Shown here one piece after another: positions 1 to 64,000 of a stretch of DNA of 64,000 nucleotides. Numbering within the stretch: the stretch's first letter is position 1; each line of letters opens with the position of its first letter. The notes under the pieces are model-generated. The model searched no databases. It had not been told where the DNA came from and was given only the letters and a program-made list of their open reading frames with translations. Position numbers and translations under genes: made by a program. Origin of the DNA: Adineta ricciae (taxonomy: Eukaryota > Rotifera > Eurotatoria > Adinetida > Adinetidae); assembly GCA_905250025.1 (NCBI GenBank), contig CAJNOJ010000248.1, positions 62,001-126,000 of the forward strand, in the 5' to 3' direction.

Positions 1-1332
1 ATTTCAAGCAAGCATATGGCCACAGCTTGCATTCGGATCAATAATAAGATTCTCTTTTCAACAGTTCTATGTCATCCGAGACTGAGGTTAGCAAGTAAAG
101 GACAAAGAAAGATCTTTGACAAACAAAGATATAGACAAAAATCACTCTATTTCATTAATGAAACATTCCAATAAATACTGTCTATACGGATGGGTCGAAT
201 CATTTTTTCCAAGACGTATTTTCAATGGTGAAATTATATGACCATCTCATCGTGTGCTGCAAATGAATATTTTTTAGTTAAGTGAATGCTATCAAGAAAA
301 TTTTTATATTGATGAAATCTTGTATTTATTGTGTTTGTCATACACTTTAAAAAACATCACCTTTTTTTCCATATAGTCATTTATTATACATCAATAGAAA
401 TAGCTTTCATCACGAATCACGACTACTTCATTCCCGTATATGGTTCGATATTTTGAATAGCTACACCCGTGAAACAACTATCTCCACAAAATAATGAGTC
501 GTATCCACATAATGATAAAAGATTGTGATTATTTTCATCGACATCCAACATTACAGAATATTCCTCTCCGTGTTGCCCAAAAGATGCATTTAACCAATTC
601 AAACACGATGAGTAGATTCTATCCAGCGTTTGCTTTTCACCCTCGTTCCAGCCTTCATCGTGTGAATATAACTGAGCTTGATTTTCATACCAATCCTTTG
701 TTTTACGAGCAACAACCTAAAAGTAACAGAGTTAAGTAGTGAAGAGTCATCATTTTCATGCGCGAGATTTGTTCAATCACAGTCTAAATCAATACTTCAA
801 GATATTTTCCATACTAACCTCTCCATTTCGGACAAATATGGTCAGTGAAGTAGGTGGCAGATATCCTATCTGCCGTGAGAGTGTGTATTGATAAGAATTG
901 TGCCATAGTGTTCGCATACGTTGCCATTGTTGCAAACTACTTCTGAATTTTTGCTGCATTTCTTCCGGAATCTCTGAATAAGACAATGAGGGAATCCTCA
1001 GCAGAGATCTGTTTATTCGTCGTACATTATGAGCATGACTTATGTAGAAAAACGTGATGATTGCTAAGAATCGAAATGCTGAACTGAAGAAAAATAAAAT
1101 ATTTAATATAACTGAGGAATGTCAATTTACGTACTTCATTTTAAGAGGATGACTGGAATTGCTTAGATAAATAGATATGCTTTTCTGTCGCTGTTTATAG
1201 ATGTTTAATGAGCGAGGATGTTAACAAAGAAGTTAACCTTCTAATCAATGAATATTCTCTCATTGATCTAAAGGTCATGGGAAAAAAATGACAAAGAAAG
1301 AAAAATAAATTATATCCTGTCTAAAAACAAAA
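1..1332. repeat. 1.3 kb direct segmental duplication, copy A
   Basis: This block is repeated in the same orientation at 51577-52887, with only scattered substitutions and small indels. It includes a whole small secreted-protein gene and its flanks. The similarity stops at the N at 1333, so the right-hand boundary may be an assembly join and not a biological edge. Confidence 0.9.
423..1139 (-). CDS. Small secreted protein, DUF6174-like (copy A)
   Basis: Three exons join in frame: 1139-1135, 1083-819 and 716-423, giving about 187 aa. The introns are 51 and 102 nt with GT..AG ends. The first 19 residues form a hydrophobic signal peptide ending in SHA, so the product should be secreted. The mature part has a W-H-N-S-Y-x-Y motif, then LTIFVRNGEV, then a stretch ending in a conserved Cys/Gly/Asp patch before QNIEPYTG. 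This layout resembles DUF6174-type secreted domains, but that is recognition by eye and the function is unknown. The second copy at 51982-52693 keeps the same exon structure and is also intact. Intact reading frames in both copies suggest both may still be expressed. Confidence 0.72.
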
Positions 1333-1346
1333 NATTGGAAAAGAAA

Positions 1347-4300
1347 ATGTTATCACCCAAATATGCAATAGCAACACGAAAGAAAATGGAAAATCTCTTT
1401 TCTCTTGCTTATCATCATAAACACGATTCAATTGTTTTATCAACATTTGCTTGTGAAGTCAATAATAATCCTGTTGATCATATTGTTCAACTCTTTAGTT
1501 CAGTCATTGAACAATATGCTGGTTTCTTCAAATCAATCACTTTTGCCATTCCTCATTCTCAAACACTCTTTGAAACATTTGAAAAACTTGATGGAACAGT
1601 CAATGCAACGAAACTCATTCGAAAATCAAATACAAACTTTGGTCCATATCGAATTATATCCGAAGATGTTCGAGTAAATGATCTTAATATTTGTGATTTG
1701 CCACCCTGTCAATTCGGTGGTCGATGTCATGAACGAAACAATCAAGTACATACAGAACATTTTTCACATCCACCTTTATGTCCCAAAGCGTGTCTTAATG
1801 GTAAATGTGATGAAACAAAAGATCTCGTTCATTTATATTCATTTATTCATCGAATTCGATGTCAATATGGTGGTGAATGTCGACAAATTGATGATGAAAA
1901 ACATTGTCAAAGTTATGATCATCCATCATATTGTTCGAAAGAAAGTTCTTGTGAGAATATGGAAGCAATTCATTTACGAGAATATCGTCATTTACCACTT
2001 TGTCAATATTCTCATAATTGTATGGAACTAAGAAAGAAAAATGTACATCATATGAAATCTTTTCGTCATTGTCCTCTTATTTGTCCACGAAAGAATAATT
2101 GTGCTGATTTTCATGATCGAAAACATCTGTCTGAACTCCAACATCCATTTTCTCGTCCATGTCCATTTACACCATATAACTGTCGACTTCATAATGAACT
2201 TATTCAAGCGTCTGAAAGTAACAAACCTTCACAAATTGCTCAAACTCATTGTCTTGATTATTCACATGTTTGTCGATTTGGTCGTCATTGTCGTGATCAG
2301 ACTCCGTTACATTTACAAAACTCAATTCATGTTGCTCGTGTGTTGTGTTCTGATGGCGACGAATGTACGAAGTTGAATGAAGAAGAACATCTGAATTTAT
2401 TCACACATCAGAATATTCTCGACATTCGACTTGTTTGTCGACATTCAAATCAATGTCATGATCGTCATAAACTTGAACATGTGAAGAAATTTCGTCATCA
2501 ACTGACTTCGGATGAGAATGGTGTTGTTCAATATGTTGGTTTGAATAAAACCATCGATTTTGTTCGAAATCATGCAGAAGCAGTGGAACGTGTGAATGAA
2601 TATGTTGAAAGTGAAGGTTGGGAAACGTTGCCATTAGGAACGATTCCTGATGATATTCTCAGCTACATTCGTCATGTTCAACCTGTTCATCGATGTAATC
2701 CAGTGATATTTGAATCGATCATTCTTCATGGTCATGTCATGAGTCGATCATATATGGAAAAATTGAGGATTCCAAAGTTTGTTGCTAATTCTGTTTTACA
2801 ACATAGTCGAGTGCGACGAATACCAAACTTAAGTACGGCAGAAGACAAAGCACGTGCGTATGTTATCGCATTGGTGAAAGATGAATTTGAAAAGAATGGA
2901 TTTCCACCGAAAGACACAACGACACCAGCAGCAGCTTCTATTGCAACAGCGTTCCCAACTGTAACAACTTTGGCAAGTGAAATAACGATGAGTGAAAATC
3001 GTGTTTCAGCATTACTCGGAAAGAATGACACAGATGTGTTGAAACGAGTTGCCATTGAAATAGCTCAAGCGTCGATCAAACTACATGCAAATCCACTTGG
3101 AATTGGTTATGAAGTAGATATGAAGTTAGGAACTGATCGAACTATTTTCAGTGTTCTCGGACCACATCTGGGACATTACTATGGAGATATAGTTATTGTG
3201 TTTAAACGGGAGATTTTACATCATCCAGATGCGGAATTCACCATCCAAGCAGGAACTTCATTTCATAGTGCAAAAGCTTTTAACTGGCGTCCATGGTTGG
3301 GTGATGTTTTAACAGATGTGAACGAAAGAATAAAACTATTTCATGCATCGAAACTACATGCATCTGTTCCTGGTTATGATTATGCTGCAGCTTTAGAATT
3401 AATGGCTATTACCAGTTCAATCTTAGACAAGAAATCTATGAACATTAGTCTCCAAGATATTCTCACTCGATGGATTCAAGTTGACTCTCATCAAACAGTC
3501 GAAGCTCATTTACCTCAACTCATACCATTAGATTATATTGATCATATCTATTTACCACAAAACATCTATGATATGCTCAATGAAGCAACACAAAAATCCA
3601 TGAAAGCAGTTTTTCGAAATCGTGTAACGATCACTTCACATGAAGGAACAGATAAACCTGGTTTTGGATTTGGTCCAGTACCTGCAGAACCAGCACGAGT
3701 TGAATATCAGAAGTATCTTACTCAAGAACTAAGCAGTAAATTCAGGAAACATATCGACACTCCACTACCAAGATCTATTCAAGGAACAATCATTACAATA
3801 CCATCGACACACTTCGATCAACATTATGTTTTACCTTTGACAATTTCTCAAGCTTATCAACAATATTGTTCTGATCATTCACCACTAAGTGACATAACAA
3901 TATTCATCTATTGGCAAGCAATGAGAGGAGATATGATGTTAACATTAGCGAATGAACAGATCAATCTACAAACAACACAAACAAATCTGAGTTGTTTAGT
4001 TTGTTATGTTGCTGAAATACCTGAAGTGGAAACCAACAATTATCATGAACATCATTCATATCTGAATAATGACAAACCATTTTCACATGATCTTCTCGCG
4101 AAAAATCATAAATATGCAGCTGGTTCAGATAATTTCTATGTTGGATGTAACACTGGTGATTTTCTCACGTTTTGTCTTCAACTTCATCTTTCAACAGGAA
4201 AAGTGACATTGTCACATGCAGGTGCCAATTCGATCTATAATCATGACAAAATTGTTCATACATTCAACAAATCACATCTGGATCTAAGTGCTTTGGAATA

Positions 4301-5126
4301 TGTTCATGTGAGTGCTGGTGCACATACAGTGCCAATTCGAAATGTAATGATTTGTTTTGAAAAACAACATGAACTACATCCAACATATGATATGGAATTC
4401 AGTTCAAGTTCAGAATTAGTTGATGGTAGTCTTTCTTCAATATCATCTCTCAGTTCTCTGATTCCATGTGGAGACAATGTGAATTGTCTTCTTCAATTGT
4501 CACTTAGTGAAAAGGAGCACAATTCGAAGTTTTCTCATCCATGTCGATTTTCTGAACTGTGTCGAAATCGTGAACCAAACTTAACACACGAACCGCATCG
4601 AGTACCAACGTGTCAATATGATGAAAAGTGTAAAGATCTCGCTGACCCGTTCCATCGAGCGAGCTATCGTCATACAGGTTATCCTGATTATCTTTTACCT
4701 TGCCGTCATCAACAGAAATGTGAAGATACATCAGATAAGCATCGAATAAAGTATTCTCATGGAGAACAAGTTTTTGTAACCAAAGAAGCATCAGTGTCGC
4801 ACGGTAATGAAAAAAAACTTAATGTTGATATGATCTTGATATAAGAAGTTGATTTTTTGATAGAATCCAGTGATAGTTGTGATGATGAAGATCTAATTCC
4901 TTGCAAATGGGGCACTAAATGTCGAGATATCGGAGATGAGCGGCATTGTTCAAAATATTCTCATCCTGCTGTACACAAACATGCTGATCACCAAATTCCT
5001 TGCAAATGGGGCAGTAACTGTCGAGACATGAACGATGTACAACATTGTAAAAAATACTCCCATCCTGATCCAGCGTCATCCGACGAAGATAGTGTAGCAT
5101 CAACGATTGACACTGACACTGATTGA
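1347..5126 (+). CDS. Multi-zinc-finger protein with PBZ-like C2H2 fingers
   Basis: A 3.46 kb exon (to 4803) and a short last exon (4864-5126) join across a 60-nt GT..AG intron, giving about 1239 aa. Some ten fingers with spacing near C-x5-C-x6/7-H-x5-H lie at about residues 120-385. Five more lie at about 1065-1225, the last two beginning PCKWG and nearly identical. The spacing and the Gly and His-Pro positions match the PBZ poly(ADP-ribose)-binding zinc finger. The central 650 residues have no domain I recognise. Finger number is unusual, since known PBZ proteins carry one to a few. I chose the first ATG at 1347. The N at 1333 lies just upstream, so a 5' exon could be missing. PAR binding is an inference; C-x5-C fingers can also bind nucleic acid. 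Confidence 0.8.
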
Positions 5127-5350
5127 AAGAGACTTGATTTATATAATTACTTTTTTCAGAAGTTTGATTCTAATGATCCTGATGATTTTTATTTTGATAA
5201 TTATTTATTACGAAGTATGAAAGAATAAAATTGATTACCGACATGTGTTTTGTATCGAGAAGACATGAGTATACTGATGAGAATTTTGATATATAAAAAA
5301 GGAGAACCGTTAGTTGGTACATCACACCCTCCTGACCTAGCTTTTTTATT

Positions 5351-5374
5351 AAATCGGCGATGGTATGCCGATTT
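5351..5374. other. Perfect 8-bp stem-loop between convergent genes
   Basis: AAATCGGC, an 8-nt loop and GCCGATTT form a perfect hairpin. It lies in the 271-bp gap between the zinc-finger gene stop (5126) and the convergent glycosyltransferase stop (5398). It could be a 3'-UTR structure of either transcript. No U-tract or histone-type consensus is seen. Confidence 0.35.
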
Positions 5375-5397
5375 GAAAACACAGAAAAGACAAAATG

Positions 5398-6461
5398 TTA
5401 ATTCTTTGACCGATGATGATCGAAAATAGTCGGATATGGCCGTTGCGCTCCTCCTCCCCACTGGCTCGGATCTGCATAAACAGTGAGTTTCCATTTCTTC
5501 GCAAGCAGACTTAGAATAGATTGATCATGACGATGATCGTGAAACTCGGGATAGTTCGGTGGCCCTAACACATTTGCGTCATCAGTTATCACTCGACTAT
5601 CTTGCGCATATGTCAACCATTCAGATACGAATCGCAGACTAGTAAAACTTCTTTTGACCACAACGAAAGAAGCAAGAGCAGCCAGTGTTGTGGTATATTC
5701 TGGTTTATCAGCGTTGAGAATGATCAATGCATCACGCTTCGTTAAAGCTGATTCCTGAATCGAAAGGAAATGAACCACTTCAATATTCATCTAACTTGTC
5801 TTACTTTCCAACCGGTCAGTTTGAAAAGAACAATATCCTGATTGGATGTGAGCTGTGTGAGATAAGAAACATTATTGATGAAATTGACAGCCGCATCTGA
5901 ATACACAATAATATCTCCATCTTGTGCTAAGTAAAGTTCTTGCAAGAGAATAAATGGTTTCCACAGCCAGTAGCCAGCTCCTCTCTTCCGATTCAGGATA
6001 TCTGCATTTCTGCTGACAAACATAGGATCGATATCTAAAATATGTTTGTTGAACATCAAACATTGCCGAATTCCAAACTTTAAACCGGTTAGACAGTTGC
6101 TATTTTGTGCATGTTTACAACATCGATGAGCAAAATTAATCAATAACGGGTAACAACGTTGTTGATTGACCTTTGTCGGATAATTGTGTATCGTTTGGCA
6201 AGAAGAAGAATTTAGAAATTTGAAAGTTATTGACCTTGGCGTTGTTTTGTCCTTGAGTATAAACTCCCATACAGAGAAAGAACAACTGACGAATAAAGCA
6301 AGAAGGAACAGAACATGAACAGTACGAGACGTTCGAAATAAATTCAATATATATCCGGCTGCTTTTAAGTATACTACGGGCGTTAACAAACACCACAGCC
6401 ATTCTTCTACCCATTGAATTATCTTCCTCATGTATTTCATGACCCTTTGCTGTGTAAACAT
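5398..6461 (-). CDS. Type II membrane glycosyltransferase-like protein
   Basis: Two exons, 6461-5805 and 5754-5398, join across a 50-nt GTAAGA..TTCAG intron and give about 337 aa. One hydrophobic segment near residues 45-70 suggests a type II Golgi membrane protein with a lumenal catalytic part. The lumenal region carries RGAGYWLWKP, followed by GDIIVYSDAA, a pattern seen in a nucleotide-diphosphosugar transferase-like family that occurs in bacteria and some eukaryotes. The acidic SDA takes the place of a DXD metal site. Donor and acceptor sugars cannot be deduced. Without the intron the two halves would be separate overlapping frames, so the splice is well supported. A bacterial origin is possible but untested. 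Confidence 0.72.
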
Positions 6462-7196
6462 CAATGTCGTTCCACTAATAGGAAAATTTATTTAGAGATA
6501 TGTAATTCCCATACGAATGGTAAAGTTTCTTCTATCATGATATTAGGGACGCATTTTTTACCACGTTGAAACTTACTTGTGTCGATTAGATCAAAAAAAA
6601 ATGTAACGAGACATTGTCATTTTTTGCTCGTTTTATATGTGCGTTCATGCACGCAACACATATTAAAAAAAGGTATACAGAACAAGCATAGTATGTGTCA
6701 CTGAATTTTGAACCAGTGAAGTGATATTTTATGTAGTTGATATCTCTTATTGAAGTTGAATAGTGCGTTTAAACACATCGTCATTGATGAGGTAATATGT
6801 GAATGATGACATTAAGAATAAGTAAATGTCTGACAAATTCAGCCGCGAATGTGCACATATATCTAGAATCGTTTCGTGCTATTAAAACGAAATGGAAATG
6901 TTAATTCATATCGAACAACATACGTGTTGTTTTCGTATTCAAAAATGATACGTATGTCTACTTGAACTATAACGGAGAAGATGTAAACGCGAGTGCACGA
7001 TCTGTAATTTCATTCATACTCTCGCTTCCAGTATTAAAATAGATTGTGATAGAGTTTGATGGAAAATATTAGAAAGAGTAGCAAATGTTATGCATTTTGT
7101 GCTTTGAAAAGGAAAAATATCGAATAAATAATTTATATGCAACACGAACCTTCAATGATCAGTTCATAAGAGAAAATCGTCTTTTGTAAAATTTCA
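6462..7196. other. Intergenic, no gene seen
   Basis: AT-rich sequence between the glycosyltransferase start and the kelch-gene stop. I see no ORF with coding character. It presumably holds the glycosyltransferase promoter and the kelch 3' UTR. Confidence 0.6.
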
Positions 7197-9089
7197 TCAA
7201 TAAAATTCAGCAGTGTTAAGATAATTACCATTCGAACTGACTCCACCAGCAAGCAGTACTATTCCACTAGGTAAAATCGATGCAGTGTGATAAGATCGTG
7301 GAATGGACATATTGATGTTGAGTCTCCATGTGTTTGATGACACGTTGTATATTTCAACGCTACTATAAAAAATATTACTGTCAAACTGTCCACCAGTGAC
7401 TAATACGTTTCCATTTAATAAGACAGTTGCAGTGTGCACTTGCCGTCCAACATTCAAATATCCTCCCATTGACCAAGTATTCGTCGATGAATTATATAAT
7501 TCAGTGCTGGTTATACCACCAGACCCGCTATTTCCACCAATTACTAGTACTTTTCCATTCATTAACATAGATGCTGTGTGAGACGACCGTGAAGCGCTCA
7601 TACTTGCTGCTGACGTCCAAACACCAGTTGTTGGGTCATATAATTCAGCACTGTTGAGAAAAGTGCTCGCACCGCTCATTCCACCAGTGACTAACACTTT
7701 ACCATTTGCTAATACAGATGCGGTATGAGCTTGGCGCGCATAAATTAAAGATCCTGTATATGTCCAACTGTTCGTCACCGGATCATATAATTCAGCACTA
7801 TTTAAATAGTCATTACCTCCGCCAGCACCATTTCCACCAGCGACTAATACTTTTCCATTTAGTAATACCGATGCTGTGTGAGTATATCGTGCTGCATTCA
7901 TGCTTGCTACCTTCGTCCAATTATTTGTTGAGGAATTATATATCTCAACACTACCAAGAGGATTATTATAATATCCACCAGTAACGATTATGTTTCCACC
8001 GGTCAAGAACGATCCCGTATGAAATTGTCGTCCGTCAGTCATACTTGCTGTTGCTGCCCAAACACCTGTCGCTGGATCGCACAAATCAGCACTGTTCCAT
8101 GGACCATTTACAGCTCCACCTGTAACAAATACTCTGCCATCTACTAAGACGAGGGCGACATGCCGTTGCCGTGCGTAAGTCATATTTTTCGTCAGTCCTC
8201 CTGCAAATAGGATAAACAAGTTGGAATCAGTTATTTCGTTGCATTTAAAAGGAATTTCGAATTCCGTTCTTCTTAGCGCATTTAGCAAAAGGTCATAAGT
8301 ATCAGAAACGATAACTAACCTGATGGTATTCTTGTTGTCGATGACGTAGAAGTTGTTGTGGACGTGGATGTGCTGGTTAAGTCTATTCCAAACAAATAAG
8401 TTTATTCATAAGATGTTCAAAAACTTTAGCAATTCTGTCATTAAATGAAAACAGCCTCCTAAAAGTATCTATCGTCAGTCCTATGCATTCGCGATTATAG
8501 AACCTTTTATCTCTACATAGATTCCTTAACTTAAAATGCACGACTAATGCATCTAATAGAAACGCATATCTCTTCATCCACGCGCCATAGCTTTTCGAGT
8601 TTGCACTTTCAACTAAGCTTTCAAAGAAATTATTTTTCTTTTACTACTATTCCCTTAATGTGAACTGACAATGTTTGTCTATACCTTTTATCTGTGTTGC
8701 ATTCCTCTTGGAATCCAAGGTTAAGTAAAAAGCGCTAACATTATTTTGTACTTACCCGGCGGAAATTTTGTTCCTAAAATGACACTCATCGTTACGACAT
8801 TCATTTCGAACGACATGTTTCCATTCTGATTAATGGAATTGTCGAATAGTTGACAATTGAGAGACACAGACCGATAGGTAATAGCTTTGCAACCTAATTG
8901 GCCTAAACAAGACATTTCACATTGACGAATGTTGGATTTGGCGAGATTAACAAAAGGAGCACAAGTTGTTTTCGCGCATTGAAAGGTAAAATTGACCACT
9001 GAAGACATTCGAACTGATCGTATATCACTTTCAATTGTTTGTTTGAAGAAGACAAGCAGAAATAAAAGACTACTTCTTGTTATCGACAT
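7197..9089 (-). CDS. Secreted PAN/apple-like + kelch-repeat protein
   Basis: Three exons, 9089-8756, 8382-8320 and 8200-7197, join in frame to give about 466 aa. Introns are 373 and 119 nt. The start is the first ATG, followed by a signal peptide ending near residue 22. Next comes a cysteine-rich module with [22 protein letters not shown] and NCQLF, which resembles a PAN/apple domain. A 20-residue Thr/Ser linker is encoded by the small exon. The rest is seven kelch blades, each with an R-x-x-H-T-A/T-x-x-L pattern followed by G-x-V-x-V-x-G-G, enough for a complete beta-propeller. No galactose-oxidase catalytic residues are evident. The likely role is extracellular binding. This PAN-linker-propeller layout recurs in bdelloids. 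Confidence 0.85.
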
Positions 9090-9617
9090 CGTTAATAGAA
9101 TGGCTTTGTTTAAAAAAAAGGAGGCCAAGCGATAAAAAAAAAACTTTCATCATCTTTTTCTTCTCTCTTTCCATCAGTTTAATTGTTCTACTCATCGACT
9201 TTGCTAGACCTGGTGTTCTATCAGGAGTTACAACACAAACAGAATCGATATTCTTGACATAAATTCGTTCGCTGTATCTCAAACTTTGCCAATGAGAATT
9301 ATTGTCCATATACTGTATGTCCTAAATACGGTTGCACTTTGCCAACTTAATTATTTCAATCATAATAGTATGATGTTTTAACAAAAGATGAGATGATGGA
9401 GTACACGCTTCCACGCTATCCGCAGAGAATGATTCGAGAAAAGCAACTGACCTTTTTGTGGGTGTTCGAAAGATGTTGATGATGACTATCGTGGTGTTTG
9501 CTTTACTCTTCTCACACGTATTCTTAAGGAAAATATGTGAGATTAGTTGCTGACGCACGTTTTCTATTAAGAAATATGAACTGAGATTCTTTTTCTTTTT
9601 CACATTCAATTTAAAGA
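9090..9617. other. Divergent intergenic region, no gene seen
   Basis: This lies between the divergently transcribed PAN-kelch gene and the GPCR at 9618. It must hold both promoters. The open frames here lack ATG starts or coding character. Confidence 0.5.
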
Positions 9618-10535
9618 ATGACAAACGTATTGCACGTTGTTTTAATTATCCAAATAATCATGTTTTCGATCATTACGCTATTACTGTTAATTTATCTTCT
9701 TCCGCTTGTCTTCGTTCGACGGTTTCATACAAGTCATAACATTCTAGTAGGTAATTTATGTTTAGCCGGTATTATCTGTTCTGCGTATTGGTTAGTGAAT
9801 AAATCACTTCATCTCTACCGTTTGAACGTCTTTGACAAATCAATCGGAATGTGTATTTTCAATGCGTATCTGTCGCAGGCAGTTAATTTCCTGTTAGTGT
9901 ACTCGTTGGTGATAATTATTATCAATCGCTGCTGTACGATTATTTATCCGAGTAAAAATTTATTTAAAAGTTTAGAATGGTCGTTACTATCGGCGTTTTT
10001 CCAATGGATTGTTTGCATTGTTTTGTCAATACCGTTTTTCATCGCATTTTACCGGGTAAAATGAACACATTGCGAATATCATCGATTTCATTCTAGTTTT
10101 TAGATGTGCACACGCGATAAACATTCAACACAAAGGATTTATTATTACAGTTTAATCATGACTGTGGTAGTTCCATCACTATTGAACATTATTTTCAACT
10201 CAATTATCATTTTCTCCGTTCGATCATCCACTCGACGCGTTCATATGACATTACCCATTAGAGACAACGCATATCAACAACATTCGCGTGATGTGTATTT
10301 ACTTAAGCATATATTGTTTATCTTCGTCGTGTTTATGATCGGATGGGCACCAGTTTATATTGTACTTGCGATTGATGGAAAGACAAGAATACAAATTTGG
10401 ATCTATTTGCTTTTGCAGATTCCACCGGTGATGAGTGCTGTGATTCAAACATTTGATTTGTTTATATATAATCGTGAAGTTCGCCGGTATTTACGAGAAA
10501 AAATATTCCAGCTTTTACATTGCATTTTCAATTGA
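9618..10535 (+). CDS. Rhodopsin-family 7TM receptor
   Basis: Exons 9618-10055 and 10104-10535 join across a 48-nt GTAAAA..TTTTTAG intron, giving about 289 aa. Seven hydrophobic segments are visible. TM1 begins near residue 8. The end of TM3 carries NRCCTIIYP in place of the usual DRY box. TM6 has FMIGWAPVY, and TM7 is followed by a short cytoplasmic tail. There is no signal peptide and the N-terminus is very short. This resembles the divergent peptide or orphan class A receptors that are expanded in bdelloids. The ligand cannot be predicted. The D/E of DRY is replaced by N, which may alter G-protein coupling. Confidence 0.82.
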
Positions 10536-11060
10536 TGTTATAGGAAATGTCACCTGTCCATCGAATAAATATTATCTAGAATAGAATCGATTATTTGCAA
10601 TATTAGATCATATATGGTTTTATATTTGATTACACATTTTTCTTTTCCCTTTGTTTTGGAATAGCAGGATTTACATGTAATAGAAAAAGCAACTTTTCTT
10701 GCATTCTACATGCGAATGTTTCCTTTGAAAACAGTAATTGCACCATCGTGAAACGTTGATTGTTGTGAGAAAGAAAAGATCGTGCAAAAAAGCTGCGATG
10801 CTCATACTCCGTGAGTTTACTGATCTGCTCTTGTTCGCTTTATTTTTCTAAGCAGGTTATTCTCTGAAGAAGCTCTTTATGTTAGAGATTCTATTAAAAC
10901 GTTCTTCACGTATGCGGAGAATAATTCAAGTGAAATATATCATCTAAGAAATAATTCTTCGATTGCCTGTTAAACATTGATTTTTCTTCGGAATAAAGAA
11001 AAGATGTTCCCAATAAAATAATCCATCGTTTTTGCTCTCGACAGTTGAAAATATTTCGTG
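10536..11060. other. Intergenic between convergent genes
   Basis: AT-rich, with no coding signal on either strand. It is presumably 3' UTR of the GPCR (+) and the TIR gene (-). Confidence 0.6.
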
Positions 11061-13832
11061 TTATAAGATTGTACAAGTTGATGATTGTTCTGGTGGCTTT
11101 TGTTCGATAGTATTCTCTTTTAGTAGTCGAGCCATTGCTTTAGCAAACCGATGGAATTCATGCGGTGGAAGAATCTGATCTCGATGTTTGTATTTAAAGA
11201 TTTGTGAGTATATTTTTCGTTGTTCATATCGATCTTTTGATAGAATTTGTGCATAATCAAGCATTTCGAGTCCTGATCGAAATCGATATAAGTCATAAAT
11301 TTCATCCATAATTCCTTCTTGTTGAAACCAACGACGAATGTCACTAGCTGCCCATTTGTCAATAGGAGGTAGGTCAACGGTAACAGATGAAGTTTCTTGT
11401 ACCGGACTTTTGGATGGAACAAGTTCTGCAGGATTTTCGCTGTGCGCAGATTCTTTAAGAGTTTCATGATGTATGAGTTCTATAGGAGTTTCATGATGTA
11501 TGAGTTCTATAGGAGTTTCATGTGGCATAGGGTCTGTAGAAGCATCACGGCGTACAGGTTCTACAGGAGCGTCATAGTGTACAGGTTCTACAGGAGCGTC
11601 ATAGTGTACAGGTTCTACAGGAGCGTCATAGTGTACAGGTTCTACAGGAGCGTCATAGTGTACAGGTTCTACAGGAGCGTCATAGTGTACAGGTGCTTTA
11701 GGGGTCTCATGGTACGTAGGTTCTGCAGGTACCTCATGATGTACAGGTGCTGTTGACGATATGATGATATTTTTGTCGTGTGAAATTTCAGCTTGAATTC
11801 GTTCAATCAAATCTTTCATGTTCGACTCGTTCGGTTCACTCGGATTTCGAAATCGAACATATTTCATTCCGGCTTTTCGTATTCCTATATGATAATTGGA
11901 ATATTTGGCATAGTTTAGCGAAAGAACTATCGACATACCCAGCCAACCTTTTGGTTTATAATCGCCAATCAAAATAGGAATAATAGGCTTTTGTAAATCA
12001 TCAACAGCATAGATAAATTCTTGTCGACATGATTTACTTTGCTGATAGTATTCTGATATAAAACAAAGAATAACATCAGCATTTTCGATAGCATCGGCAA
12101 TTTTTTCCCATAGATCTCCCGTCGCGCAGTGTTGAATATCAATCCAGACTTTCAACTTATCATTCATTCGTTCAACTTCTTTCAGAATCTGATAACAAAA
12201 TTTGTCGTCCTTATGCGCATAACTAAACATCACGAGTGGTAAACTATCATCCGTTGTTGATCGATCTTTCTTATTAGAAAACCTAAGCAAAAACTAGTTC
12301 ACATACAAACTCAACAAGAAGCATACATATCCGATTCTTTGATATCTTTAGTTTTACGATGCAAAGCTTTCTTGGATTGGTCCTCTTGTGATGTCGCATC
12401 CATGTGTAAATTGTAAAGAATACCATCCGCCGCCTTTTTTATGCTTTGCATAGCCCGAGGTTTGTATTGATCGCACGTTTGACTATGTTCATCCGTTGCC
12501 AATCTCTTGATAGTATCTATCAACTGTGTATTATTTTTCAATTCCTCTTGATATTCTCCTTGGAATGAAATACTCCAAACGATATTGTAAAGAGCGATGC
12601 ACGAGAATTGATTGAGAGGATCTGTACTCGTGATTAAATCACTAAAAGCAATAAGAAGATCGGCAAACAGTTTCACTGTGGAAGCCTTGTTCAATGATGG
12701 CTCGGTTTCGGCATGCAACATTATGTAATCGACTGTTCGTTCATCTACTACGAATAGCTTTGCCAAGACACCGACGAGATGTGCGACATGATAACGAACA
12801 TTTACGCATGTGAAATCTTCATTACCGGCAGCTTCCATAGTTAACTGTAATAATTGGTCGAGCACGGTGTTCATACCTTTCTGATCCTCTTTAAGTTGTT
12901 CAGGTGTTGATAACAGAGCTATGGCCAAAGAACAACATAACGATAGTTTATTGTTCTGTGCAATTTCGTCTCTAAAGTGAAAAAATATTGTTTTCTTGCC
13001 AATTCAGACATAATATTCACCTTCTTTGATACTGTTTGACGATTTCTAGAGCTCCGAGTTTATTATATTCATCGGCACCGTCATCATGCCGTGCCATATT
13101 GTAAATAATTCGAATAAGCGGTTCGGTTGCTTCTGCATTCAAATAACCCGAGTCACTCAGCCATTTCACCGCATGTTTTGGTAGATCGAGACGAATCATC
13201 GATGGAACGAGTATTGTACGATTGGCCATACACCAAAATAAAATCAAGATCTCACTTGTAACCCGATCAAATCCTTCATTTCCGGACGATAATTCACTAG
13301 CAACTTTCTTATCTGCATAAGCTTTCAAGTTGATGAAAAAAGGTATATAATCGTTGACTAGTCTATCATCAAACGGAACAAAATTACAAGCCGATATGCA
13401 CAAGGCCATTGAAATATAGAAATAATTGTTCATAGTATTATTTTGGAACGTGCTAATGTCGTCGTTGGTCAGATGATGTCGATCGATGACAAGCACGGTT
13501 AACAAATCAAGAGAGGAATAGAACATTTCGTAGCAAAGAGGTCCATCTTTTTCTAGTCGATTTTCCAAATCTAAACCAATGAAAATTTTGTTGTAAAATA
13601 TATACGAGCAATCTGCGTATGATGCAGCATCGCTCGCAGCCGCAGAATCGATCATATATTCCATCGCTGTCCTCCATAATATCAAAGCCTTTTGCCAAAC
13701 ATTTTTCATGTCGACATCGGCTATGTTTTTGCTGTTGATTATTTGCTTCACAAGTTCGTCTAGTTTTGTGTTATACTGCTCTATCACATCGGCGCATGTT
13801 TCCAATTGAACATCAGATTGATCAGTTGTCAT
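11061..13832 (-). CDS. ARM-like + TIR + SAM-like protein with CaaX box
   Basis: Exons 13832-13021, 12971-12327 and 12282-11061 join across 49- and 44-nt introns into a single frame of about 892 aa. Residues 1-480 are all-helical and resemble ARM/HEAT repeats. Residues 500-625 are a TIR domain: VMFSYAHKDD, then KVWIDIQ, then SKSCRQEF, whose Glu574 sits at the NADase glutamate position of SARM1-type TIRs. Residues 664-761 are Pro-rich tandem nonapeptides. Residues 791-861 resemble a SAM domain (W-x(3)-DIRRWFQQEG). The last four residues, CTIL, form a CaaX box, and Leu favours geranylgeranylation. The domain set matches SARM1 (ARM-SAM-SAM-TIR), but the TIR precedes a single SAM. A role in NAD+ cleavage or immune signalling is inferred from the family and has not been shown. 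Confidence 0.85.
11552..11686 (-). repeat. Coding minisatellite, 27-bp unit x5
   Basis: Five almost identical 27-bp units encode the nonapeptide HYDAPVEPV inside the TIR gene. Degenerate units continue on both sides (about 11457-11756, for example HHETPIELI). The near identity of the core units implies recent expansion and probable length polymorphism. Length is kept in frame. Confidence 0.9.
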
Positions 13833-14648
13833 GTTTTACTAAAATATACGAAACGAACTGTTGAGTACAGATACAATCTCGAATGAAAGGCGATTCATAA
13901 CTATGTTCGAATTACAAAAGAATTAACGTATTCACTATGTGTAAAAACATGTTAGAATGAGATTGAAAAATATGAAAACAAACAGCAGACTGCGTTAAAT
14001 TTCATTTTCGTCACTTAGTTACATTTTTCTATTCTGTTAATAACTTACTGTATAATACAATGTGTTGCAATCGATGGTATTGCTCTTGCGCAACTGTGTT
14101 GCAATCATTGCCGTTTTCTATTATTACATCATGGATGGACCAAAAACTCAATGGTTTACAGTATACTTCTTAGCTGAAACCTTCTTTTTGCGTGAGTATT
14201 TTCTTGCTCTATAGTTTAAACAGAAAACATAAACCAAATTGTAAATTGAATTCGATGTTACTTCAAGATATTTCAGTCATTGAACGAAATATAAGCAAAT
14301 CTTTATTACCCTGTATTCTGTTTCCTAAAACTACGTTCGTATATAATGTGGCAAACACGCGCTCAAAATGCAGCACGATATTTATTCGGAGATTATAGTT
14401 AGTACAGGTAGGCATATATAAATTGTAATACGGATCACTTGTTATTCGTTTCGTTGCTTCATATAAACTCGATTAGCTCATTTCCGTATTCGTTTATATT
14501 TTCACAATAATACAATTTTTCTTCGTTGTCACCGGTGAGAAATAGCTCCACTTCACACATAGTTCTTTGTTCTTACTCGTCGGTTTGATATTGTCTATGC
14601 GGAATATACTGTGCACGAAAAATAGCACTTCATCCTCTTATGGAAATT
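13833..14648. other. Intergenic, possible isolated exon
   Basis: This is upstream of the TIR gene. On the + strand at about 14075-14190 there is an open stretch of about 40 codons with a membrane-like segment. It ends at a GTGAGT donor, but I find no matching acceptor or second exon. The rest shows nothing. Confidence 0.3.
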
Positions 14649-14998
14649 GGCTAATGTGTTGAACTGGAGCAGATGGTGTGGTTGATTGTTTGGGATCAAT
14701 TTTCATAACATATAGAATGTTCACTGTATCGCTGATTGTTCCGTTTGTTGGAACAAACAGTAGAAGATGTCGCGATCGCGACTAGTAGATATAGGAAAGT
14801 ATTGAATGATATCAGTCGGCTTTTTGATTTCACCGGTTCATCAAAATCTTTTTTTACTAAATATTGACCACGATAAACTGTGAGGCTTTGAGCAAAAGAA
14901 CCATATCGGCATACACACTGATGTTTATGAAGTTGTCTGGTATGTCGATGAAGATCACTAATGAAGAAATTCATAAGTGTGATTACATCTCCGTCCAT
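14649..14998 (-). pseudogene. Decayed ADP-ribosyltransferase (ART) domain
   Basis: Reading from 14998 down, one frame gives FAQSLTVYRGQ followed by LISFNTF. These match the Arg and Ser-Thr-Ser regions of arginine-type ART domains (family signatures YRGQ and SFNSFLSTS). The next part, STSRDRD, is in another frame, and the following part, TVNILYVMKIDP, is in a third. At least two frameshifts therefore separate conserved pieces. No E-x-E catalytic glutamates are reached in an open frame. Bdelloids carry many ART-TPR genes, and this looks like a dead member. The protein is not reconstructed here. Confidence 0.6.
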
Positions 14999-15478
14999 GG
15001 TAAAACGGAAAATCGACAATAGGAATTTGGATAGCGGAATTTGGACAATATTGCCGGATGTAAAAAACTGCCTAGAGATAGAGTGAGGGTGCATATGAGG
15101 ATGTGAGGGTGTGGATAGGTCTGGACAGTAGGATAATACATGAAAATTTGTACTGAAATACTCCTACGAAAGTCTATGCAGTTTTTCAAATCTGCAAGAT
15201 TGTCCAAATTCCTATTGTTGATTTTCCACTAAACCGCAAAGATAACAGAACAGCTTGCAGCTTAAGCACGAACCTTTCCATTTCGAGTGAGACAACGATA
15301 TCAGTACTGCAGTATCTGTCTCCCCTAAAAAGAATTTTTTTCAGTACGGTGCTGTTTACGAGCTTTGTCGGAACAAAAATATAATAATAAACTATAAAGA
15401 ATCGATACATATAACTGCAGAAGAAGCACATGGCCAACTTGGAATAATTATAACATCAAGATCTGACTCGGTAATAAA
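14999..15478. other. Intergenic with TGAGGGTG motifs
   Basis: No coding region is recognised. Two TGAGGGTG 8-mers occur at 15084 and 15104, close to the dead ART fragment. Confidence 0.4.
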
Positions 15479-15868
15479 ATGACGCCTGCGATGATATTCT
15501 ATCGCATATCAACCAACAAAAAAATGCAAAATATGACGATAAAAGATGTCGTCGACACGCCGAAGAACTTCAGATTGATTATCATCGACGATCGAATAGC
15601 CCACACGTTTTGGCAACGCTTAAAATTCAGTAATAAATTAACGAATTTGATTGACAATACAACACCATTAGGCTTCAATGTCCAAGGCCTGCTAAGAATT
15701 GAGTAGTGTCAACCTTGCTATGAGATTGAATAAATATCCCCCGGTGAATATTTCTCACCTCGCAGAGACGCACAATATGCTCGAAGTAGCGACGAACATG
15801 GTGAAAGAAAATCAGTCTGTGACACCGATCACTGTCGATTCGATATTGCTATCCACGTTTACTTGAAC
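15479..15868 (+). pseudogene. Broken unidentified gene fragment
   Basis: Two coding-looking frames lie in tandem. The first (15479-15706) contains FRLIIIDDRIAHTFWQRL and ends at a stop. A second frame resumes within about 15 nt and runs about 50 codons (VNLAMRLNKYPPVN) to another stop near 15868. No splice pair joins them cleanly, so a frameshift or stop is likely. I do not recognise the family. Confidence 0.35.
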
Positions 15869-15873
15869 AGAAA

Positions 15874-16053
15874 ATGAAAACAAGCGATGAAGTTGCCAAA
15901 CCCCGCGATCTACCATCAGAAATGTGGCTCCATGTATTATTTAAGTATCAACATGAATCGGATGCTCGAGACTTCATTTTGAGGCAACTAATAAATGAGA
16001 TCACGATGAAAACACGAGTACTTATGATATTGAGGGTATTCCCGACACAATGA
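15874..16053 (+). pseudogene. F-box-like fragment
   Basis: A 59-codon ORF includes DLPSEMWLHVLFKY, which resembles the core of an F-box (LP-x-E-x-W-L-x-I-F-x-Y). The frame then ends. The following 300 bp contain short open pieces in changing frames. This looks like the decayed start of an F-box protein gene. F-box identity rests on one short motif. Confidence 0.3.
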
Positions 16054-16614
16054 TTTCAGAATCTTGAGGGTCTAGTCTGTTTCGAATGCTAACTATCATA
16101 TAAAGGTTATTGTTTGGAAGACTTGTGTTGCTATGACCTTTCTGAATTTGATATCACTACAATTTGTGATATTATTAAGCTTATAATCGTCTTATATTTG
16201 ATTTTAATACACATCAATTGTCAGTTGAAAACTTACTTAACGAAGCACCATCGAATCGATATGAAACTTTCGTGTTAATATCGAACATTTAGCACAAGGA
16301 TCCAATCATACGTTATGTCAATGTGATCTACCATCGAGATATATCGACCAATTTTCATTTCTGAATTATACTTATTTGTCTAATATGCATTTATCAGTTG
16401 CTCGAAACACGGATCATGTCTTTCTTTTAACTATGTGTATTAGAATTTCTGCTTTATGACTTATTATCAAGGTTATAGTTCGTTTAGGATAATAAATGAA
16501 ATGAAAACCATTTTGTAAGCACAGCAAAATCGGAGGATAATAATTAATGAGGAACAATTGTTGTTTTCTCATCGTTTTCAATGAATCATTAAGTTTGCGA
16601 CATTGTTCCTCGTT

Positions 16615-17315
16615 CTATCTTTTACTCTTGCCTGCAGTGCCCCTGCTAGGAAGAGGTGCTCTCTTTTCTACATCTATGACAATACCGACACCTATGTTCT
16701 GAGCCATGTCACGAATAGCAAAACGACCCAATGCTGGATAATCAGAGAACTTTTCGACACACATGGGTTTTGTAGGAACCAACTTGACAATGCCAGATTC
16801 ACCTGCTTTGAGACATTTGGGGGTGTCCTCGATAACCTTTCCAGTTCGACGACAAACCTTCGAGATTAATTCAACAAACTGACATGCAACGTGAGCAGTA
16901 TGACAATCAATCACAGGTGTAAAACCTTGACAAATTTGATTAGGATAATTGAAAACGACTATCTAAAAAAATACCATAAATAACGAGAGATTCGAAACAC
17001 TTTTCATTTACTTGAGCAATAAAACTTGCAACTTCTTGTGCTGGATCATTGTTTGCATCTGAACAGACAAATCCACGTTGAATGTCACGGTAATCAACAC
17101 CTTTAATACTAAAGCCAACATTATCCCCCGGACCCACTTCTACAACGCAAAACAGACACTTTCAAAGTATAAAACATGCTTTTCTTACCATCGAGAGTTT
17201 CATGGTGCATTTCAATCGTTTTAACTACTGCTGTCAAATATACTGGAGTGATATTCACTGCCATATCCAGTTTAATTATAACAGTTTCAACGCGTCCTGT
17301 ATACGCTGTAACCAA
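16615..17315 (-). pseudogene. 5'-truncated EF-1alpha copy (domains II-III)
   Basis: Three exons, to 17189, 17139-17012 and 16962-16615, join across two 49-nt introns and give about 200 aa. They match the C-terminal part of eukaryotic elongation factor 1-alpha: [71 protein letters not shown]. The GTPase domain (P-loop, NKMD) that should precede TGRVET is absent, since upstream sequence loses similarity at once. A working EF-1alpha is about 460 aa. There are no stops and the introns look intact, yet several invariant positions have changed (for example TGRVETVIIKLD). It is probably a partial duplicate that has lost its 5' half. A short expressed derivative cannot be excluded. Confidence 0.75.
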
Positions 17316-17997
17316 CTTATTGTCAGATAAGTGCAGAATCGGATAGATTATATAACGTACATAACGTCATGTAATTGCGCCGCATTGCGTGTGCTGGTGA
17401 CACATGGTAAACTCGCATGAGTAGAAGAACAGAACGAAAGATATTTTATCCGTACCGTATGTCGTATGTAAAGTCGATGGTTGTGTGTGACAACATGGAA
17501 AAAAGATTGGATGGATCAGTATGTGATCTTTGCTATCCAAGGATAAAATTTCCATGCTGAATTAACAAATGAGAATCGATGCTGTGTAGCATATTAATTT
17601 AATTACTTCACTATACGCTTTGTCAATTGCTTCGGGATACTTCCTTTTCTTTGTTCGAGATTAAATACGCTTTTTAGTTTTAGTCAATAAAATTACAAAA
17701 ATTTCAATACTGTAGTCATTTTATAACCAACTAATCAAATGAGAAAAAAAAGATTTCTCATGTAAAGATAAAGTAGCGAAAGTTCTGGCGTCCCTATTTT
17801 GCCAAACATTAATCACGTATTAATCGTCATGCATAAGTAAACACGTCACATCGGACGTACCATGACCGAAAAAGTGCGTTTTCGAACGATGAGTTACTAT
17901 ATTTAGGCGAGTTATTGACATCAACCCACATATTAGATTGGTGAAGTTAGCCTCCACAACTTTTCATTCTTACGTCAGAGCTCTCCAAAAAAAAGGT
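17316..17997. other. Intergenic, no gene seen
   Basis: AT-rich sequence between the EF-1alpha fragment and the lipase. I found no GTPase-domain remnants in any frame. Confidence 0.55.
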
Positions 17998-18005
17998 TAT
18001 AAAAA
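17998..18005 (+). promoter_or_regulatory. TATA box of the GDSL lipase gene
   Basis: TATAAAAA lies 40 bp upstream of the lipase ATG. This spacing fits a TATA promoter with a very short 5' UTR. Confidence 0.45.
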
Positions 18006-18044
18006 GCAATCGCATTAGTAGTCCAGATCCTATCTCATAGATAA

Positions 18045-18908
18045 ATGACACCCGACTTGCACGACAGTATCAAAGAATACCAATTCGACACAGTGATAGT
18101 TTTCGGTGACTCACTGTCAGACACAAATAATGTTTATACATTAACAAACGGCACATGGCCTACTACACCACTGTATTTTCAAGGCCGATTTTGCGATAGT
18201 TTCAATTGGGTAGACAATTTGCGAATATCGAACGTGAAGAATTACGCACATGGAGGTGCAACGACTGATAGTGCCGTAGTCCAGGGATACACAAAGTTAG
18301 ATACAGTACCTGTCCCTGGTGTTCGTCAACAAATCAAAATCTATCTAGATAGTACAAAAGAACAAGATATTGACTTTGGAAAAACGCTTTACATTATCTC
18401 AGCCGGTGGGAATGATTTGGTTTATAGTAAAGTCTTAAATCCATTTGCAATAGTGAATCGTCTGTCCAATGCAGTCAATGATTTAATCGCTTGCGGTGCG
18501 AAACATATTCTTATTTTTAATCAACCGCCGGCTGAAACCTATCCATATGTTCAAGCTCTCAGCTATAAATTTGTTGTGAAACAGTTCACTATACTCTTCA
18601 ATAGTATTCTTTCGTTTCGTCTTAAACAAATTCAGAAAAGTAATTCCCACATTTCCCTGAAACTCTTCAATCTGCATCTCATCATCAAGAGAGTTGTTGG
18701 CAATGAATCCGGACAATTTGAAAATACGACAGATCCATGTTGGGACATGGTGAATGACATTCCTGCTGTTTTGCAAAGCTCAGATCCATCAAAATATGTG
18801 TTCATCGACAAATTTCATTTTACATCCGGCGTACACAAAACAATCGCAGATGCAATTCATGAATTGATTTCTTCTGAAACTAATTCATTTGTGTATCCAC
18901 CGCATTAG
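18045..18908 (+). CDS. GDSL/SGNH-family lipase/esterase
   Basis: An intronless ORF of 287 aa. Block I is VFGDSLSD with nucleophile Ser23. Block II has the Gly in YAHGGATTD. Block III is SAGGND with the oxyanion Asn. Block V is D255-x-x-H258 (DKFH), completing a Ser-Asp-His triad. These mark a hydrolase of acyl esters. No signal peptide or membrane segment is seen, so the enzyme may be cytosolic or use another exit route. The sequence style resembles fungal and bacterial extracellular GDSL esterases more than animal ones. Together with the lack of introns this makes horizontal transfer plausible, though unproven. The start follows a TATA box by 40 bp. Confidence 0.85.
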   Translation: MTPDLHDSIKEYQFDTVIVFGDSLSDTNNVYTLTNGTWPTTPLYFQGRFCDSFNWVDNLRISNVKNYAHGGATTDSAVVQGYTKLDTVPVPGVRQQIKIYLDSTKEQDIDFGKTLYIISAGGNDLVYSKVLNPFAIVNRLSNAVNDLIACGAKHILIFNQPPAETYPYVQALSYKFVVKQFTILFNSILSFRLKQIQKSNSHISLKLFNLHLIIKRVVGNESGQFENTTDPCWDMVNDIPAVLQSSDPSKYVFIDKFHFTSGVHKTIADAIHELISSETNSFVYPPH

Positions 18909-19587
18909 TGACCGAGATTGATCACTTCCAGCGTCACTCGCATCATCAACATTGTAAGTTGAGTCGCACGTTTTAATTAACTTTTGATATTAAAGTTCTG
19001 AAACTCTCTGCTATCAATAAAATCGCATACAAAAAGACAATTTCTCTGAAAGTGCTGTTTGCTTTTATGACATGAGTTAGGGGAGCTTACGATAATAAAT
19101 GTCTTGTATCGCGAGAGTGCACGTGGATAAACATTAAGATCATTTCTTGTGTAATACAGAAAAAGCTTTCATTTCATTATGAAGGCATAAATTAGTCCTT
19201 GCAGCACACAAAGAGAAGAACAAAAAATTGTTGTTAACTAATGAAATGGCATTAGGATCAGCTTATATCTGATATCTGTGGTAAATTTTTACTTAAAAGT
19301 CCTAGAAACCGGATGCAGATGGAAAGATGAAAAATTACGTTATGGGTTATTCATGCATCTAACAATATCTACAGTTGATTTAACAGTTGCATGAGGCTTA
19401 TCACAATGAAACAAACAGGAAACGAAATAATAAACGTTTTAAAAATCAAATCACTCTTTCTAAGATATTTGGTTTTTATCGTTTATTATATAAACCAAAG
19501 AAAAGGTTGCGATTTTTAAATACAGAAGCAACCAAATTAAAGCTCTATTTCGCTGAACCCGAGAGATACATAAATATTTATAACAAA
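18909..19587. other. Intergenic between convergent genes
   Basis: This holds 3' flanks of the lipase (+) and the insulin-like gene (-). The + strand ORF at 19387-19611 is Lys/Arg/Asn-rich and overlaps the insulin gene end. I do not regard it as coding. Confidence 0.5.
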
Positions 19588-20001
19588 TTAGCTGTCCGGG
19601 CAATACTGTAACATTTCAGAAACAGTGCATAACGTTTCACAGCAAGCTTCCGTAAGTAATTTTCGTTGAGAATATCGACGATTACGAGCATGTGGACGTT
19701 TGTTGACTGAAACTTGCTGTTTTGTCTTCTGGATGACATTACACGCGACGCTGAGCATTTGTAAGAGACTAGCTCCACATGCGTGATAAGCTCGATCAAG
19801 TTTACAATGTTCAACTTTATAAAGTTTTCCCATCATTTCGATGTTTTGACCTTCGGTTAACGAACGTCTGCCGATATTGACGGTACAATTCGATTTCGCA
19901 GGAGACAGAATTGGCTTGCCAGAAACATGTGGATGAAATAAAACCAATCCCAATATCAAACATTGCATAGTAAATGTCATCATAACGATCAACGAAGTCA
20001 T
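19588..20001 (-). CDS. Insulin-like peptide precursor
   Basis: A 137-aa precursor starting at the ATG at 20001, just after a T-rich AG acceptor in the 5' leader. A signal peptide spans about residues 1-28. The B-chain region has HC-x8-CG-x10-C (Cys66, Cys75, Cys87) with the classic CGASLLQML core. A short connecting peptide follows with dibasic sites (KR, RR, RK). The A chain near the C-terminus has CC-x3-C-x8-C (Cys120, 121, 125, 134), the exact insulin pattern. The extra B-chain cysteine recalls molluscan insulin-related peptides. The product should be a secreted hormone acting on an insulin or relaxin-type receptor. The upstream in-frame ATG at 20067 lies before the acceptor and is probably not used. 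Confidence 0.88.
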   Translation of the reverse strand: MTSLIVMMTFTMQCLILGLVLFHPHVSGKPILSPAKSNCTVNIGRRSLTEGQNIEMMGKLYKVEHCKLDRAYHACGASLLQMLSVACNVIQKTKQQVSVNKRPHARNRRYSQRKLLTEACCETLCTVSEMLQYCPDS

Positions 20002-20145
20002 CGTAGAAGAATTGTGAGATGTGTTAACTACAAGAGAAAAAAAAAGAATATTAAAAATAGACTCCATTATACAGATTATTAATATTTCGATTCAGATGAA
20101 ATTCTAAGTGAAAATATACTCATACTGACAGAAACGACAAGCATG

Positions 20146-20155
20146 TATATATATA
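20146..20155 (-). promoter_or_regulatory. TATA-like tract upstream of insulin-like gene
   Basis: TATATATATA lies about 145 bp upstream of the insulin ATG. That distance leaves room for a short untranslated exon and the intron suggested by the T-rich acceptor near 20035. The rest of 20002-20783 shows no gene. Confidence 0.3.
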
Positions 20156-20783
20156 CGTTTCTGTCATTTATTTTCTTAGATAATAATGAATATTTGTTAT
20201 AAAAGAGAAATATGTGTTTTCCTTTGCTCCAACAAATTATTTGTTCTTTAAGTCCTGAGGATGTAGGTGATTTTGCTCAATTTCGCTCTGCATAAGGTTT
20301 GATCAAATAATTTCATTTAAAAAATAATTCCAGATGTTCAAAAATCTGCCATTCCGAAAGGATAGTTTGCATATTTTAACATAGCCTTATTCACATGGAC
20401 AAATATAATTATTGGCGATAACTTGACTCAATGAATATATAAAAAAAGAAATGCTGTCTATGTATATTCTGTCAGTCATGTGTCAATAAGCAGAGATCCA
20501 TAAAGCTAGAAGTTGTTCTCTTTCTAATGAAAAGCGTAGTCGTGCACCAAGAACCTACTTGCTCGCGTTGTTTTAAGAATAAGAAAGAATGAAGTTGACT
20601 TGCTCACAAACACATATTGAATGTTCCGTCGGTGGATGAATGAGTATGTATAATTTTAGTATTTGAAAACAACACAAACGTAAGAAGCATTATTAGAGAA
20701 TCTCGATAAATAAGAAAGAAATTATCAATTTGCAAGTCTTTCTAATGATATAGAAGATCAGTCACTTTCAAGAAGTTGATTTA

Positions 20784-22395
20784 TTAATTCAACACAATTT
20801 CAATCGAACTTTTCAAACTATCGACGAGAAAAACAAGTTCGTCTTCCGTTATTGTATATGGAGGCGCAATCAACACATGATCTCCATTGACTCCATCAGC
20901 AGTACCCTTCGATCCAGGATATATGACGACTACGTGAAACATATATGTGTAATACAATCGAATAGAACAAAGAAAACACTTGCCTCCACGTTCTATACAT
21001 TCCTTTATGATCGAATCAATGAATAAGAAAGTAGATGGATACATTTCCTTTGTTGCTTTATTTTTGATAAATTCCACCGACCAAAATAAGCCACGACCAC
21101 TATTTCATGACAAAGAAGAAGGTTTTGTAATCAGTTTGCTTCAAAGAACTATCAGAAACCTACCGAATGTCGCCAACATGTGCATGATCAGACAGTTTTT
21201 CGTTAAGAATCTTTTCCAGAAACAGACCACGTTGGTGACATTGCTCGATTAATCCATCTTCTTTCATTATTTTAATAACTTCTAATGCAGCTCGACATCC
21301 TACAGCATGTGATTGATACGTATATCCATTATTAAATGCGCCTGAACCAGCAAGAAAAGCATTGACGACTCTGTTTGACATGAGAACGGCTGCGAGTGGG
21401 GCATAACCACCACCGAGTCCCTTGCCTAAAACTTGAATATCTGGTGGGGAAGAGAGACCTTCCCATTGCCATGCATGCATTTTACCCGTTCGACCAACGC
21501 CACACATGATCTCGTCAAGAACAAGTAGAGCACCATGCCGATCACATATGTCACGCATTGCTTTGAAGTAACCGGGTACTGCTGGAGTGCAACCACTTGT
21601 AGCACCGACAACTAAGAACAGAGAGCATACTTCGATTTTTATAATTCATACCATTCTGATTCACTTGTCTCAGCGAAAAAGGCCGCAACTGTATTGGGAC
21701 CAAGTTCTTGGAATTTAGCTTCCAGCTCATCGGCGAGACGCTTGACATAGCCTTCGTCACTTTCGTTGTCCAATTTATAATGATAAGCAAAGCAAGGTGA
21801 AACATAATGAAAACACGATGAAAAATACGGTAGAAAAGGCGCGCGACGTGCCGTATGTCTACAAAGACCAAGCGCACCAAGCGTATTACCATGGTAACTC
21901 TGCTTTCGAGCGATAAAATTCACTCTTTCAGGTTGTTTGTTTTCCAAATGATACTGTCTAGTGAGTTTAATGGCTGATTCTATCGCTTCCTAATTGATAT
22001 TAGCTCCTACTGACTTGAAACGAAGACAATAGACTAAACTTACAGAACCGCCGGAGACAAAGACTACTCTTGCCATTCCACTTTCTTCGATAAGTTCATT
22101 GGCCAGTTCTTCAGCTGCCTGAATCAAACATTCAATACAATGGTGAATATGTGCATATATTTTCATTGACCTTATTAGAAAATGTTCCGGAATGTACATA
22201 GTCAACTGTTTGCAATTGATCGAGAATGCTTGCAATGACACGTTTATCTCCATGTCCAATGCTTGTCACGGCAGCACCGCCGCTACCATCGAGTATTTTT
22301 CGGCCATCTTTAAGATAAATATAATTACCTTCTGCTCGTACAGCCAATAAAGGTTCATATGTAAGAGAACGATGGAAAACATGTGACGATGTCAT
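20784..22395 (-). CDS. Class III PLP-dependent aminotransferase
   Basis: Six exons (22395-22171, 22118-22044, 21989-21665, 21611-21164, 21099-20984, 20929-20784) join in one frame of 444 aa. Motifs in order: SGGAAVTSIGHG, VVFVSGGS-EAIESAIKLTRQY, YHGNTLGAL, LLVLDEIMCGVGRTG with Asp241 for the PLP ring nitrogen, VLGKGLGGGYAPLAAV with Lys272 as the Schiff-base lysine, and a C-terminal TADGVNGDHVLIAPPYTIT. Length and motifs are those of omega-amino-acid/pyruvate or 2-oxoglutarate aminotransferases. The GATSGC and GDHVLIAPP blocks are common in bacterial and fungal relatives. The fifth intron appears to use a GC donor (GCAAGT). It is transcribed divergently from the acyl-CoA synthetase. The substrate is not determinable. 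Confidence 0.9.
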
Positions 22396-22689
22396 GCTGA
22401 AAAACAAAATCGAATCAGTGTTACATTTTGTCTTCCACTGCAGTCTAAAAACAGCGAACAAATGAATATTATTGGCGATGATTTTTCGATCGAGGGGAAT
22501 CGTTTGATTTAATCTACTCTCTTTGCATTGCATTGAGTTGAATACAACAATGATAAGGAATGGAAAGAAAGATAAAAGTAAAAAGAAAAAGAAAAATAGA
22601 AATGAAAGTGTATTTGCGTTTATCATATCGTATTTAAAAAGGCAAGTATATGAAAAAATATCGAGTGAAAACACGATTATTCTACAGTG
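22396..22689. promoter_or_regulatory. Shared divergent promoter region
   Basis: The 294 bp between two head-to-head start codons, aminotransferase (-) and acyl-CoA synthetase (+), must carry both promoters. It is purine-rich near 22560-22610. No single clear TATA box is assigned. Confidence 0.5.
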
Positions 22690-24506
22690 ATGTCAAAGAC
22701 GAAGTTAACTTCAAGTTATTTTCATCATGCATCTTCATTTCAATTGACCTACCAAACACTGAGTCAAAGCTTTGACGAAATGGCTCGGAAATATGCCGAT
22801 CACGAATGTTTCATTTTTAAAGGTACTTAAGATATTTTTCATATCCAATCGATCAGTAGTGCACTCTTCGATCAGGTGAACAAAAGCGTTACACATACAA
22901 AACATTCAAAGCTGAAGTTGATAATATAGCAGTAGCTCTTCTCGAACTGGGCTACGAAAAACACGATCGTTTTGCCGTTTGGCTTCCTAACACATCGGAA
23001 AACGTAACGATATCCTATGCAGCATCAAAATTAGGTTTAATCAAAGTAATCCTCATTCGAATCTTCGAACCTTTATTCATTCCTGTGTACTAGGTGAATA
23101 TCAATCCAGCTTATCTCGAACGTGAATTAGAATATTGTATTAATAAAGTGGGTTGTAAAGGTATTCTTCTTTCGCCATTAGTGAAGTCAATCGACTCACT
23201 TTCCATCTTTCGTCGACTCGTGCCTGAACTTGGTCAACAATTATCGGGTCTGAATGAGCTCTCCGCTAAAGCAGTTCCTACACTGAAACACGTCATTTTG
23301 ACCGGCGAACAGACGACTTCAGTACCGGGCACATATTCGTACGTCGATCTACTTAAGCTGGGAGCTCAACTGTCACATGATAAATTACGCGAACGACAAG
23401 CATCAGTTGATCCCGACTCCGCGATTGCAATCTTCTATACATCAGGCACAACAGGTCGTCCTAAGGCAGCGACATTGACTAATTTTGGTGTATTAAATTT
23501 GGTTCGTGCTCAATGGGACCTATTAAGTCCATATTATCAGCGCGTTTGTGTTCCCATTCCAATGTTTCATATTTTCGCAGAGATTTCAGGTGTTCTCAAC
23601 GTTGCTGTTGGCAAGTGTCAAGTGATTTTTCCGGCTGTTCTGCCCGATACTGTGGCAACGATGCGCGCAATTCATGAAGAAAAATGTACAGCATTAATTG
23701 GAGCACCGATTATTTTTCGTGATATACTAATGCATCCAGATCGACAAAAATACGATCTTAGCTCATTAGCGTACGGAGGTACAGGAGCAACGACGTTAGA
23801 GTTTGATTTCTTACGTCAAATCGAAAGAGAATTTCCCATTACACGTATGGTGCAAGGCTATGGACTTACCGAGAATGCCTCTCTACTTACCAGTGGCATG
23901 TGGGCTGGAGATGATGATCCGCAACGACGATTAGGATCATTAGGCCGGTGTATGCAAGGAATGGAGATTAAAATCGTAGATCGACAAGGCCAAATCGTGC
24001 CCATTGGTCAACAAGGCGAAGTTTGGGCGAGAGGTTATTCAATCATGCGTGGTTACTACGGCGATTCCGAGAAGACGGCAGAAACATTGACACCTTCAGG
24101 ATGGCTTAGAACAGGCGATGTAGCTAACATGGACGAAGATGGTTATCTTTATTTTATCGGACGTCAAAAGGAGATCATCATTCGTGGTGGTGTAAATATT
24201 TATCCGGTTGAAATTGAAAATACGATCATCGAACATCCGAGTGTCATGCAAGCACAAGTTTTCTCTATTCCCGATCGACGATATGGTGAAGAGGTGTGTG
24301 CTTGGATCATATTGAAAACGAATGTGTTACAATGTCGGGCAGAAGATATACAAGATTTTCTCAAAAACAAGCTAGCTTTCTTCAAGATACCCAAACATAT
24401 ACGAATCGTCGATAGATTCATTACGACACCGACGGGTAAAGTACAAAAATTCAAAATGTCTGAAATCATGACCAATGAATTGAAACAAACAACTAGCAAA
24501 TTATAA
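22690..24506 (+). CDS. Medium-chain fatty acyl-CoA synthetase (ACSF2-like)
   Basis: Exons 22690-22822, 22876-23045 and 23094-24506 join across 53- and 48-nt introns, giving 571 aa. The AMP-binding loop FYTSGTTGRPK is at about residues 215-225. Motif GYGLTEN is followed by RTGDVANMDEDGYLYFIGRQKEIII and GGVNIYPVEIEN. The catalytic lysine lies in PTGKVQK near residue 550. The ANL-family enzyme activates a fatty acid with ATP and transfers it to CoA. The length and the NIYPVEIEN block fit the ACSF2/medium-chain group. There is no long N-terminal extension, so a mitochondrial presequence is not obvious. The neighbouring aminotransferase may share expression through the common promoter region. Confidence 0.9.
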
Positions 24507-24546
24507 CTTCTTCTCTTTTTCGTTATGTAAACCAGTATCCAGTGAT

Positions 24547-25164
24547 TTATAATTTTCTTAAAAGTCTCTGTAGAAGTTGTTGCTGATGTTCAATGCTAGT
24601 TTTTCCATAGAAAATACTATTGTTATGATGATCACGATCGACCAATGTTAGATCGAAATAGTTTTGTAAGAGATAACATCCAGCTTCGCTCACTGCCATT
24701 CCAGACCATTCAATAACAACCGATCGATTTTCTCCGTATGACAAAAGGCTTTCCAAGAAAGATTTCACTATTAACCGATAGACGGGTAACTTTGGATGTT
24801 TCTGATAATCTGGATCAACTACCATCGAACATATGTAAATCGAATATTTATCATCAATTCCATCATTCCAAGTTCTAATGTCATCATTTGTAATGTGTGT
24901 ACGTTCGTCGAAGTCAAACTGAAGGGTTTTCAGAAAGGCTTCATGCTTCACTGGTATGACCGACATGTAGCCAATAAAACGACGATTTTCTCGCGCTATC
25001 CACCACATGAATGGATTGCGTTGATACCATCCAAGAAGTAAATCGGCCGAGAGAACGATCGATGATTGATAAACTTTCTTCGCTAACGATTCAATATCGA
25101 CCATGGTCTGTTCAGCTTCGTCAGGTGGTATTATATGTGTAATTGATAATGAAGCAGTTGTCAT
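24547..25164 (-). CDS. GNAT-like acetyltransferase
   Basis: An uninterrupted ORF of 205 aa from the first ATG at 25164. The order of elements suggests a GNAT fold: an N-terminal helix region, WIARENRRFIGYMSVIPV (beta strands 2-4), then IYICSMVVDPDYQ, the usual lead into the acetyl-CoA-binding loop. The Q/R-x-x-G-x-G/A loop itself is degenerate here (KHPKLPVYRLIV). A C-terminal strand follows, with a GMAVSEAGCYLLQNYFDL segment like the beta5-alpha4 region of GNATs. The substrate is unknown. It converges with the acyl-CoA synthetase, with stop codons about 40 bp apart. Confidence 0.6.
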   Translation of the reverse strand: MTTASLSITHIIPPDEAEQTMVDIESLAKKVYQSSIVLSADLLLGWYQRNPFMWWIARENRRFIGYMSVIPVKHEAFLKTLQFDFDERTHITNDDIRTWNDGIDDKYSIYICSMVVDPDYQKHPKLPVYRLIVKSFLESLLSYGENRSVVIEWSGMAVSEAGCYLLQNYFDLTLVDRDHHNNSIFYGKTSIEHQQQLLQRLLRKL

Positions 25165-25584
25165 AGTGGTCGAGAGTATCAACCACTACTTTTTATCTCA
25201 ATAAATGACTACCACGAAGAACAAAATCTACACGTGTTTTTTTATTTCTTTTTCTGCCGTTTACCTGGTGACATTAAATGTAATCAATGTTTTTTTTATC
25301 CCTGAACCTTATCAAATAATGTGAATACTGCTCTATTTTCTTGTAATGCTTCTCAATGATGATGTATGCAAGAACAATTTAACATAGTATCATCATGTCA
25401 TCGTGAAAACGCGCATTTTTTCTGATAAGTCAAATGTTGTTGTTATCAACGTGCACACACCTTGACTGAAATTATGAACATGAATTATGATAAGACAAGT
25501 ATGTCTCAACAACGCATCTTACCATTAAATTCAAAACTTCTAGAAAAGAATTTTTATTAATAAAAAGAAAAAAACAGTGACGAA
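25165..25584. other. Intergenic, no gene seen
   Basis: The upstream region of the GNAT gene and the downstream region of the cupredoxin gene. An AATAAA-like run near the cupredoxin stop could serve as a poly(A) signal on the - strand. Confidence 0.5.
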
Positions 25585-26049
25585 TTAAACGTGTTGGAAT
25601 AGTTTGCGTAAAGATGTTGGTCTGGTAACATTGACAAAAGCACCCATGCCAGGATGATAATTGCAACCATAATAAAAAGTGCCAGGTCGGGTAAAAACAG
25701 CAACAGTTGAGTCACCTGCCTTAGTTATTGGAATGTTTAACACGTCCGTTCCATTGGCATCTTGGCAGAATTTAGGTATTGGACTATTTCGACAAATGGT
25801 GAGTGGATGAATTGGAACATTAGTCTCTAAATCGAATCTCAACACATCACCGACTTGAAGAGTCACATTTGGACTAAGAGTACCATTTAAAGCGAAAGTA
25901 TGGTTGAATCGCGATGGATTTCCTTCAGGACAAGTTAATCCTTGAACACATGCTTCAAATGTGGCTGTGTATGTCACAACTACTGTAGACACACTGTAGA
26001 ACGATACAATAGCCAGTGCAACAACTAATAAACTCGACAAGGAAGACAT
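25585..26049 (-). CDS. Secreted cupredoxin-like protein
   Basis: An intronless 154-aa ORF from the ATG at 26049. A signal peptide occupies about residues 1-25. The rest is a plastocyanin/azurin-type beta-barrel: QVGDVLRFDLETN, then IHPLTIC with the first His ligand, and a C-terminal YYGCNYHPGMGA that supplies Cys, His and Met in the usual order for a type 1 copper site. It also has N-glycosylation sequons (NHT, NGT, NVT) and an extra cysteine pair that may form a disulfide. The likely role is extracellular copper binding or electron transfer. Such single-domain cupredoxins are common in bacteria, fungi and plants and unusual in animals. A TATA-like box precedes it. Confidence 0.85.
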   Translation of the reverse strand: MSSLSSLLVVALAIVSFYSVSTVVVTYTATFEACVQGLTCPEGNPSRFNHTFALNGTLSPNVTLQVGDVLRFDLETNVPIHPLTICRNSPIPKFCQDANGTDVLNIPITKAGDSTVAVFTRPGTFYYGCNYHPGMGAFVNVTRPTSLRKLFQHV

Positions 26050-26100
26050 CTGTGCGGCTTGATACACAATGAAATGTTTGAAATAGTATCATTGCAATGA

Positions 26101-26108
26101 CTTATATA
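26101..26108 (-). promoter_or_regulatory. TATA box of the cupredoxin gene
   Basis: TATATAAG on the - strand, about 52 bp upstream of the cupredoxin ATG. The remainder up to 26592 shows no gene and must also include the promoter of the divergent FG-GAP gene. Confidence 0.4.
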
Positions 26109-26592
26109 CGTGTATGGACTTGCTCTCAGATAAATGATAAATGAAAAAATAATGCTGACACATGCGTTGCATGGTCATTTTTAGAATTATGTCAAGTCAT
26201 TAATAAACGCAAACATAAGATATGAATGTGAGGGAATGAGACTCCTTTTATCATATTGTGTTCTTTTTTTACTTTCGAGAGAGGCATGGTTGTTCTTACA
26301 TCCGATTTATTTCGTAAATGCATAGGAGCTCAATGTATTTTTCTTTATTTTGTCGCTCGACAAGAACGAAAACAATCTGTCGATAGGCAATAATGATCAT
26401 TTTATTTTCTTGTCGATGAGGATACCACTCACTGAATATTATCATTATGCAAAAATAAATGAATAAAAAGTATACTCCATGTGCTCTTTTCTACTTGACT
26501 GCTCCGCGAACTAGTCATCCAGATGACGCATTGAAAAGAGACGATAAAATATATACGATCGAAAGCCATCAGTTCATATCTATATTACATAC

Positions 26593-28553
26593 ATGCAGAT
26601 GAGTAGTATTTCAGTCGGTGATGCTACTCGCTCACTCGACGGGTTAGCTGTTGTGGAGAAGCCTTCTTCTGAAATAGTGGGAAGAGGTGTAATGAACTAC
26701 GATGAAGATACAATAATCGCTTGTGCACAAAAATCGTAGGTCTAATCCTTTAGGTCGCATACATTTTGTCTGGTATTTTCTTCTCAGAAAACCTTGTTTC
26801 AAACCACTGACGAATTCAACGGTCGGTATCATTGGATATTGTATGTTTACATGCGTTGTAATCGTCGTCGGTGTTCTGATAGTTTATTATACAACACCAG
26901 AACCAGCAGGTACATTTTTCTTACACTCAAAACAGCTATAACGTCGAATCTTTTTTTTTCTTCAGTAAACACATGTGGAATGACTTTTGCAGCAACAGAT
27001 CAGAATCCTATCGAATATGATAATGGACCCCGTTCAATCGTTGCTGCTGATCTCAATTCGGATACNTAACGACGTATGCGACTGGTTCCGGGCCATGGAG
27101 TGTAGCTACTGGTAATCTTAACAATGATACTTATCTAGACGTCGTTGTCACAAATGCGAATACTGATAGTAATGGCAATTCTATTAGTATTTATTTCGGA
27201 CAGGGCGATGGCACTTTCAGAAATCAAACAAAATATTCGACTAGCAACAGTCCACAGTCTGTGTTTATTGCTGATATGGATAAAAACAACCAATCAGACA
27301 TCATTGTTGCTAATCGTCGTAATAATTATATAAATGTTTTCCTCGGCTCGGGTACCGGAACCTTCGGGAGTTACAGATTGAGTTTCAATAAATATAATCT
27401 AACATCTGAGGCTGTCGGCGATTTTAATAATGATAGTAACATGGATATAGTCGTTGGCAGAGATACCTCGAATAATCTGGATGTTTATTTCGGCTACAGT
27501 AACGGAGTTTTCGCTAACCAGACGACCTATTCCACCGACGGTCCAGCATCATTTATCGTTGTTAACGATGTCAACCATGACAATCAACTGGATATTGTTG
27601 CTACTACGGCGAATAATACCGTGAACGTTTTTCTCTGCTCTAATAACGGAAAGTTTGCCAATGCTACTATATTTGCCGTTGGTAATCTGCCACAATCGCT
27701 AGCGATTACTGATTTCAATAGAGATCAACATATGGACATTATTACTACCAATACGGGCAGCAACGATATAAGTGTTTTATTAGGAGATGGCACTGGATGG
27801 TTTCGACCTCAACAGAGATATAAGACAGGATCGACACCTTTTTCTGTCGCAGCGGCAGATTTCAATAACGATGATTTACCTGATGTAATTGTGTCGAATC
27901 CAGGTGAAAACAATATTATGGTGCTCTTAGGTACCACCAATAAAAATTTTGATCGAAAAACAACACTCACAACTGGCCAAGGTTCTCGACCACGATCTTT
28001 AGTTGTTGCTGACTTAAACAACGATGGTCAAATGGACATCGGTAGCGCCAATTCGGGCACTGATTGTATCAGTATTTTTTTCGGGTCTGGTAGTATGACT
28101 TTCACGAACCAATCGATATACTCGACTGGTGCAGATTCATCGCCCTACTCGATAGCAGCCGGTGATTTCGATAGAAATAATCAATCAGATATGGTAGTTG
28201 CCAATTATAAATCTGATACTATTGGCATTTTCCTTGGCTATAACAATGGTTCATTTACAAATCAAACAACTTACTCAACAGGTTCATCTTCATCGCCTTA
28301 TTTCGTAACTGTTGGCTTGTTCAATAATGATTCGATACTAGATATAGTTGTTGCTAATTATGGAAACAATAAATTAGGAGTTTTTGTTGGACATGGTGAT
28401 GGAACATTTGAAGATATGATACCTCTCCCGATGGAGTATGGATCTCATCCGTTTTCTGTAGTGACTGGTGATTTTAACAATGATAAAAAAGTGGATTTTG
28501 CTGTTGGAAATAACGGCACAGACAGTCTGACAATACTTTTACGAACTTGTTAA
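26593..28553 (+). CDS. FG-GAP/VCBS-repeat type II membrane protein (assembly gap inside)
   Basis: Predicted exons are 26593 to about 26682, a second carrying the membrane segment (about 26750-26910), and a third from about 26966 on. One hydrophobic stretch (IIGYCMFTCVVIVVGVLIVYY) anchors a large extracellular part. That part has about ten FG-GAP/VCBS repeats, each with a D-x-[N/D]-x-D-x-x-x-D calcium-loop pattern such as DFNNDDLPDVI and a G-x-G-x-G/T-F segment. The repeats should form beta-propeller blades that bind Ca2+ and extracellular ligands. The N at 27066 falls inside the first blade, and the frame changes across it, so part of the coding sequence is missing from the assembly. The 5' splice choices are less certain than the repeat region. 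Confidence 0.8.
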
Positions 28554-28898
28554 CTCGAAATTTCTTTTATATTTTTCGTTTGCTTGATTATATTTATGAA
28601 AAAGAAAGGTTTTGTTCTTGAGTTCAAACACTTCGGAAGTTTATGCTCGTCACTTACATCTACCACGTAATCAACATTTATTCATTGATCGAGACATACA
28701 AAAACGTGGTAATCTCATAAGTGCGTCACAGAGAGAACGCCCTCACCCATTCACACTATTATTTACGTTTCTACCTTGTTATTCATTCACGCTTACAGTT
28801 ACCCAATGCTTTATCTCACAATTTTATTCTTTTCAAGCTTCAACAAATACTTTCTTCGGAAAAGTCTGCGATTTTAATTAATCGTTTATTCAAAAACA

Positions 28899-29200
28899 TC
28901 ACTTCACATAACACTGTTCTGAAGTTTTATTAGCACTTGATTGTGGCACTTTTCGAAGTTCGAACGGTCCCTCATCATTGCATTTGTTAGTGTGAACTGC
29001 CCATTTTCCGATGAATAAACTTTTTTCTCTGCTCCATTCTAAATTAATTTTAACTTCATATCCGAAGTTCTCTTGTACATCACCAGTACCTCTATATACT
29101 TTTTAATTATATTCACAGTAGAGAATGTTAACGATAAAACAACTCACTTATCATTAAAGCCAAAGTAAGAATATTCTTCGACTTCACAGTCACAATTGTA
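28899..29200 (-). CDS. Unrecognised two-exon gene fragment, probably secreted
   Basis: Exons 29200-29148 and 29091-28899 join across a 56-nt GTGAGT..ATATAG intron in a frame of about 81 codons ending in a stop. The sequence is polar, with three Cys and W/F-rich strands (EYSYFGFNDK, NLEWSREKSLFIGKWAVH). The phase is consistent through the splice, which supports real coding sequence. An open stretch with NCCVPILVELRE at about 29270-29390 may be an upstream exon. I could not find a start codon or signal peptide, so the gene is incomplete or decayed. The family is not recognised. Confidence 0.4.
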
Positions 29201-29400
29201 CTAACAGTTGATTCAATCGCTGCGTTAGAATTTTTCTAGATGTTCAACAGATTCTTGTTTGGAAAATAATCGACAGTCGAGAAAGAAGTACCATCAGCTT
29301 TCGATCTTGTTTCTCGAAGTTCGACCAGTATGGGCACGCAACAGTTGCGAGCTGTTGAATCAAAACGGGTGCAAGCATCATATGTGTTCTTTTCATTCAG

Positions 29401-29862
29401 AATTTAATATTTCGAAAGAAAAAAGTTACTGTTGCTATTTATATTATAAACGTTGGACAAGAAGACGACGTTCTTTGCCATACTTCTCATTGGTGCTTGC
29501 GTTATCAGTGTGTCAACAACTTTGAGTGTTTTGGTGCCTATATTTATGATAGATTCTCACACGATGAGTAAATGAATCAAAATGACCGTCTAGATCCCAA
29601 CAGGGGGCTCATATAATTTTACGCTTTTTAGCGACAAGAACAAAGTCCACGACATCAAGTGAGTTCTATATTCAGAATGTCAATACAGAGTGTAAATCAT
29701 AGTCTTATAGTCAAATCAATCGTCATGTTTTTTATATTTCTTTACCCTAACAAAGCAACTGGTCAATTAACGATTTTACAGTGAACAAAAATGTGAAAAA
29801 ATCTCACCGATTTTCATTTCAATCAATTTAAGTTTATTTACAAAATAAGATGATGAAATCAA
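29401..29862. other. Intergenic, no gene seen
   Basis: Nothing coding is recognised. It includes the 3' flank of the exchanger gene. The + strand ORF at 29259-29525 runs antisense to the possible exon above and looks like a shadow. Confidence 0.45.
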
Positions 29863-32800
29863 CTAAGAAATGTGCATAGGGATATCACCTTCATTGTTAA
29901 TATCTATTTCAGTTGGAATGAATTGTAGATTATTTAAATTTTCAATTGGACGTGTCATTGATCCTGAATGTCGTCGCGGGGTAAATTCGATCGAGTCACC
30001 TAAATATAACGGATAGAATGGTTCCACTAAATTCGTATCAGTATTCGCCATGGAAAATGGATTTCTATGATTTCTGGAGTTTAAGTAGCGTCGTTCATCT
30101 TCATCTGCCCATGTATAAGCGATACTCGATGAATTCAGTTCGCACATTATCGGAGAATGAAAAATAATCAAATCCATTGATCGATATTCTGTTCGTTGAT
30201 CATTGGTTGAATAACAAGAAATTGTTCCTGATAAGAGAAGTAGTCGTTGATTTGGTTCAAGTTTAATCGTTACATTCGATTGATTTTTGTAAAATATCGC
30301 TTTCTCATTTAGGAAAGCTTTCAGTTGTGAATGATTTAATTGTACTAAACTTCGATAGTTATTTGTAATCACATGTGCGGTTATTTCATTATAGATCGAA
30401 CGAGATATTTTCTCGTCAGATAATAAACTATGCAACACCGCTGCGTCAATCACAAATGTTTCCACGAGTCCACAACTTGCATAATAAGTTCCATTCGATG
30501 AGGATTTGTTATTAAAAAAGGCATCAGCTCCGATAATATTTCCACATTTATAATAAGTAGTTGATGTGCCATTTTTATGTTGAACAAGACCACGAATAAT
30601 AAGATAAGCATTCGTAACTCTTTGATCTCTTTCTAAAAGATTGCTGTCGGGTTGAAACCATCGATGTCGAGATTTGAATAATGTTTCCCATTGATCTATT
30701 TCGATCGATGAAAGTCCTCGAAAGTATCGAAGTAAATGAATTGCTTTTTCGAATCCTTTCTTTTGATTTGTAAACACGCGGATCTTTCCATATTCGAGGT
30801 TGAATAATTTGTTCTCAATCAATTTCAATACGTGTGAATATTCATTATCTGCAAGAATACCTGTTTCATACAACTGAATAATCGCAATTGATTCATATTT
30901 CAGAAGCATCTGAGCACATCGTCGTGTCATTTGAACAATCCAACATAATCGATAGGATTGTTTCAAGTCCAAGAGAATATACATGGCATTGATTTGATAC
31001 ATCTTCACTTCGTCACAGATTTCATCCATGATTCGCTCGTTCAAATTACCCAGTTCGGGAAATTGTAAACGAATATTATCAAGTCGAGTTTTAGCAGAAT
31101 GAAAACCTAAAGTACACAACGATTCTTCAGATACTTTAGAAAACATCTCAACTTACTCAAAGTCAATTCGATCGTTTGGAAAATATGATCGAAGAATAAT
31201 CCGTCTGTCCATTGATTAATACAACGAAAACGATCAAATTTGATGAGATATCGAAGAAAGATTGATAATCGAAAATGTTCAAGAATGAGTTTCCAATGAA
31301 GTTCAAGTGAACATTTTTGTTTAGCTTGTTCGACTGATTTAATGAGAATATTGAGTGTTTTTCGACGAATCATACCCAAATACCATTGTTTCTCATAATC
31401 AATCGCCATCGCCGTAAGGAAACGAGTGATTAATTCATTACGAATATTTTCACCATGGTGATTGGCATCTGTAATTGGTACAACGAAATCTTTTGTCTTG
31501 CCTACAGTGGGATTTGGTTGTGAATCATAATCCAAAGGTGTAGTTTGATTAGATGGTTGTGGAGCTGACATTGAGGAACTTTCCATTGTCACTCGTGACA
31601 ATTGTTGATGGTAATTGGTGTGATTTTCTTCATCTAATTCTTCCAATAGTTTGTCAGGCAAGTATTCGGTTAAGTTAGTCCAATCAACATCTGCGAACTT
31701 TTCGTCTTCTTTCATTTTCGTTAATTTCCACGATGTTTGTCGTCTGACATGTTCGAATGCTTGTAAAAGAACAATCTCACTTTCTTTTGTACCTAAAACA
31801 ATACAATTTGAGTTTAGCTAAGTTCATCACTTGATCGAATTACCATGGTGTAAGCCTAAAATCTTCACTAAATATTTGCTACTTGTTCCATTAATAATCA
31901 AAGTCAATAACACAATCATTGAGATATGAAATAGAAAACGATGACGTGTGATTGTTTCGATTTCTGTATCTAGACTGACGATTAATACTAAGATAAGTGA
32001 CATGCTACCACGTAAACCACTCCATGTTAGAATCACACAATCCTTCCATGATAAATGAACGCCTGAGCACTTCATTAATGGATATAATATGATAACTGTT
32101 ACAAGACGTCCTACATGGATCATAATATACAAAACAACGGAGAATCCAAAGTCTTTCGCAGAAATGTCAGTAGCAGTACCGATGAATAATCTAGCGAGAA
32201 TAATACCAGTGACAGTAAAGATGAGAACATTGATAAAATAAGTAACGACTCTCCAAGCACTTGCCATAGCAGGTTGAACATTGCTGCTGATACAGTATTT
32301 GTATTTGCTCATGTATAAGCCCATGAAAACAACAGCAAGGACGGCTGACACACCCAATTCCACATCAGACACGTAGAATATCAAATATGCCAGAGCGAAT
32401 GTAAATGCTATTTCGATTTCTAGTTCGTTATTGATTCTATTTAAGACAAATACACTTATTATTCCACAAGCCAAACCGAACGCGGGACCACCTAAAGATT
32501 TCGATCTGGATCTTCATTACGTCTCTGTTTAACACTAACTTACCTATACTGTACTTGACAATGTCCACAACGATCTTTTTCGCACCATGATTGCCCGTGA
32601 CAAGTATATCATGGAAGATGAGAAATATCACAAATGCTGAACCATCATTCAGCAATGATTCGGAGTCGATCAACGCAGCCAGAGATTTACTTGCACCAGA
32701 GTCATGCAGCAGAGCAACAACAGCGATTGGATCAGTGGCACTTAAGATACTTCCAAACATCAGACCAACTAACCATGACCAACCGTATGGAAAGATATAG

Positions 32801-33207
32801 ATTCCACATATGGCGATAACTCCAGTAGAAATAAACACGCCAGGACCAGCGAGAAGAATAGCTGATAATAGTTGTTGTTTGATCACATGAAAGTGACCAT
32901 TAAACGATGAATCGAATATTAACAGTGGTAAAAAGATGTAATACATCAAGTGAGGATTGATTTGACTTAATTCGATTTCACCATACAAGAAATCATTACC
33001 TGGATCATTAACGCGTGCTGCAATAATACCAATGATAAAGCCAATGAGAAGAACAACAACCGTGAATGGCAGTGGAATTTTATTTTTCAAAAACTTGGAT
33101 AATATGATTTTGTATATACATGAGGATAAGACTGAAAATGAGAGAAATAAGATAACTGTGCTTGATTTGGAGTCACTTTCGGAATGATTGTCGACTGTAG
33201 AATTCAT
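29863..33207 (-). CDS. Na+/H+ exchanger with CNBD-like tail (SLC9C/SOS1 type)
   Basis: Exons 33207-32544, 32491-31844, 31792-31157 and 31106-29863 join across 50-52-nt introns, giving 1063 aa. The first 430 residues hold about 12 membrane segments of the NHE fold: LMYYIFLPLLIFDSSF, SATDPIAVVALL and DSESLLNDGSAFVIF (Asn187-Asp188, the transport centre). They end in WSGLRGSMSLILVL. The C-terminal half is cytoplasmic. At about 784-890 it contains a cyclic-nucleotide-binding-like module (YLIIRGLVQ, GNIIGADAFF, YASCGLVETFVID). Sperm NHE (SLC9C) has a four-helix voltage sensor between the two parts, but I see no such segments here. That layout is closer to plant SOS1. The CNBD lacks a clear R of the phosphate-binding cassette. 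A decayed copy of the tail lies at 59262-60057. Confidence 0.85.
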
Positions 33208-35103
33208 TTATTGAAATAATCTAAAAGATGTAAATATAGTTGTCAAAATATTTTACGATACCTGTGCAGAGAATTTTCTTGGAAAGAAAAATGTTGATTT
33301 GTTATATGTTACGACGTCAGTGTCATGAAACATGTATGCAAAATAATGACGCGATCTTTCGTGTTTATACTGTTTAAAAGCTTACTTATCTTTATGTTTT
33401 AAGTTGATCTTGAGTTCGACGGGACTATATTTTGTTCTCATACTGGTTGTATCAACATATTTTCTGTCGCTCAGATCGGCGCGTAGCATGAGATAAAATT
33501 GTGAAGGGAATTGGTAATAGGATGCAGTTAATCACATTGATCTGACCGGCTAAGTACTCAGTTAGTCAAGCGGTTGCCTTCGATTTGCCGTCGGCTTCAA
33601 TGTAGCTTGTAGAGTATAGATTCCTAAAGATTTAGTTGGAGTTTATATAAAGAAACATAATGGTGACAATGATGTCAAATGTATAGAAAAATATAAAGAA
33701 ATGTATTCGAAAACAAAAGAAAACATTGATTACTATCGCAAATGAAAGACCCAGTGATTCTAATGAAATAGAATTTTTTTTGTATAGATCTACATTTGCA
33801 ACTCGTCATTGTCGACAAGAGAATCAGCAAAAAATAATTCGGTGCAAATAGAAATTACTCAGTAATGATATCTCGAAAATATCGACGCGAATAAATGTCT
33901 CATAAAATTCAACGAAAAAAATAGTTTACTCACTGATCCATGACAAATAAAAAAAAACCTATATACATTGAATGCACATTAAGGTGTCGAAAAAGCGAGG
34001 GACCGCAAGAAAAAATGTACACGTGATCTGAATTTTTTGTCATAGTATTTGTCTTTGTGCTAAGGCGTTGCTTGTAATGTTTTGTTTGTTTAACCTGCAG
34101 GTAATCGAAACGCAAAGATGTGAACAGCAAAGATATCAAAAATGATAATTGTAACAAAAATTCAAATAACTATCTGTGCCTTTCAGCATGATGACATCAT
34201 TCGCACATTAGTGATATAAAAAGACACATAGTGGAACAACCTAAGTTTACTAATCCTATGACTGGATTTGATATGTGCATAGTGCTATAGCACAATATAG
34301 ATGAAAAACAGTGGTCATTAAATTTTCAACAGTTGACAAGTATTTTTTGATGCATATCCACGATCATTATGGACGATGCGGTATACTTCCGTTAGCCAAC
34401 GGTAACAGGAAGCGTTCCGAAGATAATTTTAGCATTGTAAGATGTTTTTCTTCAGAGTCTTTGCGAATTTTTACAGAAGTTGAAGATAATCTGTAAAACT
34501 AACAAGCGAAAAGAGAACGAAATTTCTAGAAACTGGCACAGGATTATATTTTAGATATCCTCTTATTCGTCACACCTCTGAGTGAAATATTTAGTTTGGA
34601 ATACTCAATTATCCTTCGCCAAATCTAACGAAAGGTAATCAAAGTCAAGCAATTCGAACCGGCATTATTTTTCAAATGATATAAAACCTCGGTCATAGTC
34701 TATTACCGAGTAAGCTATATCTGCAGGAATTCAAACAGTTATGTATATGCTTGAGTTGTGCGATAAATGAAAATGTTTATACGTGTTTGATGTGTACATC
34801 TATGAACTTGCAATTATGTTGAATATATTAGAATGCATCGGGATTCAATTGAGAAGATTTGTATAGTATTGGTCACGTGCGACAGAGCGCTGAAAGTGTT
34901 CCGGAACTGCATATCGATGGATTTTACTCAGATATTTATTCGGAAATTCCTTCCCATTGTGCCGCATCTGATTCTGTTAGTTTCACTTAGAAATCATTGA
35001 AGTAAATCTAAAGAATTGTGATACTTCCCTATACAAATCATGTTTCCTTATTCATCATTTTATTATAATTAAAATTGAGACAAAAGTATGAGCATTGCGA
35101 AAG
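33208..35103. other. 1.9 kb intergenic, no gene seen
   Basis: AT-rich, with only short frames of low coding character. It holds the exchanger promoter on the left and the 3' flank of the 7TM gene on the right. I saw no tRNA or clear repeat. Confidence 0.5.
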
Positions 35104-36060
35104 TCATTCGGCAGTATTAACTATCGCAACTGTCCGATGACCTATTGGTGATACTCGATTACTACGAACACATCTTCGTAATGAACAAAACTGAAACACC
35201 CGTTGCAGTTTACTACGAAGTTCAGGTAATGCAATAACACAAACAAAGGGGTTGAGTAGAGTTGTGAAATACGAGCAGTAATAACTTATGTTATAAAAAT
35301 CATAGGCAGATGGATCGAGCATTCCAACTGTATCCATAGTGTACAAAACCATTGATGGAAATACAATAATCAGATATATACCAGTGATCGATACCAATTG
35401 AACAGTCATTTTCCGATAGTTTTTCCATTGCATTCTTTGGCTAACACGATACTTACTATACCAAACCCTTGCCAAAAGTGCTAGACTAAAGATAGCAATC
35501 ATACATATTGGCACGACATTATGTGCAAGACTATCCCATATACTAAGAGCGCCAATATTGCCTGCACATGTTGCAACTCCACAATCTACTTGCGTATGGT
35601 CCAGAATAGGTTCACAAGGTAGAATAAAATAGATGATGGCGTAATACACAAAAGGGTAAATTGTAACCATGAATATCGGTAAATAGTGTAGAAAGAAATG
35701 TGCTTTTCGTGTTCTAAGCAGATTGTAATGAAAGACGAGAACATGTCGTTCTATTGCACCCCAAGCTACAAGTAGGGTAATGACTACATACACAGCATAA
35801 TCAATATATGTCCACGTAAAGCAAAATACACGTGTGAATACTGAAACATGGCCAGTTCGGTAAAAATCGATAAACCAAATTAAGTCCGTCAGATTGAGAA
35901 AAGTGCCAAAGGCGAGAATGAGAATAATAAAATGATTATGTAGAGCATTTCGAAGTATACGATCGACAAGAAAATGATAAAGACAGAAGAGAGAACATAG
36001 AACAGATGGAATAAGAAAAATGAGATACAACCAAAAACAAACTGGATATGGAATAGACAT
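35104..36060 (-). CDS. Orphan 7TM receptor, rotifer-expanded family (member 1)
   Basis: An intronless ORF of 318 aa from the ATG at 36060. Seven membrane helices are visible. TM3 ends in WGAIERHVLVFH, where E-R-H replaces DRY. TM2 has LNLTDLIWFIDFYRTGH. The second extracellular loop has conserved Cys, and TM7 ends in LLNPFVCVIALPELR, matching NPxxY with V-C-V-I. It shares nearly all of these blocks with the partial receptor at 63570 (TDMIWFIDFYRT, WASIERHILIFH) and more distantly with the one at 43358. That makes it a lineage-specific, intronless class A family. The ligand is unknown, with chemosensory or peptide sensing as plausible guesses. The TTG-initiated extension to 36072 is not needed. 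Confidence 0.85.
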   Translation of the reverse strand: MSIPYPVCFWLYLIFLIPSVLCSLFCLYHFLVDRILRNALHNHFIILILAFGTFLNLTDLIWFIDFYRTGHVSVFTRVFCFTWTYIDYAVYVVITLLVAWGAIERHVLVFHYNLLRTRKAHFFLHYLPIFMVTIYPFVYYAIIYFILPCEPILDHTQVDCGVATCAGNIGALSIWDSLAHNVVPICMIAIFSLALLARVWYSKYRVSQRMQWKNYRKMTVQLVSITGIYLIIVFPSMVLYTMDTVGMLDPSAYDFYNISYYCSYFTTLLNPFVCVIALPELRSKLQRVFQFCSLRRCVRSNRVSPIGHRTVAIVNTAE

Positions 36061-37995
36061 GTTCAAATGCAATTATTACTGTAACTGTAGTAAATCTAGA
36101 AAAAAAGTATATGTGTATCACATCTCTCATATGTCAATTACTGAATGAGGTTGAGCATGAAAGCTTATGATATTTTCTCAACCATCTCCATGATATGACA
36201 TGACAAAAGGACTAATTAATCGAGGGATTTTTATTTATTCTACGTTATCTCTCGTCTATGTCATTGCGTGAAAGGTTATAACGAAGGTTGAAAAGAATAT
36301 TCAATATAAAAGATTCGTTTTGAATCGCAATTTCAAGTATTATAGAATACGAATTGATTAAATATGGATCTTTATTGTGTTTGCAGCACCATAGGAACAC
36401 AATGCATTCATTCATCCATTTTTCAGTGAGTATTTTAATATGCTTTGGTTTAACATGATCTAGCATTGATTCAATGTGTTAAATAATGCCACATTTTCAT
36501 TTGCGTTGATTACTCTTGACTTGTTGTTAATGAATAATAACGTAAGAAGCATCATCACGAATACACATCGTCATCAAAAGTCAACTTAATGACCTTGCGG
36601 CATTACTTTTCTCTACGTGAAATATTTTGATAATTCACAGATGATTCTGTGTTTTCGAACTAGAAGCAACGTAAATGTAGGGTGAGGGTGAGTGAAATTT
36701 CACTCGCACGGTTCTGCGACATAAAATGTATTCAAATTTTGCATGGAACTTCCGCTACTCTTGGATAACGTGGATAGAGCGCTGGCAGACTAGGAAGAAT
36801 ATGGGTGTGGGAAACCTGGTTAAAACTGTTTCCAAGTGATTTTCATGAGAGGTAACACCACCAAACATTCAACTCTCGAGGCTGATTGTCAGCCGATGGA
36901 CTTAAGTGAAACTCAGTCAAATCATTTTTGCGAGGGTACTACTAGAATCTATTAGTGGCCGCCATTCGTTCATGTATACAATAATTTCTGAAAGGTTAAT
37001 GTGATGATGGAGAAATTCTCCCTGGTGATGTATTGTTACATCAAAATCTCGCTGGAGGTCGAAGATGAGACTTATTGAACGAGTGATTCGTGTGTTAATA
37101 AAAAAAGAGTATTGATATTTCCATATAGCCCCCTTTGTCTTGTATCTGATACATTTTTTACAGTACATCTAACTTTCGGACAAACTCAAAGTTTCTGCAT
37201 TTATTTATTTCGTCGAAATATATTCCAGCTTCAAAGGAAAAAATGTCATTCGAAGTGAATCCCTCTCATGACTGACTATAAGACATTACTCCTAAATTAG
37301 AAGAAAGGTCACCGATACATAGACCATCATAAACCTGCTTTGACTTCGAATAAAATCAATCAAACCTGAATAACATTTTCTTTGGTTATAATTGTTCTTT
37401 TTAATATTTGCAGAAAAATTTTATATAGTAATATTGTATTCGCAGGCTTTTTTTCTTTTGTCAATGTGCCCGCATTATCAGGAACTACTATTGATGAAAT
37501 ATAAGTAAACATTTTTTACGGTGAACGAAAAGAAAGACGAAATCATTTTGTATTGACTGTGGTGAAAATAATCCGTGTGCATAACATTCAGCTCGATAAT
37601 CGATTTAAAACGGTAATTCTTTTAGACGATGTTCTTCTCAATCTGTTATCGTTTCTCTCGTAGAGACCACAAGTTCAAACACAACAGTTGAAAACCGAAA
37701 ATAATGTAAATGATGGCTTTTATTGAACATATCTTTCTGATGCATCATACAGAAGCTCATCGTTCAGCGACCTTGTCGTATCTTTCTACAAATATATACA
37801 AGCCAAGTAATACTGATGCGAAGAATTTGTTGATTGGATGAAAAATAATATCTCGTTTATATTAGCACACTCCATTTAACATAAATCGAATGAGAGGGCC
37901 ATCGAATAAATCCGGAAATAATCGTCGACGAAAGTACTACTTTGATTTTTCATAGTAAATCTTTTCAACATCAATGATACCCTTGCAGCTGTGGG
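36061..37995. other. 1.9 kb intergenic, no gene seen
   Basis: Short AT-rich ORFs only. A TGAGGGTG motif is at 36683 beside a small palindrome (GAGTGAAATTTCACTC). Nothing else is supported. Confidence 0.45.
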
Positions 37996-38693
37996 ATGTT
38001 ACCCTGGATAGAACTGTGTTGGTACTGTGTGGCATGTATTGTTCTAGTACTTATCGAAGTAATCATTGTGATTGATATTCTTGTTAGCAGAAATAAATCT
38101 GGAAGTAAGTGTTTGCTTAGCGAAATCAACAGGTTTACAGAAAGTTGCCTCTTCTAGCGACGATATCTACTATAACAACAACATGTACGTTGTCCCTTTG
38201 CCATTTCGCATACAGTTGTCTCACATGGAGATTAAACTTTTTTGTATTTAATGCAGATGCTAAAACTAGTGCTTGTGTAACAGGTGCTGGAATTGCAATG
38301 GTTCAATTACACAAGTGTATTATAACAGCACGGAAACTGATCAAACAGCATCGACTCCGGGTCCGTCGTAAATCAAATCATCATGTTAACTGTGCCACAA
38401 AATACTGTTTCGTTTTCTTTCATAGTAATCGTGGAAACCGTCACTTTCATGTGGCAATATGTCAACAGGACACCATCAATAAATCCTGTTGTTATCGATA
38501 ATCAAACAGTATCCTATAATTTTTCAGTATGGCTCGGCGGATACAAGTCAAATGACGATAATGCTAGAGTTGCATTGTCATTTTTTAAATCAATTCAACG
38601 TACAAGTGGGAACAACTATTACTCTTTGGGCCAGTTCTCGCCGTAGATTATAACTATGTAATATTATTACTGACGAATGATGGTGATGACGAT
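37996..38693 (+). pseudogene. Decayed membrane-anchored, lectin-like extracellular protein
   Basis: The first exon (ATG at 37996) encodes a short N-terminus and one strong membrane segment (CIVLVLIEVIIVIDILV), ending at a GTAAGT donor. After an acceptor near 38137, Thr-rich linker-like sequence appears, then a piece reading YYNSTETDQTASTPGP in another frame. A globular part follows (NQTVSYNFSVWLGGYKSNDDNARVALSFF) that resembles beta-sandwich modules of rotifer and bacterial surface proteins. Its continuation GPVLAVDYNYVILLL is in yet another frame. Several frameshifts therefore interrupt one gene. The N-terminal anchor plus Thr linker matches the style of the FG-GAP protein at 26.6 kb. Confidence 0.5.
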
Positions 38694-38908
38694 AGTATGG
38701 CACTTTGTTTCAACCACTTAAAGACTCGCGAATCCGTCCTTGTGATGTTTTCAGAGAAAACTGACATTATTTCTTTTCACTTGAAGTTTTTTATTACCCA
38801 TTGATTTGCGTTTATTTTATATTGACAAAAGAAAAGGTCTTATCTTCGAAAGCAAATTTGAATACATGAAGTCACATTTCATTCATCGATTATAACAAAA
38901 GCGTCCTG

Positions 38909-40150
38909 ATGTGTAGTAATTCTTGCTTTTATCATTCGCTTGTGTATCTTCACGTTTTCACCGCCATCTTTGAATCTGCCACAACCATCGGGTTATTCGT
39001 CTTGATCTCCATCACTCATCAAGAATTATTTTTCAAAATCGAACATCCCCAAGATGGTGATCTGCAAGCAGTTGGTACTATAAATATAATAATCATTGTC
39101 GTCCTATTTCTTGCTGGTGCAATTCGCACAATAATTTTAACCGTATTCGTCTTTCTTGTATTACTCATGCCCAGTGTATGTTTTTGCATGCTATGCATTC
39201 CACACTGTCGAAATCCGTATTGTAAACTATTGAGATCGAGATCAACCAATCGATTTCTTTCATTTAATTGCAATTGTCCGTGTTATCGTGCGCGTCCGAA
39301 ATTACGCTTTCAGATGCAATTTGTATTGATTATATTTATCTCATGTATTCGTATAGCAATGATAATCTTCTGTTTCATCATCCAACACAATATCACAACG
39401 AAAAGTCTTGCTGTTATCGTTGCCATTTCATTTTTCTTTCTGATAATCACTTCTCTCCTAGATTTCTATCACTATCATGTATGGTGGCATTACAAACCAA
39501 TCTTAAGTAAAACTACAAAACACTTTGAAATGCCAACGACACCACTATCGAAGAAACATCAACGTTTCATTCCTTATCATTTATTGGGTGATAATCGTAC
39601 TACACATTTCGGCGATAAAGCCTGTTCGAATACTCGATGTCAAAACCGTGATTTAGAACACATATTCATCTTTCATTTCAAAGGTTACAATCCCCAGCCA
39701 CGTTACTTTGATCTCGACGAAAAAACGCGTTACATTGGTTTCCATCAGACAAATCCGGAGTCCGCGATACAAATTGCTCATTCTGACTTTCGAATCAGTG
39801 TCAAACATGAATGTACCATGTTAGGTCATGGCATTTATTTTGCTCGATCAAGAGAAGGAACAGACAGGAAAGCGAATCGTCAAGGTGCGTTCATATGTGC
39901 CGAAATTAACATGGGAAGAGTGCTGAGAGTGAATGCACACGAAAGAAATCTGTATCGTGGTAAAAAAGATTGGTGGGCGACACATGACTCGGCTTATTTC
40001 TGTCATCAGGATGCCACTTTGGATGAATTCTGTATTAAAGATTCATCACAAATTCTCAAATGGATCATGGTGATCGAGAAAAACGATTCGAAAGTTGAAC
40101 TTTATGGCTTAAATCAAGAATTTGATGATACGAAATGTTCGTGTATCTAG
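38909..40150 (+). CDS. Membrane-anchored PARP-like (Gig2-type) protein
   Basis: An intronless ORF of 413 aa. Residues 1-190 contain about four hydrophobic segments with a Cys-rich loop between them (CFCMLCIPHC, CNCPCYR). Residues 230-395 form a PARP-type ADP-ribosyltransferase fold: IGFHQTNPESA with His279, MLGHGIYFARS with Tyr310, then a W-W-x(4)-DSAYFCHQ segment and DEFCIKD with Glu373, followed by ILKWIMVIE. The H-Y-E triad of active PARPs is thus apparently complete. The closest style I recall is the Gig2/PARP-homologous group. A catalytic domain joined to multiple transmembrane helices is uncommon, though PARP16 is tail-anchored. The protein ends in CSCI, only a weak CaaX candidate. Target proteins are unknown. 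Confidence 0.75.
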   Translation: MCSNSCFYHSLVYLHVFTAIFESATTIGLFVLISITHQELFFKIEHPQDGDLQAVGTINIIIIVVLFLAGAIRTIILTVFVFLVLLMPSVCFCMLCIPHCRNPYCKLLRSRSTNRFLSFNCNCPCYRARPKLRFQMQFVLIIFISCIRIAMIIFCFIIQHNITTKSLAVIVAISFFFLIITSLLDFYHYHVWWHYKPILSKTTKHFEMPTTPLSKKHQRFIPYHLLGDNRTTHFGDKACSNTRCQNRDLEHIFIFHFKGYNPQPRYFDLDEKTRYIGFHQTNPESAIQIAHSDFRISVKHECTMLGHGIYFARSREGTDRKANRQGAFICAEINMGRVLRVNAHERNLYRGKKDWWATHDSAYFCHQDATLDEFCIKDSSQILKWIMVIEKNDSKVELYGLNQEFDDTKCSCI

Positions 40151-40231
40151 GAAATTTATTTTCACAGGTATTCACAATCTACATATAAAAAGACACGACT
40201 CAAGTTGACGCTTTCTTTCTTTTTCTTCATT

Positions 40232-41560
40232 TTAATTGTCAACTAAAAATTTTCGAACTCGGTTGCCGTAATTGTCTGCAACATAAATATTTCCATCTCT
40301 ATCGAATTTGAATCCCATTGCTCGACACATATGTCTCGGATCTTTAGTTAAGTTGTCAGCACCGATGATAATTTCTCCTGATTTGATTCCAATTGTCCAT
40401 CGGACTATGCGAGCGTTGATTGAATCACAGACATACACTTCTTTCTCATCATTGTCGACAATAACTGCGGATGGATAATTGAATTGATTCAAATTCGTAC
40501 CGATATCGTTACCACCAGCAACAATGACACCTTGTTTACTACCGGGAGCCCAACGTCGCACACATTGATTCACGAAATCTGCTACATAGAGATTACCGGA
40601 CTTTTCGGCGACGTAAATACCCATCGGATGATATAGCTGATTTGGTGCACTACCATAGCCATTGCCACCAGCGACTACTTGCTTATTTTTCCCATTTCTA
40701 TCAAATTTAAATACAGTAGATTGTATCCAATCAGAAATATAGATATTGTCATCTTTATCCACGAAAATTCCTGAGCATGATTGAATAATTCCGCTTTTGG
40801 CATCCATCAATGTTGTTACTTGTCCACCTGGCGTGATTTTCAATACCCGACACGGACAATAGACTTCCGCGACATAGATATTATCATTTCTATCGATAAA
40901 TATCGCGGATGGCTTGTTAGCTTTATCGTATGGTCTCCAGGGATTAGTTCTAGAAACGAACTTGCTCATCGCAATCATTTCAGTACAGTATAATTCATTC
41001 TTACTCAGTACTGTTCTCAAACTTGTAGAATGTCACTCCGGTTCGATCACCATTACCATTGACTGGAAAGCGTTGTATACGGCTGTTCTCATAATCAGCT
41101 ACGTAAAAATACTGATTTTTACTATCGATCACAATATCCGATGGAGTATTGAGTTCATTAGGACCTGAACCTGAATGTCCTTGCTCATCACCTGCTACCA
41201 CTGCACCAACCTGTTGCCACCTTCTTGCTGCGTTACTTTTTACTAGATACACTACAAACTCGCCTTGTCTTAACAGTTGAGATCTCTAAATGGTAACTCA
41301 CTTGAACCATTTTGACTCGATGATTGTCTATGTCCGTACATGTCCGTACTCGCTCGTTTCTCTTCACTTGAAAGCAAAATGCAAGAGGAAGTTTGATTCA
41401 GTCTGATTTCTTAAGTATCGAGAATATGAATTGCCTTCGTCATTTTCACCTGCTTTTTATCATTGCAGTAAATACTTCGAAAAGCAAGAAAACATGCCCA
41501 TGCACAGAGAACATTCGTTATTGCAATCAAATTTGCAACGACATTTTTCCATGAAAGCAT
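40232..41560 (-). CDS. NHL-repeat beta-propeller protein
   Basis: The last exon (about 40959-40232) and the preceding one (to about 41014) join across a 55-nt GTAAGA..TTTCTAG intron. They encode NHL repeats: repeated P-x-x-I/V-x-V/F-D-x-x-x-N-x-Y-V-A-D patterns such as GNIYVADNYGNRV, NLYVADFVNQCVRRW and DDNIYISDW, about six blades. Upstream the frame continues to about 41290 (LRQGEFVVYLVK). A likely first exon at 41560-41450 starts with ATG and encodes a hydrophobic signal or anchor (NLIAITNVLCAWACFLAF). I could not join the 5' exons without ambiguity, so the N-terminus is provisional. The product should be an extracellular or membrane-anchored propeller. Bdelloids carry many such genes. Confidence 0.78.
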
Positions 41561-43357
41561 ACCGGTCGGTCATTTGAACACATCAAATAAATTCCTAATT
41601 GCCGACAAATAATATTGCAAATCGAAAACAAAATGCTGTAACCATTAGTATACACTTATGACAACAACAAAAATCAAGTCAACCGATGAATGGTACAAAT
41701 ATTTTCTACCTGAGTTTTTTGCTTCCCTAATGATTATTCATCTATCATTCGTGGCAATCAAAAAAAAAATAATTAATTAACTCTCTTTTCACGCTGATGA
41801 CAGACATTACTTGTAATTAGGAGAAAAACAGAGAGTAAATACAAATATCTGAATGTAAGGAAAGAAATTTGTTTCTCTTATTTCCCGGCAAATGCAATGT
41901 GTCCGCGGAAATGTTTTTTTTTCTGTAAAGAGACAAATTTTCATGTCCATCAGGATCGGCGAGGTTCCTTTTTGTCGGATGGTCTTCTGTTTATCGGCAT
42001 CCTGGTGTATCGCAAGTATTTCAGTCAAGGAAAAGCGTTCCGCTAAAAGCCAGAACAAAGTTATATCCGTGTTGACACTTCGTTAGTTTCTTGTTGGCCC
42101 ATGTTTGAACCGGCAGTTCGATAAAATGACGAGCACAAACAGCAATATGCTTTAGGCAGTGTTTCACTTAAACAATAGAATGTACAGAAAAATTCATCCA
42201 TCTAGATAGACAGGTAAACATCATCAAGGATACCAAACGCGCCCATGTGTAGTACAACGGCATCTACACTTTGGACATGTTGGTAGTGGAGATGCCGTGT
42301 TTCGTTCTTGATTAGCGTCTTAGAGTAAAATCATGTCTATGTTATTATCATATTGATGAGGGTGATGATTTGACGACGATTTTAAGACAAAAATCATACC
42401 GGTAAGCTTTCCAAAAATAAATTCATCGATTCATGTGTAAGATGATATGTTCAGTATTATTCTTGGAAAAATGGAATCTTCGATGTATCTAGACACTATT
42501 TCTTCGTACGTGTTGAATTGATATGGCAGCGGTATAACAAATGTACATAAAACTAAAAAGTACATAAGATACAGTCGCTTCAATGTATTTTCCTTGTCAC
42601 TCCTACTTGTAAGATCACTCATTTGACTTGTGTTTATTTAGCATGTAGCGATTAAGACGAAGAACCATTCTGTTTGTACACTCTGTATTGATGTGTTCCA
42701 CGAGCTCAGAGTAAAACTATAAGAGGAATTCATGTTTAAATAGAAAATTAAGTCGAAATGATGTATATCATATTTGCTTTAGTACACGGTCGATCTTCAC
42801 TCCAAACACATCGAATATTATAAGTCGATAAAAGCAAGGAGAAATAATACAATGGAAACAAACGAGCTGCTCGTCGTCCTACGAACGACCAATAACACTT
42901 AGCTAACTGAAATTTGCAATTGCCATAGTTCCATAAACCATAACAAAGTCACTCAGACAAAAAAATAAGACAACACCCACTTTGTAAATCACGTAGACAC
43001 AACACGAATACGATATTTATAGAATATTCATAGTTTGACTTCGTATGCCCTTGAAGCGATTTCTTGCTAAACCTATGACGGACTTTCTATTGTTTCTCGA
43101 TGTGTACAATGGTATTGTAATATAATAAGAGGCAAAATATCTTATGATTACATTTGATTAAATTATATCGGAACGCATAGGAATATTTCTCGTGCAAAAC
43201 CGAATACATGCTGGTATTTTAGAGAGTCAGAGTAGGAAAAAGATGAATTCTAACATAAAGTATATAATAGAAGCGGATGAGTTCATAGGCGATGTTTGAA
43301 TAATTATTTGGGTAAATAACTTGATTTTTGTCCTTTTCTTAGTCATCTAATAAAACA
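41561..43357. other. 1.8 kb region, one doubtful small ORF
   Basis: The - strand ORF at 42622-42431 (63 aa) has a hydrophobic segment (LYLMYFLVLCTFVIP). About 120 bp further on, a - strand stretch reads PTCPKCRCRCTTHG before a stop. They could be exons of a small Cys-rich membrane protein, but I found no phase-consistent splice. A TGAGGGTG motif is at 42357. Nothing else is recognised. Confidence 0.3.
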
Positions 43358-44290
43358 TCAGAATTGAATGAGATTTATTAAGTTTTTCCAAAGTTCCGGC
43401 AAGCATCCCAGACATACAAATGGTAGAAACATAATCACATGATCAGTGAGATACGATAGAACTATCGATGCTGGCTCCTGCAGCATAAATCCCAGCAAAT
43501 GCATTATAGAAAGAAAGAAAAGTGGAAAATTAACGGATAGATACAATGCGGAAATACCGAGTAATTGAATGGCCATTCTGCGATATTTCTTCCATATGAT
43601 CGACTGATGAGCCGTTCGTTTGTGACAAACGACACGAATCAATAGCGTAATATTGTAGAATATAATCAATATCGTAGGTACGACCCCATGTAAATAAAGT
43701 TCCCAATAAGACAAAAACTCTTTCTCATGATAGCAACCATAATCTCCGCAAACGTCCCAAGTATAATTCCAATCAGTCGTACACGGATATAAAAATATTA
43801 CGACGATGTAAAATAGCGTCATATAGATAAGAAGAGAATATAATGGTATATAATGAACAATAATTCTCTTTAATCGAGTACTGGTTAACTGGTGATGAAA
43901 AACGAGAATGTGTCGTTCGAATGAGGCCCATGCTAACAGAACTATAATGGTATTATAGATTCCATAATCGACAAACAACCAAATGGAACAAAATACCGAG
44001 GATTTTAACCATACTTGACCATCTAAGTAGTAATATATTGCGGTGTTGGATATATTGAACGAAACATAAACTGAACCAAGGATGAGTATAGTGATGATAG
44101 AATGATGATGGATGGATTGGCGAAGAGTTTGTATGACAAGGAGATGAATGAGAAGAAAGAGAGAACAAAGAAGAGAAGGTACAATGAAAGGAACAAGAAA
44201 CCAAAAACAAAGACGATTGGACATCAACGAAGCATAGTCATCGGTACTATCGTTAGACTCGTTCATCGTATTATTCAAATTCAAATTCAT
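43358..44290 (-). CDS. Orphan 7TM receptor, rotifer-expanded family (member 2)
   Basis: An intronless ORF of 310 aa from ATG 44290. The N-terminus has N-glycosylation sequons (NNT, NES, NDS). Seven hydrophobic helices follow: FIVPSLLCSLFLLIHLL for TM1, then TM3 ending in WASFERHILVFHHQL, where E-R-H replaces DRY. IWKKYRRMAIQLLGISALYLSVNFP precedes and forms TM6, and FLPFVCLGCLPELWKN ends TM7. The TM3/TM6/TM7 blocks align with the receptors at 35104 and 63570, but overall divergence is larger. It is the same intronless class A family and likely arose by duplication. The ligand is unknown. Confidence 0.85.
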   Translation of the reverse strand: MNLNLNNTMNESNDSTDDYASLMSNRLCFWFLVPFIVPSLLCSLFLLIHLLVIQTLRQSIHHHSIITILILGSVYVSFNISNTAIYYYLDGQVWLKSSVFCSIWLFVDYGIYNTIIVLLAWASFERHILVFHHQLTSTRLKRIIVHYIPLYSLLIYMTLFYIVVIFLYPCTTDWNYTWDVCGDYGCYHEKEFLSYWELYLHGVVPTILIIFYNITLLIRVVCHKRTAHQSIIWKKYRRMAIQLLGISALYLSVNFPLFFLSIMHLLGFMLQEPASIVLSYLTDHVIMFLPFVCLGCLPELWKNLINLIQF

Positions 44291-44892
44291 ATTTAGTAGG
44301 TAAGTGGAAATGACACAGATCGCCTTTTTTCATTTTCTTTTAGATCACATGATGGTAGTTCGTGCTCGCTTTCACCTATGTAATTATCATTAACTTTTCA
44401 CAGGAAGTATGTTTGAACACTCAACGGATGTTTATTGTCTCAAAAGTACACTTTGATTGGCAAAAATCCGGAGCATGAAAACTTTGTCACTTATTGAACT
44501 TTTATTCTAGAATTGAACTTGGAATCAGTTCTGTTCTGTCACCTTAGCACTTGATAATTCATGTTTACAGATCGCTTGCTGGAGTTTGAACGTGAGCATG
44601 AAGCTAAATAGAAGAGATACAATAATTTATTCGTACAGATTACTCAGATTGAGATTTAACAATGATATATTCCATTTATTTGCTATGATACTTACAAAAA
44701 AGTCTGCATTACTTGTTTTTATGAATAAAAATATCAAGTCTGTATACTGAAAGAAAAAATGATTGTCTAGGGTGTTGTTTGGATGAGAGCAGAACATGAA
44801 TTGCAGAATAAATTTCAAAAATAAAGCGTACAGTTATTTAATTCATGCATCTTAATACTTGTTATCGCATCAAAGCATTAAATTCGACAATT
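44291..44892. other. Intergenic, no gene seen
   Basis: AT-rich upstream region of the 43358 receptor and 3' flank of the next gene. No coding signal. Confidence 0.5.
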
Positions 44893-45441
44893 TCAAATGA
44901 TCTCAACTGGTTGTTCAGGTAAGCCAGCTGTTTGTCGGATAATATCATTGATTTTCTCTGCACTCGCTAACAGAAGCTCAGAAACTGGAAGTTTTAAGTC
45001 TTCCGCGTCTATATCGCCATCTTCAGCACGTGCCTGCAACAAGGTCAGGTAATTAAAAATATGCTTATGGGCTTTTTTGTAGAGTCTGTCTTCGAGTTCA
45101 TTTATATGAAACACTTGTTCGCAGAGTTTTGAGCGTTGATAACGTTTATATTCGGTCACAAAGCCGTCTGTATCACAATAAAGGTAGAAACGTCTGCGTA
45201 CATTTGTTGGACTAGCATAGATATTAACCATGACAATAGCATGATGAGGAAGGAATATGTCTATTTCTCCCTTAAAGTTTGCATAATATTCTATTATTTC
45301 TTTGCATTGAGCTGGAGCGAGACAATGGAGGAAAAAGTGCTCGTGGAAGAAATCCGGTCGATCAAATCCATGTAAGGTGTCGTTTGGTGCCAGAAGTATT
45401 AGTATTGATGAAGGATCCACCCTGAGTGTTGAGTTAGTCAT
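44893..45441 (-). CDS. Uncharacterised 182-aa protein
   Basis: A single-exon ORF beginning at an ATG at 45441. There is no signal peptide and no membrane segment. The sequence is mixed and soluble, with FFHEHFFLHCLAPAQCKEIIEYYA, an IDIFLPHHAIVMVNIY strand pair and a helical acidic C-terminal half ending AGLPEQPVEII. I do not recognise the family. The Cys/His-rich N-terminal part has no obvious metal-site spacing. Coding status is supported by length, amino-acid composition and absence of low complexity. It lies tandem to the following - strand gene with about 240 bp between them. Confidence 0.55.
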   Translation of the reverse strand: MTNSTLRVDPSSILILLAPNDTLHGFDRPDFFHEHFFLHCLAPAQCKEIIEYYANFKGEIDIFLPHHAIVMVNIYASPTNVRRRFYLYCDTDGFVTEYKRYQRSKLCEQVFHINELEDRLYKKAHKHIFNYLTLLQARAEDGDIDAEDLKLPVSELLLASAEKINDIIRQTAGLPEQPVEII

Positions 45442-45682
45442 CTGAAACTACAAAGCATTTGATTAGCTAGAAATGTATCCTATTCCGCAACTTTGTGCAT
45501 CGCCGGAACTGGTTCCAAATGCACAGGATTGTGGAATAGGAGCACTGCTCGTTTTATTCTATTCAAAAAAGTCAGCAAAGGTCAGAAAAGATATTAATAA
45601 TATTATAGTCAACATTACTTTGCTTAAGGAAAACGTGAATCAAATATGTAGAATGTAAACTTAAATATGAGCTCTGATTGAG

Positions 45683-46918
45683 TTAGTTTCTTTTCGTGAG
45701 AAAGACTGATGAGTTCTGATTAAATTCTATTGCTTTCTGATAATATTTTTGTGCCAACTCACGGCTCATATTTTCTGCACAGAATTCTCCGATTCTCTCA
45801 CATATCGAGGCACGCTCAGCAACCCATTGCAAAGCAAGCGCTCTTGCTTGATAGTATATGTTGTGGACGTTTGCAAATTCTTCCAGTAACATCTGATCAC
45901 TTTCTGTAACTGACGGATGGTCACGTATACTGAGAATGTAAATTTGATGGACACAAGCTATTGATGATAATTCTTTTAAAATATTCGTTTCATTCTTTAT
46001 ATTTGCCGATATGATTATAGGACAAACGTAGTCTGTTGAATGAATCTCTTTCAATTTCGCGATAAATTCGGAACCGTTGTCAAATAATACGCCTTCTTCA
46101 TGCGTCAGCGTTTTTAAAAGTGTGACAAGTTCATCACCTGCTGATCGTTGTTCGACCGTACAATAAATAAAGGTACTGTTGCGCAGATTTGCCAGTAAAT
46201 CCTCTTCAAAATACGAATCGTCAAGTAATGAATCATCTCTGGTCTCAATCATTCGATCGACTTGATTGATCAAACTGTTCACGTATCGCATAGGTTTTAG
46301 CGCTAAGTGTGCATCGAGTTTGTCTGCACGACCCAAAAGAATTTTCGCCCAATAAAAATAAGTCAACGCCTGGTGAATATTCGTTATTATGTCCTTTTCA
46401 AGAGATCTTTCTCCGATTTTAACATAGTAGTGTGATATGTCGCGCAATAATCGGCACAAAAGATCGAGTTCGTGACCAAAAGTAAGCAGATAATCAGCAT
46501 ATTCCATCTGCCAATCGAGATCTAGCCATTCGTAAAATTGCAAAACGTAGATTTGAATGCGCCCATCTTCCAATTCTGCCGTATATTCCGAGCAAATCTG
46601 AGGAACAAACGTTTGTCCAATTACATCAGATACAATTATATAGATTTGCTTATCTTCTCGAATGCTTTCACAAATATAATTCAAACATGAGGCTGATTTA
46701 GTAAAAGCTGCCAACTGAGAAGCAATGCCAAAATCGATCGTTGAAAACTGGCATGAGCCATAATCTATATTGTCGTATATATCAACCATCGAGAGATCAT
46801 CACTAGTGGACGGATCGATATTTCGAGCAAATACTCTCTTAAGATGAATATAATCATTTGGTGAACCAATATGATCGTCCAACCATACAATTGAAATATC
46901 ATGAAACGATGTATTCAT
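45683..46918 (-). CDS. Protein with duplicated receiver-like domain and TPR-like tail
   Basis: An uninterrupted ORF of 411 aa from the ATG at 46918. The N-terminal part starts DISIVWLDDHIG and continues CESIREDKQIYIIVSDVIGQ and IQIYVLQF. This is an alpha/beta pattern like the receiver-like module found at the N-terminus of many bdelloid ART-TPR proteins. A second copy of the pattern appears at about residues 270-370 (STFIYCTVEQRS, DYVCPIIISANI, VHQIYILSIRD). The C-terminus has one TPR-like helix pair (IGEFCAENMSRELAQKYYQKAIEFN). No ART catalytic motif is present. In other proteins these domains accompany ADP-ribosyltransferases, so this may be a regulatory relative. The function is unproven. 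Confidence 0.65.
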   Translation of the reverse strand: MNTSFHDISIVWLDDHIGSPNDYIHLKRVFARNIDPSTSDDLSMVDIYDNIDYGSCQFSTIDFGIASQLAAFTKSASCLNYICESIREDKQIYIIVSDVIGQTFVPQICSEYTAELEDGRIQIYVLQFYEWLDLDWQMEYADYLLTFGHELDLLCRLLRDISHYYVKIGERSLEKDIITNIHQALTYFYWAKILLGRADKLDAHLALKPMRYVNSLINQVDRMIETRDDSLLDDSYFEEDLLANLRNSTFIYCTVEQRSAGDELVTLLKTLTHEEGVLFDNGSEFIAKLKEIHSTDYVCPIIISANIKNETNILKELSSIACVHQIYILSIRDHPSVTESDQMLLEEFANVHNIYYQARALALQWVAERASICERIGEFCAENMSRELAQKYYQKAIEFNQNSSVFLTKRN

Positions 46919-47257
46919 CTTTTTAATCGACTGTATGTTAAATAATCTGAAACGTGTGTCGAGAAGTAAACAAGTACACTTTCTTTTTCGCTTGCTGAAG
47001 GTAAAAACCCAATTTAATATCTCCGAAAAGTGAAAAATACCCTTTTTTATACACACACGACACTCTCATCTCGTTACCTACTTCCTTTCTTTTTTCCAAG
47101 CTCGCTTTTCTTGTCAACATTAGTCTAGAGCAACAACAAAATTTTCTTCCTTTCTTTTCCTTCCTACGACAAATAGAACAATTGACGGCATAGAGAAGCC
47201 ATAAAACATATACGCCGTCTTCACGAAGTTTTATTGGGCATATAGTGTGAATCTATT
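46919..47257. other. Intergenic, no gene seen
   Basis: The 5' region of the preceding - strand gene and the 3' flank of the UEV-like gene. A pyrimidine-rich stretch lies at 47085-47165. Confidence 0.5.
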
Positions 47258-48306
47258 TTATTTAGCATTAAATAGATTAGAAACTTTTGTTTTTATTCTT
47301 GCGATTGGATTTTTGCTCATTTTCTTATCATGATGATCAAGACAATCTACGATAACTTTGATAAGATCGACTAAAGATGTGTTCAATGTCCATTTGGTTT
47401 TACACTTCAATAATTCATGATCGAGTTCCCCTAAAAATATTATTTCCTCATATGAAAAAAGATTTTTTACTTTACTAACCATTTTCGTTAACACTTGGAT
47501 GATTGATAGGAGTTAAAAAGTGTACCCTTGGTAGATTAATCGGATAAGTTTTACCCAATTGTAATTGTATTCTAACCGTACTTTTTTCAAAGATTTCCGA
47601 AGTAGGAAATATTTGTCCAACAATTGTATAATTTTCTGTCTCATCTGGCTCATCGTCGTCATCGTCGTCATCAGAAAATGGGGATTTTTCGAGTAAAAAT
47701 CGAACAGATGCATCACTTTTACTCAAAAGTTTTAATCGGGTGACATCCAAATAAAAATTTCTGCTTGACTTCAAGTCAACTGCCTTGTTGTACTCTAGTA
47801 AAAGTTAACAAAGTTTATAAATCATCATTTATGTTGCACATACTCGAATTCAAATCTTCTCTTAATTTCGAAAATTCTGCTTCACTTAATTGCGTACTTC
47901 CAGTAGTAATAACCTTCTGATTCTCTTTATCTCTTTTGATATTATATCGACCATGCGCAATTGCCATGGTTTCATCCGTAATTTGTTTTGATGGGTGGAT
48001 GAAAACTAAGCCATCGAATGTTGCTGTGTAAATGAAGTAGTTTTTGTGATTCTTATACTGAAATTCAGCAGCAACAGCATCACCAACAGATGATTCAGTC
48101 GAATATACATATTTCGATAAACTATTTTTCGCTGTCTGAATTAATTTATCTGGCTTTGTTGGTTGATTGTTTGGCATGATTTGGAAATATAATGAACCAT
48201 GTTGAAATAAAACCCATTCTTTGTGTTGATCACCAAGAACTGTCAGCAAATAACGAATAGCATCGAGGAAGAAGATGCAGAAATCGTCTTCTGTTGCATC
48301 AGTCAT
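47258..48306 (-). CDS. UEV-like ubiquitin-conjugating enzyme variant
   Basis: Exons 48306-47844, 47794-47480 and 47430-47258 join across two 49-nt introns, giving 316 aa. The C-terminal 150 residues have the E2 (UBC) fold order: a helix, then TIVGQIFPTSEIFEKSTVRIQLQL, YPINLPRVHFLTPINHPSVNENG, ELDHELLKCKTKWTLNTSLVDLIKVIVDCL. In active E2s a catalytic Cys follows HPNV-x(4)-G-x-I-C. Here the matching place reads NENGELDHELL, with no Cys, so the domain is probably an inactive UEV-type variant. A run of Asp lies near residue 200. The N-terminal 170 residues form a separate domain I do not recognise. The role may be ubiquitin binding or scaffolding. Confidence 0.75.
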
Positions 48307-48964
48307 GACAAATATACGAAAAATATGGAAACTAACGTTGCGATCAATATTTTCATGCAAACATACAGTGTGTTATATGTGGTGTCATAAAGAAAATACC
48401 AACGATAAGTTAACTTATCTTTTTTCGTTCTGATAAAATGTGTAATATGAGAAGCTTCGAAAAATATGTATTTATGAAAAAAAAGGAGCCTTTATCGTTA
48501 AGTCAATTGCGTATTCTATAATTCGCCATGTATTTGAGTGCTAGTCGTAAATTGTAGCTGAACGAAGATTTGTAAGATTAAGCTGGCAGATAAATTGCTG
48601 TAGAGTATTCACTCTTAAGGAAAGATAATGGAAACGTAGCTACATCTATCGAGAATATATTGAAGGAAACTATATATTATAAAGCTCCGTTTTTTGTTGC
48701 GGTCCTTTTCAATCACGGTTTCACAATTTCTCGACTAGTAACGAAATTTCATCCTCCTTGAATTTGATATTCGCTCTAGGTGGTACGAATCTTTCGCAAT
48801 CATATAATTTTACTTATTCAAAGACGTCATATGTAATTACATGAAGATCCTAACCAGATTCCATGATATTTGGAAGCACTTCCGCAATAATATTCTATAA
48901 ATACACGTTCCATCGTCATACACTAAAACGAACTTTACATCCAGTTTACTATCAAGCAGCAAAC
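48307..48964. other. Divergent intergenic region; right end repeated
   Basis: No gene is seen. From about 48850 the sequence is homologous to 54720 onward, as part of a duplicated DNRLRE gene and its 5' flank. Confidence 0.5.
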
Positions 48965-49332
48965 ATGCCTATCTATTCAACACTATTGGTTCGCCTTCTA
49001 TCGATTTCACACTGTTGTTCGCTTGATTCAAAAATGTCAACAGGTAAATATTATCAATCAGAAAGAGATAATTTTAATAATACATATGTCTTAGGACTTC
49101 AACGCAACAGAAATACAATCATTCGAAAATATGATTCAGAAATAAACACTTTTTGTGCAGCTGATGGTAGTGGCACAGCACACCTTGATTGGCAACATTT
49201 ACGCATCGATGCTCATTCAAATTATGCACAAGGTTGTGGCGAACAATTCACACGATCATTATTGACCTTGGACGAAATCGACAGTTTACCATCCAACGCT
49301 GTCATAAAATCTGCTCAGATCAAACTATTTGG
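48965..49332 (+). CDS. DNRLRE-domain secreted protein, truncated at a gap
   Basis: The start at 48965 gives a hydrophobic signal (IYSTLLVRLLSISHCC). A 51-nt intron (GTAAAT..TCTTAG) joins MST to GLQRNRNTIIRKYD. The following SDAxI-like part (TFCAADGSGTAHLDWQHLRID, LPSNAVIKSAQIKLF) is the start of a DNRLRE-type beta-sandwich, found in secreted carbohydrate-associated proteins. The frame stops being homologous exactly at the N at 49333, whereas the paralogue at 54837 continues for 130 more residues. The truncation is therefore probably an assembly break. This copy keeps its 5' frame intact and may be the functional one. Confidence 0.65.
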
Positions 49333-49333
49333 N

Positions 49334-49895
49334 TTCGCCAATTCAACTTGCAATACGTTTCTAACGGACATTCGAAATAATAGTGTGTTCTGTGAGCTCG
49401 ATTGCATAATATATACGAAGAACAATACAAAATAAATTTTTGTCCTAGCCATCAACAAGAAAAATTCTGACGTTTACGAAATATACTCACCCATCAGTTA
49501 CACTATTTGTTAAATTTTGCTTTTGTGATACACTTTTGTTTTAATCAATGAAGTAGGAAGAAAGCGATTCTCATTCTTTATTCTCTTTGGACATTCTAAA
49601 AGCACCTTCAGATTGAGAACAGTCACGAATCGTTTTGCTTTTCTTTCTCTCCAGATAGAAGTTACACTACTTTTGCATAAAAAATCATTCGTTTATTTAA
49701 ATCATTCTTCATTACTTCATATATCCTAATGAAGCCATCTTAGACAAGGATATATTCCGGTTACATGAATTGTACGTTGCGGATTATTACAACTTCATTC
49801 GTTCGAAATCGACTTTATTTCTATTGACATTGACTATATTTTCAAATATAACAAAGCGTCATTCTCATGTTTGTGTAACCACGATTCTTTTTCGG
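49334..49895. other. Intergenic, no gene seen
   Basis: Sequence after the N does not continue the DNRLRE domain beyond a few codons. No coding signal is recognised. Confidence 0.45.
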
Positions 49896-50819
49896 TCAAA
49901 TAACAATAGTTTGGTCTGGATGCGGATGTTTCCTGAGAGGTTTGAATAATCGACAACATTGCTCACGGTAAACCTTTCCAGACAAAATATGAAGAAAAAA
50001 TGAAATAAAATAATCACATTGCGTCCATATAAGACAAATATATCGTATAGCAATTATAGTCGGTGTACGTGTCGCTGTATTTAATACATTTAAACAGTAG
50101 ATCACACCGAACGGAGTGGTTAGAATTATATGAACAAATATTTGAAGAATTAGCATACGTGCCAACTGTCCTTCTGTTCGACGAGTGGACGTCGTTGGAC
50201 CGTTTTGTATTCCTGTACGGATAGAATGTTTACGAATATTAACAATAGTCAGAAGTCCAAAAGTGAGTATGAATATTGGCCCCAACATGTAGTAACTAAT
50301 GACTTGAGAAAACGTATAAATATTGGCTGGTAAAGTGGTGTATAGCCGGCATATTCCAGTTGTTGAGTCAAAGTAATAAATGAAAAACATAGGTAACATG
50401 TATACAGAGCCCAATATCGTACTGATAACAATCTTTATACGAGCTTTTCGTTTCGTACTTGCTGAATTTAATCGACGGGATTTTGAACTAGAACAATATC
50501 GATCAAATGATACTAAAACAAGCATTATTCGAGCAAGTATTGGTGGCGAGAATATGATGTAAAAGTATATATTACATCCTACCGATGTATTCTCCCATCC
50601 AATCCACAAAGCACGTATAACTTGTGTTGGACATATCAAACAAGTATAAATAATGCTCAGAATTGCGTAAGCAATGAAATAATGCGAGCAAGGTGAACTA
50701 CGAAGAGCATTGGATGCGAGGATGCGAATACTGAAACTATTTGTGACTAAAACTAATGTGAATAGTATGGGTTGAATATAAATATTTGATTTTAAAACTT
50801 GATCGTATAATGCACTCAT
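49896..50819 (-). CDS. Rhodopsin-family 7TM receptor
   Basis: An intronless ORF of 307 aa from the ATG at 50819. Seven hydrophobic helices are present: FTLVLVTNSFSIRIL (TM1), HYFIAYAILSIIYTCLI (TM2), LVLVSFDRYCSS at the end of TM3 with a good D-R-Y box, FGLLTIVNIRKHS (TM5), ILQIFVHIILTTPFGVIYCLN (TM6) and FFLHILSGKVYREQ after TM7. The NPxxY motif is degenerate. It is a class A receptor of a different subfamily from those at 35104 and 43358, since it retains DRY. The ligand is unknown. The short N-terminus has one sequon (NMS). Confidence 0.83.
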   Translation of the reverse strand: MSALYDQVLKSNIYIQPILFTLVLVTNSFSIRILASNALRSSPCSHYFIAYAILSIIYTCLICPTQVIRALWIGWENTSVGCNIYFYIIFSPPILARIMLVLVSFDRYCSSSKSRRLNSASTKRKARIKIVISTILGSVYMLPMFFIYYFDSTTGICRLYTTLPANIYTFSQVISYYMLGPIFILTFGLLTIVNIRKHSIRTGIQNGPTTSTRRTEGQLARMLILQIFVHIILTTPFGVIYCLNVLNTATRTPTIIAIRYICLIWTQCDYFISFFLHILSGKVYREQCCRLFKPLRKHPHPDQTIVI

Positions 50820-51576
50820 GTTGATCAAATTGTAGAAAGTATCTTCAATCCGAATTTCAGTGTCGATGGAGAGAACAAAAATTATGTGCCTTCTTGCTGA
50901 ATTATTAGTAGAAAAATGTTAAAGAAAAGTATGTTGAAGAACTTGATAAAGAAGAGAAGAAAAAGAACTTCAGTGAAGCGTTTAAAGTACATCATCGCTG
51001 ATGATCAAGTACAAACGTTGAAAAGTTTATAATAATATAATAACTATGGAAATCCAACACTATTTTCTGTCCTGGAATTATCTAAAATAATAGAATAGAT
51101 GTTTGAACGATCGTTTCAGACAAAATTGAAACGATAGATTTTATATGAGCGCTGTAGAAGGTTGGGAATCAAACTGATATTTATAGAAATGTCACACACA
51201 GAAGAGTTCAATACAACATTTTTATAACATAAATGATGTCTAGACATATTTCCATCAATGTTTTTTTTCTGTGCACTAACAGTGAGATCGATATGATCGT
51301 GTTAGCAAGAGAAAATTGTGACTTATCCTTTTCTTTTAATTTGTGCGTGCTTTTCTAATTGTCACCCTTCTCGTGCGAACCAGCTGTGACGTTTTCATCT
51401 TCTCAGGCTCTTAACCTATCTCAAATAAACATGCATCAAAGAAAATGTAAGATAGGCAAAAATAGAAAGAGAGTTGTTAGATTGATTTACCGTATTAGAC
51501 GATAATAGATATTTTTTTGAATGATTCTTTTATCATCTTCCATCAATTATTTTTACCATAATGTATTCCATCGTAC
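50820..51576. other. Intergenic, no gene seen
   Basis: The upstream region of the 49896 receptor. AT-rich with purine-rich patches. No coding signal before the duplicated block begins. Confidence 0.5.
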
Positions 51577-52887
51577 TTCAAGCAAGCATATGGCCACAGC
51601 TTGCATTCGGATCAATAATAAGATTTTCTTTTCAACAGTTCTATGTCATCCGAGACTGAGGTTAGCAAGTAAAGGACAAACAAAGATATAGACAAAAATC
51701 ACTCTTATCATTAATGAAAAATTCCAATAAATACTGTCTTTACCGATGGGTCGAATGATTTTTTCCAAGACGTATTTTCAATGGTAAAATTAAATGACCA
51801 TCTCATCGTGTGCTGTAAATGAATATTTTTTAGTTAAGTGAATGCTATCAAGAAAGTTCTTATATTGATGAAATCTTGTATTTATTGTGTTTCTCATACA
51901 CTTGAAAAAAAAACATCACCTTTTTTTTCATATAGTCATTTATTATACATCAATAGAAATAGTCTTCATCACGAATCACGACTACTTCATTCCCGTATAT
52001 GGTTCGATATTTTGAATATCTACACCCGTGAAACAACCATCTGCACAAAATAACGGGTCGTATCCACATAATGATAAAAGATTGTGATTATTTTCATCGA
52101 CATCCAACATTATAGAATATTCCTCTCCGTGTTGCCCAAAAGGTTCATTTAACCAATTCAAACACGATGAGTAGATTTTATCCAGCGTTTGCTTTTCACC
52201 CTCGTTCCAGCCTTCATCGTGTGAATATAACTGAGCTTGATTTTCATACCAATCCTTTGTTTTACGAGCAACAACCTAAAAGTAACACAGTTAAGTAGTG
52301 AAGAGTCATTTTCATGCGCGAGATTTGTTCAATCAGTCTAAATCAATACTTCAAGATATTTTCCATACTAACCTCCCCATTTCGGACAAATATGGTCAGT
52401 GAAGTGGGTGCCAGATATGCTATCTGCCGTGAGAGTGTGTATTGATAAGAATTGTGCCATAGTGTTCGCATACGTTGCCATTGTTGCAAACTACTTCTGA
52501 ATTTTTGCTTCATTTCTTCCGGAATCTCTGAATAAGACAATGAGGAAATACTCAGCAGAGATCTGTTTATTCGTCGTACATTATGAGCATGAGTTATGCA
52601 GAAAAACGTGATGATTGCTAAGAATCGAAATGTTGAACTGAAGAAAAATAAAATATTTAATATAACTGAGGAATGTCAATTTACGTACTTCATTTTAAGA
52701 GGATGAATGGAATTGCTTAGATATATAGATATGCTTTTCTGTCGCTGTTTATATATGTTTAATGAGAGAGGATGTTAACAAAGAAGTTAACCTTCTCACC
52801 AATGAATATTCTCTCATTGATCTAAAGGTCATGGGAAAAAAATGACAAAGAAAGAAAAATAAATCATATCCTGTCTAAAAACAAAAG
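51577..52887. repeat. 1.3 kb direct segmental duplication, copy B
   Basis: Same orientation as 1-1332 and highly similar throughout. Unlike copy A, its right side continues into normal sequence (a transposon-like element from 52992) and its left side continues to 51576. The true block could therefore be defined from this copy. Confidence 0.9.
51982..52693 (-). CDS. Small secreted protein, DUF6174-like (copy B)
   Basis: Exons 52693-52689, 52637-52373 and 52275-51982 have the same lengths as copy A and give 187 aa. The signal peptide ends THA in place of SHA. Substitutions are scattered (for example IGYLPPTS to IAYLAPTS, and SLFCGDSC to PLFCADGC) without any frameshift or stop. Retention of all splice sites and the open frame suggests the duplicate is functional or very young. 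The function is unknown, as for the first copy. Confidence 0.72.
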
Positions 52888-52991
52888 ATAAGAATTTTCT
52901 TTAGGGGATCGAATGATGCAGAATAAATCATATGCTATGCCTACGATATTAATATATGGATTAGAAAACGAATTCGTATCTAGATCTATAT

Positions 52992-53465
52992 CAGAGATGG
53001 AACCCAACAGATTTTTTCCATCCGGTCTGGTCCAGTCAAATTAATTTTGGTGTCAAACTGGCAGGAATCCAGCAGGGTTATAAGTGTATATTATAGTATT
53101 TTAGTTAAGGTAATAAGAAAAATCAGTTTTTTAAGCAGTACATCGACCTGATCTTTTTCTCATCGATGTTAATCGAATTATGAATAAAAGCGGCCACGAT
53201 TAAATAAAATTACGGCTGTGCATGTCAATGAATTGCAACAAATATTTTGGTTATATGTTCCTTTTTCAACTGGAACATTTAGCAATTTCTGACAAGATAT
53301 TTCAAATAAAAAGCGATGACAGACGTTTTTTTGTAAAAAAATTGAAATTCAAGTAGAATTCTCAAATATTAAAACTGGTAAAAATAAAATCCGGTTTGAT
53401 TTTTAGCTCGGTCTTGTCTGGTCCGGTCGGGTCGGAGTCCGGTTGCCGAACTGGTTCAAACTCTG
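52992..53465. mobile_element. hAT-like non-autonomous element (degenerate)
   Basis: The ends begin CAGAGATGGAACC on one strand and CAGAGTTTGAACC on the other, imperfect inverted termini that start with the CAGNG typical of hAT elements. Both subterminal regions are rich in CCGGTC/GGTCCGG strings. The flanking 8-mers (ATCTATAT and ACATGAAT) do not match well, so target-site duplication is not confirmed. There is no transposase ORF. The right half recurs at 56401-56680. Confidence 0.45.
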
Positions 53466-54083
53466 ACATGAATCACTTCGAACGAAACTTCCATTACAAC
53501 ATCCAGATCATGATCCTTGCCAAAATAACCAATATTGACATATTGTGGTGATTTGTTTTTTAAATGCTCCATTTCAATAATTGAGGAAAATGTCAATATT
53601 CTGATGATTCGAGTTAGCTACGATGATATCCAACGATTGATTATTGTTTAGATCTCCGACAACAATCGATGGTGGGTTGGAATTATGAATGGTCGAATAA
53701 AGAATGTGATCTTGAAATGTTCCATTTCCATAATTGAAAAATATTCCAATGTTATTCGTACCATAATTAGCAACAGCAATGTCTAAATAAGAATCATTAT
53801 TAAAATGATTGACAACGACTGAGAAGGGTTGAGATTATATTGAGGGTGTGAGGGTGAAAAATTCGATGATTGGATTAGATAGAGGTCATCGAGCTTGATC
53901 TGGACCCAGCATGATTGAAGTTATAACTGGCTCAGAAGCGAATCTGTCCAAGGTTTTGCAAGATTTAGTTTTTTTTCGATGTTTTTGGACTTTTAGGGGA
54001 TGAAGGGAATGTATTTTTGAGAATATTTTTTTGGAACCGATAGAGTTGAGCCAGTTCTACTTGGACCTAGTGTGATCATAGTT
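53186..54083. repeat. 0.9 kb duplicated block, copy A
   Basis: Repeated at 56401-57303 with few differences. It contains the right end of the hAT-like element, an FG-GAP gene fragment and an unclassified segment with TGAGGGTG motifs. It also holds two related GGACCyAG..TGAT..AGTT stretches. Confidence 0.88.
53510..53826 (-). pseudogene. FG-GAP repeat gene fragment, copy A
   Basis: The - strand reads FNNDSYLDIAVANYGTNN, GNGTFQDHILYST and VVGDLNNNQSLDIIVAN. These are two FG-GAP blades of the same kind as the gene at 26593. A TGA replaces the Gly codon after NY in the second blade, and a frameshift follows. No start or anchor is present. Confidence 0.7.
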
Positions 54084-54247
54084 GGAACGCGCTCTCATGC
54101 GAACTGACTGTAGAAAAAGTCGAATCCGGAGCCATGATACCCCACGTCGATCAGAACTAGTGACAGTCAGGTGGATGATATTACGCAATGTCCAAGTAAA
54201 TAGTCCAAATTGTTTCTTAACAGAGCATTCTTTCTTATCGTCTACGT

Positions 54248-54407
54248 CAGTGGCGTAACCAGGAATTTTATAAGGGGTGTGGATGCTAGCAAAGAAAGTT
54301 TTGGATCCTACGAATAGAATCGTCATTCCTGTACTCCCCTTCAGTCATTTTTTCTCCAAGGGGGGTGCCCGTGCCCCTAGGGCACTCTCCTCCTGGCTAC
54401 GCCTCTG
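54248..54407. mobile_element. 160-bp hAT-type MITE with near-perfect TSD
   Basis: The termini CAGTGGCGTAACCAGGA and, inverted, CAGAGGCGTAGCCAGGA are about 17-bp inverted repeats with the CAGNG start. The element is flanked by 8-bp direct repeats GTCTACGT (54240-54247) and GTCTATGT (54408-54415), which match at 7 of 8 positions. The size, TIR and TSD length fit a hAT MITE. It has no coding capacity. Confidence 0.75.
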
Positions 54408-54836
54408 GTCTATGTGTAGATGTATGATGAAATGAGAAGGCAACGATTTATCTCTCAGCATTCCTCTTTCGATTTTTTCTATTCACGCATTCTTTTCGTA
54501 TAAGCAGCTGAATAGCACATGAATTTCTTGTCGATATTCTTTCTCTCTTAAATATTTATTTTTCGACGTTTTCCTCTCTTGGGATTTTTCTATTTCGCCA
54601 ATTTCCTTTCGATACTTTCCTTTCGGCATTTTCCACTTTATGTATCAATCCTTTTCGGCTGTGCCTTTCGACATTTTATTTTTCTGCGTTAACCATCAAT
54701 TTGGTCATACGTACATGAAAATGATAACCAGATTCCATGATATTTGCAAGCACTTCCGCAATAATATTCTATAAATACGCGTTCCATAGTCATGCTAAAC
54801 CGAACTTTACATCCAGTTTACTTTCAAGAAGCAAAT

Positions 54837-55605
54837 ATGTCGGTATATTCAATACTATTGGTACGCTCTCCTTCTAGCAATTTCCTACTGTTGTTGTCGT
54901 GATCCAAAGGCATCAACAAGTACATATTATCAATTAGAAGAGAATAGTTTTGATAGAATGAATATATTTTAGACGTTGAATGGAACAGGAATACAATCAT
55001 TCGAAAATATGATTCAGAAATAAACACTTTTTGTGCAGCTGATGGTAGTGGCACAGCACACCTTGATTGGCAACATTTACGCATCGATGCTCATTCAAAT
55101 TATGCACAAGGTTGTGGCGAACAATTCACACGATCATTATTGACCTTGAACGAAATCGACAGTTTACCATCCAACGCTGTCATAAAATCTGCTCAGATCA
55201 AACTATTTGGCTATCGTTCTGAAGAATTCGAAGCATATTCTTTTACCGACGGATCAACTGTTACCAACGAAGTATTCATCAAATGGATTCTGACTGAATG
55301 GGACGCTAATACGGTGACATGGATGACACAACCAAGTACGACTAATGTCAATGCAGCCATGATTCCAAGCACACAACCAACTTTCCCGGGCACATTAGTG
55401 AATACGAAATCGTACAATTTTACAATTGATATTACACAACTCGTTCGTGATATCCAATCGAGTGGACCATGAAATAATCACGGTGTTATGTTTCAAATGA
55501 AAACAGAAGAGAAATATCGAGCTATGGTCTTTTGTTCATTCAATCATCCGGATGTTCAACGACATCCACAGATTGTAATCGACATTGAACCTTCATCAAC
55601 TTCAG
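54837..55605 (+). pseudogene. DNRLRE-domain gene copy, inactivated
   Basis: A paralogue of the fragment at 48965. From about 54990 it reads EINTFCAADGSGTAHLDWQ and continues through GYRSEEFEAYSF, ILTEWDANTVTW and FTIDITQLVRDIQSSGP. An in-frame TGA then replaces the expected Trp codon (55469-55471), after which the domain resumes with NNHGVMFQMKTEEKYRAMVFCS and ends DIEP. The 5' exon has lost the signal-peptide frame through small indels. The gene is therefore broken in at least two places. It shows what the missing 3' part of the 48965 copy should look like in general. No restored version is given. Confidence 0.75.
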
Positions 55606-55739
55606 GTTTCGTAAAAAACTCCTGTGTTTTCTTCTTACTGTTTTTGTCATCTACTATTTTTTCAAGTTTGTATTAAACCATTCGTTCGAGATCTCGTCAA
55701 CATACTCGTAACTGTAATAATTATCTTGAAGATTCGTTT

Positions 55740-56399
55740 TTATTTGATGCCAAAGGTGATACATAAATTATCAAGACCAACATGCAATATTGCTGATCCT
55801 GATGCTTGCATGACAATTTTATTTAGTCCTAGCCAATTAAATACTTGTAAAACTGCTGAATAGGTATTCAATAGAACTGTAATTGTGTATAGTTGTGTAT
55901 TTGAATAATAACCAGTAATTGTCAAATTGGTCGAGTTTGACCAACCCGCTGCCATTCGGCAAGAATTGAGTGTTACTGTATTGGTTTCTACCGGTGTTTC
56001 TATTTTGAGAGTAGTGTCGAAGCATAATGCATATACACCAGAACCACAGACGTAATGATAACCTGAACTGGGGAATTCACTTGTATTTATATACGATGAA
56101 GAGGTCCAATTCAGTCCGCCATAATTTGATGGTATAGGTCCTTGAGAGTCATCTGCGTTTGGAATATCATCAAAAGTCAGAGGTATTCCACCGGACGTAC
56201 ACACTAGAACACAACAACATTTTATCCGGCATACCGTCCTTATCCATCGACTTACAGACGTTGGTTGTTGTTGTAGCTGTAGTTGTTGAAGTTGTCGTGG
56301 GTTCTATGTACGAAAGGCAAAGCCCAACTGTCTTAGAAAATCTCACGAACAAAAAGAGACTGATTTTATTCATACTGACCTCGTGGTATTCTCGTCTCA
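55740..56399 (-). CDS. Secreted/extracellular beta-sandwich protein, 5' end lost at gap
   Basis: Exons ending at 56380, 56303-56256 and 56203-55740 join across 76- and 52-nt introns. The small middle exon encodes a Thr-rich linker (PTTTSTTTATTTTNV). The last exon encodes a 150-residue domain: IPLTFDDIPNADDSQGPIPSNYGGLNW, YVCGSGVYALCF, then a strand-rich region and a C-terminal GLDNLCI. This pattern (FDD..GPIP..YGG..W to LDNLC) recurs in fungal, bacterial and rotifer secreted proteins of unknown function. The coding sequence runs straight into the N at 56400. The N-terminal module (by analogy a signal peptide with a PAN-like domain) is missing from the assembly, so the protein is partial. Confidence 0.7.
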
Positions 56400-56400
56400 N

Positions 56401-57303
56401 AAAAGCGGCCACGATTAAATAAAATTACGGCTGTGCATGTCAATGAATTGCAACAAATATTTTGGTTATATGTTCCTTTTTCAACTGGAACATTTAGCAA
56501 TTTCTGACAAGATATTTCAAATAAAAAGCGATGACAGACGTTTTTTGTAAAAAAATTGAAATTCAAGTAGAATTTCTCAAATATTAAAACTGGTAAAAAT
56601 AAAATCCGGTTTGATTTTTCGCTCGGTCTTGTCTGGTCCGGTCGGGTCGGAGTTCGGCTGCCGAACTGGTTCAAACTCTGATATGAATCACCTCGAACAA
56701 AACTTCCATTACAACATCCAGATCATAGTCCTTGCCAAAATAACCAATATTGACATATTGTGGTGATTTGTTTTTTTGAATGCTCCATTTCAATAATTGA
56801 GGAAAATGTCAATATTCTGATGATTCGAGTTAGCTACGATGATATCCAACGATTGATCATTGTTTAGATCTCCGACAACAATCGACGATGGGTTGGAATT
56901 ATGAATGGTCGAATAAAGAATGTGATCTTGAAATGTTCCATTTCCATAATTGAAACATATTCCAATGTTATTCGTACCATAATTAGCAACAGCAATGCCT
57001 AAATAAGAATCATTGTTAAAATGATTGACAACGACTGAGAAGGGTTGAGATTATATTGAGGGTTTGAGGGTGAAAAATTCGATGATTGGATTAGATAGAG
57101 GTCATCGAGCTTGATCCGGACCCAGCATGATTGAAGTTATAACTGGTTCAGAAGCGAATCTGTCCAAGGTTTTGCAAGATTTAGTTTTTTTCGATGTTTT
57201 TGGACTTTTAGAGGATGAAGGGAATGTATTTTTGAGAATATTTTTTTGGAACCGATAGACTTCAGCCAGTTCTACTTGGACCTAGTGTGATCATAGTTGG
57301 AAC
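56401..57303. repeat. 0.9 kb duplicated block, copy B
   Basis: Copy of 53186-54083 that begins immediately after the N at 56400. It contains the 3' half of the hAT-like element (to 56680) and a second FG-GAP fragment. The abrupt start suggests the join is an assembly decision. Confidence 0.88.
56737..57043 (-). pseudogene. FG-GAP repeat gene fragment, copy B
   Basis: The same two blades as at 53510-53826, with the same inactivating TGA. It was therefore dead before the block was duplicated. A few substitutions separate the copies. Confidence 0.68.
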
Positions 57304-57746
57304 CCAGGCAAAGAAAAGCATAGTGTAATGCCATTAAAATGTCTCTAGTTTTGCACAATTATAATGATGTGAAACTGTCACAAAAAATGCTCAAAAAATG
57401 ATGTTCCTTATAATCATTAAAATACTGCTCTTTGAACATGTAAAACTTATTCAACTGGCAACATGCTAATTACCATGACACCGATCATTATTTTATGATT
57501 ATGTCGCAACGTTATTTTCGTTTTTCAACATTCATAATAACTATTTCACCAAGATTCTAAAAACAATTATTGTAAAAGCATTTCCTCTCGTAAAAATGTT
57601 TCTTTTCACTACGAATTTCATGATATACATGAAGCGGCATACTCAGAGTATTGTAAACGCGCTCTGATACTGTTGTCAACTCGTGTGGTGAGAATTTTCA
57701 TCAAGCGGCAGATAAAAATAATTCTTTTTGTTATTCAAGCTCTTTA

Positions 57747-58053
57747 ACGAACTCTACTTCACATATACATTTATTCGAGCTCAAAACAATACATGAACAG
57801 ATACTACAATACATTTCACCCTTTTTACCTGAATCATTTGATATGTAAACCGAGCTCACTAAGTTCATCAAGTTGGAAACTTTTGTTAGTGCAAAATACG
57901 AGGTGTGTCAGTTCGAGTAGTGTGTAAGCTGATGAACTTAGTGAGCTCGGTTTACATATCAAATGATTCAGGTAAAAAGGGTGAAATGTATTGTAGTATC
58001 TGTTCATGTATTGTTTTGAGCTCGAATAAATGTATATGTGAAGTAGAGTTCGT
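57747..58053. repeat. Perfect 124-bp inverted repeat with 59-bp spacer
   Basis: The left arm 57747-57870 and right arm 57930-58053 are exact reverse complements as far as I can read, around a 59-bp spacer. The right arm ends exactly at the N at 58054. It is either a real palindrome or a fold-back artefact made at a contig end. The preceding 57304-57746 shows no gene. Confidence 0.9.
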
Positions 58054-58054
58054 N

Positions 58055-58554
58055 AGAACCGTGGAAGTAAATATAATTGCACGACGTCCAAATTTTTCAG
58101 CAATATATGTCGAAATAAAAAGGGCACCAAGAAAGCACCCGAGATTATACATCAATGTGAAAAGTACCAAGAATCTTCGATAATCAGCAGGAAGAGCAGC
58201 TGCGGTAAGATCACAAACACTTTTATTTCCATAGATTCCTACGCAAAAATCGTTCTTAAATGAACTCATGATAACTATACCACCAGTAACACCTTGATCA
58301 TAACCAAAAAACCATCCGCCCAATGCAGAAAAACCAGCCAGTAAGACAGCGAAATGCGGTTTTCCATATTGAATGTTCGTATGATGAATATGATGAATCG
58401 TTTGACTCGGGGTCTTTCGTTTACTATAATCGCTTAACAGATGAACTTGATTTGCTTCACTGTCATCGGAAGCTATGTCTAAGTTGTTTTCGTGCTCTGA
58501 CACCTTGCTGCTCGTACGAGGAGGAAGTTCTTGAAGTTCGTAATCGACTTTCAT
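58055..58554 (-). CDS. Sugar-porter MFS transporter, N-terminal part only
   Basis: The ATG at 58554 opens an intronless frame of about 166 residues that stops being real at the N at 58054. A soluble N-terminus of about 65 residues is followed by TM1 with GGWFFGYDQGVTGGI, the signature of fungal and plant hexose porters. Next come a Cys-bearing extracellular loop and a TM2-TM3 region LGALFISTYIAEKFGRRAIIF, with the R-x-G-R-R cytoplasmic motif. A full transporter has 12 helices and about 500 residues, so about nine helices are missing, apparently through the assembly break. It would transport sugar with protons. The GYDQGV form recalls fungal transporters, so a fungal origin is possible. Confidence 0.72.
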
Positions 58555-59261
58555 TGTGGTAAACTTCGTACGCCTTTTAGTGAATCAAAACTTTAATAGC
58601 ATGATGTTTTGTTTCGTATATGTCAAGGCGATAAGAGCCATGTCATAAAAGAAAAGAGAACAAGCAGGTATAAAGATAATATTGAATCGAGAAAGAATAG
58701 ATAAATTGTCCTTGTAGAAGAAATATATTCTGGAGTAATAAGAACAACAACGAAAAATAAAAAAGAAATAAGATTCAAGGACATTATTGAGGATGAGGGT
58801 GAGAATCATCTATTTATCTACTCTCAAATCGGCTTATCAATAACTAACATCTAATTACTACGCCGCGGTTGATCAATCGATAACTTGGACAACAAAGATA
58901 TGGTCAGTACAATTGATAACAGTGAAAAAGAATTTTGAATGCCATTAACAATAGCTGTCTGCTCCCTTGTGGATATGACTGAAACCTGAACTGTCCTGTG
59001 CTTCTTCAAACCATCCTTGTCATTTATCAAATGCTTCGATTTGATCTGGTTACTAGTTATACAAGCATATGAGGATCAAGACGATCATCAACTGCACATT
59101 CACAGTACATCTGTATCGATAAAAAGTGGAGGGGCGCCTGCTAGTCTCGCCAGGAATTCATACAAAGCTATTAGTTCAGCATATCCGACATTGTTGAAGA
59201 AAATCACACCAGTCATCATCAATAATTATCGTGAGTCACAATGGAAAGTTCTTCAATATTA
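58555..59261. other. Intergenic, no gene recognised
   Basis: Upstream region of the transporter. A + strand ORF at 59017-59262 (81 aa) overlaps the edge of the exchanger-like pseudogene but has no recognised domain. A TGAGGGTG motif is at 58794. Confidence 0.4.
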
Positions 59262-60057
59262 GCTCAACAGTCGTCTCATCAAATCTGTGATGAGGTGAAA
59301 ATGTATTAGATGAATGCTGTGCGTTATATTCATTTTGATTTCAAGAAGTTCTACTCAGTGTGTTGATCCATTCAAATGACACAGCGACGTGCTCAGTTGC
59401 GATTATTCAGTTATACGAAACAGATATTCTTGCAGATAATGAATATTCACACATACTGAAATTGATTGAGAACAAATTATTCAACTTCAAGTATATGGAA
59501 AGATCCGAGTGTTTACAAAAGTGAAAATATCATCGGAGTTGATGTATTGTTTGATAACAAGTCTTCATTTAGTGGAACTTATTATGCAAGTTGTAGACTA
59601 GTGGAAACATTTGTAATTGACTCGGTTTTGTTGCATGCTCTAATCTCTGATATGAGAAAATAAGATCTCGTTCGATCGACAATGAAATAGTCGCGCCTGT
59701 ATGATCATAAAGAAGTACCTGAGTTTAATACAATTAACTCATCTAGAGTTGAAAACATTCCTTAATGAGAAAGCGACGTTCTAGAAAAACGAATCGAATC
59801 TAACGATTGAACTTCAGCCAAATCAACAAACAGAATATCGATCCATAGATTTGATTGTCATTCAGTCTCCGGTAGCCGGCGAACTGAATCGATCGAGTTT
59901 TGCTGAAGCATTCCATCCATTGTATTCAGATAACTCGATTGAATTTACTACAAGACAACATGTAGCGTGTCCGGTTGAAAATTCAAATAATATACAACTT
60001 ATTCTCGCTGAAATGGGCACTAACAACGATGATGACGTTTCCATGGATAGTTCGTAA
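59262..60057 (+). pseudogene. Decayed copy of the exchanger's CNBD-like tail
   Basis: The + strand carries pieces homologous to the last exon of the exchanger gene (29863-31106): an ICDEVKMY piece ending in a stop, TDILADNEYSHILKLIENKLFN, then NIIGVDVLFDNKSSFSGTYYASCRLVETFVID, and a C-terminal piece LYSDNSIEFTTRQH. About 50 codons between VFTK and NIIGVD are deleted, stops occur after MRK, and frames change. The membrane exchanger part is absent. It is a partial, dead duplicate in the opposite orientation relative to the parent gene. Confidence 0.8.
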
Positions 60058-60970
60058 TTGATTTCATCGTGCTATTCTGCGAATCAACGAAGTATTTTAC
60101 TTGATGTTTGATCAGAACTCATTGCTTTTAATAAATGTCCGACTTAAGGTAATAATATCATATCATAGCTATAGTGCCAGAGGATAGTGACAAAGAACGA
60201 TCGAATCCGGAAACAAAAGATGTATTTCTTTTCCCCTCATTTCAGCGACGTATCCAGGATTTTATTGATGTACTAAACAAAATTCTGATAGCATACAAAA
60301 GAAAATGTAAAATGCGTAAGACATATCAAACTCGAATCATAGGCGTAAGTCTGCTGTGTCGCGGTCTATTTTTCAAATTTAAATGAGCTAAGCATTCATG
60401 TAAAAAACGACGAAAAAAGAAATCTGATTATCAGTTATCTGTTTCTTAACTGAAAGCCAATTAACAGCTTACGAAAAACAAGATAAAGAATTTCAGTGGG
60501 GGCAATTGCTCATTTGCCCTCCCTCTGATTATACATCACTGTTGCGGTTCTTTATAAATGGGAATGATATGATTCAATAAATTTCTTTTGTTACTGTCAA
60601 CGTACAGATACGACGTTAGATTGCTTCACGGCTTTGACGTCACATGGGAAGAAAATGAAACAATAATAATAACAACAACAACATTTTGGCACAGGAACAA
60701 ATATCACCAAAAACAAAAATCGAAAGAAAAAAAGCATCGACCACGCTTGCATTTTCGTATTGGTCTTTTATTTTCTCCTACACAATATGGGAGAAAAACA
60801 TGCGTGTAGTATTTAAACCTTTTTCTATCTGTCACGGTTCAGTAAAAGAAAGTAATTTATCATTTCATTCTAAAACATTTACTCGTATCGATATTTTTAG
60901 GAGGTGACTTATTCTAACTCTATTACTTTTGATATTTATTACAGAAATTTTGCCTACAGATTAACAAAAT
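60058..60970. other. Intergenic, no gene recognised
   Basis: Short ORFs at 60174-60386 and 60588-60907 are Lys/Asn/Ile-rich without domains. A T-rich AG acceptor-like site at about 60945 may belong to the 5' UTR of the next gene. Confidence 0.4.
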
Positions 60971-61315
60971 ATGTCGACGTCGGCTCAATACAAAAAGATT
61001 GTTGAAACCATGACTGATGCATTAAACAAACACAATATCGATGAATTCCTGACGCATTATGGCGATAACTGTGAAGTCATTCGTGATGGCCAATGTGTTA
61101 TTCGATCGAAAGACGAATTTAAAAAGTATGCGGAAGAACGGTTCTCGAATCCAGATGCCAAAGCTAATTTGGTTGAATTTTTACCAAGTGAAAGCGATGA
61201 TCGCATACGTTTTATAGTAGAACACAAAGACAAAAAGCGCTATGAACAAACATGCGTGTTTTCGAAGGAAGGGAAAGTTGTTCAAGTACATCTCAAGAGT
61301 TTGAACAACAATTAA
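60971..61315 (+). CDS. SnoaL/NTF2-like domain protein
   Basis: An intronless ORF of 114 aa. It begins YKKIVETMTDALNKHNIDEFLTHYGDNCEVIRDG, the usual helix plus cone-shaped sheet opening of SnoaL/NTF2-like proteins. A sheet follows with IRFIVEHKDKKRYEQTCVFSKEGKVVQVHL. There is no signal peptide. Proteins of this fold are small-molecule isomerases, hydratases or nuclear-import-like adaptors, and no catalytic residues can be assigned. Full length is typical of single-domain members. Confidence 0.7.
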   Translation: MSTSAQYKKIVETMTDALNKHNIDEFLTHYGDNCEVIRDGQCVIRSKDEFKKYAEERFSNPDAKANLVEFLPSESDDRIRFIVEHKDKKRYEQTCVFSKEGKVVQVHLKSLNNN

Positions 61316-61631
61316 TAGACTTAACATTGATCAAGCTGACTGCTTTTACTTTCATACTCATTTCTATACTTTTATACGTGAAAACATCAAATGAATAAAC
61401 GTGTGTTGAGGGTGAGCGTGTATTTCGAAAAAGACCTGAACATTTGATATCAAACTGTATCGGACAGTTTTACTTTCAGTTGTCTTCATGATTAACTGAT
61501 TTTCTAATACAAAACAAAATCCTACAAAACGTTTTCGTTTGATAATATCAAGGTTAAATCTCCATTTCTGCTGTTTTATAACGCACTTATATGTGCGTCA
61601 TATCATTCAAACTCCAAAAACTCCTTTGAGT

Positions 61632-61638
61632 TATAAAA
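61632..61638 (+). promoter_or_regulatory. TATA box of the EamA transporter gene
   Basis: TATAAAA lies 65 bp upstream of the transporter ATG, which fits a TATA promoter with a 35-40 nt leader. Confidence 0.38.
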
Positions 61639-61703
61639 TGTCAGTCAATCGTGCATCTTACCATCGCACACAATAAAACAAAATCAACAAGAATCGCGCA
61701 GAG

Positions 61704-62861
61704 ATGAATGATTATCAACAACAACATTCGTTGATTGTTCCATCGACTCCTATCAACGATATTACTGATATAAAGGATCGTCGCAGTTCGTCTCTCGCTG
61801 TTGTCATTGAGCCGATCATCGTAGCAACAGAAGAAATTCCTGATGATAGCGAAGTCGTCAATAGACCGAAATCATTCCCGCTATCTGGTATTCTCTACGG
61901 TCTTTTAGGAAGTTTTCTTTTTGTTACTGCGACATTCACCGTCAAAGAATTAGGAATCGATCTACTCGATGCACTTATTATTCGTTTCATCATCCAACTT
62001 ATTCTCTTAATATGCTTTGTTATTTCTCGCCGTTATTCAATCTGGCGAGGTACATTAAAAGAAAAATGTTTACAAATCGTTCTATGCATTTGTAATGGTC
62101 TAATTTTTCTCGCATATTTTATTGGTATCCGTTACCTGCCTTTTTCTGACTTTACCACACTGAATTTTACACGTTTATTATGGACAGTTACCTTTGGCGT
62201 ATTGATCTATAGGGAAAAACCCACTGTCATGATCATTCTAGCTGTTGTTTTTACACTTTTTGGTGTGACATTTGTTGCGCAACCGACATTTCTCTTCAAA
62301 CAGAAGATTATCATCGAAAATACATCATCAACAGATCCGACTTCGATGAACTACCGAACGCTTGGCATTTCTCTCGCATTGATAACTGGTCTTTTCTCTG
62401 CTATTAATCTCTTAATTTTCAAACAATTGTTAACATTACAACTGAAACCGAGTGTTTTAATTCTTCAGCATTCGCTTGTTTTCCTTCTGTGTATGATGTT
62501 CAATCAAGCTTACAAATATTTTCTACTCGATGACATAACGTTCTTCACAGCGACAATCTTCCAATGGAAATACTGGTTAGCCGGATTGATTAGTCTTCTT
62601 CAAACATTAGCAGTTATTGTCGGAAATCGTTCAGTGAAACGCGAACCGCCATCGATCGTTACGATTGTTTCAGCGTCCGAAATCATCTATGCGATTGTCT
62701 TACAGAATTTATTTACAAGAAATAAGTCGAACATATGGGTTGTGATTGGAAGTTTAATGGTGGTATCTAGTGTTCTACTTATTGGCGTACATAAATTTGC
62801 ACAAGAGCGAAAGAAGAAGAAGAAAAACGTTGAGAATGATAAAAGTGAAGGAAGCGCTTGA
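61704..62861 (+). CDS. EamA/DMT-family transporter (SLC35G-like)
   Basis: An intronless ORF of 385 aa. A polar N-terminus of about 60 residues is followed by ten hydrophobic helices in two EamA halves. The first spans LSGILYGLLGSFLFVTATF to IILAVVFTLFGVTFVAQP and the second LGISLALITGLFSAINLLIF to WVVIGSLMVVSSVLLIGV. Typical EamA features are present: LNFTRLLWTVTFGVLIYREKP at the TM4 end, and PPSIVTIVSASEIIYAIVLQNLF in the second half. A Lys-rich C-terminus faces the cytosol. The relatives are drug/metabolite and nucleotide-sugar-like transporters. The substrate is unknown. It is preceded by a TATA box. Confidence 0.85.
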   Translation: MNDYQQQHSLIVPSTPINDITDIKDRRSSSLAVVIEPIIVATEEIPDDSEVVNRPKSFPLSGILYGLLGSFLFVTATFTVKELGIDLLDALIIRFIIQLILLICFVISRRYSIWRGTLKEKCLQIVLCICNGLIFLAYFIGIRYLPFSDFTTLNFTRLLWTVTFGVLIYREKPTVMIILAVVFTLFGVTFVAQPTFLFKQKIIIENTSSTDPTSMNYRTLGISLALITGLFSAINLLIFKQLLTLQLKPSVLILQHSLVFLLCMMFNQAYKYFLLDDITFFTATIFQWKYWLAGLISLLQTLAVIVGNRSVKREPPSIVTIVSASEIIYAIVLQNLFTRNKSNIWVVIGSLMVVSSVLLIGVHKFAQERKKKKKNVENDKSEGSA

Positions 62862-62933
62862 GAAACTGTTGAGACTTTGTTTTGTTCTTAAAAAATTTAC
62901 ATCAATAATAGCTCTGCTTGTTTTCGCTCGAAT

Positions 62934-63056
62934 CTAAAATGCTTCAATAGTCAAACTACTCATATTTCGAGGCAAAAGTTGATGAAAGTTTTCAGAATCG
63001 CCTGCCTGTCCTGGAGTAGAAGCATGCTCAATTACATCGTCGGTACGGATTGCATC
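62934..63056 (-). other. Orphan terminal exon
   Basis: A TTTTCAG acceptor leads into 41 codons ending in TAG, with natural composition (TDDVIEHASTPGQAG and LLPRNMSSLTIEAF). I find no upstream exon on the - strand in the next 500 bp. It may be the last exon of a gene whose remainder is lost or distant. The rest of 62862-63569 shows nothing else. Confidence 0.35.
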
Positions 63057-63569
63057 CTGAAAATTAGCATTTCATGCCGCATTAAAAAAATCTATTCTAG
63101 AGTGTGATCATCAATGGAAACAGAAAAAAAGATGATTACATTGATGACGTCAAACGTTTTTGTGCCATAGAGTGTATAAACAATTCTAGAGATTTTTAAA
63201 CTTTGATACGAACTCTTTCAGTTTATATTTGGAAGAAAATCGATATTTCTATTGTTTGTATCAGACGGGCAGGTATGTTAGCTTTTTTGCAACGTCTACA
63301 CGAATTTGAAGGTATACTCCCTAGCAGATGATGACGTCCATTTCAAAATACACATTTTATCTCGCCTGAGTTTGTTAAAATTAGTTGCACTTTTGGAATT
63401 AATGAGCTAAATTCATGCGCATTACAGATCTCATAACGCTCATATACATTAGTTTCTCTCTCAAGTCAGTGAGTATATATAATTGAAAGAGTGTCCAATG
63501 TTCACATTGTCAAAAACCATACTGCAATCATCTCGTTTAGTATTGTTTGAATAGTAAACGTGCAGAACT

Positions 63570-64000
63570 ATGCCCGTGTCATATCCGATTCGCTCTTTGT
63601 TATATCTCATCTTTCTGATTCCATCTGTCATATGTGCCATCTTTTGTCTTTATCATTTCATTACTAATCGAGCACTTCGCAACGCTCTGAACAATCATGT
63701 TGTCATTTTCATTCTTGGTTTTGGTGTTTTTCTCAATATGACGGATATGATTTGGTTTATTGATTTCTATCGCACTCGCCGTGTTCCAATATTTACACGA
63801 GCATTCTGTTTTACATGGGCATATATTGATTATGCTGTGTTTGTAGTCATCACATTACTAGTAGCCTGGGCATCAATTGAACGACATATTCTCATCTTTC
63901 ACCATAATCTCACTGCAACGCCTATAAAGCGGTTTTTTCTACACTATTTACCAATGGCTATCTGCGTTGTTTATCCGCTTGCGTACTATTTCGTTATCTA
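63570..64000 (+). CDS. Orphan 7TM receptor, rotifer-expanded family (member 3), partial
   Basis: The frame starts at ATG 63570 and runs off the window after about 143 residues without a stop. It contains TM1 (LLYLIFLIPSVICAIFCLYHF), TM2 (VVIFILGFGVFLNMTDMIWF), TM3 ending WASIERHILIFHHNL, and the start of TM4-TM5. It is clearly the closest relative in the window of the receptor at 35104, sharing IPSV-C-x-FCLYHF, R-NAL-NH, FIDFYRT and YIDYAV. E-R-H again replaces DRY. It is on the opposite strand from 35104 and about 28 kb away, so it is not a simple tandem repeat. The 3' end is beyond the window. Confidence 0.85.
   Translation, partial: MPVSYPIRSLLYLIFLIPSVICAIFCLYHFITNRALRNALNNHVVIFILGFGVFLNMTDMIWFIDFYRTRRVPIFTRAFCFTWAYIDYAVFVVITLLVAWASIERHILIFHHNLTATPIKRFFLHYLPMAICVVYPLAYYFVI

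Follow-up and report, generated by a model that had tools for sequence, protein, structure and literature searches.

The TIR domains of MyD88 and the TLRs partner with a death domain or LRR, and SARM1, an enzyme of nerve degeneration, carries a tandem SAM pair and hydrolyses NAD+ under regulation by NMN and NAD+. SARM1 proteins are described as having a C-terminal TIR domain, and a genome usually encodes just one of them (PMC7075850). Arm is also reported in combination with TIR in choanoflagellates (PMC6040629), and for Aplysia, 10 armadillo-fold TIR proteins are counted separately from TLRs and SARM (PMC9334734). In prokaryotes, Cat1 is described as a CARF-TIR protein of type III CRISPR. According to a preprint presenting a TIR atlas, there are several eukaryotic TIR clades that are common in non-model animals and uncharacterised (PMC13142454); 'ecTIR-DC' families have been described, after an earlier paper (PMC6321704). 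The order ARM-TIR-SAM-CaaX may already be catalogued in the paper behind these families; among the papers listed by our literature searches, none was recognised as describing an ARM-TIR-SAM order with a CaaX end.

The gene examined here lies in a 64-kb window, meaning the whole stretch of DNA that was analysed. It is a member of a large, expanded ARM-TIR-SAM-like family, of which about half (15 of the 29 genes examined) have a CaaX end. The gene spans 13832 to 11061 on the minus strand, and the splice model has GT-AG introns at 13020-12972 (49 nt) and 12326-12283 (44 nt). The sequence-only reading had given three exons and 892 residues; strand and both small introns stand, but a third intron was missed at 11938-11885 (minus strand), 54 nt or 18 codons long, in-frame and bounded by GT and AG. 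Because this intron had been taken as coding, the four-exon protein has 874 residues, not 892. Its features are as follows.

13021..13832, minus strand: exon 1, which has the start codon and the beginning of the N-terminal helical/ARM region (residues 1-270)
12327..12971, minus strand: exon 2, remainder of the ARM region
11939..12282, minus strand: exon 3, bulk of the TIR domain
11061..11884, minus strand: exon 4, which has the end of the TIR, the repeat spacer, the SAM-like module, the CaaX box and the stop codon
11885..11938, minus strand: intron 3, 54 nt, GT..AG, in-frame
12410..13397, minus strand: ARM core, residues about 146-458, intron 1 inside
11832..12236, minus strand: TIR domain, residues about 502-618, intron 3 inside (PF13676, E 1.9e-17)
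12018..12020, minus strand: Glu574, opposite the catalytic Glu of SARM1 in both the MAFFT and the hhalign alignment
11406..11750, minus strand: repeat spacer of VHYDAPVEP units, relaxed selection (dN/dS 0.58 over residues 641-770)
11112..11366, minus strand: SAM-like five-helix module, residues about 774-858 (18-row alignment, dN/dS 0.11, helices mapped from the L056 model)
11064..11075, minus strand: CaaX box CTIL, residues 871-874, predicted prenylation site

Evidence for intron 3 comes from the paralogues. Alignment with them reveals an insert within the window TIR that they lack and that corresponds to the 54 nt; splicing it out restores GWLG-IRKAGMKYVRF, comparable to GWLG-IRIAGQKYIHF in the single-frame relative L052, and single-frame relatives have no insertion at this point. 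The intron is also present in a second copy of the gene (L042). In draft models it occurs at the same point in C253 (L043) and C586 and nearby in L044 and C456, and intron 1 is at about the same position in the C253 and C586 paralogues; these drafts, with doubtful junctions in L043, L044, L045, L046 and L048, were used for intron position only. The correction leaves the numbering of Glu574 unchanged, and both the Glu of SCRQEF (E574) and the terminal CTIL, as originally read, are present in the corrected protein.

The 130-Mb assembly contains at least 140 TIR_2 matches, counted as places and not as genes. The 29 TIR genes examined comprise the window gene, 18 loci (L042-L059) and a further 10 (L001-L008, L026, L028); as they were chosen as best matches, the sample is biased towards kin. 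Two pieces of the window gene (exon 3 to 4; exon 1) served as queries for paralogues, which lie on contigs C248, C253, C456, C586, C285, C52, C70, C48, C10, C190, C262 and C252. The second copy is found on C248, 56 kb from the window gene, and is 92% and 95% identical in the two queried pieces; the exon 2 region (residues 282-465) is 46-48% identical to the C253 paralogues. The modules lie within one open frame in L056 (a 778-codon frame), L052/L053, L050/L051, L057 and L058, and the frame of L056 holds ARM, TIR, SAM-like module and a CIIM end together. The module order is therefore not a splicing artefact, and we consider ARM-TIR-SAM-like-CaaX to be very probably correct.

Several features of the family's genomic setting were also recorded. 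Fourteen of the 18 module-bearing members (window gene included) form seven close pairs, six of them each within one contig, with dS of about 0.10-0.28 in the compared pieces (C248, C253, C285, C456, C262, C252, C10/C190). Plus-strand open frames at 9615-10064 and 10104-10535, seven-helix receptor-like by eye, adjoin the window gene, and next to the second copy (L042) there are likewise open frames antisense to the same gene, so the duplication on C248 looks segmental. The bdelloid telomere repeat TGTGGG shows no enrichment, with 38 matches against 44 for its reversed control. The C252 genes (L058, from 906, and L059) have an extra N-terminal stretch before the ARM region that by eye resembles a degenerate TIR, and L059 is broken by in-frame stops.

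No sequence family matched the ARM region, and in Pfam scans for ARM or SAM, which covered the window protein together with 22 rows of the family, the matches seen above a curated cut-off were all TIR models. The ARM/HEAT-like helices that had been proposed nevertheless gain support from structure prediction: an AlphaFold2 model, built for the paralogue L056 (764 aa, one open frame) rather than for the window chain itself, contains an armadillo solenoid, and 79 of 272 ARM residues are identical between the two proteins. The model has a pTM of 0.54, with the first 180 residues poor and domain packing not firmly given. In a structure comparison of this model (VIA-align), the 50 matches listed are filled by ARM-range ones and bear on neither the TIR nor the SAM-like fold; the absence of SARM1 among these 50 excludes nothing. 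An ARM end before the TIR was detected in 25 of the 29 genes. The 18 family genes have a match to the window ARM or to its relatives, and an ARM-end HMM finds seven of the remaining 11 at E < 0.01 (L005, L006, L007, L002, L003, L028, L055); its matches are weak in L026 (0.033), L004 (0.13) and L008 (0.21), with 1.6 for L001. In addition, L060 (on C116; 449 codons) and L061 (on C1; 425 codons) are open frames that match the ARM region at 24-26% identity (ARM-end HMM 8e-38 and 8e-31), and no TIR_2 place occurs near either among the genome TIR_2 matches listed. On this evidence they are ARM-only relatives and possible regulators.

The TIR domain is readily recognised, with 64.3 bits for Pfam TIR_2 against a curated cut-off of 28 (E 1.9e-17). 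Two methods, MAFFT and hhalign, align Glu574 with the catalytic Glu of SARM1, Glu642; the hhalign match to the SARM1 TIR is weak (41.6%). A C..E motif is present in all 29 TIR genes (19/19 rows and 10/10 further loci), found with a search expression that itself requires Glu and that no locus failed to match. An 11-row alignment of the TIRs has invariant D, W, S, C, E, A, P and F positions, of which the Asp and Trp line up with SARM1 pocket residues. Four positions before the Glu (-4), SARM1 and Cat1 have Trp, whereas the window subfamily has Ser (Ser570 in the window protein), except for Asn in L058; L055 has Val, and the other 10 TIR genes have Phe, Tyr or Asn. In the alignment, the window TIR also does not keep the SARM1 BB-loop motif. 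With the -4 Trp replaced by Ser and this motif gone, catalysis may be lost or altered. Searched against the PDB, the window protein has Cat1 as its best match (E 0.0014); for the family profile, the matches listed comprise MyD88 (1e-5), Cat1 (1.2e-5), TLR TIRs (2e-4 to 0.27), a single plant TIR and some chance chains. On balance, we give the TIR domain an even chance of being enzymatic.

When the module behind the TIR is aligned across 18 rows of the family, the window protein among them, three columns are invariant: W, F and Y. Searching the genome with the module of the window protein gave 20 matches, 19 of them beside a TIR_2 place (C353 included) and the twentieth at E 5.6. An HMM built from the 18 rows also finds the module behind the TIR in L026 (6e-4), L005 (0.0095), L028 (0.019) and, weakly, L007 (2.4), and, in a set of 1694 ORFs, has no other match beyond the loci it was trained on. 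Missed by this HMM are L001-L004, L006, L008 and L055. An extended HMM, to which six modules were added (L001, L002, L004, L005, L026, L028), finds L003, L006, L007, L008 and L055, none of which is in its training set; L003 and L008 closely duplicate training rows, unlike L055 (1e-15), L007 (3e-15) and L006 (1.5e-10). In total, the module stands behind the TIR in all 29 genes examined, six having first been spotted by inspection. The window gene had been read as one odd gene with an ARM-TIR-SAM order; the order holds, as ARM-TIR-SAM-like-CaaX, but the gene is one of many.

As for the nature of this module, the L056 model has five helices (675-684, 689-695, 700-712, 716-728 and 735-750; helices 3 and 4 of 13 residues each) at block pLDDT 79-97. 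The window module has no Pfam SAM match, and those of its relatives match weakly and below cut-off (SAM_3, E 0.007; SAM_2, about 0.1). Likewise, hhalign gave weak matches to the SARM1 SAM pair (20 columns, 26% probability) and to six SAM sequences (3% probability). A PDB profile search with the module yielded nothing significant in the 10 rows listed, among them ribosomal L18 (0.018), a pyrin domain (0.035) and liprin-beta-1 (0.54); with this outcome, a death-fold identity is also conceivable for the module. The earlier term SAM is thus only partly sustained: a homologous five-helix segment makes 'SAM-like' fair, but no curated SAM model is matched above its cut-off, leaving the name 'SAM' itself unproven.

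A C-terminus of the form C-x-[VIL]-x is found in 15 of the 29 TIR genes, compared with 2 of 240 control frames, namely the other open frames of at least 60 codons in the 64-kb window (241 with the window gene itself). The ends are CTIL (window gene, L042), CVLS (L043, L044), CQIS (L045, L046), CILL (L048, L049), CVIS (L054), CIIM (L056), CMLM (L058), CILM (L059), CSLM (L055), CNVM (L026) and CELM (L028). Fourteen genes fall outside the pattern: L005 (CRMM) and 13 others (L001-L004, L006-L008, L047, L050-L053, L057), in some of which a missed last exon could hide a CaaX end. With L028 left out and kinship ignored, Fisher's test gives p = 1e-13 (14/29), and 7e-10 for groups of close copies (9/20). 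L002, L003 and L057 end in a lone terminal Cys (NKKNKC, NKKSKC and INKC), which is not a CaaX box. In CaaX boxes generally, Leu at the last position directs geranylgeranylation, and Ser or Met farnesylation.

The recurrence of CaaX-type ends in divergent paralogues strengthens the original prediction of prenylation, and a lipid anchor at the C-terminus is considered likely from these motifs. A chance match, with the protein cytosolic, is unlikely; the motif is only four residues long and 14 of the 29 relatives lie outside the pattern, but its Cys and aliphatic positions recur while adjacent tail residues diverge. Purifying selection acts on every module save the spacer: between the window gene and its second copy, dN/dS is 0.18 overall, 0.12 for residues 1-480 (the ARM side), 0.09 for the TIR and 0.11 for the SAM-like end, against 0.58 for the spacer. 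The nine-residue VHYDAPVEP repeats of this fast-evolving spacer differ in copy number between the window gene and the near-identical L042. Nine other close-copy comparisons gave dN/dS of 0.19-0.61; the top value, for the SAM-like exon of the C285 pair, indicates little constraint there. That the window gene is itself a decaying copy or a gene-model artefact, as the existence of close copies and the in-frame stops of L059 might suggest, is most improbable given its intact frame and dN/dS of 0.09-0.12 in three modules.

Taken together, the modules most likely make up a membrane-anchored, ARM-restrained TIR effector, possibly an NADase. Prenylation of the CaaX Cys would hold the protein on membranes via the flexible spacer, and the ARM solenoid would keep the TIR quiet or sense a ligand; on activation, TIR domains would assemble, aided by the SAM-like module, with NAD+ or a related nucleotide as the substrate they cleave. 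NAD+ would then be lost locally, or a nucleotide signal would be produced, as part of immunity or of stress death. For this explanation as a whole, whose functional part is inferred, we see the chances as balanced; autoinhibition by the ARM domain is a somewhat more tentative element. A membrane-anchored but non-enzymatic scaffold or adaptor, with a partner-recruiting TIR and a Glu retained for its structural role, is the less probable reading of the same domains. It would agree with MyD88 heading the family-profile matches listed, ahead of Cat1 and the TLR TIRs, with the loss of the -4 Trp and a BB loop unlike that of SARM1, and with the lipid- or membrane-bound state of some animal TIR adaptors (TRAM, TIRAP); it sits less well with a Glu in 29/29 TIR genes, where MyD88 has Gln in the alignments, and with the Asp and Trp that are invariant in the 11-row alignment, opposite SARM1 pocket residues.

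A true SARM1 relative with reshuffled domains is very unlikely. The broad kinds of module are the same and the Glu is conserved, and the family might fill a vacant niche, as a genome search with the human SARM1 TIR, run to E 1 and without positive control, gave no match. However, the description 'permuted SARM1' is not supported: the window TIR shares 24/129 residues with human SARM1, has Ser in place of the -4 Trp and, in the alignment, lacks the SARM1 alpha-C insertion; it is also central (residues about 502-618 of 874), with one SAM-like module C-terminal to it. SARM1 is absent among the PDB matches listed at E up to 10, both for the window protein (14 rows) and for the family (20 rows). 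In a 25-row tree, SARM1 groups with Cat1 and separately from the 22 TIRs of the genome, though on very long branches and with support of 80/86, and MyD88 is placed among the genome TIRs. Elsewhere in the genome, no SAM_1 (38) or SAM_2 (36) place lies near a listed TIR_2 place, the closest pair on shared contigs, judged by eye from the lists, being about 28 kb apart; four SAM loci read by eye showed ankyrin repeats in two and TIR in none. Canonical SARM1 is thus tentatively missing from the genome; only tentatively, because exon splitting could conceal one.

Should the TIRs of the membrane-anchored, ARM-restrained effector prove both enzymatic and lipid-anchored, animals would have a TIR family whose NAD+ cleavage is restricted to membranes. 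The family would also represent an ARM-gated TIR design with an origin or persistence separate from that of SARM1. A bolder and rather improbable extension is that an animal possibly without SARM1 has evolved many prenylated, membrane-tethered, ligand-gated, NAD+-consuming ARM-TIR-SAM-like enzymes, which replace soluble SARM1 and perhaps Toll-type signalling and form a plant- or bacteria-like TIR immune repertoire. The single-frame members L056, L052, L050 and L057 should be easy to express and assay.

Each of the known systems shares part of this architecture. Cat1 has the C..E motif and is the top PDB match of the window protein, but keeps Trp at -4. MyD88 and TLR TIRs are top matches of the family profile, and MyD88 differs in having Gln where the window family has Glu. 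The ARM-TIR proteins of Aplysia, matched by description only, combine an armadillo-type fold with a TIR, as here; the passages covered mention no C-terminal SAM-like module or CaaX (PMC9334734). With SARM1, TIR-1 and dSARM, the family has in common an ARM solenoid (here by paralogue model), a TIR with a catalytic-type Glu and a small helical module that might serve as an oligomeriser; it differs in its central TIR, the one SAM-like module that follows, the CaaX end and the many genes. The family resembles SARM1 and may act in a comparable way, as an ARM-gated TIR effector, yet the order of its modules, the number of SAM-like modules and the details of its TIR place it outside SARM1 membership.
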